A stretch of DNA of 42,386 bases from NCBI GenBank assembly GCA_001872725.1, contig MNWR01000108.1:1-42386 (forward strand), in the 5' to 3' direction. This document shows, piece after piece, positions 1 through 42,386 of the stretch (positions are counted from its first letter, which is position 1; every line of letters begins with the position of its first letter). The position numbers were made by a program, and so were the translations under genes. This stretch comes from Proteobacteria bacterium CG1_02_64_396 (lineage in GTDB: Bacteria > Pseudomonadota > MNWR01 > CG1-02-64-396). Below the pieces are notes generated by a model, which saw only the letters and a list, made by a program, of their open reading frames with translations, made no database searches and was not told where the DNA came from.

Positions 1-237
1 TACCTCCCAACCCTGCCCTTTCACCCGGCGGGTGAATCCAATAACGGGCATTAGCTCTTGTGGATCAAGAGTTTACATGAAAATGGACACGGATTCAGGC
101 TTAAGCCAGAACTCATGTTCTACGAAAGAATTAATAACTTTTTGATTGATATCAATTGACACGTTCACGAATGCCAACAAATATTTATTTCCCACATCAG
201 AAATAGAGCGTTTCATATATCATCATCCCCTTAATAT
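1..237. other. gene-free AT-rich left edge
   Basis: I see no convincing gene here. The stretch is clearly richer in A and T than the rest of the window, and the only open frame that starts in it (near 146) runs on into ilvD on the opposite strand with no family resemblance. It lies just beyond the ilvD terminator and may be the regulatory or 3' region of a gene outside the window. Confidence 0.5.
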
Positions 238-265
238 AAAAAGGCGGGGTCGCCCCCGCCTTTTT
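238..265 (-). terminator. intrinsic terminator of ilvD
   Basis: A 12-bp stem (AAAAAGGCGGGG with its complement) closes a 4-base loop. It is flanked by A and T runs, so it can act in either direction. It sits 8 bases past the ilvD stop codon on the minus strand. Confidence 0.85.
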
Positions 266-273
266 GATTCAAC

Positions 274-2136
274 TTACCGTTTCCCCTTCAACTGCCCCAC
301 ATCCCTGACCCCACCCCGCGCCGCCGAGGTGGTCATGGCGGCGTAGGCTTGCAGGGCGGGTGAGACCTTGCGCTCCCGGGGGCCGGGGTGGTAGGCCTCA
401 ATCCCCTTGGCCTCCTCCGCTTGCCGCCGGGTGGCCAGCTCCTCGTCGCTCTCCGCCACCCGCAGAACCCGACCCGGGATGTCGATCTCGATGGTGTCCC
501 CTTCGCAAATCAAGGCAATCGCCCCACCCTCGGCCGCCTCGGGGGAGACGTGGCCGATGGAGAGGCCCGAGGTGCCGCCCGAGAAACGGCCATCGGTAAT
601 CAAGGCGCAGGCCTTGCCCAGGTGTTTGGATTTCAAATAGCTGGTGGGGTAGAGCATCTCTTGCATACCGGGGCCGCCGCGCGGCCCTTCGTAGCGGATC
701 ACCACCACATCGCCCGCCTTGATCTCGTCCCCCAAAATCGCCGCCACGGCTGCGTCCTGGCTGTGAAACACCCGCGCCGGGCCGCTGAACTTCCAGATCG
801 ACGCGTCCACCCCGGCGGTCTTCACCACGCAGCCATCGAGCGCGATGTTGCCGTAGAGGACCGCCAGGCCACCCTCCTTGGAATAGGCGTGGGCGGCGTC
901 GCGGATGCAGCCGTTTTCGCGGTCCAGGTCGAGGCTGAGGTAACGCTGACTGGTCGAGAAAGGCTCGATGGTTGCCACATTGCCGGGGGCCGCTTTGTAG
1001 AGCTTCTTGGCCTCGTCGCTCACGGTCGGGCTCATTACATCCCAGGCGGCGATCTGCTCAGCCTGGGTCAGTCCGCTGGCGGTCCCTGCTTCACCGTTGA
1101 GCAGTCCGGCGCGGTACAGCTCGCCCAGAATGGCGACGATGCCGCCGGCCCGGTGCACATCCTCCATGTGGTACTTCTGGGTCGCCGGGGCGACCTTGCA
1201 CAGGTTGGGCACCCGGCGCGACAGCCGGTCGATCTCGGCCATGTCGAACGCGGTCACCCCCGCCTCCTGGGCGATGGCCAGCAGGTGCAGGATCGTGTTG
1301 GTCGAGCCCCCCATGGCGATGTCGAGGCTCATGGCGTTGCGAAAGGCGTCGAGGGTGGCGATGGCGCGGGGCAACACCGAGGCGTCATCCCCCTCGTAGT
1401 AGCCCTTGGTCATCGCCACGATGCGCCGGGCGGCGGCCAGAAACAGCTCTTTGCGATCAAGGTGGGTGGCGACCAGCGTACCGTTGCCGGGCAGGGCCAA
1501 GCCGATTGCCTCGGCCAGGCAGTTCATCGAGTTGGCGGTGAACATCCCCGAACACGATCCGCAGGTGGGGCAGGCGGAGCGTTCGATCAGCTCGACCGTC
1601 GCGTCGCTCACCGAGCTGTCGGCCGCCATTACCATGGCGTCGACCAGATCGAGGTGGAGTTCATCCCCCTCGACCACCGCCTTACCGGCCTCCATCGGGC
1701 CGCCCGAGACGAAGATGGTCGGAATGTTCAGCCGCATGGCGGCGATCATCATGCCGGGGGTGATCTTGTCGCAGTTCGAGATGCAGATCAGGGCGTCGGC
1801 GCAGTGGGCGTTGACCATGTACTCCACCGAATCGGCGATCAGCTCGCGGCTGGGCAGGCTGTAGAGCATGCCGTCGTGCCCCATGGCGATGCCGTCGTCG
1901 ATGGCGATGGTGTTGAACTCCTTGGCCACCCCCCCGGCTTGCTCGATCTCGCGGGCCACCATCTGCCCCAGGCCTTTGAGGTGGACATGGCCGGGGACGA
2001 ACTGGGTGAAGGAGTTGGCGATGGCGATGATCGGCTTGCCGAAGTCCTCCTCCTTGGTGCCGGTGGCGCGCCAAAGGGCGCGGGCGCCGGCCATGTTGCG
2101 GCCTTCGGTCGAGGTGGCGCTGCGGTAACGGGGCAT
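274..2136 (-). CDS. ilvD: dihydroxy-acid dehydratase
   Basis: Dehydrates 2,3-dihydroxy-isovalerate and 2,3-dihydroxy-3-methylvalerate in the cytoplasmic isoleucine/valine pathway, using an Fe-S cluster. The 620-residue product is the usual length. It begins [19 protein letters not shown], as in the enterobacterial enzyme, and has the [12 protein letters not shown] and [18 protein letters not shown] cysteine motifs that hold the cluster. I chose the ATG at 2136 because it matches the family N-terminus and has AGGAG just upstream; an in-frame ATG at 2169 would add 11 unrelated residues. It is transcribed away from argG, with a palindrome and a REP pair upstream, and ends at a strong terminator. 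Confidence 0.97.
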
Positions 2137-2168
2137 GGGGGACTCCTGGGTCTTATGAGGGTAAAACA

Positions 2169-2206
2169 ATAGGTTCTATAGGACGGATGCGACCTATAGA
2201 ACCTAT
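2169..2206. repeat. 14-bp perfect palindrome upstream of ilvD
   Basis: ATAGGTTCTATAGG and its exact reverse complement are separated by 10 bases. It lies directly upstream of the ilvD ribosome-binding region. A related palindrome (ATAGGTC...GACCTAT) occurs at 35265-35302 after nifX, so this is probably a dispersed repeat rather than an ilvD operator. Confidence 0.6.
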
Positions 2207-2238
2207 GAAAACCGGTCGCCGGAAACCGAATCGGTTTT

Positions 2239-2296
2239 GTAGGAGGCGTCCCTGACGCCGAACAAGGTTTCTTCGCGGTCGGGGACCGCTCCCACA
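2239..2296. repeat. REP-type inverted pair between argG and ilvD
   Basis: A GTAGGAGGCGTC hairpin on the plus strand is followed by an inverted GTGGGAGCGGTC hairpin on the minus strand. Short hairpins led by GTAG or GTGG in opposing pairs are typical of bacterial REP/BIME elements. The same GTAGGAGCG family appears around nifD and between modE and modA. Confidence 0.65.
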
Positions 2297-2318
2297 GGCA
2301 AAAGAGCTTTCGCCCCGG

Positions 2319-3539
2319 TTATTTGCGACCCGTCACCATCGCCTCGATCCGCATCCGCAAGGAATTCAAGCGGATGAAGCCCTCGGCATCCTTCTGGTTG
2401 TAGGCCCCGGCGTCGTCCTCGAAGGTCGAGATTTGGGGATTGAACAGGGTTTTGTCGGATTTGCGACCGACGACGACGACGTTGCCCTTGTAGAGCTTGA
2501 GGCGGACGGTACCGCAAACGTTGACCTGGGAAGCATCGATGGCGGCCTGCAACATGCGGCGCTCGGGGCTGAACCAGTAGCCGTTGTAGATCAAGGCGGC
2601 GTAGCGGGGCATCAACTCGTCTTTGAGGTGGGCCACCTCGCGGTCGAGGGTGATCGATTCGATGGCGCGGTGGGCTACCGAGAGGATCGTCCCGCCGGGG
2701 GTCTCGTAGACGCCGCGCGACTTCATGCCGACGTAGCGGTTTTCGACCAGATCGAGCCGTCCGATGCCGTTGGCGCCGCCGAGCTCGTTGAGCTTGGTCA
2801 GCAGGGTGGCGGGGGTGAGTTGATGTCCGTCGATGGCGACCGGATCGCCCCCCTCGAAGTCGATCTCGATGTAGGTCGCCTTGTCGGGGGCCTGCTCGGG
2901 CGACACCGACAGGCGGAACATCTCTTCGTCGGGCTCGACCCAGGGGTCTTCGAGCACCTTGCCCTCATAGGAGATGTGCAGCAGGTTGGCGTCCATCGAG
3001 TAGGGGGACTCGCCCCGTTTGCCGCGTGGTACCGGGATGCCGTGTTTCTCGGCGTAGGCGATCAGCTTGTCGCGGGAGTTCAGATCCCATTCGCGCCAGG
3101 GGGCGATGACCCGGATGGCGGGGTTGAATGCGTAGTAGCCCAGCTCGAAACGGACCTGATCGTTCCCCTTGCCGGTGGCGCCGTGGGAAACCGCGTCGGC
3201 CCCGGTCTTGGCAGCGATCTCCATCTGCTTCTTGGCGATCAGGGGGCGGGCGATGGAGGTGCCGAGCAGGTAAACCCCCTCGTACTGCGCGTTGGCCCGG
3301 AACATCGGGAAGATGTAGTCGCGGGTGAACTCCTCGCGCAGATCCTCGATGAAGATCTCCTTGACCCCGAACTGCTGGGCCTTGGCCCGCGCCGGTTCCA
3401 GCTCCTCACCCTGGCCCAGGTCGGCGGTGAAGGTCACCACCTCGCAGCCATACTCGTCCTGGAGCCATTTAAGAATGATGGAGGTATCCAAACCGCCGGA
3501 ATAGGCGAGGACCGCCTTTTTAACTTGGGCGCGAGACAT
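2319..3539 (-). CDS. argG: argininosuccinate synthase
   Basis: Joins citrulline and aspartate with ATP to make argininosuccinate, the penultimate step of arginine synthesis, in the cytoplasm. The 406-residue product has the N-terminal PP-loop [15 protein letters not shown] (residues ~12-26) and the [15 protein letters not shown] substrate-binding stretch (residues ~118-132). The length fits the shorter (~400 aa) bacterial form. A GGGG-rich Shine-Dalgarno lies about 8 bases before the ATG. It has the same direction as ilvD, but a ~180-bp gap with REP-like hairpins separates them. Confidence 0.97.
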
Positions 3540-3760
3540 GCGGGCAACCCCTTTCGAAAACAGAAAAAATGCCCCGGATGGGGCGAAACGGTGCGAAAAA
3601 AAGCCCGGATTTCGGGCGGAGGCAATGTTGCCAGATCACAGCCCCGCCACCAACCGCTGCGCTAGGGTTCGGCTCAAGGCGAACTTTTATTGGAGTTCCG
3701 GTCTTTACTTAAAGTAGATAATCCTTGACGCTCTGTAAGTGCTTGTTAAATCATACAACC

Positions 3761-4933
3761 ATGTTCACCAAAAACCCCCACATCGCCCGCCTTCTTGGCG
3801 GGTTTTTGGCCCTAGTGCTGTTGAGCGGCGCCGCGCAAGGCGCCGCGATGGGCAAGTTGACCGGTTTGCGGCTCGATACCGGCACCAGCACCATCACCCT
3901 GGTGGCCCAGGGCAGCGATCTGCCCACGATCAAACCCTTCGTTTTGAAGAGTCCCGACCGGATCGTCATCGATTTGCCCGCCACCGAACTCAACTGCGAC
4001 CTGCCCGAGGTTTCGGGGTTTGTACGCAGCATCCGGGCGGGTCACCCCAACCGGCAAACCCTACGTTTGGTGCTCGATCTCGAAGCCCCCTGCACCGTAA
4101 AGTCGTTCCCCCAGGGTGATGCCTGGAAGGTGCAGATCATCCCCCCCAAGGGGCAGCGGCATAACCCGACGTGGGGTAAGCCGGTGGTGGTGGTCGATGC
4201 GGGGCATGGGGGCAAGGATCCCGGCGCTATCGGTCCGGGCGGCACCATGGAAAAAGAGGTCACCCTCGCCATCGCCTTGAAGTTGGCCAGGCGACTTGAG
4301 GCTCTGGGGGCGCGGGTGGTGTTGACCCGCGATCACGACACCTTCATTAAGCTCAAGAGCCGGGTGCAGATTGCCCAAGAGGCTCACGCCGATCTGTTCA
4401 TCAGCATTCACGCCGACGCCCTTGAGGACCACCGGGTGACCGGCGCCTCGGTTTATTGCCTGTCTGAGCGCGGTGCCTCCGACAAGGCGGCGGCGGTGCT
4501 GGCCGAGCGGGAGAACGCCGCCGACGAGATCGGTGGGGTTGTCTTCAGCCAAGAGGCGGCGCCGGTCGCGGCGATCCTGCTCGACCTGATGCAGCGCGAC
4601 ACCATCAACAACTCCCTCGGTTTTGCCAAACGGGTGATCGCCGGGCTTGACGCGGTCACCGGCAACCATGCCGATGCCCCCAAACAGGCGGGCTTTGCGG
4701 TCCTCAAGGCCCCCGCCATCCCCTCGGTATTGGTCGAGGTCGATTACATCAGCAACCGCGCCATGGAAAGGAAGCTGGCCAGCCGTGAGTACCAAACCAA
4801 GTTGGCCGACGCCATTGCCCGCGCCACCCTGACCCAGATCGCCGCCATGCGTCCGGCCTGGCAGGGGGATGGGGAGCAGGTCGCCACCGCAGGCGGCGAT
4901 CCCATGACCAAGCTGATCGCCGGACAACGCTAA
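3761..4933 (+). CDS. amiC: N-acetylmuramoyl-L-alanine amidase (AmiC type)
   Basis: Cleaves the amide bond between N-acetylmuramic acid and the peptide stem during daughter-cell separation. From the N-terminus: a signal peptide (residues ~1-27, hydrophobic core LLGGFLALVLLSG), an AMIN domain (~30-130) that targets peptidoglycan or the septum, and an Amidase_3 zinc domain (~145-375). The zinc motifs VVDAGHGGKDPGA, the TMEKEV glutamate and SIHAD are visible. I chose the ATG at 3761, which starts the signal peptide; a TTG at 3725 is also in frame but adds residues that do not look like signal sequence. The gene is divergent from argG. Whether it is the AmiA, AmiB or AmiC paralogue cannot be told from this window. 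Confidence 0.92.
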   Translation: MFTKNPHIARLLGGFLALVLLSGAAQGAAMGKLTGLRLDTGTSTITLVAQGSDLPTIKPFVLKSPDRIVIDLPATELNCDLPEVSGFVRSIRAGHPNRQTLRLVLDLEAPCTVKSFPQGDAWKVQIIPPKGQRHNPTWGKPVVVVDAGHGGKDPGAIGPGGTMEKEVTLAIALKLARRLEALGARVVLTRDHDTFIKLKSRVQIAQEAHADLFISIHADALEDHRVTGASVYCLSERGASDKAAAVLAERENAADEIGGVVFSQEAAPVAAILLDLMQRDTINNSLGFAKRVIAGLDAVTGNHADAPKQAGFAVLKAPAIPSVLVEVDYISNRAMERKLASREYQTKLADAIARATLTQIAAMRPAWQGDGEQVATAGGDPMTKLIAGQR

Positions 4934-5006
4934 ACCCAATCCCCCTTCGTGGTTGACCGTCAATTCCCCCTTCCCTAGGATTCGCGCCCGTTTTTCAGCG
5001 GAGCGT

Positions 5007-5082
5007 GCCAACGTAGCTCAGTCGGTAGAGCAGCTCACTCGTAATGAGCAGGTCACCGGTTCGATTCCGGTCGTTGGCTCCA
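5007..5082 (+). tRNA. tRNA-Thr(CGT)
   Basis: Complete 76-base cloverleaf with encoded CCA. The acceptor stem GCCAACG pairs with CGTTGGC, the D arm is GCTC/GAGC, the anticodon stem is GCTCA/TGAGC with loop CTCGTAA (anticodon CGT, reads ACG), and the T arm is ACCGG-TTCGATT-CCGGT. A terminator follows directly. Confidence 0.96.
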
Positions 5083-5090
5083 GAAATCAC

Positions 5091-5130
5091 AAGGCCCCTC
5101 AATGGCTTGCGCTGTTGAGGGGCCTTTGTG
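5091..5130 (+). terminator. terminator of tRNA-Thr
   Basis: AAGGCCCCTCAA pairs perfectly with TTGAGGGGCCTT across a 12-base loop and is followed by TGTGTTTT. It starts 9 bases after the tRNA 3' end. Confidence 0.85.
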
Positions 5131-5156
5131 TTTTGGGGCTGGCCAACCAGGGGCCT

Positions 5157-5594
5157 CTATCCCCCCCTGTTTTTGGCCTCAATCCGGGCCTGCCACCGTT
5201 TGAGCTCCTCGATCAGATGCTGCTTTTGGGCCGGACGGCAGAGGGTCAGATCGTCCACCCCGGTCATCCGCCGCACCCAGCCATTCAGGGCGCGGCGGTC
5301 GCCGTGGCGGATCGCCCCCATCCGGTAGAGCCCCCCCCACAACGCCAGAATCAGTCGATCCTGGGCGCTTTCGCCGTTATCCCGAACCTGCCGGGGGAGT
5401 CCAGGACGCCAACCCAAGCGGCGCAGCAGCCGCAGCACCCGCATCCGCCCCGGCCCATCCAGGTCGGCTGCTGAGCCGCTCGGGGCGCCCCCCTCGATGG
5501 CGATAATCCCCCGGTAGACCGCGTCATCCAAATCGAGCTCTTTCTTGGCGATATGAATCTTGGCCAAGTCGCGGCGGCGGATTTCGTCGGTCAC
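5157..5594 (-). CDS. GemA-like phage regulatory protein
   Basis: The 145-residue product resembles the Mu GemA/gp16 (DUF1018) family, a phage early-gene protein that affects host gyrase and DNA functions. Family-like features are the N-terminal RRRDLAKIHIAKKELDLDD segment, a GRMRVLRLLRRLGW helix near residue 50, and the C-terminal TLCRPAQKQHLIEEL region. The start is GTG at 5594, with GAGGA upstream. No other phage gene is visible, so it is an orphan, and its 3' end lies just beyond the tRNA-Thr terminator. It could be a remnant of a Mu-like prophage or a retained host gene. Confidence 0.75.
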   Translation of the reverse strand: MTDEIRRRDLAKIHIAKKELDLDDAVYRGIIAIEGGAPSGSAADLDGPGRMRVLRLLRRLGWRPGLPRQVRDNGESAQDRLILALWGGLYRMGAIRHGDRRALNGWVRRMTGVDDLTLCRPAQKQHLIEELKRWQARIEAKNRGG

Positions 5595-5681
5595 GGTGAT
5601 TCGTCCTCTTGATTCTTGGGCGCGCTCTTGAAAGGGTTACGCATCGGCCCCCACGGCCCTCCTAACACCAGCGAGACCATC

Positions 5682-5879
5682 ATGAACAAAACCGTCGGTA
5701 TCGTCCTGCTCGTCGTCGGCACCCTTTTGGTCGGTTACGGCTACAACCAGTCGCAATCTCTGCTGGGGCAGACCGCCGCTCTGATTTCGGGCTCCCCCTC
5801 CAACGAGGTGATGTATTACTACATCGGCGGTGGCATCTGCGCCTTGCTCGGGTTGGTCGGGGTGTTCAAAAGCAAGTAA
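5682..5879 (+). CDS. DUF3185 family small membrane protein
   Basis: A 65-residue protein with two predicted membrane helices: [18 protein letters not shown] (residues ~3-20) and [18 protein letters not shown] (~45-62). The linker [20 protein letters not shown] fits the DUF3185 pattern. Function is unknown; it should sit in the inner membrane. I chose the ATG at 5682, the beginning of the conserved MNKTVGI segment; a longer frame from 5616 adds a non-conserved tail. A strong hairpin separates it from recQ. Confidence 0.75.
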
Positions 5880-5894
5880 TTCTCAAAAGGATGG

Positions 5895-5925
5895 ACCGAG
5901 GTGCTGCGGCGGGCCGCACCTCGGT
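5895..5925. other. 10-bp stem-loop between DUF3185 gene and recQ
   Basis: ACCGAGGTGC and its exact complement GCACCTCGGT enclose 11 bases. No T-tract follows, so it is at best a weak terminator. It could stabilise mRNA ends or mask the leader of recQ. Confidence 0.55.
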
Positions 5926-5941
5926 GGTATCCTCCCGCCCC

Positions 5942-7786
5942 ATGTCAGCCACCCCCCCCATCGACATCGCCGCGACCCTGGCCCCCGCCCTCAAGATTCT
6001 GCATTCCGTCTTCGGCTACGAGTCGTTTCGACCGCCCCAAGACGAGGTGATCGCCCATCTCATTCAGGGGGGCGACGCCCTGGTGTTGGTGCCGACCGGG
6101 GGGGGTAAGTCGCTGTGTTATCAGATTCCCGCCATGGTGCGCTCGGGGGTCGGCATTGTCGTTTCCCCCTTGATCGCCCTGATGCAAGACCAGGTCGCCG
6201 CCCTGCGCCAAGCGGGGGTGAAGTCGGCCTTTCTCAACTCGACCCTCGGCGGCCAGGAGTCGTGGGCGGTGGAGCAGGCGCTGCTGGCGGGCGATCTCGA
6301 TCTGCTCTATGTCGCCCCCGAGCGGCTGATGACCCCCCGTTTTTTGAGTCTGCTTGAACAGGCCCCCATCGCCCTGTTCGCCATCGACGAGGCCCACTGC
6401 GTCTCGCAATGGGGGCACGACTTCCGCCCCGAATATATGCAGCTGTCGATCCTGCATGAGCGCTTCCCCGCCATCCCCCGTATTGCTCTGACCGCCACCG
6501 CCGACGAGCCGACCCGCAAAGAGATTGCCCAGCGTTTGGGGCTGGAATCGGCTGCCGCCTTCGTGCGCGGTTTCGATCGTCCCAACATCCGCTACCGCAT
6601 CACCCCCAAAGACAACGGGCGCGAGCAGCTGCTGCGTTTTATTCGGGCCGAACACGAAGGGGATGCTGGGATCGTCTATTGCCTGTCGCGCAAGAAGGTC
6701 GAAGAGACCGCCCAATGGTTGACCGACAAGGGGCTCAAGGCGCTGCCCTACCATGCCGGGCTCCCCGCCGACATGCGGGCTCACCACCAGAACCGCTTCT
6801 TACGCGAGGAGGGGGTGATCGTGGTGGCGACCATCGCCTTCGGCATGGGGATCGACAAACCCAACGTCCGCTTCGTCGCCCACCTCGATCTGCCCAAAAG
6901 CCTGGAGTCCTACTATCAAGAGACCGGACGGGCCGGGCGCGACGGCCTGCCCGCCTCGGCCTGGATGGCCTACGGGCTGCAAGATGTGGTGACCCTAAAG
7001 CAGATGATCGAATCCTCCGATTCGGGGGAGGAGCGCAAGAGGGTGGAGCGGCACAAGCTGGAGGCGATGCTGGGGCTGTGCGAGGTGACATCCTGCCGCC
7101 GTCAGGCGCTGCTGGCCTATTTCGGCGACCGGATGGCCGACAAGTGTGGCAATTGCGACACCTGCCTGGAGCCGGTGGCGACCTGGGACGGCACCGAGGT
7201 GGCGCAAAAGGGGCTTTCGGCGGTCTACCGCACCGGCCAACGCTTCGGGGCATCCCACGTCATCGACGTGTTGCGGGGCAAAGAGACCACCAAGATGAAG
7301 GAGTTCGGTCACCAACAGCTGACCACTTTCGGCATCGGCAAAGATCTCGACGAGGCGCAGTGGCGTTCGGTGTTTCGGCAATTGGTGGCGCGGGGGTTTC
7401 TGGCGGTCGACATCGAGGGGTACGGAGCTTTCAAACTCACCCACGCTGCCCGCCCTTTGCTCAAAGGGGAGCAGCGGATTCAACTGCGCCGCGATCCCCC
7501 GAAAACCTCACGGAGTGGCAAGGATCGCCCCAGCACCCGCAAACACCGCTTCATCGACCTGGCCGACGAATTGCTCTGGGACGAGCTACGGGCCAAACGT
7601 AAAGCGCTGGCCGAGGAACAAGGGATCCCCCCCTACGTCATCTTCCATGACGCCACCTTGATGGAGATGGTCGAAGCCAAGCCGCACACCCTGGATGAGA
7701 TGAGCGAGATTACCGGGATCGGCGAGCGCAAGCTGGAGCTGTATGGGCGGGCGTTTTTGCAGGTGATTCTGGGGGCGCAGGGGTAA
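5942..7786 (+). CDS. recQ: ATP-dependent DNA helicase RecQ
   Basis: 3'-5' DNA helicase for recombination and replication-fork repair. Domains in order: DEAD/DEAH helicase core (residues ~15-340) with Walker [12 protein letters not shown] and [18 protein letters not shown] (DEAH and aromatic loop), an RQC zinc region with cysteines in [11 protein letters not shown] and CGNCDTC (~380-415), a winged helix, and a C-terminal HRDC domain (~535-614). The 614-residue product from ATG 5942 matches the family length (about 610). An ATG at 5891 is in frame but lies inside the preceding hairpin region, so I prefer 5942, although no clear Shine-Dalgarno is visible. It converges on rsgA. Confidence 0.95.
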
Positions 7787-7825
7787 TCCCCCGAAGTTGC
7801 GTTGCTGCGTTGCGCGGTAGGTCGA

Positions 7826-8893
7826 TCAGCGCCCCTTCTTCAACCCCTTTTTCGCCGTATGAAGGAAGCGCCCGAAGGTTTTGTCTTTTTCGCGACGTTG
7901 GGCGAACGACAGGTCGTTGAACGCCGATTCCTGCTTGAGCTTCATGTAGTTGCGCAGGTGCTCGGGGTCGATCTCCCCCGACGCCAGGGCGCGGGCGACC
8001 GCGCAGCCAGGCTCCCCGGCGTGGTGGCAATCGCTGAAGCGGCACTGGGCCGCCCAGGTTTCGATGTCGTGGAACCCCTGTTCGATCCCTTGGCTGGCGC
8101 CGAGAAGCCCCAATTCCCTCATGCCGGGGGTGTCGATCAACAAGGCGCCGTTGCGCAGTTGCACCAAATGGCGACGCACGGTGGTGTGGCGACCCTCACC
8201 CGTGGCGCTGACCGGTTGGGTTTCGAGTTCGGCCCCCGCGATCAAATGGTTGATGAGGGTGGTTTTGCCCACCCCCGATGAGCCGACCAGGCAGTAGGTT
8301 TTGCCCGGCGCCATAAGGTCTCGAACCGCCTCGACCCCCTCGCCGGTGAGTGCGCTCAAGGTGAGGATCGCAGCCCCAATCGCCATGGCGCGGACCGTGT
8401 CGATCAGGTGGGGGAGGGTATCGGGGGGAAGCAAATCGGTTTTGCTCAAGAGCACCGTCGGGGCAATCCCCCCCTCGTAAGCCATGACGAGGTAGCGTTC
8501 AAGGCGGCGGGGGTTGAAGTCGTACTGGCAGGACTGAACGATCAACACCCCGTCCAGATTGGCCCCGATCATCTGAAAATCGACGGTTTTGCCCACCGCC
8601 TTGCGCCGCAAAGAGCTGCGTCGGGGGAGGATGTCATGCAAGGTCGCGGGGTTTCCGGGGCCGTGATCCTCCAGGCAGACCCAATCCCCCACACAAGGTA
8701 GATCGAGGCTTGAATTGCTGGTGAAGCGATACCTGCCGCTCAGGACTGCAAAACGCTGTCCCGCTTCGCTCTGGACGGTGGCCCGGTCCCGGTCGACCAC
8801 GATGACCCGGGCGGGGATTAGGCCGGGTTGGCAATGACGTGCGAAGAGCTGCTCCCACTGAACGTCCCAACCGATGTCGCTTAGGTTGTACAT
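7826..8893 (-). CDS. rsgA: ribosome small-subunit-dependent GTPase A
   Basis: Circularly permuted GTPase that helps mature the 30S subunit. The 355-residue product has an N-terminal OB-like domain (~20-95), the permuted GTPase motifs G4 LLSKTDLL, G1 GSSGVGKTTL and G3 DTPGMREL in that order, and a C-terminal zinc finger CRFSDCHHAGEPGC. I chose the ATG at 8893, the start of MYNLSDIGWD, typical of the family; the Shine-Dalgarno is weak. It lies 50 bp downstream of draT on the same strand, in the place where draG is often found, but it is unrelated to DraG. Confidence 0.93.
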   Translation of the reverse strand: MYNLSDIGWDVQWEQLFARHCQPGLIPARVIVVDRDRATVQSEAGQRFAVLSGRYRFTSNSSLDLPCVGDWVCLEDHGPGNPATLHDILPRRSSLRRKAVGKTVDFQMIGANLDGVLIVQSCQYDFNPRRLERYLVMAYEGGIAPTVLLSKTDLLPPDTLPHLIDTVRAMAIGAAILTLSALTGEGVEAVRDLMAPGKTYCLVGSSGVGKTTLINHLIAGAELETQPVSATGEGRHTTVRRHLVQLRNGALLIDTPGMRELGLLGASQGIEQGFHDIETWAAQCRFSDCHHAGEPGCAVARALASGEIDPEHLRNYMKLKQESAFNDLSFAQRREKDKTFGRFLHTAKKGLKKGR

Positions 8894-8943
8894 GGCGCCT
8901 GGGCACTGTGGGATGTCATGGCCTACCCCCCCAACGTTGTGGA

Positions 8944-9810
8944 TTAAATGGTCCGAATCTCCACCTCGAACACCCCCCCGATGACGGTGTATTCGTCCTC
9001 CCCCTTGAGCATCCCCGGCAACAACTTGTTGAAGAAGAAGATCTTCGCCAACGGCACCTGCGCCGTGAGGATGTAATCGCCGAATTCGTCGGCCCGTTCC
9101 CGGGTATCGGTGAAGGAATTCAGGCTGTTGAGTACCACGACCCGGTACCCCCCCTTCTCTTTGGCGAGCACCTCGTGCTGATCGACCCGGTTGACACCGC
9201 GATACAGGGTCAGATGGGTTGTTCCGGGTAGCCGCCGCCCCAGCTCGTATTGTCCGAAGGTGTACAAAAGATCGAGCTGCGCCTCTAAGGCGTTGGTGTT
9301 GTAGAGCCCCCGGGTGCGTTCTTCCATGTAGCGGCGGTAGGCGTTGTCGTCGGGGGAGGGGATCGGGGTTTTGTGGTAGCGGGGGATCAACCCGAAACGC
9401 GATTCGACCCACCCTTTGAGTACCGCCCCCTCCCGGCCGTCGCTGTCGAACGACCACCCCCGCACTGTGCGCAGGTAGTCGGCCTTGGCCCGGCTCTTCT
9501 TCATCCCCTTCTCGAACCCCGCCCGCTCCAAGTCGTGCAGCGCAAAGTGAACATCCATGTAGTCGAGGAATTGCTGCGCCCGCTCCTGAACCGTCTCCAA
9601 CCTTTCGAGGCGGCGGAAGAGATCGGCGTGGGTTTCGGCGACCCCGTCGATCTCAAGCGGGGCCGGATGCCGTTGATAGGTCAGGCTGCCCAGGATCGCA
9701 GGGGGGAGATTGCAACGGTTGAAAGGCAGACGGGCTTCGGGTGGAAGGGGGGGATGCCGGGGTGTCGGGGTCGTGTCGGCAACCTTACAAGGGGAAATGT
9801 CTTGTCGCAT
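8944..9810 (-). CDS. draT: NAD+-dinitrogenase-reductase ADP-ribosyltransferase
   Basis: Transfers ADP-ribose from NAD+ to a specific arginine of NifH, switching off nitrogenase in response to ammonium or darkness/energy drop. The 288-residue product shows the DraT hallmarks: FNRCNLPPAILGSLTYQRHPAPLEIDG in separate blocks near residues 30-60, TLYRGVNR, and VLNSLNSFTDTRERADEFGD. The target arginine is present in NifH encoded next door (GCAGRGV, Arg99). I chose the ATG at 9810; an upstream frame to 9861 adds non-conserved residues. It is divergent from nifH, and its first codons contain the nifH NifA site. No draG is visible in the window. Confidence 0.93.
   Translation of the reverse strand: MRQDISPCKVADTTPTPRHPPLPPEARLPFNRCNLPPAILGSLTYQRHPAPLEIDGVAETHADLFRRLERLETVQERAQQFLDYMDVHFALHDLERAGFEKGMKKSRAKADYLRTVRGWSFDSDGREGAVLKGWVESRFGLIPRYHKTPIPSPDDNAYRRYMEERTRGLYNTNALEAQLDLLYTFGQYELGRRLPGTTHLTLYRGVNRVDQHEVLAKEKGGYRVVVLNSLNSFTDTRERADEFGDYILTAQVPLAKIFFFNKLLPGMLKGEDEYTVIGGVFEVEIRTI
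9774..9789 (+). promoter_or_regulatory. NifA upstream activator sequence for nifH
   Basis: Exact TGT-N10-ACA (TGTCGGCAACCTTACA), 87 bp upstream of the -24 GG of the nifH promoter, a standard distance. It lies inside the beginning of the draT coding region on the opposite strand. Confidence 0.8.
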
Positions 9811-9875
9811 TGAACACTGGACCAAACGGCGGGTATGGACCAAAAAAACCAACAAAAACAAAGACTAATTCATGT

Positions 9876-9891
9876 TGGCACGGGCGCTGCT
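9876..9891 (+). promoter_or_regulatory. sigma-54 promoter of nifH
   Basis: TGGCAC-N5-CTGCT matches the -24/-12 consensus TGGCAC-N5-TTGCA, with GG and GC exactly 10 bases apart. It predicts a start near 9903 and a leader of about 130 bases before nifH. Confidence 0.85.
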
Positions 9892-9958
9892 CAAGGGGTT
9901 GGCGTAAGCGGTATCGACCATTCCCGGGGCCGCTGTTCGAACAACCGGGCAATCGTAA

Positions 9959-10897
<939 letters not shown>

Positions 10898-10920
10898 TCG
10901 TCCGCTTCGGCAAGTAGAGG

Positions 10921-10948
10921 TCCGGGGGTGGGAGACCCCGCCCCCGGA
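10921..10948 (+). other. stem-loop between nifH and nifD
   Basis: TCCGGGGG pairs with CCCCCGGA, with an inner GGG/CCC pair, 23 bases past the nifH stop. There is no T-tract. Hairpins in this position are known to protect the nifH 3' end and attenuate read-through; that role is inferred here. Confidence 0.65.
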
Positions 10949-10984
10949 TCGATACCGAAGGAGGTGCCCGAGGGCGACGAATTA

Positions 10985-11008
10985 TCGCGCCGGGGGCGAC
11001 GCTCCAAC
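10985..11008 (-). repeat. REP element upstream of nifD (minus orientation)
   Basis: On the minus strand this reads GTTGGAGCGTCGCCC...GGCGCGA, matching the GTAGGAGCG(C/T)CGCCC...GGCGCGA units of the modE-modA array. A second member, in plus orientation, lies after nifD, so nifD is bracketed by inverted copies. Confidence 0.65.
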
Positions 11009-11035
11009 ACGTTTTCTCCATTCCATGAGGCGTTC

Positions 11036-11055
11036 GTCCACGCATGAGTGGCGCG
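11036..11055 (+). promoter_or_regulatory. 20-base leader element before nifD
   Basis: GTCCACGCATGAGTGGCGCG occurs here and, identical, at 12674-12693 before nifK. It ends 17 bases before the nifD start, immediately upstream of the Shine-Dalgarno (AGGAGG). CCAC and GTGG can pair around GCATGA. It also contains an ATG that opens a short frame (M-S-G-A) overlapping the nifD start. Confidence 0.6.
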
Positions 11056-11072
11056 CCCGTCAGGAGGTTGCC

Positions 11073-12551
11073 ATGTCCAGCATGTCCCGCGCCGAGACCG
11101 AAGCCCTGATCCAAGAGGTGCTTGAGGTCTATCCCGCCAAAGCCAAGAAAGACCGCGCTAAGCATTTGACGGTCAACGACTCCTCGCTTGAGAAGTCCAA
11201 CAAGTGCATCACCTCGAACAAAAAGTCGCTGCCCGGTGTGATGACCATCCGTGGTTGCGCCTACGCCGGTTCCAAGGGTGTGGTGTGGGGTCCCATCAAG
11301 GACATGATCCACATTTCCCACGGCCCGGTCGGTTGCGGCCAGTACTCCCGCGCCGGTCGTCGCAATTACTACGTCGGCACCACCGGGGTGAACGTCTTCG
11401 GCACGATGAACTTCACCTCCGACTTCCAAGAAAAAGACATCGTCTTCGGCGGCGACAAGAAACTGACCAAGCTGATCCAAGAGGTCGAGCAACTCTTCCC
11501 CTTGCACAAAGGGATCTCGGTGCAGTCCGAGTGCCCCATTGGGCTGATCGGCGACGACATCGAAGCGGTGGCCAAGAAGACCGCTGCCGAGCTCGAAAAG
11601 CCGGTTGTGCCGGTGCGCTGCGAAGGGTTCCGTGGCGTGTCGCAGTCGCTGGGTCACCACATCGCCAACGACGCCGTGCGCGATTGGGTGCTGGGCAACC
11701 GTGACGACCAAGCGTTCGAATCGACCCCTTACGACATCGCGATTTTGGGCGACTACAACATCGGCGGCGACGCCTGGTCGAGCCGGATCCTGCTCGAAGA
11801 GATGGGTCTGCGGGTCGTGGCGCAGTGGTCGGGCGACGGCACCATCGCCGAGATGGAAAACACCCCCAAGGTGAAGCTCAACGTCCTGCACTGCTACCGC
11901 TCGATGAACTACATCTCCCGTCACATGGAAGAGAAATACGGGATTCCATGGATGGAGTACAACTTCTTCGGCCCCAGCAAAACCGCCGAGAGTCTGCGCA
12001 AGATCGCCAGCTTCTTCGACGAGACCATCCAGGCCAACGCCGAGAAGGTGATCGAGAAGTACAAAGCGATGACCGACGCCGTGATCGCCAAGTACCGCCC
12101 CCGTCTCGAAGGCAAGAAGGTGATGCTCTACGTCGGAGGCCTGCGCCCCCGTCACGTCATCGGTGCCTACGAAGATCTGGGTATGGAGGTGGTCGGGACC
12201 GGTTACGAGTTCGCCCATAACGACGACTACGACCGGACCATCAAAGAGATGGGCGACGCCACCTTGATCTACGACGACGTCACCGGCTTTGAATTCGAAG
12301 AGTTCGTCAAGAAGGTCAAGCCCGACCTGATCGGCTCGGGGATCAAAGAGAAGTACATCTTCCAGAAGATGGGCATCCCCTTCCGTCAGATGCACTCCTG
12401 GGATTACTCCGGTCCGTACCACGGTTACGACGGCTTTGCCATCTTCGCCAAAGACATGGACCTGACCTTGAACAACCCCTGCTGGGGCAAGCTCAAGGCC
12501 CCCTGGAAGAAGTCCGAGGAAGAGACCGGCGCCGAAGTCGCCAGCGCTTAA
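11073..12551 (+). CDS. nifD: nitrogenase molybdenum-iron protein alpha chain
   Basis: Alpha subunit of the MoFe protein, which reduces N2 at the FeMo cofactor. The 492-residue product keeps the P-cluster cysteines ([30 protein letters not shown]), the cofactor cysteine in [10 protein letters not shown] and the cofactor histidine in [14 protein letters not shown]. The ATG at 11073 follows CAGGAGG and matches the family N-terminus. It lies 175 bp after nifH and 156 bp before nifK; both gaps carry a REP element and the same 20-base leader motif. Confidence 0.99.
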
Positions 12552-12568
12552 AGCACCGAAAAAAACGT

Positions 12569-12590
12569 GTAGGAGCGCCGCCCCGGCGCT
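12569..12590 (+). repeat. REP element downstream of nifD (plus orientation)
   Basis: GTAGGAGCGCCGCCCCGGCGC, a GTAG-led hairpin of the same family as the modE-modA array, 18 bases after the nifD stop. An imperfect inverted GC-rich segment follows to about 12640. Confidence 0.7.
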
Positions 12591-12673
12591 ATGCCCTCCC
12601 TTCAAGGGGGCAAAAAGCACCGGGCCGGGGCGGCCCTCCCGCAAAGCCCTCAAGTTTTCTCTTGTTTCCCGTT

Positions 12674-12693
12674 GTCCACGCATGAGTGGCGCG
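12674..12693 (+). promoter_or_regulatory. 20-base leader element before nifK
   Basis: Identical to the element before nifD (GTCCACGCATGAGTGGCGCG) and ends 14 bases before the nifK start, overlapping nothing but abutting the GGAAGGAGG Shine-Dalgarno. The preceding bases also share a TTTTCTC motif with the nifD leader. Confidence 0.6.
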
Positions 12694-12707
12694 GGAAGGA
12701 GGCCGTC

Positions 12708-14276
12708 ATGCAAAACGCCGAGAAGATCAAACCGTCGTATCCCCTGTTCCGGGATGCCGAATACGTCGACATGCTCGCTAAGAAGCAGGAGCAGTTCGAA
12801 GAGAAGGTGGACGCCGCCAAGATCCAAGAGGTCTTCGAGTGGACCACCACCACCGAGTACCAGACCCTGAACTTCGCTCGCGAAGCGTTGACCGTGAACC
12901 CGGCCAAGGCCTGTCAGCCCCTGGGCGCCGTCCTTTGCGCCCTGGGTTTTGAGAAGACCCTGCCCTACGTGCACGGCTCCCAGGGCTGCGTGGCCTACTT
13001 CCGCTCCTATTTCAACCGTCATTTCAAAGAGCCGGTCGCCTGTGTGTCGGACTCCATGACCGAAGATGCGGCGGTGTTCGGCGGCCAGAAAAACATGATG
13101 GACGGTCTTGAGAACGCCAAGGCGCTCTACAAGCCTGAGATGATTGCCGTTTCGACCACCTGCATGGCCGAGGTGATCGGCGACGACTTGAACGCCTTCA
13201 TCACCAACTCCAAGAAGGCTGGGCACATTCCCCAGGAATTCCCCACCCCCTTCGCCCACACCCCGAGCTTCGTCGGCAGCCACACCACCGGCTGGGACAA
13301 CATGTTCGAGGGGATCGCCCGCTACTTCACCCTCAACACCATGGAGGGCAAAGAGGTCGGCAGCAACGGCAAGATCAACATCGTTCCCGGCTTTGAGACC
13401 TACCTGGGCAACTACCGGGTGATGAAGCGGATGATGGACGAAATGGGCGTCGGTTTGTCTCTGCTCAGCGATCCCTCCGAGGTGCTCGACACCCCCGCCG
13501 ACGGCTCTTTCCGTATGTACGAAGGCGGCACCTCGCTCGACGAAATCAAGGATGCCCCCAACGGGATCGACACCCTGTTCTTGCAGCCCTGGCAGTCGGA
13601 TAAGTCTAAGAAATACGTCCAGAACACCTGGAAGCACGAAGCTACCGCCATTTCCATCCCGATGGGGCTGGAGGCGACCGATGAGTTCTTGATGGCGGTT
13701 TCCAAGCTGACCGGCAAGGAGATCCCCGCTTCGCTCGAAAAAGAGCGCGGTCGTCTGGTCGATATGCTGACCGACTCCCACGCCTGGCTGCACGGTAAGA
13801 AGTTCGCCGTCTACGGCGACCCCGACTTCGTGATGGGGATGACCAAGTTCCTGCTCGAAGTGGGCGCCGAGCCGACCGACGTGCTGGCCAACAACGGCAA
13901 CAAGCGTTGGGCGAAAGCGATGAAGGCGATTTTGGATGCCTCCCCCTTCGGGAAAGAGACCCAGGTCCATGTCGGCAAGGATCTCTGGCATTTCCGTAGC
14001 CTGATGTTCACCAACAAGCCCGATTTCATGATTGGCAACAGCTACGGCAAATTCATCCAGCGCGACACGCTGTACAAGGGCAAGGCGTTCGAAGTGCCCC
14101 TGATTCGCCTGGGCTTCCCGATTTTCGATCATCACCACCTGCACCGGCAGACCACCCTCGGTTACGAGGGGGCGATGCAAATCCTGACCACCTTGGTCAA
14201 CGCGGTGCTGGAGCGTTTGGACGAAGAGACCCGCGGGATGGGGACCACCGACTACAACTACGACCTGGTTCGCTAA
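12708..14276 (+). CDS. nifK: nitrogenase molybdenum-iron protein beta chain
   Basis: Beta subunit of the MoFe protein; shares the P-cluster with NifD. The 522-residue product has the three P-cluster cysteines in KACQPLGAVL, HGSQGCVAYFR and STTCMAEVIGDD, and the C-terminal family segment GYEGAMQILTTLVNAVLE. The ATG at 12708 follows GGAAGGAGG. It is third in the nifHDK operon; a cluster of hairpins that includes a true terminator follows the stop. Confidence 0.99.
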   Translation: MQNAEKIKPSYPLFRDAEYVDMLAKKQEQFEEKVDAAKIQEVFEWTTTTEYQTLNFAREALTVNPAKACQPLGAVLCALGFEKTLPYVHGSQGCVAYFRSYFNRHFKEPVACVSDSMTEDAAVFGGQKNMMDGLENAKALYKPEMIAVSTTCMAEVIGDDLNAFITNSKKAGHIPQEFPTPFAHTPSFVGSHTTGWDNMFEGIARYFTLNTMEGKEVGSNGKINIVPGFETYLGNYRVMKRMMDEMGVGLSLLSDPSEVLDTPADGSFRMYEGGTSLDEIKDAPNGIDTLFLQPWQSDKSKKYVQNTWKHEATAISIPMGLEATDEFLMAVSKLTGKEIPASLEKERGRLVDMLTDSHAWLHGKKFAVYGDPDFVMGMTKFLLEVGAEPTDVLANNGNKRWAKAMKAILDASPFGKETQVHVGKDLWHFRSLMFTNKPDFMIGNSYGKFIQRDTLYKGKAFEVPLIRLGFPIFDHHHLHRQTTLGYEGAMQILTTLVNAVLERLDEETRGMGTTDYNYDLVR

Positions 14277-14288
14277 GGTCTGCTGCAT

Positions 14289-14352
14289 CCCGTCCCTCTG
14301 CTTGCAGAGGACGGGTTGTTTCACCGCCGGGGTTACCGCTCAACCCCGGCGG
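14289..14352 (+). other. two stem-loops after nifK
   Basis: The first hairpin is 14289-14315 (CCCGTCCCTCTG against CAGAGGACGGG). The second is 14324-14352 (CCGCCGGGGTT against AACCCCGGCGG, perfect 11 bp). They lead into the terminator at 14355 and may protect the nifHDK 3' end. Confidence 0.7.
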
Positions 14353-14354
14353 CT

Positions 14355-14398
14355 TCCGGTAGGGGGATTATTGCCCCTTCCCCCTGCCGGATTTTTTT
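14355..14398 (+). terminator. intrinsic terminator after nifK
   Basis: TCCGG(T)AGGGGG pairs with CCCCCTGCCGGA and is followed by seven T residues. This should end much of the nifHDK transcript before nifT. Confidence 0.8.
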
Positions 14399-14400
14399 CA

Positions 14401-14447
14401 GATGCGATACGCAGCCTCATGCCCCGTGTGGGGCTGCGTATCGCATC
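14401..14447. other. 16-bp perfect inverted repeat before nifT
   Basis: GATGCGATACGCAGCC and its exact reverse complement enclose 15 bases, and end about 20 bases before the nifT Shine-Dalgarno. It follows the terminator directly and has no T-tract. It could be a repeat, a protein-binding site or an RNA hairpin that controls nifT. Confidence 0.65.
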
Positions 14448-14477
14448 CAATGAGCAGAAATCGAACAGGAGCCCGCC

Positions 14478-14690
14478 ATGCCCAGCGTCATGATCCGCCG
14501 CAACGATGCCGGAAAGCTCGACCTCTACGTCCCCAAGAAAGATCTGGAGGAGACCATCACCTCCATCGAGTTCGAGGGGCCCGAGAAGTGGGGCGGCGTC
14601 ATCGAGCTGGCCGACGGCACCCGGTTTTTCGTAGAACCCCTCGATGGGGAGCCCAAGCTGCCCATCACCCTGCGGGCCACCAAGGCCTAA
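14478..14690 (+). CDS. nifT: putative nitrogen fixation protein NifT/FixU
   Basis: A 70-residue protein of the NifT/FixU family, nearly always next to nifK; biochemical role unknown. The family pattern MPSVMIRRNDAGKLDLYVPKKDLEE (in part), GGVIELADGT and LPITLRATKA is clear. AGGAG lies 5 bases before the ATG. It is separated from nifK by a terminator and hairpins, and is followed by a ferredoxin 31 bp downstream. Confidence 0.92.
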   Translation: MPSVMIRRNDAGKLDLYVPKKDLEETITSIEFEGPEKWGGVIELADGTRFFVEPLDGEPKLPITLRATKA

Positions 14691-14721
14691 TTACCGTCGT
14701 CTTCTTACAGAGGAAAATGTC

Positions 14722-14916
14722 ATGGCCATGCAGATTCTTCGCGACGATTGCATCGATTGCGGCGTGTGCGAACCCGATTGCCCCTCCGACGCGATTTTTC
14801 AGGGGAAGGTCGGTTACGAGATCGACCCCGAAGCCTGCACCGAGTGTGAAGGGGCGTTCGACAAACCCAAATGTGTCGAGGAGTGCCCCATCAGCGGGTG
14901 CATCGTGAAGTTGTAA
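14722..14916 (+). CDS. 2[4Fe-4S] ferredoxin, nif-associated
   Basis: A 64-residue ferredoxin with two clusters: CIDCGVCEPDCPSDAI at residues ~10-25 and C-T-E-C with a long insert before the final CVEECPISGC. The insert in the second motif is typical of the NifK-linked bacterial-type ferredoxins (FdxN-like). It probably supplies electrons to nitrogenase or to cofactor synthesis. AGAGG precedes the ATG at 14722; a longer upstream frame runs back through nifT and is not used. Confidence 0.9.
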   Translation: MAMQILRDDCIDCGVCEPDCPSDAIFQGKVGYEIDPEACTECEGAFDKPKCVEECPISGCIVKL

Positions 14917-14986
14917 GGGTTGTTGTTGGACCGGTCCGACCGGTCCGCACCCCGTTTTTCCCCCGAATTCGCAGAGGAGACCCGCC

Positions 14987-15694
14987 ATGTCCCTGACGCC
15001 TGAACTTGCCCTGCGTATCGGATTGGCCGCCCGCACCCTGCCCGACACGGAACCTGGGCGCTTGATGGCCGCATTGATCGAACATGTTGGTCTGCCGCTG
15101 ACCCCCGAGAAACTGGCCGTTTTGAAGGTTAAGGATCTCAAAGAGGCGGCAGACGGCGAACTTGGGGAGTTGCCGCTGGATGATTTGAAAAAGGCGGCGG
15201 CCCTCCTGAGGGGCGAAGGGCTCCCCGAAATCGTGGTGGAGGAGGGGCTGCCCTCGCCCCAACCCTATGCCGACGGCGACATGCCCGGTTCGATCCGGGT
15301 CGCCATCGCCTCCAACGGTGGCGAACGGGTCGACGGCCATTTTGGCTCCTGCGCGCGCTTCTTGGTTTACCAGGTCGCCCCCGGACAGGCCCGTCTGATC
15401 GACATTCGCGCTACCTCCGCCATGCCTGATGACGAAGACAAGAACGCCTGGCGCGCCGGTTTGATCGCCGATTGCCAGCTGCTTTACATCGCCTCCATCG
15501 GCGGTCCCGCCGCCGCTAAGGTGATCCGGGCCGGAATCCATCCCATCAAGCGGCCCCAGATGGGGCAGGGGGGTCAGGTGATGGCGGAGCTTGCCGAAAT
15601 CCTGGCCGGTTCCCCCCCGCCGTGGCTCGCCAAGGTGATGGGTCAATCCCCGCAGGAGCGCATCCGCTTTGCCCTTGAAGAGGAAGAGGCGTGA
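14987..15694 (+). CDS. NafY/NifY-type FeMo-cofactor-binding protein
   Basis: The 235-residue product has an N-terminal helical region (~1-90), as in NafY (gamma protein) of Azotobacter, and a C-terminal NifX/NifB-type dinitrogenase cofactor-binding domain (~100-210) with IRVAIASNGGERVDGHFGSC and a downstream YIASIGGPAAAKVIRAGIHP segment. NafY binds FeMo-co and apo-dinitrogenase and helps insert the cofactor. GAGGAG lies 8 bases before the ATG. Its stop overlaps the start of the next gene. NifY and NafY cannot be separated with confidence here. Confidence 0.85.
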   Translation: MSLTPELALRIGLAARTLPDTEPGRLMAALIEHVGLPLTPEKLAVLKVKDLKEAADGELGELPLDDLKKAAALLRGEGLPEIVVEEGLPSPQPYADGDMPGSIRVAIASNGGERVDGHFGSCARFLVYQVAPGQARLIDIRATSAMPDDEDKNAWRAGLIADCQLLYIASIGGPAAAKVIRAGIHPIKRPQMGQGGQVMAELAEILAGSPPPWLAKVMGQSPQERIRFALEEEEA

Positions 15695-15963
15695 TGACCC
15701 CCGAGGTGACTGAAAAGGTCGCTGCCGCTGTGACGCGCATCGGTTTGGCCGACGGTGAGACGACCCTGGCGCAGTTGCGAAGCGAATTCCCCGGTCTGCG
15801 CTTTGCCTGGTGCTGGGATGATGATGTTGGCTCGGGCAAGCCGGTCTGGGATTCCGACCTCTTCGCCCTGTACCTGTACGAGAGCGGGGATCACTGCCTG
15901 GGGCTAACCACCGATTACGCCTCGGCGGGTGGTTTCTTGGTCGCCGAGAAGGTCGAGGAATGA
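15694..15963 (+). CDS. small nif-associated protein (DUF6129-like)
   Basis: An 89-residue soluble acidic protein. The FPGLRFAWCWDDDVGSGKPV core and the C-terminal DHCLGLTTDYASAGGFLVAE stretch resemble a small family (DUF6129) found beside nifY genes; its function is unknown. The ATG at 15694 overlaps the previous stop (TGATG), so the two are translationally coupled. A GTG at 15691 is a possible alternative start. It overlaps the LRV gene by 4 bases (ATGA). Confidence 0.7.
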   Translation: MTPEVTEKVAAAVTRIGLADGETTLAQLRSEFPGLRFAWCWDDDVGSGKPVWDSDLFALYLYESGDHCLGLTTDYASAGGFLVAEKVEE

Positions 15964-16712
15964 ACCCCGACCCTGATAAAGGGGAGGGGGATCAAATCCC
16001 CATCGCCGATTGCACCGATTGCCCCCACCGCGATCTGCTGGCGCGGGGCGGCTGCCTGCCCGGCGACCGCTGCGTCAAGGTCGACAGCGGGCGGCAAATC
16101 GACCGTTTTTTGCGGCTCAACCGCGACCGGGCCGAGGGCTATCTGCACGATCCCTTCTGGGAACGCCGGGCGATTGCGGCCCGTTATGCCCCGGTTGAGT
16201 CCATCGGGTTTCTGGCGACAGATCCCGATGAGGTGGTCCGGCGTAGCGTTTCGGATCGTTTGAGCGGCGAGGCTTTGCTGGCGTTGAGCGACGACCCCGA
16301 CCGCGAGGTCCGCATCACCGTCGCCCGCCATCTTCCACCCCAGTGGCTTGAAAAGATGGTCGAGGATCCCGACTACATGGTGCGGGTTCGGGTGGCCGAG
16401 CGGCTGCCCGCCGGAAGGTTGTTCCGCATGATCGCCGACCCCGACCGTCAGGTGCGCATGGCGGTGGCGGCCCGTTTGCCCGAGATGACCCTGCCGCTGC
16501 TGGCGGGTGATCCCGAGCCGGAGATCCGCCGCCTGGTCGCCTCCCGTATGGGGGAGGGCGATGCGGCGCAGATGTTGGGCGATGGCGATTGGGTGGTTCG
16601 CTTCGAGGCGGCGCAGCGGGCGCCGGTTTCGGCCCTGACCGCACTGCTGCACGATCCCGAACTTGAGGTTCGGGAGGTGGCGCGCAGTCGGCTTGATGGG
16701 GGGCTGGATTGA
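15960..16712 (+). CDS. LRV-type 4Fe-4S leucine-rich repeat protein
   Basis: The 250-residue product begins with a four-cysteine Fe-S segment (CTDC...GGC...DRC, residues ~18-40), followed by about seven 24-residue repeats of the LRV type, each starting D-P-(D/E)-x-x-V/I-R. This matches the leucine-rich repeat variant protein of the Azotobacter nif region, whose crystal structure joins an Fe-S domain to helical repeats. The role is unknown, perhaps protein-protein contact in cofactor assembly. It is the last gene of the nifT-fdx-nafY run; the modE control region follows at once. Confidence 0.88.
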   Translation: MNPDPDKGEGDQIPIADCTDCPHRDLLARGGCLPGDRCVKVDSGRQIDRFLRLNRDRAEGYLHDPFWERRAIAARYAPVESIGFLATDPDEVVRRSVSDRLSGEALLALSDDPDREVRITVARHLPPQWLEKMVEDPDYMVRVRVAERLPAGRLFRMIADPDRQVRMAVAARLPEMTLPLLAGDPEPEIRRLVASRMGEGDAAQMLGDGDWVVRFEAAQRAPVSALTALLHDPELEVREVARSRLDGGLD

Positions 16713-16727
16713 TTTTGTTGGTTTTTG

Positions 16728-16751
16728 CGTTATATCGATTTGAATATAGCG
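16728..16751. promoter_or_regulatory. ModE-type operator 1
   Basis: CGTTATAT-N8-ATATAGCG, a near-perfect palindrome of the kind bound by ModE (CG-TATAT half-sites). It lies 97 bases before the modE start codon and just after the LRV stop. Confidence 0.75.
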
Positions 16752-16783
16752 CTTAGGTTTCGGGTGGATTCCACCCCCGTACC

Positions 16784-16800
16784 ACCGCTTCGGCGGTTTT
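16784..16800 (+). terminator. UUCG hairpin with T-tract in the modE leader
   Basis: ACCGC-TTCG-GCGGT followed by TTT, a compact terminator-like hairpin, between the two ModE boxes. A second small hairpin (GGGTGG-ATT-CCACCC) is at 16762-16776. It could end the nif transcript or attenuate modE. Confidence 0.55.
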
Positions 16801-16812
16801 CGTAGCGCCGAC

Positions 16813-16836
16813 CGTTATGATCTGGCGCATATAACG
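16813..16836. promoter_or_regulatory. ModE-type operator 2
   Basis: CGTTATGA-N8-ATATAACG, with the same 24-base architecture as operator 1, whose equivalent bases lie 85 bp upstream (about eight helical turns). It ends immediately before the GAGGAGGT ribosome-binding site of modE, so binding would block transcription close to the start. This implies autoregulation. Confidence 0.75.
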
Positions 16837-16847
16837 AGGAGGTCGTG

Positions 16848-17660
16848 ATGAACCAACCCAAGGCCGCCGGTCGCATTTGGCTCGATCAAGCGGGGCAGGG
16901 GTATGCCGGTTCGGGACGGATCGACCTGCTTGAGGCGATCGAGCGGGAGGGCTCGATTTCGGCGGCGGCCCGCGCTTTGGGCATGAGCTACAAGGGGGCC
17001 TGGGATGCCATCGACGCGATGAACAACCTCGCCCCCAATCCGTTGGTGGCGCGCAGCGTCGGAGGCAAACACGGCGGCGGCACCCGGATCACCGCCGAGG
17101 GCAGACGGTTGATCGAGGTCTTCCGGGTCTTGGAGAAGGAGCACGAAACCTTTGTCGCCCGGCTCGGTGCCGTGCTCCACGCCCCCGATGCGGGGCAGGT
17201 GTTGGGTTTGATGCGAAGGGTTCAGGTCATGCGAACGTCGGCACGCAATCAATGGTTGGGAACGGTGGAGCGGATCGACGAAGGGCCGGTAAGCGCTCTG
17301 GTCACGGTGCGGCTCAAGGGGGAAGACCGGATTCAGGCCACCGTCACCCGGGAATCGGCCCATGAGTTGGGCTTACAGCCGGGGGTCGAAGTGGTGGCGC
17401 TGCTCAAAGCCCCCTTCGTCATGCTCGCAGCCGCCGACGCCACCACCCCCAAGGTCAGCGCCGCCAACGGGTTGCGCGGCGTCGTCAGCCGGGTGGTGCC
17501 GGGGGCGGTCAACGTCGAGGTCACCCTGAATCTGGACGGGGGCAACACCCTGGTTTCGGTGGTCACCCGCGACGGCCTGGCCGCCACCGGACTCAAGGAG
17601 GGGGATCGGGCGCTGGCGCTGTTCGATCCGGGGTTTGTGATTTTGGGGTTGGGGGGCTGA
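16848..17660 (+). CDS. modE: molybdate-responsive transcriptional regulator
   Basis: A 270-residue dimeric DNA-binding protein that senses molybdate. The N-terminal winged helix (~15-120) has the LysR-like GSISAAARALGMSYKGAWDAIDAMNN segment in part and GGKHGGGTRIT. Two C-terminal Mop/TOBE molybdate domains follow (~130-195 and ~205-268), each beginning SARNQWLGTV- or SAANGLRGVV-like. I chose ATG 16848, 4 bases past GAGGAGGT; a GTG at 16845 is too close to it. Two ModE-type operators lie upstream. It is followed by a REP array and then modABC. Confidence 0.94.
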   Translation: MNQPKAAGRIWLDQAGQGYAGSGRIDLLEAIEREGSISAAARALGMSYKGAWDAIDAMNNLAPNPLVARSVGGKHGGGTRITAEGRRLIEVFRVLEKEHETFVARLGAVLHAPDAGQVLGLMRRVQVMRTSARNQWLGTVERIDEGPVSALVTVRLKGEDRIQATVTRESAHELGLQPGVEVVALLKAPFVMLAAADATTPKVSAANGLRGVVSRVVPGAVNVEVTLNLDGGNTLVSVVTRDGLAATGLKEGDRALALFDPGFVILGLGG

Positions 17661-17669
17661 CCGCATAGG

Positions 17670-17861
17670 CATCGCGCCGAGGACGACGTTCCTACAAAAC
17701 CGACGCGTTTAATTCTTGCGGTAGGAGCGCCGCCCTCGGCGCGATGCAACGAAGAACCGGTAGGAGCGCCGCCCTCGGCGCGATTCAGCGAGGAACCGGT
17801 AGGAGCGCCGCCCTCGGCGCGATGCAACGAAGAACCGGTAGGAGCGTCGCCCTCGGCGCGA
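17670..17861. repeat. REP array between modE and modA
   Basis: Four tandem units with a 39-base period start at 17720, 17759, 17798 and 17837; each is GGTAGGAGCGCCGCCCTCGG plus CGCGA and a conserved ~14-base linker. A fifth, inverted copy lies at 17670-17695. Each unit folds as GCGCC/GGCGC behind a 5' GTAG, the hallmark of REPs mobilised by REP-associated tyrosine transposases. The linkers are also conserved, so the array grew by tandem duplication. Confidence 0.85.
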
Positions 17862-17943
17862 GCTTTTCAAGCCTGCCGCCCTTAAGACCGGGCGATTTCT
17901 CAGGCAAAACACAAAACCCGCCAAAGCAATGAAGAGAGAGCTC

Positions 17944-18687
17944 ATGAAACGCAGCCTTTTTCTATCCGTAACGCTTCTGCTCACCCCCGCCGCCCAGGCC
18001 GACACGGTCAATGCGGCGGTGGCGGCCAACTTCGCAGCCCCGTTTGCCGCCATCGCCTCAGCCTTTGAAAAGGCGACCGGCCACCATGTCGTCACCAGCT
18101 CCGGCTCCACCGGTAAGCTCGACGCTCAGATTCGCAACGGCGCCCCGTTCGAGATTTTTCTGGCCGCCGACAGAGAACGTCCCGACCTCTTGGTGGCCGA
18201 CGGCCTGGCGGTGACCGGTACCAACGCCCCCTATGCCATCGGAAGACTCGCACTGTGGAGCCCCAACCTGCGCGTCGATTCGGCTGAGGCGCTCAAGCAA
18301 CCCGGCATCCAGCACATCGCCATCGCCAACCCCAAAACCGCCCCCTACGGTGCAGCGGCGGTGCAGGCGTTGAGCAGGCCGGGGCTGCTCGAATCCCTGC
18401 AACCCAAGCTGGTCCAGGCCGAAAACATCGCTCAGACCTTGCAATTCACCGCCAGCGGCAACGCCGAGATCGGCTTCGTGGCGCTGTCGCAGCTCAAAGG
18501 GCCCAAAGCCCCCGCCGGCTCCAATTGGGTTGTCCCCGCCGATTGGCACGATCCCATCGTTCAGTCGCTGTGTTTACTCAAAATCGGGCAAGAAAACCCT
18601 GCCGCCAGGGCGCTGCTCGACTTCATCGGCTCGGCGCAGGCGACTGCGATCATCGCCTCGTTCGGTTACGACACTCCTGAGAAATAA
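17944..18687 (+). CDS. modA: molybdate ABC transporter, periplasmic binding protein
   Basis: Captures molybdate in the periplasm for ModBC. The 247-residue product has a signal peptide (residues ~1-20, SLFLSVTLLLTPAAQA) and the ModA-type oxyanion site segments AAVAANFAAPF, SSGSTGKLDAQIRNGAPFE (residues ~53-71) and AIANPKTAPYGAAA. I chose the second ATG (17944), which follows AGAGAG and starts the signal peptide; the first (17929) adds five residues. It is followed by modB after 2 bases. Confidence 0.93.
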   Translation: MKRSLFLSVTLLLTPAAQADTVNAAVAANFAAPFAAIASAFEKATGHHVVTSSGSTGKLDAQIRNGAPFEIFLAADRERPDLLVADGLAVTGTNAPYAIGRLALWSPNLRVDSAEALKQPGIQHIAIANPKTAPYGAAAVQALSRPGLLESLQPKLVQAENIAQTLQFTASGNAEIGFVALSQLKGPKAPAGSNWVVPADWHDPIVQSLCLLKIGQENPAARALLDFIGSAQATAIIASFGYDTPEK

Positions 18688-18689
18688 CG

Positions 18690-19382
18690 ATGGAAACCCT
18701 CGCCACCCCCCTCGACTGGAGCCCTGTCTGGCTGACCCTGAAGCTGGCGTTGGTCACCACCGCAGTGCTTTTGCTCCTCGGCACCCCACTGGCCTGGTGG
18801 CTGGCCCGCACCCGCCAGCGGATGCGCCCGGTCATCGAGGCGCTGGTGGCGCTGCCCATCGTGTTGCCCCCTACGGTGCTGGGTTTTTATCTGATCGTGC
18901 TGCTCGGACCGCACGGTTGGGTGGGGGGCTTTTGGGAATCGTTGGGGGGGGCGAGGTTGGTCTTTTCGTTTCCCGGTTTGGTGATCGGCTCGGTGATTTA
19001 CTCGCTTCCCTTTGCGGTGCAGCCGTTGACCCAGGCTTTCAAAACCCTGGGGGAGCGCCCGCTGGAGGTCGCCGCCACCCTGCGCGCCGCCCCCTGGGAT
19101 CGCTTCCGCAGCGTGGTGCTGCCGCTGGCAAGACCGGGATTTCTCACCGCTACTGTGCTTGCTTTTGCCCACACCGTCGGGGAGTTCGGGGTGGTGTTGA
19201 TGGTGGGGGGGAACATTCCCGGCAAGACCCAGGTGATCTCGATTGCCATCTACGACCATGTCGAGGCCATGGAGTACACCCAGGCCCACTGGCTTTCGGC
19301 GGGGATGATTCTCTTCTCATTCCTGATTTTGCTGACGCTGTACGCCTTCACCGGAAAGAGCGCCCCCGAGGTGCGGCCATGA
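18690..19382 (+). CDS. modB: molybdate ABC transporter, permease
   Basis: Inner-membrane channel of the molybdate importer. The 230-residue product has five or six hydrophobic segments and the EAA loop EVAATLRAAPWDRFRSVVLPLARPG (in part; residues ~125-150) that contacts ModC. N-terminal LATPLDWSPVWLTLKLALVTT is typical of ModB. It starts 2 bases after modA and overlaps modC by 4 bases (ATGA). A run of eight G occurs at about 18944. Confidence 0.95.
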   Translation: METLATPLDWSPVWLTLKLALVTTAVLLLLGTPLAWWLARTRQRMRPVIEALVALPIVLPPTVLGFYLIVLLGPHGWVGGFWESLGGARLVFSFPGLVIGSVIYSLPFAVQPLTQAFKTLGERPLEVAATLRAAPWDRFRSVVLPLARPGFLTATVLAFAHTVGEFGVVLMVGGNIPGKTQVISIAIYDHVEAMEYTQAHWLSAGMILFSFLILLTLYAFTGKSAPEVRP

Positions 19383-20464
19383 GTATTCAAGGGGCGTTTG
19401 CCCTCGACCGGGGCAGCTTCAGCTTGCAGGTCGATTTCGATCTGCCGCTGCACGGGGTGACCGCCCTGTTCGGCCATTCGGGCTCGGGCAAAACCACCTG
19501 GCTACGCTGCATCGCCGGGCTGGAGCGGGGCCGGGGTTCGCTGCGGGTGGGGGATCAATGCTGGCAGGACGACGCCACCGGTTGTTTCGTCCCGGTCCAC
19601 CGCCGCCCCATCGGCTATGTCTTTCAAGAGGCGAGTCTTTTTCCCCACCTGAGCGTGCGGGAAAACCTGCTCTACGGCTGGCGGCGGATCGTCCCCGACC
19701 AGCGTCGGGTGGCGCTGGATGAGGTGGTGGAATGGCTGGGGCTGGCCCCCCTGATCGATCGCAGCCCCGAGGGTTTGTCGGGGGGGGAAAGGCAGCGGGT
19801 CGCCATCGGGCGGGCGCTGCTGACCAGCCCACGTGTGCTGCTGATGGATGAACCGTTGGCGGCGCTCGATGCACGCGCCAAGGGGGAGATTCTTCCGTAT
19901 TTAGAGGGGCTGCATCGGCGCTTGCAGATTCCGGTGCTCTACGTCAGCCACGCGGTGGAGGAGGTCGCCCGTTTGGCCGACCGGGTGATCCGTCTCGACG
20001 GCGGTCGGGTTGTTGACCAAGGGGGGATCGCCCAGGTCTTGACCCGGATGGGGCGCACCCTGACCCCCAACGGCGAAGAGGAGGGGGCGGTGATCGAGGC
20101 GCGAGTAACCGCACATGACGAGGCCCAAGGGCTGACCCGGTTGCAGTTTTGCGGCGGCGAGCTGCTGGCGCCATTGCTTGAGGTCGAGGAGGGGGCGCGG
20201 GTGCGGCTGTGGATCTCGGCCCGCGAGGTGAGCCTGGCCTTAAGTCCCCACACCGACACCTCGGTGCTCAATATTTTGGCGGCGACCATCGAGGGGAGCG
20301 AAACGGCGGGGCCGGGACGGATGCTGGTGCGGCTGCGCTGCGACGCCGTTCAAGGGGGGACAACCCTGCTGGCCCGGATCACCCGACTGTCGTGGGACAA
20401 ACTCGGTTTGGCTTCGGGGCAACAGGTTTTTGCACAGATCAAGGGGGTGGGGCTGGCGCGGTGA
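19379..20464 (+). CDS. modC: molybdate ABC transporter, ATP-binding protein
   Basis: ATPase of the molybdate importer. The 361-residue product has Walker A GHSGSGKTTWLRCIAG, Q-loop region YVFQEASLFPHLSV, signature LSGGERQRVAIGRALL and Walker B LLMDEPLAALD in the first ~230 residues, and a C-terminal TOBE/Mop regulatory domain (~290-358). The ATG at 19379 overlaps modB by 4 bases. A longer open frame upstream is out of frame with modB and spurious. Confidence 0.95.
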   Translation: MSIQGAFALDRGSFSLQVDFDLPLHGVTALFGHSGSGKTTWLRCIAGLERGRGSLRVGDQCWQDDATGCFVPVHRRPIGYVFQEASLFPHLSVRENLLYGWRRIVPDQRRVALDEVVEWLGLAPLIDRSPEGLSGGERQRVAIGRALLTSPRVLLMDEPLAALDARAKGEILPYLEGLHRRLQIPVLYVSHAVEEVARLADRVIRLDGGRVVDQGGIAQVLTRMGRTLTPNGEEEGAVIEARVTAHDEAQGLTRLQFCGGELLAPLLEVEEGARVRLWISAREVSLALSPHTDTSVLNILAATIEGSETAGPGRMLVRLRCDAVQGGTTLLARITRLSWDKLGLASGQQVFAQIKGVGLAR

Positions 20465-20563
20465 GAGGCCGCACCGACCGGTCGCGGCGCGATGACGCAC
20501 AGCTCCGTGGTATTGGGTGAGGCCACCGATGCGGGGGCTTGCCTGCCGCAGCGGACAAACAAA

Positions 20564-20591
20564 AGGCCCGGCAAATTGCTTTGCCGAGCCT
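20564..20591. terminator. stem-loop in the modC/RAYT convergent gap
   Basis: AGGCCCGGCAAA against TTTGCCGAGCCT around a 4-base loop, with one mismatch. There is an A-run on the left side, so it is a better terminator for the minus-strand gene than for modC. Confidence 0.55.
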
Positions 20592-20620
20592 GTTCGAAAT
20601 CGAGATGTTGCCGTGCCAAC

Positions 20621-20644
20621 CGTTATGGGGTTTCGAATATAGCG
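20621..20644. promoter_or_regulatory. third ModE-type box, in a convergent gap
   Basis: CGTTATGG-N8-ATATAGCG has the same 24-base layout as the two modE operators: its left half resembles operator 2 and its right half equals that of operator 1. It abuts the 3' end of the RAYT-like gene and lies 157 bases after modC, where no promoter is expected. Confidence 0.55.
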
Positions 20645-20645
20645 A

Positions 20646-21092
20646 TCAGACCCAAGCCGAATCCCAGGTGGAGAAATCCTCCAACCGCCGTGCGACCTGA
20701 CGCTTGATGGGACGCAGCATCATTTTGCGGGCGATGTGCAGCACCTCTTGGTCGGGCCGTAGGCGGCGGTTGTGGTGGGTGGCGTTCCAGATGGGGTCGA
20801 TGGTGTCGAGTTGACTGCGGATCGCCTTGGCCGAGTGCTCCTTCAACCGCCAGACCAAGGCAGGAAGCAGAACGGGATCTTTGAGGGCGATCAGCCAGTG
20901 CCGCCGGTCGGGGAGCAGCACCCACGACAGCGAAATCACCTGACCGCTGTCGTGCAGTGCGCGCATCTCGCGCACCACGTGCCGGGCGGCCCACAGGTCG
21001 GCGAACAGCGGCTTGCGTTGCTGCGTTGCGGCGGTGATGAGGTAGACCGTGGGTTTCGATGGGGTGCTTGCTGCGGTGGGCTGGGTGTTCAT
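20646..21092 (-). CDS. REP-associated tyrosine transposase-like protein, probably inactive
   Basis: The 148-residue product aligns with the RAYT/Y1-transposase family: VYLITAATQQRKPLFADLWAAR (in blocks), ISLSWVLLPDRRHWLIAL and the terminal STWDSAWV. The family metal-binding motif is normally PDHxHW, but here it is PDRRHW, so the first His is Arg. The catalytic Tyr, normally in ARYIVANPxRAG, is replaced by Lys in ARKMMLRPIKRQ. Reading frame and length are intact. I chose ATG 21092, behind GGGAGG. It lies between REP-rich segments. It may be a domesticated DNA-binding protein or a decaying gene. Confidence 0.72.
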   Translation of the reverse strand: MNTQPTAASTPSKPTVYLITAATQQRKPLFADLWAARHVVREMRALHDSGQVISLSWVLLPDRRHWLIALKDPVLLPALVWRLKEHSAKAIRSQLDTIDPIWNATHHNRRLRPDQEVLHIARKMMLRPIKRQVARRLEDFSTWDSAWV

Positions 21093-21273
21093 CGTCGCCT
21101 CCCTGGTGTGCCTACAGACGATGCTGCGATGAGCCATCCTGGCCCAAAGACAAGGGGAGGGGAAGGGTGATTTAGGGACCTCAATTAGCAGTCCACATCA
21201 AGAAGTGTCTCCAATTAGCTGGAACCAAAAACGTTTATCAACACCCGCCATGTGATCGAATGAGGAAAAAAAC

Positions 21274-22302
21274 ATGAACATGTCCAGTAAGTTAACGCTC
21301 ATGGCCGGAGTCGGTATGTTCCTGGTGACGCCGCGCACCGGTCTCGCCGATGAGATCCCCACTTACCCCTCGGTGAAGATGTTTGGCTACACCCAATTCA
21401 CCGGCACCTTCGCCTCCGCCGCGACCCCCCACCAGTTCGGGTTTGACCGGGTACGTTTTGGGGCCAAGGGGAAGATCGAGGAGGGGATCGACTACCGGAT
21501 GCTGGTTGAGATGCTCAAAACCGACCAACCGACCAAGGCCAACACCACCAACGAGGCGCTGCTCGACGCCCAACTTGCCTACACCTTTGCGCCCGCCGCC
21601 AAGGTCACGGTCGGACAGGGCAAAACCCCCTTCGGCATGGAATTCAACACCTCGGCGGCCAAACTCGACGTCATCGGCTTCGGCATGAGCGGCAACGTGG
21701 TGTTCGATCGCGGCCTGGGGGTGATGGTCTCGGGGCGCAAAATCGCCGGGGGTTTGGGCTACGACCTGGGGATTTACAACGCGGGCGGTCGGGGCGACGG
21801 GACCTCATACAGCGCCGGAACCTTGGGCAACGACGATTTGGTGGTGGGGCGTCTGCTCTTCGACCTAGAAAAAACCCTGCACGTCGAGGGGGGTGTCGGC
21901 CAGGCGACGGTGACCGGGGGCGGCACTTATTCGGCCTCGTATGCTGCCGTCAAAACGGCCTTCGACCCCATTGAAATCAAGGTCGAATGGGATCGGGGCG
22001 TTCAGGGAGGCCGGACCACCACGGTGATGTACGCCCAGGTGTTGGGGAAGGTCGCCGAGCAGGTCGAGGCGGTGGCCAAGTGGGAGCAAACCAAACGCAG
22101 CGGGACGGGGAGCGACCTGACCGCCACCAACACCACCCTGGCCTGCAACTTCGCCCTCGATCCCAGCCACGCCGACCGGGTTCGCATTCAGGCCGCCTAC
22201 GTTTGGGTGGGGGGCGACGCCGCCAGCATCGGCAGCGTGGTGGGATTCAAAAAGGGGGTGAAGGACGATTTGTTCAAGGTGTTGGTGCAAGCGGGATTTT
22301 AA
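21274..22302 (+). CDS. outer-membrane porin
   Basis: The 342-residue product has a signal peptide (~1-25, ending GLADE) and then alternating beta strands of the phosphate-selective porin O/P or related type, for example FGYTQFTGTF, VRFGAKGKIEEGIDYRMLVE and KVTVGQGKTPFGMEFNT. It ends in Phe (VLVQAGF), as outer-membrane barrels do. AATGAGG lies before the ATG. Its place after modABC suggests a role in oxyanion uptake, but the substrate cannot be read from sequence. A terminator lies at 22544. Confidence 0.8.
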   Translation: MNMSSKLTLMAGVGMFLVTPRTGLADEIPTYPSVKMFGYTQFTGTFASAATPHQFGFDRVRFGAKGKIEEGIDYRMLVEMLKTDQPTKANTTNEALLDAQLAYTFAPAAKVTVGQGKTPFGMEFNTSAAKLDVIGFGMSGNVVFDRGLGVMVSGRKIAGGLGYDLGIYNAGGRGDGTSYSAGTLGNDDLVVGRLLFDLEKTLHVEGGVGQATVTGGGTYSASYAAVKTAFDPIEIKVEWDRGVQGGRTTTVMYAQVLGKVAEQVEAVAKWEQTKRSGTGSDLTATNTTLACNFALDPSHADRVRIQAAYVWVGGDAASIGSVVGFKKGVKDDLFKVLVQAGF

Positions 22303-22324
22303 GCCGGATCGGTGCGCCCGTGAC

Positions 22325-22480
22325 GTAGGGTGGATAAGCGCAGCGCATCCACCGGCAGGGGATCGCAAGCCCCGGTTGTCGCCAACGCAGCGCGGAACGG
22401 GTTTCGACGAAGCTGCGGGTGTGCTGCGAGGTGGTGGTGATGGTGGTGGTGGTGGATGCGCTGCGCTTATCCACCCTACG
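22325..22480. repeat. second REP family, opposing pair
   Basis: GTAGGGTGGATAAGCGCAGC plus GCATCCACC at 22325-22353 and its exact inverse at 22451-22480, about 100 bases apart. Each copy folds on itself (GGTGGAT/ATCCACC) and carries the 5' GTAG. The TGG-rich spacer includes a GGT/GGTGGT microrepeat at about 22429-22456. It lies 23 bases past the porin stop. Confidence 0.75.
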
Positions 22481-22543
22481 AATCACCCTACGAATCCACC
22501 GGCCAATCCATCCGACCGACGGGGTCGGTATCAAGGCACCATA

Positions 22544-22579
22544 AAGCCCCCCACAGGGCAACCCGTGGGGGGCTTTTTT
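22544..22579 (+). terminator. strong intrinsic terminator
   Basis: AAGCCCCCCAC-A-GGG pairs with CCCGTGGGGGGCTT around CAA, followed by a T-tract. It is placed to end the porin transcript after the REP pair. Confidence 0.85.
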
Positions 22580-22898
22580 CAAGCGGCGATCCCTTAACTG
22601 CGGCAACTGGGATGGGAGAGATAGGGCATGGCGCCAGTCAGCGCTTCGAGGAAGGCCGTGATGGGGGGATTATCAGGAAATCGCATGACTCCCATCGTTG
22701 GCAGATTCGCGCATCAAGCAAATGAGCAGCGCACTGGTTCAAATAAACCGCTTGAACCCATGTTCTTTCCCGGTCATTGGGCAAGCGCGTAGGGCGTCAT
22801 TGCGGGCCGGAATCCGGACTACAATGCCGGTATAACATCCTGGTCCTCATCCCGAACCCGCTTCAGGGTCATGTTTTTCCGCCCCCCCGAGAGTCCCC
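22580..22898. other. gene-free stretch before the NifX-fold gene
   Basis: I see no coding region. A TGGCAG near 22699 resembles half of a sigma-54 promoter, but its -12 spacing is wrong. A TACAAT at 22820 could be a -10 box. No exact NifA site is present. Confidence 0.5.
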
Positions 22899-23294
22899 AT
22901 GTTCATTGCCGTTGCCGTCAACAAATCGGACCAAGTCGCCGGCCACATCGGCAAATGTCCCCACTGGGCGGTGTATGAGGTTGCCCTTGGTGAGGCGGGG
23001 GAGCCGACGGTGACGTTGTATGAGCGGATCGAGTTGCCCAAGGCGCTGATCTTCCACCATTACCAGGATGACCAGCCCCATCCGTTGCTCGACTGCGTGG
23101 CGGTGGTCGGGGGCAGCGCCGGGGAGAGTTTCCAGCGCAAGATGGCGGCACGGGGATTGGAGACGGTGTTGACCGCCGAGCCCGACCCCGCCAAGGCGGT
23201 GTTCGATTGGCTGCGCGACGAGGTGATCCCCGCCAAACCCAGGCCGGTAGGGGGGCTGATCTGCAAAATCCGCGACGCTCTGAATCCCTCTTAA
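22899..23294 (+). CDS. stand-alone NifX/NifB-C-terminal-fold protein
   Basis: A 131-residue protein of the dinitrogenase iron-molybdenum cofactor-binding family: MFIAVAVNKSDQVAGHIGKC (residues 1-20) and LLDCVAVVGGSAGESFQRKMAARG are the two typical blocks. Such proteins bind NifB-co or FeMo-co precursors during assembly. It is distinct from NifX (34768) and the NafY-like protein (14987). It lies alone, convergent with the SIR2-like gene, and I see no NifA/sigma-54 control site. Confidence 0.82.
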   Translation: MFIAVAVNKSDQVAGHIGKCPHWAVYEVALGEAGEPTVTLYERIELPKALIFHHYQDDQPHPLLDCVAVVGGSAGESFQRKMAARGLETVLTAEPDPAKAVFDWLRDEVIPAKPRPVGGLICKIRDALNPS

Positions 23295-23325
23295 ACCGAA
23301 AGACCACATGCGCCCGTATCGCTCG

Positions 23326-23353
23326 GGGTGGGAGGGGTTGCCTCCTCCCACCC
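23326..23353. terminator. hairpin in the convergent gap
   Basis: GGGTGGGAGG pairs perfectly with CCTCCCACCC around 8 bases, between two convergent genes. There is no T-tract, so it is a probable but weak bidirectional terminator. Confidence 0.5.
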
Positions 23354-23411
23354 TTGCAAAACCTGCGATGCGGCGCAGGGGGCCGATGAACGTCGGCGCC
23401 CCCGAACCCCC

Positions 23412-24269
23412 TTAAACCGCCTCGACCAACCCCTTACCCGCCGCAGCCAGAAGATCCTCAACCGAGGCGTCGATCACCTCGATGCCCATCTTGGCGCAGA
23501 ACCGCTTTTCTTTGTCGTTGGCCCCCGGAATCAGGGCGTAGCCGGTCGGGCTCCCCGCGCCGTAGACGATGTCGGACATCACCATCCGTTCGGTGTCGCG
23601 GTTGAGCCGCAATCCGATGAAGAGGTACTGCTTGTTTTTGCGGTATTCCTTCAAAAACGAGGGGATGGCGAAGCCGCCCATCAGCTCGGTGATGTAATCG
23701 ACGTAGTCGGCATCCGAGGCAATGAAGGTCGGCTCGGGGGTTGGGGTTCCCAACGGTTTGAAGAGGATCGGCAGGGAGGGGTCAGCCTCGTCTTGGTTGA
23801 TCTCGGTGTAGCCGCTGCCGTCGTAGTGGTAGATCTTGAAGCGGTAGTCCTTACCGCTCATCCGGGCGATGCCGACAATCAAGGTGTGGGGGGTGGCCTT
23901 GTAGCTCTCTTGCAGTTGGGTGTCGCGGTTGATGTCGACCACATAGTGGGGTTTAAGCTCGGCGAGCCAGTCGTGCATGGGGGCCCGGCTCCACGCGGTG
24001 TTGGCGTAGGTCTGCACCAAAAAGCGCTGAATGAAACTACGCCCCTTCTTGAGCTCTTGATTCATGGCGGCCCGAGCAAATTCGTACATCAGCTTGGGGG
24101 CCATCGGCTTGCCGCCGTTCATCGCCAGAATCAGGGAATCGGAATCGGCGGGGATCGGGGCGCCGGTCTCGGCGTTGACCGAGCCGTTGAGCGCTTGGGC
24201 GCCGAGAAAGGGGACCAGGGTGCCGTTTTGCAGGCGGGCGATCAGTTCTGAAAGCGTTGTATCGGACAT
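23412..24269 (-). CDS. SIR2-like protein under NifA/sigma-54 control
   Basis: The 285-residue product resembles bacterial SIR2-like domains: GTLVPFLGAQALNG near the N-terminus (compare G-x-x-P-F-x-G-A), YVVDINRDTQLQESY (compare TTNYDxLLE) and YLFIGLRLNRDTERMVM (compare FIGxSLxDxxxR). Where NAD-hydrolysing relatives have K-x-H-G, this protein has LFKPLGT, so the catalytic His seems to be missing. I chose the ATG at 24269, behind AGGAGCG. A NifA site and a -24/-12 promoter lie upstream on the same strand. It probably works in nitrogen fixation; the biochemical role is unknown. Confidence 0.7.
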   Translation of the reverse strand: MSDTTLSELIARLQNGTLVPFLGAQALNGSVNAETGAPIPADSDSLILAMNGGKPMAPKLMYEFARAAMNQELKKGRSFIQRFLVQTYANTAWSRAPMHDWLAELKPHYVVDINRDTQLQESYKATPHTLIVGIARMSGKDYRFKIYHYDGSGYTEINQDEADPSLPILFKPLGTPTPEPTFIASDADYVDYITELMGGFAIPSFLKEYRKNKQYLFIGLRLNRDTERMVMSDIVYGAGSPTGYALIPGANDKEKRFCAKMGIEVIDASVEDLLAAAGKGLVEAV

Positions 24270-24306
24270 GGCGCGCTCCTGACGAGTGAATGGATGCCAG
24301 GGGTAG

Positions 24307-24322
24307 CGCAAGAAGGGGGCCA
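24307..24322 (-). promoter_or_regulatory. sigma-54 promoter of the SIR2-like gene
   Basis: On the minus strand: TGGCCC-N5-TTGCG, with GG and GC exactly 10 bases apart. It predicts a start near 24295, about 26 bases before the ATG. Confidence 0.72.
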
Positions 24323-24383
24323 TGGAGGAAAGCCCGTCAATACGGGGATTATTCCCGAGTTCTTACGTCGGGATTGCCCCCTT

Positions 24384-24399
24384 TGTCGTAAAAACGACA
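24384..24399 (-). promoter_or_regulatory. NifA upstream activator sequence for the SIR2-like gene
   Basis: Exact TGT-N10-ACA (TGTCGTAAAAACGACA), itself a full palindrome, 62 bases upstream of the -24/-12 element on the minus strand. Confidence 0.75.
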
Positions 24400-24446
24400 G
24401 GCCGGGTGGGGCGCTCGGGGGGGCTCCGGGATTTCCCCCGTGGTTT

Positions 24447-24680
24447 TTACATCCGCAGCGCCGCCTGTTTCAGCTCGGCTTTGCGCGCCGTATCAATCGC
24501 CCGCCAGTCGCGCCCCGTCGCTGCCCCCTCCAACCCCCAGAGCAGGTTGAGGGTCGCCTTGGGTTGGCGCTCCTTCACCATGCGCCACACCGTCACCACC
24601 CCGGCGCGGCGCAGATCCTCCACCGTCGCAATTCCCACCTCGGCCAGCCAAGTGCGGCTGGTGGGTCCAATGTTCAGCAT
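24447..24680 (-). CDS. TfoX/Sxy C-terminal-domain protein
   Basis: A 77-residue protein that is only the TfoX C-terminal domain: LNIGPTSRTWLAEVGIATVEDL (in part), RRAGVVTVWRMVK, LNLLWGLEGAATGRDWRAI. This is a helix-hairpin-helix-like domain of unknown molecular function; full TfoX is a competence regulator. I chose the ATG at 24680, where homology begins. A separate gene encoding only the N-terminal TfoX domain lies 14 kb away (38819). It is divergent from the first caspase gene. Confidence 0.8.
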   Translation of the reverse strand: MLNIGPTSRTWLAEVGIATVEDLRRAGVVTVWRMVKERQPKATLNLLWGLEGAATGRDWRAIDTARKAELKQAALRM

Positions 24681-24791
24681 GGCCGTTTCCTTCTCGATGC
24701 AAGAACCCAAATGGGCGGATTTATCGCGCATTCTCAAGCCAGATCCGGCGTGGCACCATCCCTCGAACCATAGTCGACACACGAGGCAAAC

Positions 24792-26528
24792 ATGAGACAG
24801 AGGGCGCGGTGGTTTTGGCTGGTGTTGGGGCTGTTTGGCGCCGCCGGGGCGGTCCAGGCGGATGAGGTCGAACCCCTGGCACCCCCCTCCAAGCGGATTG
24901 CGCTGGTGATCGGCAACGACCAGTACCGCTCCGTGACCCCTCTGCGCAACGCAGTGGCCGACTCCACCGCCGTCGCCAAGGCGCTGCAAGAGGCCGGGTT
25001 TACCGTGACCTTGCAGCACAACGTCGACCTTTCCTCCGTCAAGCAGGCGCTGCGGCAATTCAAGACGGCTCTCGCCGAGGGGGATGAGGCGCTCTTTTTC
25101 TTCTCGGGCCACGGGGTGCAGCTGGGCGGCGCCAACTACCTGCTGCCGGTCGACATCGTCAGCGACAGCGAAGATCAGGTTCGGGACGACGCGCTGGCGT
25201 TGCAACGGGTGCTCGACGACATGAGCGAACGTAAGGTCCGCTTCGCCTTGGCCATCGTCGACGCCTGCCGCGACAACCCTTTCGCCACCCAGGGGCGTGG
25301 CGCGGGCGGCCCCAAAGGGCTGGCCGCTACCCGGGCCGACAACGGCCAGTTGATCCTCTTTTCGGCAGGTTCAGGCCAGCAGGCGCTCGACAACCTGGGG
25401 GAGGACGACCGCAATCCCAACGGGGTCTTCACCCGGGTGTTCATCCAAGAGATGAATCGCCCCGGCGTCGAGGTGCACCAGGTGCTGCACAACGTGCGCA
25501 GTCAGGTGGTGCAACTGGCCAAGTCGGTGGGCCACGACCAGATGCCCGCCCTCTACGATCAGATGCAGGGCGGTTTTTACTTCCACACCTTGCAAGCGGG
25601 GCAGGGGGGGGAGGATGCCCCCGCCGCGGTGAAGGCCGAGATTCAAGCCTGGCAGGCGATTCAAAACAGCACCGACCCCGCCGACTTTCGCCGCTACGTC
25701 GAGCGCTACCCCAATGGCGCTTTTGTCCCCCTGGCCCGCATCAAGGGGCGCACCCTGGTGATCGACAACCGGTTCGAGCCCAAGATCGACATCTACACCG
25801 TCGCGGAGGTCGAGTTTGCCCTGGTGGAGATCCCCGGCGGCAGCTTCGAGATGGGTTTCACCCAGCAGTACCGCAACGCCGAGCAGCCACGCCACACCGT
25901 GACCCTGCCCCCCTTCCAAATGATGCAAACCGAGGTCACCCAGCGGTTGTGGCAGGCGGTGATGGGGAGCAACCCCAGCAAGCATCAGGGCGACGACCTG
26001 CCGGTGGAGCAGGTCTCTTGGCAGATGGCCCAGAGTTTTGTCGCCAAGCTCAACCAGATGACCGGTCAACACTTCAGCCTGCCCAGCGAATCTCAGTGGG
26101 AGTACGCAGCCCGGGCCGGAACCATCACCGATGCGTTCTGGGGCTCGGCGTATCTGCCGGATGAGAAGATCGGCCGCTACGCCTGGTTCAGCTTCAACAA
26201 CGACGACCAGACCCATCCGGTGGCCCAAAAGGAGCCCAACCCCTGGAAGCTCTACGATATGGCGGGCAACGTGTCCGAGTGGTGTCAGGATGCCTACCAC
26301 GAGAGCTACAAAGAGAGCCGAGGCAGGGGGGGATTGGCCCCCGACGACGGCACCCCTTGGGAGGCTAAAGGTTTGGAAAACTACAAGGTGGTGCGGGGGG
26401 GATTCGCCCATTTCTTGTGGCCCGGGCGGGGAGATATGACCTCCAGTGGCCGCGCCATGTGGTACGACAACCAGTCCTCACCCCGCATCGGTTTGCGTTT
26501 GGTGTTGTTGCCGCAGGTGACGCCATGA
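24792..26528 (+). CDS. secreted caspase-like protease with FGE-sulfatase domain (copy 1)
   Basis: 578 residues. Signal peptide ~1-23 (ending AVQA), caspase p20-like (peptidase C14) domain ~33-270 with catalytic His107 (FFSGHGVQ) and Cys159 (AIVDACRDNPF), a linker with the W-x-x-I-x-x-S-x-D-P...YP-x-G-x-F motif (~285-320), and an FGE-sulfatase/C-type-lectin-like domain ~335-575 (LVEIPGGSFEMG, LPSESQWEYAARAG, YDMAGNVSEWCQD, VVRGGF). It lacks the paired cysteines of formylglycine-generating enzymes, so oxidase activity is unlikely. Both caspase residues are present, so it may be an active periplasmic protease. It overlaps copy 2 by 4 bases (ATGA). Confidence 0.88.
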   Translation: MRQRARWFWLVLGLFGAAGAVQADEVEPLAPPSKRIALVIGNDQYRSVTPLRNAVADSTAVAKALQEAGFTVTLQHNVDLSSVKQALRQFKTALAEGDEALFFFSGHGVQLGGANYLLPVDIVSDSEDQVRDDALALQRVLDDMSERKVRFALAIVDACRDNPFATQGRGAGGPKGLAATRADNGQLILFSAGSGQQALDNLGEDDRNPNGVFTRVFIQEMNRPGVEVHQVLHNVRSQVVQLAKSVGHDQMPALYDQMQGGFYFHTLQAGQGGEDAPAAVKAEIQAWQAIQNSTDPADFRRYVERYPNGAFVPLARIKGRTLVIDNRFEPKIDIYTVAEVEFALVEIPGGSFEMGFTQQYRNAEQPRHTVTLPPFQMMQTEVTQRLWQAVMGSNPSKHQGDDLPVEQVSWQMAQSFVAKLNQMTGQHFSLPSESQWEYAARAGTITDAFWGSAYLPDEKIGRYAWFSFNNDDQTHPVAQKEPNPWKLYDMAGNVSEWCQDAYHESYKESRGRGGLAPDDGTPWEAKGLENYKVVRGGFAHFLWPGRGDMTSSGRAMWYDNQSSPRIGLRLVLLPQVTP

Positions 26529-28210
26529 AGCTGGGACGATGGGGGGTCGGCATCTGGCTGATGGTGCTTGTGGCGGCGTTGGGTCCGGTGGCATTTCAAG
26601 CCGAGGCGGCGGGCAAACGGGTGGCCCTGGTCATCGGCAACAACCTGTACCGCAGCATCGCCCCGCTGCGCAACGCGGTGGCCGATGCCGATGCGGTGGC
26701 CCAAGCGTTGGCGCGGGCGGGGTTCCAAGTGATGGCGCTGCACGACCTGGACCGGGCCGCCATGCTCAAGGCGGTGGGTGATTTCAAAGCGGGGGTGGCG
26801 CCGGGGGACGAGGCCCTCTTTTACTACTCGGGCCACGGGGTCCAGATGGGGGGGGTCAACTACCTGCTGCCGGTCGACATCGTCAGCGACAGCGCCGACC
26901 AGGTGAAGAACGACGCGCTGGGGCTGCAACAGCTCCTCGACGAAATGCGTCGGCAACAGGCCCGCTTCGCCCTGGCCATCATCGACGCCTGCCGCGACAA
27001 CCCCTTTCAGGGTAAGGGGCGCAGCATGGGCGGCGGGCGGGGTTTGGCCGCCACCACCCCCCCCAGCGGGCAGATGATCCTCTTCTCGGCGGGGGCCGGT
27101 CAGGAGGCGCTCGACCGGCTGAGCGAACAGGACACCCATCCCCACGGCCTTTTTACCAGGGTGTTGCTCGATGAGATCGACAAGCCAGGGGTGGAGATCC
27201 ACACCCTGCTCAGCGGTTTGCGCAACCGGGTGGCGGCGCTGGCCGAGGGGGTCCACCGCGATCAGATGCCGGCGCTGTTCGATCAGATGCAGGGCGACTT
27301 CTATTTTCATCCCCTCGCCGACGAAGCGGGCAGGTTGGGCCCCGATCTCGAATTCTGGAATAGGATCAAAAACAGCGACGATCCTCAGGGATATCGGCAA
27401 TACCTCGACCGTTTCCCCACGGGGGCGTTTGCCTCGCTGGCCCGAGTGAAGGCGGCCCAAGGGGGGGGCGCCTCTGCCACCCACAGCCGTGGGCGCAGCT
27501 ACATGGTGGGTCAGGTGGTCTTCGAAATGGTCCCGATTCCGGGGGGGCGCTTCATCATGGGCTCCGACCGGGACTTCCCCTACGAGCCCCACCCGGTCGA
27601 GCTAGCCCCCTTTCAGATGATGCGCACCGAGGTGACCCAGGGGTTGTGGGCGGCGGTGATGGGAGATAACCCCAGCCGGTTCAAGGGCAACAACCTCCCG
27701 GTTGAAAACGTCGATTGGCGTCAGGTGCAGACGTTTGTCACCAGACTGAACACCCTGACCGGCCTGAGTTTTCAGCTCCCCAGCGAGGCGCAGTGGGAGT
27801 TTGCCGCCCGGGCGGGCAGCGCCACCACTTGGTATTGGGGTAACGATGCGCGCCAGACCGGCGATTACGCCTGGTACCAAGACAACAGCGACGAAGCAAC
27901 CCACCCGGTCGGTTTGAAAAAACCCAACCCTTGGGGGCTCTACGACATGAGCGGCAATGTGGCCGAGTGGTGCCTGGATGCCTACCACGAACGGTACCAA
28001 GGGGGGGTGTTCGGCGACGACGCTCCCAGCGACGGCAGCCCCTGGCTTAAGGATGGGTTCAAAGATTGGAAGGTGGTGCGGGGGGGCTCTTTCAGTGACA
28101 AGGATTCGTCCGGGCACCCCAATGCCATGACCTCCGCCGCTCGCGGCAGCGCTCCCCCTCAGTTCAAGAGGGAAAACCGGGGGTTTCGTTTGGTCTTAAG
28201 CGGCGAATGA
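26525..28210 (+). CDS. secreted caspase-like protease with FGE-sulfatase domain (copy 2)
   Basis: 561 residues with the same plan as copy 1: signal peptide ~1-28, caspase domain with His104 (YYSGHGVQ) and Cys156 (AIIDACRDNPF), the linker repeat (FWNRIKNSDDPQGY...FPTGAF), and an FGE-like domain from ~345 (MVPIPGGRFIMGS, LPSEAQWEFAARAG, YDMSGNVAEWCLD, VVRGGSF). There are no FGE catalytic cysteines. The ATG at 26525 overlaps the copy 1 stop, so the two are translationally coupled. Eight G residues at 27461-27468 lie in the interdomain linker. Confidence 0.88.
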   Translation: MKLGRWGVGIWLMVLVAALGPVAFQAEAAGKRVALVIGNNLYRSIAPLRNAVADADAVAQALARAGFQVMALHDLDRAAMLKAVGDFKAGVAPGDEALFYYSGHGVQMGGVNYLLPVDIVSDSADQVKNDALGLQQLLDEMRRQQARFALAIIDACRDNPFQGKGRSMGGGRGLAATTPPSGQMILFSAGAGQEALDRLSEQDTHPHGLFTRVLLDEIDKPGVEIHTLLSGLRNRVAALAEGVHRDQMPALFDQMQGDFYFHPLADEAGRLGPDLEFWNRIKNSDDPQGYRQYLDRFPTGAFASLARVKAAQGGGASATHSRGRSYMVGQVVFEMVPIPGGRFIMGSDRDFPYEPHPVELAPFQMMRTEVTQGLWAAVMGDNPSRFKGNNLPVENVDWRQVQTFVTRLNTLTGLSFQLPSEAQWEFAARAGSATTWYWGNDARQTGDYAWYQDNSDEATHPVGLKKPNPWGLYDMSGNVAEWCLDAYHERYQGGVFGDDAPSDGSPWLKDGFKDWKVVRGGSFSDKDSSGHPNAMTSAARGSAPPQFKRENRGFRLVLSGE

Positions 28211-28325
28211 TTATTTTCAGGCCCCCACTGACGTGGGCTCCAGGGATGGATCGCATCGTCCGCCGCTTCATGGGCCAGGGCTTCATCGACCTGGTTTACG
28301 AGGCAAACGTTTTCGAGGCTTCGCC

Positions 28326-30062
28326 ATGCTGCGATGGGTAGGAATGGTACTGGGGGTGGGTTGGGCGCTGTCGGCCCTGGCCGGAGATCTGCCCGACAAC
28401 ATGGGGCGGGGGGTTCAGGTATCGGCCGCGGGCCCCAAACGGGTCGCCCTGGTCATCGGCAACCACCACTACCAAACCCTGGAGTCGCTGCCGGTCGCCG
28501 GGGCCGACGCCGAGGCGCTGGCTCGACGGCTCGAAGAGACGGGGTTTGAGGTGCTGCGTCGCAACGACCTCGATACCGGCGCCATGAAAAAAGCGGTACG
28601 CCAATTCAAGGCAGCGCTGTCGCCCGGCGACGAGGCGATCTTCGCCTTCGCGGGGTACGGGGTGGCGGAGGAGGGGGTCGATTACCTGCTGCCGGTCGAC
28701 ATCGTCGGCGAGAGCATCGACCGAATACGCGACGATGCCCTGTCGCTGCAACGGGTGCTCGACGATCTGCAAGACAAACAGCCCCGTTTCGCCCTGGCCA
28801 TCGTCGACACCTGCCGTGGCAACCCCTTTGTGGGGGGGGCGACCGGGCTGGGGCATGAACGGGGCATGGCGGCGATCAGTGCTGGCAACGGACAGATGAT
28901 CCTGTTTTCGGCGGGGGTGGGTCAGGCGGCGCTGGAGCGCACCGGGACCGACGACGCAACGGCGCAAAGCCTGTTCGTGCGGGCGCTGGTCGAGGCGATG
29001 GGGCAACCGGGTGTGGAGATCCGCCCCCTGGTGCGCCAGGTGCGCGACCGGGTGGCGGCGTTGGCAGCGCAGTCGGGGGGGGAGCAATTCCCGGCGCTCT
29101 ACGATCAGGCCCAGGGCGACTTCTTTTTTTATCCCCCGGCGGCGGGCAGCGCGGCGGGCGTCCCCCAAGGGGTGGGCCCTCTGGAGCAGGAGTTCTGGGA
29201 TGCCATCGCTCAGAGCGACGACCCGGCCCTCTATCTGGCCTACCTCGAACAGTACCCCAATGGCTTTTATGCAGAGCAAGCGCGGCAGAAGGGGGGGGTG
29301 CAGACGATGCCCGCGCGGGAACAAGAGCCCCAGGTCAAGGGCGAGCGTTTCACCGTGCGCGGCATCCGTTTCGAGATGGTCGAGATTCCGGGGGGCAATT
29401 TTTTCATGGGGGGCGACGATCTGTGGGCCTCCTCAGAACAACAGCCACGCCACGAGGTCGCCCTGGCCCCCTTTCAAATCATGCAAACCGAGGTGACCCA
29501 AGCGCTGTGGCAGGCGGTGATGGGCTACAACGAACAGGAATACAAAGGGGACAACCTGCCGGTTTATCAGGTGACGTGGCGGGATGCTCAGCGCTTTGCC
29601 GACAAGCTCAGCCAGATGACCGGCAAGCGTTTTCGACTGCCCAGCGAGTCCCAGTGGGAGTACGCGGCGCGGGGGGGGACCACCTCGGTCTGGTTTTGGG
29701 GCGACGATGAAAGCCAAATGCCCCAATACGCCTGGATTCCTGAAAACAGCGACAAACAACCCCATCCAGTGGCGCAGAAACGTCCCAATCCCTGGGGGCT
29801 TTACGACATGACGGGCAACGCCTGGGAGTGGTGCCAGGATGTTTTCCACGAAGACTATCGGGGTGGGATGTTCAACCGTCGACCCGACGACGGCAGCGCC
29901 TGGGAGAGCGAGGGTGTGGAGGATGAACGGGTGATTCGCGGCGGGGCGTTCGATGCCATGTTCAATCTCGATTTTCGCTCCGACGCCCGCAGCGGCAGGG
30001 ACCAGGGGCAACATTGGGCGGGGGTCAGGCTGGTGTGGATCCCCGGCGAGGGGGGGGAGTGA
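28326..30062 (+). CDS. caspase-like pseudoprotease with FGE-sulfatase domain (copy 3)
   Basis: 578 residues. Signal peptide ~1-20, caspase-like domain ~35-275, linker repeat (FWDAIAQSDDPALY...YPNGFY) and FGE-like domain from ~350 (MVEIPGGNFFMGG, LPSESQWEYAARGG, YDMTGNAWEWCQD, VIRGGAF). The catalytic Cys163 is present (IVDTCRGNPF), but the catalytic His is Tyr111 (codon TAC at 28656) in FAFAGYGVAEEG, so this copy is probably not an active protease. I chose the ATG at 28326, where the signal peptide starts; a frame from 28233 adds residues unlike the paralogues. A 115-bp gap separates it from copy 2; its stop overlaps the copy 4 start. Confidence 0.87.
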   Translation: MLRWVGMVLGVGWALSALAGDLPDNMGRGVQVSAAGPKRVALVIGNHHYQTLESLPVAGADAEALARRLEETGFEVLRRNDLDTGAMKKAVRQFKAALSPGDEAIFAFAGYGVAEEGVDYLLPVDIVGESIDRIRDDALSLQRVLDDLQDKQPRFALAIVDTCRGNPFVGGATGLGHERGMAAISAGNGQMILFSAGVGQAALERTGTDDATAQSLFVRALVEAMGQPGVEIRPLVRQVRDRVAALAAQSGGEQFPALYDQAQGDFFFYPPAAGSAAGVPQGVGPLEQEFWDAIAQSDDPALYLAYLEQYPNGFYAEQARQKGGVQTMPAREQEPQVKGERFTVRGIRFEMVEIPGGNFFMGGDDLWASSEQQPRHEVALAPFQIMQTEVTQALWQAVMGYNEQEYKGDNLPVYQVTWRDAQRFADKLSQMTGKRFRLPSESQWEYAARGGTTSVWFWGDDESQMPQYAWIPENSDKQPHPVAQKRPNPWGLYDMTGNAWEWCQDVFHEDYRGGMFNRRPDDGSAWESEGVEDERVIRGGAFDAMFNLDFRSDARSGRDQGQHWAGVRLVWIPGEGGE

Positions 30063-31807
30063 TGGGGATGTTCCACCGCGCTGCCGCATCGGTGCGCCCG
30101 GCTCGGCGGGCTCTGTGGATCGGGATGTTGCTGTTGGGGCTGGGCTCCTCGGCTCTGGCCGACGATCTGGGTCGAGGGGTGCAGATCGCCGCCAGCGGTC
30201 CCAAACGGGTGGCGTTGGTGATCGGCAACGGCCTCTACGACCACCTGGATTCGCCCCCGAGCGCCGTGGCCGACGCCGAGACCATGGCCCAAGGGTTTGA
30301 GGCGGCCGGTTTCGAGACCACCTTGCGACTCGATCTGGACCTGTCGGCCCTCAAAAGGGTGGTCCGGCAGTTCAAGGCGAGACTGTCGCCGGGGGACGAG
30401 GCGCTGTTTTTCTTTGCCGGACATGGGGTGCAGCTGGAGGGGGCCAACTACCTGCTGCCCACCGACATCGTCGGCGACAGCGAAGAGCAGGTGATGGACG
30501 AGGCGCTGGCGTTGCAACGGGTGCTCGACGACCTGACGCAGCAACAGGTTCGGCTGTCGCTGGCCATCGTCGCCGCCTGCCGCGACAACCCTTTTGCCGC
30601 CAAGGGACGGGGGCTCGGCGGGGGGCGGGGGCTGGCTCCGGTGGGGGCCGCCAACGGCCAAATGATTGTCTTTGCCGCAGGTTCGGGGCAGCGGGCCCTC
30701 GACCGGGTGGGGGAGGGGGACGTCAACCCCAACAGCCTGTTCGTTCGGGTCTTCGCCGACGAGATGGCCCGTCCGGGGGTGGAGATCCGCCAACTGGTGC
30801 GCAACGTGCGCAGCCGGGTGGTGGCGGCGGCCAAGAGTGTCGGGGCCGAGCAGGTGCCCGCCTTTTACGACCAGATGGAGGGCGATTTCTACTTCCGCTT
30901 GGCCTCTTCAGAGGGGGAGACCACCCGCACCAACGCCGCAGCCCAACTTGAAATGGCGTTCTGGGCCTCCATCGAGCAGAGCGACGATCCGGCCTATTTT
31001 CAGGCCTACCTGAAGCAATACCCGGCCGGATCGTTCGTCGATCGAGCGCGAAAAATGGTGGCCCCCCAGGGGGGGGTGTCGCGGCTGCCGGTGGGAGAGA
31101 GGTGGGATCCCTATCGCTTTGTCGTGGGGGGGGCGGCGTTCGAGATGGTGCCGCTGGCGGGGGGCAGCTTTACCTTGGGCAATAAGGAGCTCGACCACGC
31201 CGATTTGGTCGCCCAGATCACCCTTCCCCCTTTTCAGATCATGCGCACCGAAGTGACTCAGGCCCTCTTCAAAGCGGTCATGGGCAATCAAGGCGATTGG
31301 CCCGTGGGGGACGAGTATCCGGTCCTCATGACCTGGGCAGGCGCCCAGACGTTTATCGCCAGACTCAACACCCTGACCGGCCAGCAATTCCGTATACCCA
31401 GCGAAGCGCAGTGGGAATATGCGGTTCGGGCCGGCACCGAAAGCCAGTGGTTTTGGGGCCGCAACGGTCAAGAGGGGGACGATTATGCCTGGTGGAGCCA
31501 GAACAGCGGCGGCGAGATCCACCCGGTGGCGCAGAAAAAGCCCAATCCCTGGGGGCTGTACGACATGAGCGGCAACGTGCGCGAGTGGTGCCAGGACACA
31601 TTCCATTTTTCATACGATGGGATCCCCCCCGACGGTTCCCCGTGGGAGGTCGACGGCGAGCGGGGCACGAGGGTTGTCCGCGGGGGGGGCAATCGCAGTC
31701 CCTACATTTCGTATCTTGCCTCCAGTTGGCGCGAAGCTGGCGATATCTCGACCGGGGCCGGTCTGCGCCTGATTCGCATGGTGGTCGCCACCGATCCCGT
31801 GCGGTAA
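30062..31807 (+). CDS. caspase-like protease with FGE-sulfatase domain (copy 4)
   Basis: 581 residues. Signal peptide ~1-33, caspase domain with His121 (FFAGHGVQLEG) and Cys173 in AIVAACRDNPF, where the Asp two residues before the Cys in the other copies is Ala. The linker repeat (FWASIEQSDDPAYF...YPAGSF) and FGE-like domain from ~365 (MVPLAGGSFTLGN, IPSEAQWEYAVRAG, YDMSGNVREWCQD, VVRGGG) follow. The N-terminal region with DLGRGVQIAASGPKRVALVIGN (in part) is closest to copy 3. The ATG overlaps the copy 3 stop (TGATG). The nifE control region starts 65 bp downstream. Confidence 0.87.
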   Translation: MGMFHRAAASVRPARRALWIGMLLLGLGSSALADDLGRGVQIAASGPKRVALVIGNGLYDHLDSPPSAVADAETMAQGFEAAGFETTLRLDLDLSALKRVVRQFKARLSPGDEALFFFAGHGVQLEGANYLLPTDIVGDSEEQVMDEALALQRVLDDLTQQQVRLSLAIVAACRDNPFAAKGRGLGGGRGLAPVGAANGQMIVFAAGSGQRALDRVGEGDVNPNSLFVRVFADEMARPGVEIRQLVRNVRSRVVAAAKSVGAEQVPAFYDQMEGDFYFRLASSEGETTRTNAAAQLEMAFWASIEQSDDPAYFQAYLKQYPAGSFVDRARKMVAPQGGVSRLPVGERWDPYRFVVGGAAFEMVPLAGGSFTLGNKELDHADLVAQITLPPFQIMRTEVTQALFKAVMGNQGDWPVGDEYPVLMTWAGAQTFIARLNTLTGQQFRIPSEAQWEYAVRAGTESQWFWGRNGQEGDDYAWWSQNSGGEIHPVAQKKPNPWGLYDMSGNVREWCQDTFHFSYDGIPPDGSPWEVDGERGTRVVRGGGNRSPYISYLASSWREAGDISTGAGLRLIRMVVATDPVR

Positions 31808-31872
31808 AGGCCGCCACAACACTCCCCCTCCCCTCGGGGGGGGCTCCCCTGCATTGGCTTTCCCCCGACAAT

Positions 31873-31888
31873 TGTCACATTCGCGACA
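31873..31888 (+). promoter_or_regulatory. NifA upstream activator sequence for nifE
   Basis: Exact TGT-N10-ACA (TGTCACATTCGCGACA), 62 bases upstream of the -24 GG of the nifE promoter. Confidence 0.78.
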
Positions 31889-31914
31889 TCCACGCCGCAC
31901 GACAAACCACGCAA

Positions 31915-31927
31915 TAACAAACACTTG
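31915..31927 (+). promoter_or_regulatory. possible IHF site in the nifE control region
   Basis: TAACAA-ACAC-TTG differs by one base from the IHF consensus WATCAA-N4-TTR. It lies between the NifA site and the promoter, where DNA bending is usually needed. Confidence 0.4.
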
Positions 31928-31933
31928 AGAGGC

Positions 31934-31949
31934 TGGCACACCCCTGGCA
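31934..31949 (+). promoter_or_regulatory. sigma-54 promoter of nifE
   Basis: TGGCAC-N5-TGGCA, with GG and GC exactly 10 bases apart. It predicts a start near 31961 and a leader of about 36 bases. Confidence 0.83.
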
Positions 31950-31996
31950 ATAGGTGAGGTCGTTCATCGTATAGACGACCAACCGCCGGAGGCGTC

Positions 31997-33394
31997 ATGA
32001 AACCAAGCGACATCGCCGTACTGCTCGACGAACCGGCCTGCACCCATAACGCCAAGTCCAAATCGGGCTGCGCCAAACCCAAGCCAGGAGCCGCTGCAGG
32101 GGGCTGCGCCTTCGACGGCGCCCAGATTGCCCTGCTCCCCATCGCCGATGTGGCCCACATCGTCCACGGCCCCATCGCCTGCGCCGGATCTTCGTGGGAC
32201 AACCGGGGGACCCGCTCGTCGGGGCCGACCCTCTACCGCTTGGGCATGACCACCGATCTGACCGAGCAGGACATCATCATGGGGCGGGGCGAAAAGCGGC
32301 TGTTCCATGCCATCAAACAGGCGGTGACCGAGCACAGCCCCGCCGCCGTCTTCGTTTACAACACCTGCGTTCCGGCCCTGGCGGGCGACGACGTCGATGC
32401 GGTTTGCAAGGCGGCCATCGAGGCCTTTGGGGTCCCGGTGGTCCCGGTCGACGCCGCCGGTTTTTATGGCACCAAAAACCTGGGCAACCGCATCGCGGGC
32501 GAGGCGATGGTGAAACACGTCATCGGCACCCGGGAGCCCGACCCGATCCCTCCCGCCAGCGAGCGTCCCGGCATCACCGTCCACACCGTCAACCTGGTGG
32601 GGGAATACAACATCGCCGGCGAGCTCTGGCATGTGCTGCCGCTGCTCGATGAATTGGGGATTCGGGTGCTGGCGACCCTGTCGGGCGACGCCCGTTTTGC
32701 CGAGGTGCAAACCATGCACCGGGCGCAGGTGAACATGATGGTCTGCTCCAAAGCGATGGTGAACGTCGCCCGCAAACTCCAGAAGAAATACGGCACCCCT
32801 TGGTTCGAGGGGAGCTTCTACGGCGTGGCCGACATGAGCCGGGCGCTGCGCGATTTTGCTCGCCTGATGGGGGACGACGACCTGAACGCCCGCACCGAGT
32901 CGGTCATCGCTCGGGAGGAGGCCCGCATCGACGCCCTGCTCCAACCCTGGCGCGAGCGTCTGACCGGCAAACGGGTGCTGCTCTACACCGGGGGAGTTAA
33001 GTCGTGGTCCATCGTTTCGGCCCTGCAAGACCTGGGGATGACGGTGGTCGCCACCGGCACCAAGAAGTCGACCGAGGAAGACAAAGCCCGCATCCGCGAA
33101 CTGATGGGCGACGAGGCGCGGATGATCGACGACGGCAATCCCCGCGCCCTGCTCGACACCTACAGGGAGCTGGGGGCCGACATCATGATCGCAGGGGGGC
33201 GCAACATGTACACGGCGCTCAAAGCCCGCATTCCCTTCCTCGACATCAACCAAGAACGGGAATTTGGCTACGCCGGGTATACCGGCATGGTCGAGTTGGC
33301 CCGGCAATTGGCCCTGGCCCTAGAAAGCCCGGTGTGGGAGGCGGTTCGCCGTCCGGCGCCGTGGGACGCCCGAGGGGAGGTCTCCAATGGCTGA
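31997..33394 (+). CDS. nifE: nitrogenase iron-molybdenum cofactor biosynthesis protein NifE
   Basis: With NifN forms the NifEN scaffold on which the FeMo-co precursor matures. The 465-residue product is NifD-like. The N-terminal cysteine region ([17 protein letters not shown]) is typical of NifE, as are [29 protein letters not shown] and the closing [18 protein letters not shown] segment in part. GGAGG lies 7 bases before the ATG. It is the first gene behind a NifA site and a sigma-54 promoter, and overlaps nifN by 8 bases. Confidence 0.97.
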
Positions 33395-34811
33395 AATTCT
33401 CAAAAGAAACAAGGCGATGTCGGTTTCGCCTTTGAAATCGAGTCAACCGGTCGGCGCCGCGCTCGCCTTTCTGGGGCTGCACCACACCATCGCGATGATG
33501 CACGGCTCCCAGGGTTGCACCGCGTTCGCCAAGGTCTTTTTCGTGCGCCACTTTCGTGAGCCGATCCCGCTGCAAACCACCGCCATCGACCAGGTTTCCG
33601 CCGTCATGGGGGGGGACGATTCGGTGGTGCAGGGTTTGGCCACCATCGCGGGCAAATCCAAACCGGCCTTGATCGGGGTCATGACCACCGGGCTGACCGA
33701 AACCCAGGGTTCCGACCTGACCATCGCGGTGAAGGAATTCCGTACCAAACACCCCGAGTTCAACACGGTGCCGGTCGTCCCGGTCGCCACCCCCGATTTC
33801 AGCGGCTGCCTGGAGAGCGGCTATGCCGCCGCCGTCACCGCCATGATCGCGACCCTGGTCCCCGAGAGGGCTGAGGAGAGGCCCGGCAAGGGCCCCGGCA
33901 CGAGAAAACGGCAGGTCAACATTCTGGCCGGATCGTGGCTGACCCCCGGCGACGTTGAGGCTCTGAAAGAGACGGTCGAGCTTTTTGGATTGCGTCCGGT
34001 GGTGCTTCCCGATTTGTCGGGCTCCCTCGACGGCCACCTCTTCGAGCGGGAGTTCACCCCCCTGACCGATGGCGGTTTGCCGGTCGACGAGATCGCCACC
34101 CTGGGCGAAGCGGCGGCGACGCTGGTGCTCGGCGCCTCGATGAACGGGGCCGCAGATTTGCTCAAGCGTCGCACCGGGGTGCCCGATCACCGTTTCGACA
34201 CCCTGCTGGGACTCGACGCGAACGACAAGCTGATGACGGTGCTGGCCGCCATCGCCGACGGGCCGGTGCCCGAGCGGCTGCGCCGTCAGCGGGCGCAGTT
34301 GCAAGACGCCATGGTCGACACCCACTTCATGACCGGGATGCGCCGGGCCGCCATCGCCGCCGATCCCGATCTGCTCTACGTCTTGTCGGATTTGATTGTT
34401 TCGATGGGGGGGGAGGTGGTGGCCGCCGTCGCCCCAGCCCGTGCCCCCATTTTGGAGCGGCTCCCGGTCGCCCAAGTGAAGATCGGCGATTTGCAGGATT
34501 TAGAGGTGCTGGCCCGGGCCGGTCAGGCCGAGTTGGTGATTGGCAACAGCCATGCGGTGGGCAGCGGCGAACGGCTGGGGATTCCGGTGCTGCGGGCCGG
34601 ATTCCCGCAATACGACTGGGTTGGCGGCTATCAAAAGGTTTGGATCGGCTACAAGGGGACCCGTGAGGCTCTGTTCGATCTGGCCAATCTGCTGCTGGGG
34701 GTCGATCACCACGCCATTGCGCCGTACCGCTCGATCTACGCGGTGCGGCCGGGGGAGGAGGGAAGCGGTGACTACGGTGCGGCGGTTCCACATCCTGAAG
34801 TCAGGCACTGA
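33387..34811 (+). CDS. nifN: nitrogenase iron-molybdenum cofactor biosynthesis protein NifN
   Basis: NifK-like partner of NifE. The 474-residue product shows the family start ([20 protein letters not shown]), the [18 protein letters not shown]-cluster-type segment and the [18 protein letters not shown]-terminal block. The ATG lies inside the end of nifE (8-base overlap), with GGGGAGG upstream. The 3' end overlaps the likely GTG start of nifX by 44 bases. Runs of eight G occur near 33608 and 34406, a general feature of this genome. Confidence 0.96.
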
Positions 34812-35247
34812 GGCGGTCATGAGCACCGGCATCTTGGTGGCTTTTGCCTCGGGCGATCTCAAACACGTCGATCAGCACTTCGGTTCGGCGACCGGTTTTG
34901 CCCTCTATCGGGTCACCCCCGACACGGCGTTGCTGGAGCAGGTCATCCAGTTCGACGAAGAGGTGCAGGACGGCAATGAGAACAAGCTGATCCCCAAGAT
35001 CGCCGCCTTAAACGGCTGCGCGGCGGTCTACTGCCAGGCGGTGGGGGGGTCGGCGGTGCAGCAGTTGGTCAAGCTGGGGGTGCAGCCGGTCAAGGTCTCG
35101 CCGGGCGCTCCCATCGGCGAGTTGCTGCAAGACCTGCAAAACGAGATGGCCAGCGGCCCCTCGGCCTGGGTGGCGCGGGCGCTGAGCAAGGTCGAGAGCG
35201 ACAACGGTCGGTTCAAAACGATGGCGGACGAGGGGTGGGAGGAATAG
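34768..35247 (+). CDS. nifX: nitrogen fixation protein NifX
   Basis: Small carrier that binds NifB-co and the VK-cluster during FeMo-co synthesis. I chose the GTG at 34768, giving 159 residues, close to other NifX proteins: GGAGGAGGG lies 5 bases upstream, and the added N-terminus ([12 protein letters not shown]) resembles the family leader. An ATG at 34819 would give 142 residues and a weaker Shine-Dalgarno. The core [19 protein letters not shown] and [20 protein letters not shown] are diagnostic. It overlaps nifN by 44 bases, so translation is probably coupled. Confidence 0.93.
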
Positions 35248-35264
35248 CCCAACCGCCACCGCTG

Positions 35265-35302
35265 ATAGGTCGCATAGGTCCAATAAGCCCTATAAGACCT
35301 AT
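35265..35302. repeat. ATAGGT palindrome after nifX
   Basis: ATAGGTCGCATAGG and CCTATAAGACCTAT form an imperfect palindrome related to the perfect one at 2169-2206. It is the first part of a composite repeat that continues to about 35365. Confidence 0.6.
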
Positions 35303-35310
35303 GTGAAGGC

Positions 35311-35344
35311 GTCATTCCGGGGCGCCGCAGGCGAACCCGGAATC
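35311..35344. repeat. GTCATTCCGG...CCCGGAATC repeat
   Basis: A dispersed-repeat type with GTCATTCCGG at one end and CCCGGAATC at the other. A second copy is at about 37469-37504, and in both places CCTAT plus AAGGCGTCAT precedes it, so the pair moves or duplicates as a composite. The rest of the nifX-DUF269 gap (to 35487) holds no gene. Confidence 0.6.
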
Positions 35345-35487
35345 GACCCGAAGCCGGGGACGCATCAAGTGGAGACAACGAGGTTTTGGTGAATTGCGGT
35401 TTCCGCGATGCAGCCCCGTGTGGCATTGAGAACCAAGCATTACCCCGGACCAGAGCCGGTTCATCCCTACACGCGAGGATTTACAAC

Positions 35488-35961
35488 ATGAGCGATCTGA
35501 AACTGGCCGTGGCCGAGAACGACCCCATTCTTGAGAGCGATTTCATCAAGGAAATCATCAAGCAGATGCGGGCGGTCGACACCTACGGGATGTACGACAA
35601 ATGGGGCGCGGCGCGGATCGTCGACCCCTACGTCATCACCCCCGAGCGCAAGAGCGAGATCCCGGTGGTGGGCGACCCCGACGAGTTCACCATCGCCCGG
35701 GTCAAGGCCTTCTACAACGCCATCGCCAACATGATCGAGAAGGAGTGCGGCCTGATGGCGGTCCCCATGATCAACCTGACCCACGAGGGTTTTGGTCGGG
35801 TGGTCATCACCGTCGGCAAGCTGGTGGCGATGGACAAGAACCTGCGCGATGTCCACCGCTTCGGTTTCCCCTCCCTTTCGAAGATGAAGGACGAGGCCGA
35901 CAAGGTCCTCTCCATCGCCCTGCAACTGATCGGCGATCACAGCAAGGTCGCCGGGCTGTAA
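35488..35961 (+). CDS. NifX-associated nitrogen fixation protein (DUF269)
   Basis: A 157-residue protein of the DUF269 family, found almost only downstream of nifX; molecular function unknown. The diagnostic core is QMRAVDTYGMYDKWGAARI (residues ~25-43) and the helical C-terminus with GFGRVVITVGKLVAMDKNLRD (in part) and FPSLSKMKDEADKVL. GCGAGGAT precedes the ATG at 35488. A 240-base repeat-rich gap separates it from nifX, and a structured 300-base gap from the next gene. Confidence 0.93.
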   Translation: MSDLKLAVAENDPILESDFIKEIIKQMRAVDTYGMYDKWGAARIVDPYVITPERKSEIPVVGDPDEFTIARVKAFYNAIANMIEKECGLMAVPMINLTHEGFGRVVITVGKLVAMDKNLRDVHRFGFPSLSKMKDEADKVLSIALQLIGDHSKVAGL

Positions 35962-35967
35962 AGCCCA

Positions 35968-35997
35968 GCCTCCCCTGCCGACTGTAGGCGGGGAGGC
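35968..35997 (+). terminator. strong stem-loop after DUF269 gene
   Basis: GCCTCCCCTGCC pairs with GGCGGGGAGGC around a short loop, 6 bases past the stop. There is no T-tract; it may stabilise the 3' end or partly terminate. Confidence 0.55.
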
Positions 35998-36057
35998 GCA
36001 GCGCGATGTTGGAATTCCGTCTTTGGAGACTTCCCCCTTCACTGACGGAATCGGTCT

Positions 36058-36116
36058 GGACGCGGGGTGGCCGCCGGGGTTTTCCGGCGGGTGCCCCGGC
36101 TGGCGGCCCCGCGTCC
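36058..36116 (+). other. large GC-rich stem-loop in the DUF269-DUF683 gap
   Basis: GGACGCGGGG at 36058-36067 pairs perfectly with CCCCGCGTCC at 36107-36116. Inside, GGCCGCCGG and CCGGCGG/GGCGGCC segments allow a nested or branched fold. The surrounding gap (35998-36259) has several short frames but no convincing gene. Confidence 0.5.
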
Positions 36117-36259
36117 GGGCCGTACTTGTGTTCCGGGTCTTTCTGGGGATCGCAACCGCCCTGTGGGGCGGCCCGCCCAGGGAACCCGCAAAGGTTTGGC
36201 GCTGCGCCTGATCGAGCCGCCCCTGCTGCTGAGCAGGCGTGGTTATGAGGAATAACGCG

Positions 36260-36472
36260 ATGAACGACGAAGAACTAAAAGCGCTGCAAAAAGAGGTGCG
36301 TAAGAAAAAGCGGATCGCCAGCGAGTGGGCCAGCCAGCTCCACGATCTGGTCGAGGATCGCTTGCCCGCCGGATTCGAAGAGATTCCCGGCATTGCCCAG
36401 TCGACCTACGACGCCTGCCAGGATTGGGCCGAGGCCAACGCTCGGCTGATCGCGGCGGGCGGCGGCCAGTAA
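36260..36472 (+). CDS. DUF683/CCE_0567 family nif protein
   Basis: A 70-residue, charged, helical-hairpin protein: NDEELKALQKEVRKKKRIASEW at the start and IAQSTYDACQDWAEANARL near the end. The family (CCE_0567-like, DUF683) sits beside nifX/DUF269 in many diazotrophs and has been described as a small metalloprotein. I chose the ATG at 36260, where homology begins; an ATG at 36239 adds seven residues but AGGA lies better for either. FdxB follows after 43 bp. Confidence 0.88.
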   Translation: MNDEELKALQKEVRKKKRIASEWASQLHDLVEDRLPAGFEEIPGIAQSTYDACQDWAEANARLIAAGGGQ

Positions 36473-36515
36473 ATCGAGCATCCACCCCATCCCACTTGCA
36501 CGAGGGTTGAACACT

Positions 36516-36818
36516 ATGAGCGACGTGATTACCGGTATTACCCGTGGCGGCAGCGCCTGGACCCCGCAATTCATCAAGGCTGTCGACCCTGAAAACTGCA
36601 TCGGTTGCGGCCGCTGCTACAAGGTCTGCCCCCGCGACGTCTTCGACCTGGTCGAGAAATCCGAGCTGGTCGAGATGGACGACGACGATTTCGACGATGA
36701 CGACAACGCCATGGTCATGGCGATTAAAGATGCACTGGACTGCATCGGCTGCCTGGCCTGCTCCAAGGTTTGCCCCAAAGAGTGCCACAGCCACGCCCCG
36801 GCGGCGGTTGGGGCCTAA
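36516..36818 (+). CDS. fdxB: nif-specific ferredoxin III
   Basis: A 100-residue 2[4Fe-4S] ferredoxin of the FdxB (ferredoxin III, nif-specific) type. Cluster motifs are CIGCGRCYKVCP (residues ~28-39) and CIGCLACSKVCPKECHSH (~75-92), with an acidic insert DDDDFDDDDN between them that is typical of the subfamily. It probably donates electrons in cofactor synthesis or to nitrogenase. The ATG at 36516 follows GAGGG; a TTG at 36507 is in frame but less likely. Confidence 0.93.
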   Translation: MSDVITGITRGGSAWTPQFIKAVDPENCIGCGRCYKVCPRDVFDLVEKSELVEMDDDDFDDDDNAMVMAIKDALDCIGCLACSKVCPKECHSHAPAAVGA

Positions 36819-36821
36819 GTC

Positions 36822-37358
36822 GTGGGTCGTGTGGTCGATGCGGCGGGGGCGTTTGGCAATCTGCCAGCCGGGGTTGCCGACGTGGTGGCCCAGGCCATCG
36901 CCCTGCGCGGCACCGAGCCCGACCGCGCCGAAATGCTGATGTGGAAGGCCCAGGCCGCCGATCCCACCAGCCTCGAAATGTACGTGGGGCTGGCCAAGTT
37001 CTACCTCCACGCCGGACGCCTCAAACAGTCCCGCATTGCCCTTGATCTGGGCTACGGCGAGGCGTCGCGGCAGGGACGGATTTCGGGCGATTGGCGCGAT
37101 CTGACCGCAGAGGAGCTGCGTTTGGCTGGGGATGTGGGCCGCAAGGCGCTGCTCTTCATGAAGGGGCGGGCTTTCATTCGCCTTCGCCAAGGTCATGTGG
37201 AGGAGTCATGGGCGCTGCTCGACCGCTTGGCCGAGCTCGACCCCGACGATGGGGTGGGGGCCGAGACGATTCGGGCTTTGGCGCGGGCCTGCGGACCTGA
37301 AGAGGGGGAGCAGGCCGAGCGGCTTGGCCCGGAAGCAGGGCTACGCCAGGCGAGTTAA
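36822..37358 (+). CDS. TPR-like protein, nif-associated, function unknown
   Basis: A 178-residue soluble protein starting at GTG 36822, only 3 bases after fdxB, so it is in the same operon. Helical repeats of tetratricopeptide type are visible: AAGAFGNLPAGVADVV, AEMLMWKAQAADPTSLEMYVG (in part), LAKFYLHAGRLKQSRIALDLGYG and GRAFIRLRQGHVEESWALLD. I do not recognise a named family. A scaffold or assembly role in nitrogen fixation is possible from context only. The Shine-Dalgarno is weak, and translation may be coupled to fdxB. Confidence 0.75.
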   Translation: MGRVVDAAGAFGNLPAGVADVVAQAIALRGTEPDRAEMLMWKAQAADPTSLEMYVGLAKFYLHAGRLKQSRIALDLGYGEASRQGRISGDWRDLTAEELRLAGDVGRKALLFMKGRAFIRLRQGHVEESWALLDRLAELDPDDGVGAETIRALARACGPEEGEQAERLGPEAGLRQAS

Positions 37359-37821
37359 GGGTGTGGGGTAGGGGCGCGGGGAAGATCGACTCTGCCTTCG
37401 CCGTCGAAAAAACCGGCTACCACGAAACACACGAAACCACACGAAAAGTGCGGCGGAACCTATAAAGGCGTCATCCCGTGACGGCGCAGCCGGACCCGGA
37501 ATCCAATTTGATCCTCGGGACGCCTTAGTTTTGTGGTTTGCGCGATTTTTGGAGGGACGTGCTCCGTCGTGGCCGCCTTTGAATTTAAGACCGAAAGGCG
37601 GACGAGACGCAGCGTTTCCCTCCAGGGGGCCGACGCTTCGTTCGGCCGGTAAACAAAAGCCCGCTACCCAAAGCAAGGCGACCATTGCCGCCCCGAAAAA
37701 ATGCAATATTTGTTGGAGCGTCGTTTTTCCACCTGTCCTGAGCCTCCCGTTCATCCTGAGCCTGTCGAAGGACGAAGAACCCGGAGGAGCGAGGGGACTG
37801 AAAACCAGCAAGAGCGATCCC
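37359..37821. repeat. 463-base repeat-rich, gene-free gap
   Basis: The gap holds a GTCATCCCG...CCCGGAATC copy at about 37469-37504 (related to 35311), a hairpin-rich segment with GGAGGGACGTGCTCC at about 37551-37565, and a palindrome TTCATCCTGAGCCTGTCGAA plus GGACGAA at about 37753-37779, a repeat type widespread in bacteria. I see no gene in it; a frame that crosses it belongs to the next gene by read-through only. Confidence 0.6.
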
Positions 37822-38256
37822 ATGCCCGACACCCATCCCCCCCGCATCATCCTGGCCCACAAGCAATCGACCAGCGGGCGCGTGCGCTTTTTGTTGATGC
37901 CCCACACCGGGGTCTGCGGCGACGACCCGCTGCCCGGCGGTGCCGCCCTGCGCGACGAAGACGAGGCGCAGGCGCAGGCGGTGTTGCACCATCCGGCTGC
38001 CGTGGCCAAAGAGGCGGCCGAGAAGCTGGGGTTGGTCCCCGGCGACATCGCCCCCGAGGCGGGATTCCACGAGGTGGTCGACACCGCGACCGGGCCGCTG
38101 TCGCTCTTTCTCGGCCTCTTCACCGCCATCGACCCCCCCTTCGCCGCCGCCGAGGCGGTCGAGGCCTGTTTCATCCCCCTGACCGAAATCCGGATCCTCC
38201 CCCCCATGGAGCAGGAGCTGGCACGACGGGCCTACGTCCACCTGATGGAAGGTTAA
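37822..38256 (+). CDS. conserved-looking hypothetical protein after fdxB block
   Basis: A 144-residue soluble acidic protein that I do not recognise. It starts PDTHPPRIILAHKQSTSGRV and has a cluster of Ala/Glu-rich helices (EAQAQAVLHHPAAVAKEAAEKLG) and a LPPMEQELARRAYVHLMEG end. The position after the nif operon and directly before a GNAT gene (10 bp) suggests it is co-transcribed with that gene. The ATG at 37822 has AAGAGCG upstream. The frame continues upstream through the repeats without a plausible start. A role in nitrogen fixation is possible but unproven. Confidence 0.65.
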   Translation: MPDTHPPRIILAHKQSTSGRVRFLLMPHTGVCGDDPLPGGAALRDEDEAQAQAVLHHPAAVAKEAAEKLGLVPGDIAPEAGFHEVVDTATGPLSLFLGLFTAIDPPFAAAEAVEACFIPLTEIRILPPMEQELARRAYVHLMEG

Positions 38257-38266
38257 TAGCAGCCCC

Positions 38267-38710
38267 ATGCCGATCCGCCCCGCCACCCCCGCCAACATCC
38301 ACGACATGACCGTGCTGCTCGGCCTGCTCTTCGCCATCGAGCAGGACTTCGCCTTCGACCGCGACAAGCACAAACAGGGACTCAAAGCGCTGCTGGATCA
38401 CCCCGAGCGGGCTCAGGCCTGGGTTGCGGTGTGGGGGGGGAAGGTGGTGGGGATGGTGACGGTGCAGACGGTGATCTCGTCCGCCGAGGGGGGGGAGGCG
38501 GGGCGCGTTGAAGATTTGGTGGTCGCACCAGCGCACCGGCGCAAGGGGCTGGCCGCCAAGCTGCTTAACGCCGCTGAGGACTGGTGCCGCAACCGCAACA
38601 TCGCCCGCATCGAGCTGCTGGCCGACCTCGACAACGCCCCGGCGCTGAATTTTTACCGCCGCAGCGGCTGGCGGCAGACCAATCTTGGGGCGTGGCAGAA
38701 GCGGGTTTAG
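38267..38710 (+). CDS. GNAT family N-acetyltransferase
   Basis: A 147-residue acetyl-CoA-dependent acyltransferase. The acetyl-CoA pyrophosphate loop is seen as VEDLVVAPAHRRKGLAAKLL (residues ~81-100), and the C-terminal LNFYRRSGWRQTNLG is the usual beta-6/beta-7 region. The substrate is unknown. It begins 10 bp after the previous gene and ends before a strong terminator. A decayed copy of its 3' half lies at 40643-40836, about 2.1 kb downstream. Confidence 0.88.
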   Translation: MPIRPATPANIHDMTVLLGLLFAIEQDFAFDRDKHKQGLKALLDHPERAQAWVAVWGGKVVGMVTVQTVISSAEGGEAGRVEDLVVAPAHRRKGLAAKLLNAAEDWCRNRNIARIELLADLDNAPALNFYRRSGWRQTNLGAWQKRV

Positions 38711-38732
38711 GGGTGGGTAGCTCCAAACTAAG

Positions 38733-38771
38733 GCACAAAAAAAGCCTCCGATCAGGAGGCTTTTTTTGTGC
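38733..38771. terminator. 17-bp perfect bidirectional terminator
   Basis: GCACAAAAAAAGCCTCC pairs exactly with GGAGGCTTTTTTTGTGC around 5 bases. It serves the GNAT gene on the plus strand and the TfoX-N gene on the minus strand. Confidence 0.92.
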
Positions 38772-38818
38772 TCGATGTTTTCATCAATAGGGCGATTTTC
38801 TATGAAAAAATCACCCCA

Positions 38819-39148
38819 TTATTTCTTCGAACGACTGGCCGCATCGCAGGCCTTGGTGGCCCATTGAATCAATGTTTCGGCCTCTTCTAATACCTCGGCT
38901 GGGGTCTCGTAAAAATTGAGTTTTCGGCTGCCATCTTTGCCGTAGGTGTACTGAACCATCCCTTTTTCGATGAAATCATCGACGTTGCCCGCATCGACCC
39001 TCAGCCAGAGCGACCCGTGTTTGATTTTGGCAAATGCGGCCCCGTTTCTCAGCAGCGCCGTCCCTCCGAATTGGTTGCTGGTTTCAAATGTTCCCATGCT
39101 GCTGAGTTGATCGAGCACAAAAGCTGTAAACTCTGAATCGACCGACAT
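38819..39148 (-). CDS. TfoX/Sxy N-terminal-domain protein
   Basis: A 109-residue protein with only the TfoX N-terminal domain: LDQLSSMGTFETSNQFGGTALLRNG (in part), FAKIKHGSLWLRVDAGN and YTYGKDGSRKLNFYETPAEVLE. Such stand-alone proteins are often annotated as competence-related, but their function is unknown. I chose the start at 39148, behind GGAGCG; an in-frame ATG at 39226 adds unrelated residues. Base composition here is less GC-rich than in the nif region, which fits acquired DNA. It is divergent from tetR. Confidence 0.8.
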   Translation of the reverse strand: MSVDSEFTAFVLDQLSSMGTFETSNQFGGTALLRNGAAFAKIKHGSLWLRVDAGNVDDFIEKGMVQYTYGKDGSRKLNFYETPAEVLEEAETLIQWATKACDAASRSKK

Positions 39149-39464
39149 GTTGGACGCTCCATTAGATGAGAGGGCGTTCGAGCATAGATAATGGCTCGAA
39201 TGGATTGGGCAGATAGAATCTAGCATCGCGGCGGCGTTCGTGTCGCGGTTCAGATTAGATTGGCGAATCAGATTGACGGGTCAGATCGGGGGCTCCCGCC
39301 CGATCCAAAAACGTATCGTTCGAGCCCACCGCCCTAAAGAGGGTAAACCCGATTCGGATCTAGGCGTCGCGGTTGGGGCCGTTTCATCAAAACGGTTTGC
39401 ATTCCTGAACGATTGGATATCATCAGATGTATTGAAACATCTAGAGGTATCAATAGGAATAACC
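39149..39464. other. divergent intergenic region, TfoX-N / tetR
   Basis: 316 bases without a convincing gene. The tetR frame stays open upstream to 39240, but nothing there resembles TetR proteins. The region should hold both promoters; I see no copy of the operator found at 40577. Confidence 0.45.
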
Positions 39465-40067
39465 ATGGGCCGAAAAAAGAATTACGACCGCGATGTGTTG
39501 ATTCAAAAGGCGGTAGAAATATTTCGAGATCACGGTTTTGCCGGGACCTCGACGCAGATGCTCGTTGAAGGTCTTGGGGTGAACCGTTTTAGCCTGTACG
39601 CCGAATTTGGCAACAAACAGTTGCTGTTTGAGGCCGCGCTCGAACGTTACAATCACAAGGTTGTGCAGCGCAGTTTTAGCCCACTGGAAGGGGCTGATGC
39701 GGGTGTCGAAGAGATTCGTACGTTGCTTTCATTTTACGCATCGGCGGGCGAGGGTCCGGCAGCGGGTCGGGGTTGCCTGTTGTGCAATACAGCCGTTGAG
39801 TTCGGCCCGGTTGATCCCACCGGCGCCGGGTTGATCCACGGCTATTTCGAGCATATTTCTAAGGCCTATTTAGCAGCATTGAGCAACGCCCACCGAAAAG
39901 GTGAGCTGCGCAGTTCAGTTGCACTCAATGAAGAGGCCGACTTCTTTACCGCTTCGACCCTTGGATTGTTCGTTTTAATCAGAGCCAAGGCCGCCCCAAA
40001 AACCATCCAAAACGCCGCAAAAATAGCGATGGACCACCTTGAAGGGCTCCGCGCTTCAAGCGATTAA
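39465..40067 (+). CDS. TetR/AcrR family transcriptional regulator
   Basis: A 200-residue repressor. The N-terminal helix-turn-helix (residues ~8-52) reads VLIQKAVEIFRDHGFAGTST then VNRFSLYAEFGNKQLLFEAAL, typical of the family. The C-terminal ligand domain has RGCLLCNTAVEFGP, as in the AcrR/YxaF-like group (TetR_C_11-type) that often answers thiol- or electrophile-type ligands. I chose ATG 39465, where homology begins, with TAGGAAT upstream. It converges on a DUF1330 gene that has a matching-style palindrome in its promoter, so that gene is the likely target. Confidence 0.87.
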   Translation: MGRKKNYDRDVLIQKAVEIFRDHGFAGTSTQMLVEGLGVNRFSLYAEFGNKQLLFEAALERYNHKVVQRSFSPLEGADAGVEEIRTLLSFYASAGEGPAAGRGCLLCNTAVEFGPVDPTGAGLIHGYFEHISKAYLAALSNAHRKGELRSSVALNEEADFFTASTLGLFVLIRAKAAPKTIQNAAKIAMDHLEGLRASSD

Positions 40068-40132
40068 GCGCTCGACCCACCCCCCCCCAGGGTTTCGGTC
40101 CTTGTCATGCCCGCCGCCACCAAGCTTTTGAT

Positions 40133-40176
40133 CCTTGCCCGGCCCTTGCCCAGCCCTTGCCCAGCCCTTGCCCAGC
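40133..40176. repeat. 11-base tandem repeat
   Basis: Four units of CCTTGCCC(A/G)GC in the convergent gap between tetR and the DUF1330 gene; the first unit has G in place of A. It is a simple tandem repeat that is likely to vary in copy number. Confidence 0.8.
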
Positions 40177-40183
40177 CCTCAAC

Positions 40184-40212
40184 GGGGACCCCGAACGGTA
40201 TTCGAGGTCCCC
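40184..40212. terminator. hairpin between tetR and DUF1330 gene
   Basis: GGGGACC and GGTCCCC, with an inner CGAA/TTCG pairing, lie in the convergent gap. A weak T-tract makes this only a probable terminator. Confidence 0.5.
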
Positions 40213-40246
40213 ACAAGGATGCCCTGCTGATCGGCTCAAACTAAGG

Positions 40247-40546
40247 TTACATATTCCGGGTGACCAAAATGTTCATCGCCGAAAAGCCCTTGTCGCGCAT
40301 GGGGATGAGCGCGGTGTATTGCTCGGATGCGAACATCGTGGTGATCGCCTCGACCGAGTCGAAGTCCATCACCATGGCCATGCCGCTAGGGGTGCCGTGA
40401 AGGACGTTTTCGACCTTCAAGCGTTTCACCAGCTTACCGCCAGCGCCCAAGAGCAACGGCATCACCCCCTGCAGGTAGCCTTGAATCGATTCCATCTCGT
40501 TGGGGTTCGGGGTCCCGGTGACCACCAGGGTTGCGCTCTCGCTCAT
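40247..40546 (-). CDS. DUF1330-type protein
   Basis: A 99-residue dimeric alpha-beta-barrel type protein: TLVVTGTPNPNEMESIQGYL, VENVLHGTPSGMAMVMDFDS and the conserved FASEQYTALIPMRDKGF block. DUF1330 members are small cytoplasmic proteins of uncertain function, often controlled by a nearby TetR regulator. I chose the ATG at 40546, behind GAGGAT; an ATG at 40558 is less likely. A 20-base TetR-like operator lies 30 bases upstream. Confidence 0.82.
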   Translation of the reverse strand: MSESATLVVTGTPNPNEMESIQGYLQGVMPLLLGAGGKLVKRLKVENVLHGTPSGMAMVMDFDSVEAITTMFASEQYTALIPMRDKGFSAMNILVTRNM

Positions 40547-40576
40547 GGCTATCCTCATTAAGTTGTTATGATTTAA

Positions 40577-40596
40577 AACTAACCGGTCAGTTAGTT
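40577..40596. promoter_or_regulatory. TetR-type operator before the DUF1330 gene
   Basis: AACTAAC-CGGTCA-GTTAGTT: perfect 7-base arms around a near-symmetric centre, of the kind bound by TetR/AcrR regulators. It is about 30 bases upstream of the DUF1330 start on the minus strand. Confidence 0.72.
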
Positions 40597-40642
40597 AACG
40601 CGGGGTTTGTATCGAGAAGCGGTGGATGCGTCAAGGGGGAAC

Positions 40643-40836
40643 TGCGACGGTGCCGCGGGTGACCGCGCCCGACGAGGGGGGGGCGGGCGGGGCTGATCGA
40701 GGATGGGTTGCCGTGCCCGCCGCATTGCCCGCATCGCTAGCGGCTGGCCGACCTCGACAACGCCCCGGCGTTGAATTTTTACCGCCGCAATGGCTGGCGG
40801 CAGACCAACCTGGGGGCGTGGCAGAAGCGGGTGTAG
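40643..40836 (+). pseudogene. decayed copy of the GNAT gene (3' half)
   Basis: From about 40736 to 40836 the sequence is nearly identical to 38610-38710, the end of the GNAT gene (encodes LNFYRRNGWRQTNLGAWQKRV). Upstream, weaker matches to 38453-38513 and 38582-38609 remain, with about 70 bases deleted between them and the frame broken by a TAG. No start region is left. It is followed by its own terminator, so the duplication included some 3' flank or an equivalent. Confidence 0.82.
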
Positions 40837-40867
40837 GGGGTGGGTTTTTTAGCAGTGGAAGACGAAG

Positions 40868-40892
40868 GGCCTCCCGTGGGGAGGCCTTTTTT
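40868..40892 (+). terminator. intrinsic terminator after the GNAT pseudogene
   Basis: GGCCTCCC pairs with GGGGAGGCC around 2-3 bases, followed by six T residues. Confidence 0.85.
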
Positions 40893-40966
40893 GTGGTTGT
40901 GGATTGCGGGTTTGGGTGGTGCGTGGCATAAGGTCTGGGCAGCGTCGGCGGGAGGTCGAAGGGATT

Positions 40967-42287
40967 GTGCAACATCGTTTCTGTAAAAAGCCCTGGTCTC
41001 TTCTATTCGGCAGCCGGGATCAGATTTTGAAGTTCAGGTAGATTTTGCCGGCCATCCACTCCTCGTCGAATTCGGCGAGGAGTGCGCTGACCAGGCGTAG
41101 GCACGCGTCTGGATTGGGGAAGATAGAGGCGACGCGAGTTCGGCGTTTAAGCTCCCGATTGATGCGTTCCAGTCCATTGGTGGTGCGTATCCTGACTCTG
41201 TGGTGAGCCGGGAAGTCGAATGCAGCCAGCCCCTCCGGTAGGTTTTCCTCGGCCCATGCCGCCAGCTTGGGGGCCTCCTTGTGCCACTGTTCGACGGCTT
41301 GCTCCAGCAGACGCTGCGCCTCGTCCTTGTCGGGGGCGTTGAAGATGGCGCGGATGCGCTGGGCGACGGCCGGGCGCTGTTCGAGACGGGCCACGTAGCC
41401 CACCGCGTTCTGTTGAAGGTGGAACTGGCAGCGTTGCCAGGGGACGCTGGGGAAGACGGCACGCCGGGCCGCCTTGAGGCCAGTGTGGCTGTCGGCCACG
41501 ATGAGTTTCACCCCACACAAACCCCGGCGTACCAGGGAGTCGAGGAAGCCGCGCCAATGAATCTCGGCCTCGGAAAGCTCCACCGAAACCCCCAGCACCC
41601 GGCGATGCCCCTCGGCGGTGACGCCCACCGCGACCAAGACCGCGCAATCGACGATCTGCCCCTCGGTACGCACCCGTTCATAACGGGCATCGAGAAACAC
41701 GTAGGGGGTTGGCCCCAAAGGGCGCTGGCGCCAAGCGGCGAGCCCCTCGTCGAGAGTCTTGGCGGCCCGGCTGACCTGCGTCGAGGAGATCGCCACCTGC
41801 GGTCCCACCAGTTTCTGCAACACCGTGACGACCTTTCGGGTCGAGACCCCTTGGACGTACATCTCGGCCAAGGCAAGGTTCACGGCCCGTTCGGTACGAG
41901 ACCCTTTTTCCAGGGCGCTGGGGTAAAAGCTGCTGTCGCGCACCTGGGGTACCTCGACGGTGATCTCACCAAGACGGGTCGTCATGGTTTTGGGTTTGAA
42001 GCCGTTGGCATAGCCTAGGCGCTCGCTGGTACGTTCGTAGGGGTTGGCGCCCAAATGTTGCGCCCGTTCGATCTTGCAAGCCTCGTTGATCAGAATTCGA
42101 AGCGCCTCTCCGGCGCCATCCAGGCCCTGATTCAACAACGCCGAAAAAGCCCCCTCCAAGGGGTGGCTGGGGTCTACGTGTACGGCCATGACGTTTCTCC
42201 TTCAAGGGTGAGTGAAAAGCGGCATCAAAGAAGAACCTAAGACCCCGGCCAACAGGGAAGGCAGAAATTACAGAATGAAGGTTGCAC
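40967..42287. mobile_element. IS256-family insertion sequence
   Basis: The element of about 1.32 kb is bounded by imperfect inverted repeats: GTGCAACATCGTTTCTGTAA at the left and, on the minus strand, GTGCAACCTTCATTCTGTAA at the right (16 of 20 bases match). It contains one complete transposase gene. I see no target-site duplication in the flanks (GAAGGGATT on the left, TAACCGCCA on the right), so it may be old or rearranged. Confidence 0.75.
41020..42189 (-). CDS. IS256-family (mutator-type) transposase
   Basis: 389 residues, the usual length for IS256 transposases. The DDE residues lie in VFLDARYERVR, LIVADSHTGLK and TTNGLERINRELKRRT; the typical PWQRCQFHLQQN segment and HLGANPYERTSERLGYANGF (in part) N-terminal block are present. 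AAGGAG lies 8 bases before the ATG. The frame is intact, so the element may still be active. Confidence 0.95.
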   Translation of the reverse strand: MAVHVDPSHPLEGAFSALLNQGLDGAGEALRILINEACKIERAQHLGANPYERTSERLGYANGFKPKTMTTRLGEITVEVPQVRDSSFYPSALEKGSRTERAVNLALAEMYVQGVSTRKVVTVLQKLVGPQVAISSTQVSRAAKTLDEGLAAWRQRPLGPTPYVFLDARYERVRTEGQIVDCAVLVAVGVTAEGHRRVLGVSVELSEAEIHWRGFLDSLVRRGLCGVKLIVADSHTGLKAARRAVFPSVPWQRCQFHLQQNAVGYVARLEQRPAVAQRIRAIFNAPDKDEAQRLLEQAVEQWHKEAPKLAAWAEENLPEGLAAFDFPAHHRVRIRTTNGLERINRELKRRTRVASIFPNPDACLRLVSALLAEFDEEWMAGKIYLNFKI

Positions 42288-42317
42288 TAACCGCCAATCA
42301 TGCCCCCTCGGTCTTAA

Positions 42318-42386
42318 CAAAACCTACTGTCCAGTTTTTGGGGTCCACTTCACGTTATTTGAGCGGGCGTTGCTTGGAAAGGGTAG
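42318..42386. mobile_element. possible end of a second insertion sequence
   Basis: The minus strand reads TGAAGTGGACCCCAAAAACT followed by GGACAG, which resembles terminal repeats of IS3-family elements (a CCCCAAAAACTGGACA core). The window ends before any transposase could be seen. The call rests on motif resemblance only. Confidence 0.3.

Follow-up and report, generated by a model that had tools for sequence, protein, structure and literature searches.

Four tandem caspase-FGE proteins with predicted export signals, two of them altered in the active site, beside nif genes in a proteobacterial genome

Four consecutive genes for caspase-like proteins with predicted export signals lie among the nif genes of Proteobacteria bacterium CG1_02_64_396, and their position raises the question of whether they serve nitrogen fixation or lie there by chance, and of what such a set of proteins might do. 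The window analysed here, the whole stretch of 42,386 bases, is one entire contig of a 2.94-Mb genome that is held in 109 contigs, is 98.5% complete and encodes six Peptidase_C14 proteins and six FGE domains, four of each in this block. The reading we favour, in which we have about even confidence as a whole, is that the genes, here called c1 to c4, encode exported ligand-binding proteases, c1 and c2 being probably active and c3 and c4 pseudo- or specificity-altered forms, and that they stand beside nif coincidentally.

All four genes are transcribed in the same direction. Two predicted exported orthocaspase-FGE proteins of 578 and 561 aa are encoded by c1 (24792..26528, plus strand) and c2 (26525..28210, plus strand), which share an ATGA overlap (26525-26528, plus strand). 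A 115-bp gap (28211..28325) separates this pair from c3 (28326..30062, plus strand; 578 aa), a predicted exported pseudo-orthocaspase-FGE protein, and c4 (30062..31807, plus strand; 581 aa), again a predicted exported orthocaspase-FGE protein; c3 and c4 overlap by one base (TGATG, at 30062, plus strand). These assignments come from Pfam matches, active-site comparison and codons, and for c3 also from an AlphaFold2 model. Each protein is built of an export signal, a Peptidase_C14 domain, a helical linker and an FGE/C-type-lectin domain, with matches to Peptidase_C14 (E 1e-24 to 3e-32) and FGE-sulfatase (E 2e-35 to 7e-46) that are far beyond chance in all four, and with the linker motif W-x-x-I...YP-x-G. 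The N-termini are of Sec type, with a charged start followed by a hydrophobic core, whose best 12-residue mean hydropathy is 1.9-2.7, and then an A-x-A-like site, and a hydropathy scan found no strongly hydrophobic 19-residue segment downstream of the signal. From inspection of these signals and their hydropathy, with cleavage sites judged by eye, we infer that c1 to c4 are exported. The original prediction described four genes of near-equal length with ATGA/TGATG overlaps and a 115-bp gap, each with signal peptide, caspase-like domain, linker and FGE domain, and it agrees with the lengths, coordinates, Pfam matches, hydropathy and motif given here; the point that it overlooked is the altered active sites of c3 and c4.

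In the window, nifH, nifD and nifK (10031-14276) are followed by a NafY-like gene, a gene for an LRV-FeS protein, modA/modB-like genes, a porin gene and a NifX-like gene, and then by a SIR2-like gene and a TfoX_C gene (both on the minus strand), c1 to c4, nifE and nifN. The SIR2-like gene and nifE flank the block as had been described, with the addition of the TfoX_C gene between the SIR2-like gene and c1. A SIR2-like gene (27% identity) also precedes nifH at locus L081. Downstream of nifN are two minus-strand open frames without a Pfam match (36243-37196 and 37341-38207); weak relatives of the first occur close to nifN in several further genomes. A Mutator-family transposase gene (41020-42189) lies at the contig end.

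Placed between the nifHDK/mod genes and nifEN, the block could be a nif-linked protease-sensor system of the periplasm that is co-expressed with nif and targets envelope proteins while N2 is being fixed. Its base composition is that of the other genes in the window, which would suit such a role; since it matches its neighbours in this respect the block is not a recent foreign insert, a possibility that we rejected on this ground. The nearby SIR2-like gene, whose start codon is at 24269 on the minus strand, is preceded by a UAS-like perfect palindrome (TGTCGTAAAAACGACA, 24384-24399) and a -24/-12-like element (24307-24322, minus strand), and these sequence elements would fit NifA control of that gene. 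For the block itself, however, a pattern scan found no credible NifA UAS or -24/-12 promoter upstream of c1, in keeping with the earlier remark that no NifA or sigma-54 site is visible there. What the scan gave was a TGGCAC half-site (24751-24756, in an element at 24751..24765, plus strand) without the -12 GC, found once against 1.8 times expected by chance, and this, judged from its sequence, is not a credible sigma-54 promoter. By contrast, nifE has promoter-like elements of its own downstream of the block, namely a NifA-type UAS, TGT-N10-ACA (31873..31888, plus strand), and a sigma-54 -24/-12-like element with one mismatch (TGGCACACCCCTGGCA, 31934..31949, plus strand); between c4 and these elements the pattern scan placed a possible hairpin or terminator with a weak T tract (31835..31851, plus strand). 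The window has 5 matches to the UAS where 3.7 would be expected, and it is therefore their position and not their number that lends support.

Gene order elsewhere in the phylum also argues against a link with nitrogen fixation. We identified nifE at 1e-100 or better in 12 other genomes, and no caspase gene was found in the flank examined around nifE at any of the 12 loci. The stretch also includes nifD or nifK at nine of them; two loci (G029 and G017) have a short stretch upstream of nifE and thus add little. The caspase homologue loci examined carry no nif genes, comparison with the window's proteins showed none within about 12 kb of the Bradyrhizobium and Sinorhizobium pSymA relatives, and no link between caspases and nif clusters was found in the literature. 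The block is therefore absent beside nif in all relatives sampled, and together with the separate nifE promoter this speaks against the tie to nitrogen fixation that the original prediction had proposed. We consider it likely that the block is independent of nitrogen fixation, and a nif-linked sensor system highly doubtful. In the genome collection compared, the window's class has this one member, with relatives sampled from elsewhere in the phylum, so functional proximity to nif could still hold in this lineage; for the relatives sampled, the suggested link between caspases and nitrogen fixation is removed.

The tandem duplication and the domain content of the block are almost certain, and we read it as a lineage-specific expansion of a single orthocaspase-FGE gene whose product is predicted to be exported. 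Identity to c1 is 55% for c2, 50% for c3 and 51% for c4, and the FGE-domain tree unites the four in a clade (97/95) and places as its sister (100/98) a caspase-FGE protein on contig C48 of the same genome. Within the block, the caspase tree joins c1 with c2 (82/45) and c3 with c4 (90/80) at weak to moderate support, and a GRGVQ motif ahead of the caspase domain occurs in c3 and c4 only, but the FGE tree pairs c1 with c3 (81/82), which conflicts with the caspase-tree pairing. In a survey of homologues, 11 of 399 genomes of the phylum had matches at 1e-58, and, with up to three candidates counted per genome, none besides the source genome showed more than two. A plasmid search gave distant relatives only, among them the Bradyrhizobium and Sinorhizobium pSymA loci, and a contig search gave a single distant relative, from Comamonadaceae. 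The protein on contig C48 (C48:53888-55864 in G000; L048:7888-9864), a fifth caspase-FGE protein, has a very divergent caspase domain (SDSCFSG) but an FGE domain that is sister to those of c1 to c4, which suggests module exchange.

A p20 caspase domain is found in each of the four proteins (Pfam; MALT1-like fold), and its active site is in a different state from copy to copy. The catalytic H107 (CAC 25110-25112) and C159 (25266-25268) and the S1-pocket Asp D157 are all intact in c1, as are H104, C156 and D154 in c2. In c3 the catalytic His is replaced by Tyr111 (TAC 28656-28658), with Cys163 and the pocket Asp161 retained; the His-Cys dyad, present in c1, c2 and c4, is thereby broken, and c3 is classed as a pseudo-orthocaspase. 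The fourth copy retains His121 and Cys173, and its S1-pocket Asp, two residues before the catalytic Cys, has become Ala171 (GCC 30572-30574), sequence comparison showing this DxC Asp in c1, c2 and c3. Outside the source genome, 18 of 18 caspase domains compared contain His, Cys and the DxC Asp; 17 of these rows belong to genomes of the phylum, and a Comamonadaceae assembly supplied the other. The DxC Asp is probably equivalent to Asp211 of T. brucei MCA2, which accommodates basic side chains (PMC6426788). These residues suggest that c1 and c2 are probably active proteases, with cleavage after Arg or Lys to be expected from the family, that c3 is very probably inactive in proteolysis, and that c4 should be altered in its P1 preference or weakened.

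At caspase positions conserved in the family, c3 departs at 8 and c4 at 5 of 40 sites, against one each in c1 and c2 (13/80 vs 2/80 for the two pairs; Fisher p 0.005, the sites not being independent). The seven further departures in c3 argue for real divergence over a single-base assembly error in the His codon. That c3 and c4 have changed faster may reflect decay instead of new function, and these departures, with the long FGE branch of c4 (0.91), are what would be expected if both were decaying, functionless duplicates and only c1 and c2 mattered. However, the frames of c3 and c4 are open over their full length, their Pfam scores are still high, the c3-c4 overlap is retained, and orthocaspases with Tyr for His form conserved clades elsewhere (PMC6426788). 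The AlphaFold2 model of c3, built with 33 sequences, is likewise confident in both domains (mean pLDDT 85.7; linkers at low confidence), which suggests that the fold is not visibly destroyed by the loss of His; the mutual placement of the two domains in this model is not confident (pTM 0.50), and a model of c1 built from 11 sequences was poor at the C-terminal end of the FGE domain. On balance we regard mere decay of c3 and c4 as unlikely.

The FGE fold of c1 to c4 is evident from Pfam and from structural matches: the c3 model matches the folds of MALT1, PvdO and TvpA, with PvdO as the best structural match, and the best solved relatives of the FGE domains are TvpA, PvdO and true FGE, TvpA being nearest in sequence. 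The Pfam match to FGE-sulfatase, and the role assumed for caspase-FGE fusions in the literature (PMC3501461; PMC4933709), would be consistent with a catalytic domain that matures a sulfatase or oxidises another target, the caspase being a processing module. In alignments, however, true FGE has its active-site Cys pair directly after RGGS, and no Cys is present in this stretch of c1 to c4, so that the pair is absent; each whole protein has two Cys, the caspase catalytic Cys and one in an EWC motif. The sole PF00884 protein found in the genome lacks the sulfatase C/S-x-P-x-R motif, and sulfatase maturation was rejected for the missing Cys pair together with the failure to find a motif-bearing sulfatase. 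Catalysis by the FGE domain thus appears extremely improbable. With the active-site cysteines absent, the domain would be a ligand binder and not a formylglycine-generating enzyme, as its relatives of the TvpA type suggest, which bind their ligand through a site formed by the C-terminal stretch (PMC6328139). Among block members, FGE identity is 33-42% in the C-terminal stretch vs 52-60% in the core, the greatest difference lies in the C-terminal ligand-facing loop, and the C-terminal loops vary in length. None of the four keeps the W after RGG, which at least 85% of the FGE rows from elsewhere retain.

Published diversity systems built on FGE-type domains of this kind need a reverse transcriptase. 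No RVT_1 match was found in this genome (98.5% complete), the 3' end of c2 has no second copy that could be a template repeat, and differences between the copies in the C-terminal stretch show no excess of changes involving A. A diversity-generating retroelement (DGR) was rejected on these three counts; the fold with a divergent C-terminus expected of a DGR variable protein is present, but reverse transcriptase and template repeat are not, and the variety would thus arise from duplication. The array might nonetheless be part of an immunity or conflict system, with FGE domains that serve as variable sensors of antigens, in the manner of DGR-linked or MoxR/STAND systems. The sequence proximity to TvpA, itself a DGR protein, the unlike C-terminal loops and the occurrence of both caspase and FGE domains in such systems (PMC7159879; PMC10907252) are in line with this, and a decoy role has been proposed for inactive enzyme domains in bacterial conflict systems (PMC7159879). 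PADLOC gave a match to its caspase model only. Besides the results on reverse transcriptase, template and A changes, two observations speak against such a system: no NTPase partner was recognised among the genes scanned beside the block, and c1 to c4 have export signals, which sets them apart from most such systems described. We therefore consider an immunity role decidedly unlikely.

In the reading that we prefer, that of exported ligand-binding proteases, each protein would be exported by Sec and would fold into a caspase domain and a C-type-lectin-type FGE domain with a flexible helical linker between them; the domains and fold are taken from sequence and model, and export from the signal sequence. 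The FGE domain would bind a ligand that is either extracellular or part of the cell envelope, and since the C-terminal loop is different in each copy, each probably has its own. Bound or nearby proteins would then be cleaved by c1 and c2 after Arg or Lys, as should follow from the His-Cys dyad and acidic S1 pocket that both keep, and c3, presumed dead, and c4, altered or weakened, may serve as regulators, as decoys or as partners that only bind. The original prediction had already suggested an export-directed set of caspases with divided roles, and the active-site states and FGE loops that differ among the copies strengthen that suggestion. A more elaborate, and rather unlikely, version is a two-tier system of active c1 and c2 and translationally coupled pseudo- or altered c3 and c4, each with its own lectin-type specificity, in which the pseudo-members compete for ligand or gate it before the active ones cut. 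If true, this would be a parallel to protease-pseudoprotease control outside the cytoplasm of a bacterium, in which duplication and not a retroelement had made the receptors diverse.

Parts of this arrangement are already known. Metacaspase/orthocaspase-FGE-sulfatase fusions have been reported (33 sequences, 4.9%; Asplund-Samuelsson et al. 2012, PMC3501461) and have the order seen here, caspase N-terminal and FGE C-terminal, but the block differs from them in its four tandem copies, export signals, two altered active sites and missing FGE Cys pair. Pseudo-orthocaspases in which Tyr replaces His are likewise on record, and Cyanobacteria and Alphaproteobacteria account for 90% of them (Klemencic et al. 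2019, PMC6426788); the window's singleton class falls outside these large classes. The cyanobacterial YS and YN types retain pocket Asp residues (PMC6426788); c3 shows the same change of His to Tyr with the pocket Asp kept but differs in keeping the Cys (Y-C type), whereas c4 is the reverse case, with the dyad kept and the pocket Asp lost. Among solved structures, TvpA (2y3c), a DGR variable protein of Treponema denticola, shares the FGE-subtype C-type-lectin fold and C-terminal diversity (variable region: PMC6328139), but the block has no retroelement, diverged by gene duplication and is fused to a caspase. PvdO (5hha) has, as in the block, an FGE-like fold without a sulfatase role, but it is a stand-alone pyoverdine-maturation protein, and the block proteins lie far below the PvdO family cut-off. 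The closest solved caspase fold is the paracaspase MALT1 (3v4o; c3 TM-score 0.82 normalised by target), a human cytoplasmic protein that differs in its partner domains and has about 20% identity.

A tandem array, predicted to be exported, that joins intact, dyad-broken and pocket-broken copies was not found in the literature examined, and such an array is a natural experiment on the role of bacterial pseudo-orthocaspases. The FGE part of bacterial fusions was assumed to be sulfatase-activating; here it is without that chemistry and has the look of a ligand binder. A caspase-only gene and a caspase-FGE gene lie head to head on opposite strands in each of two genomes that belong to one genus (L044:8244-11227 and L064:7904-10886).
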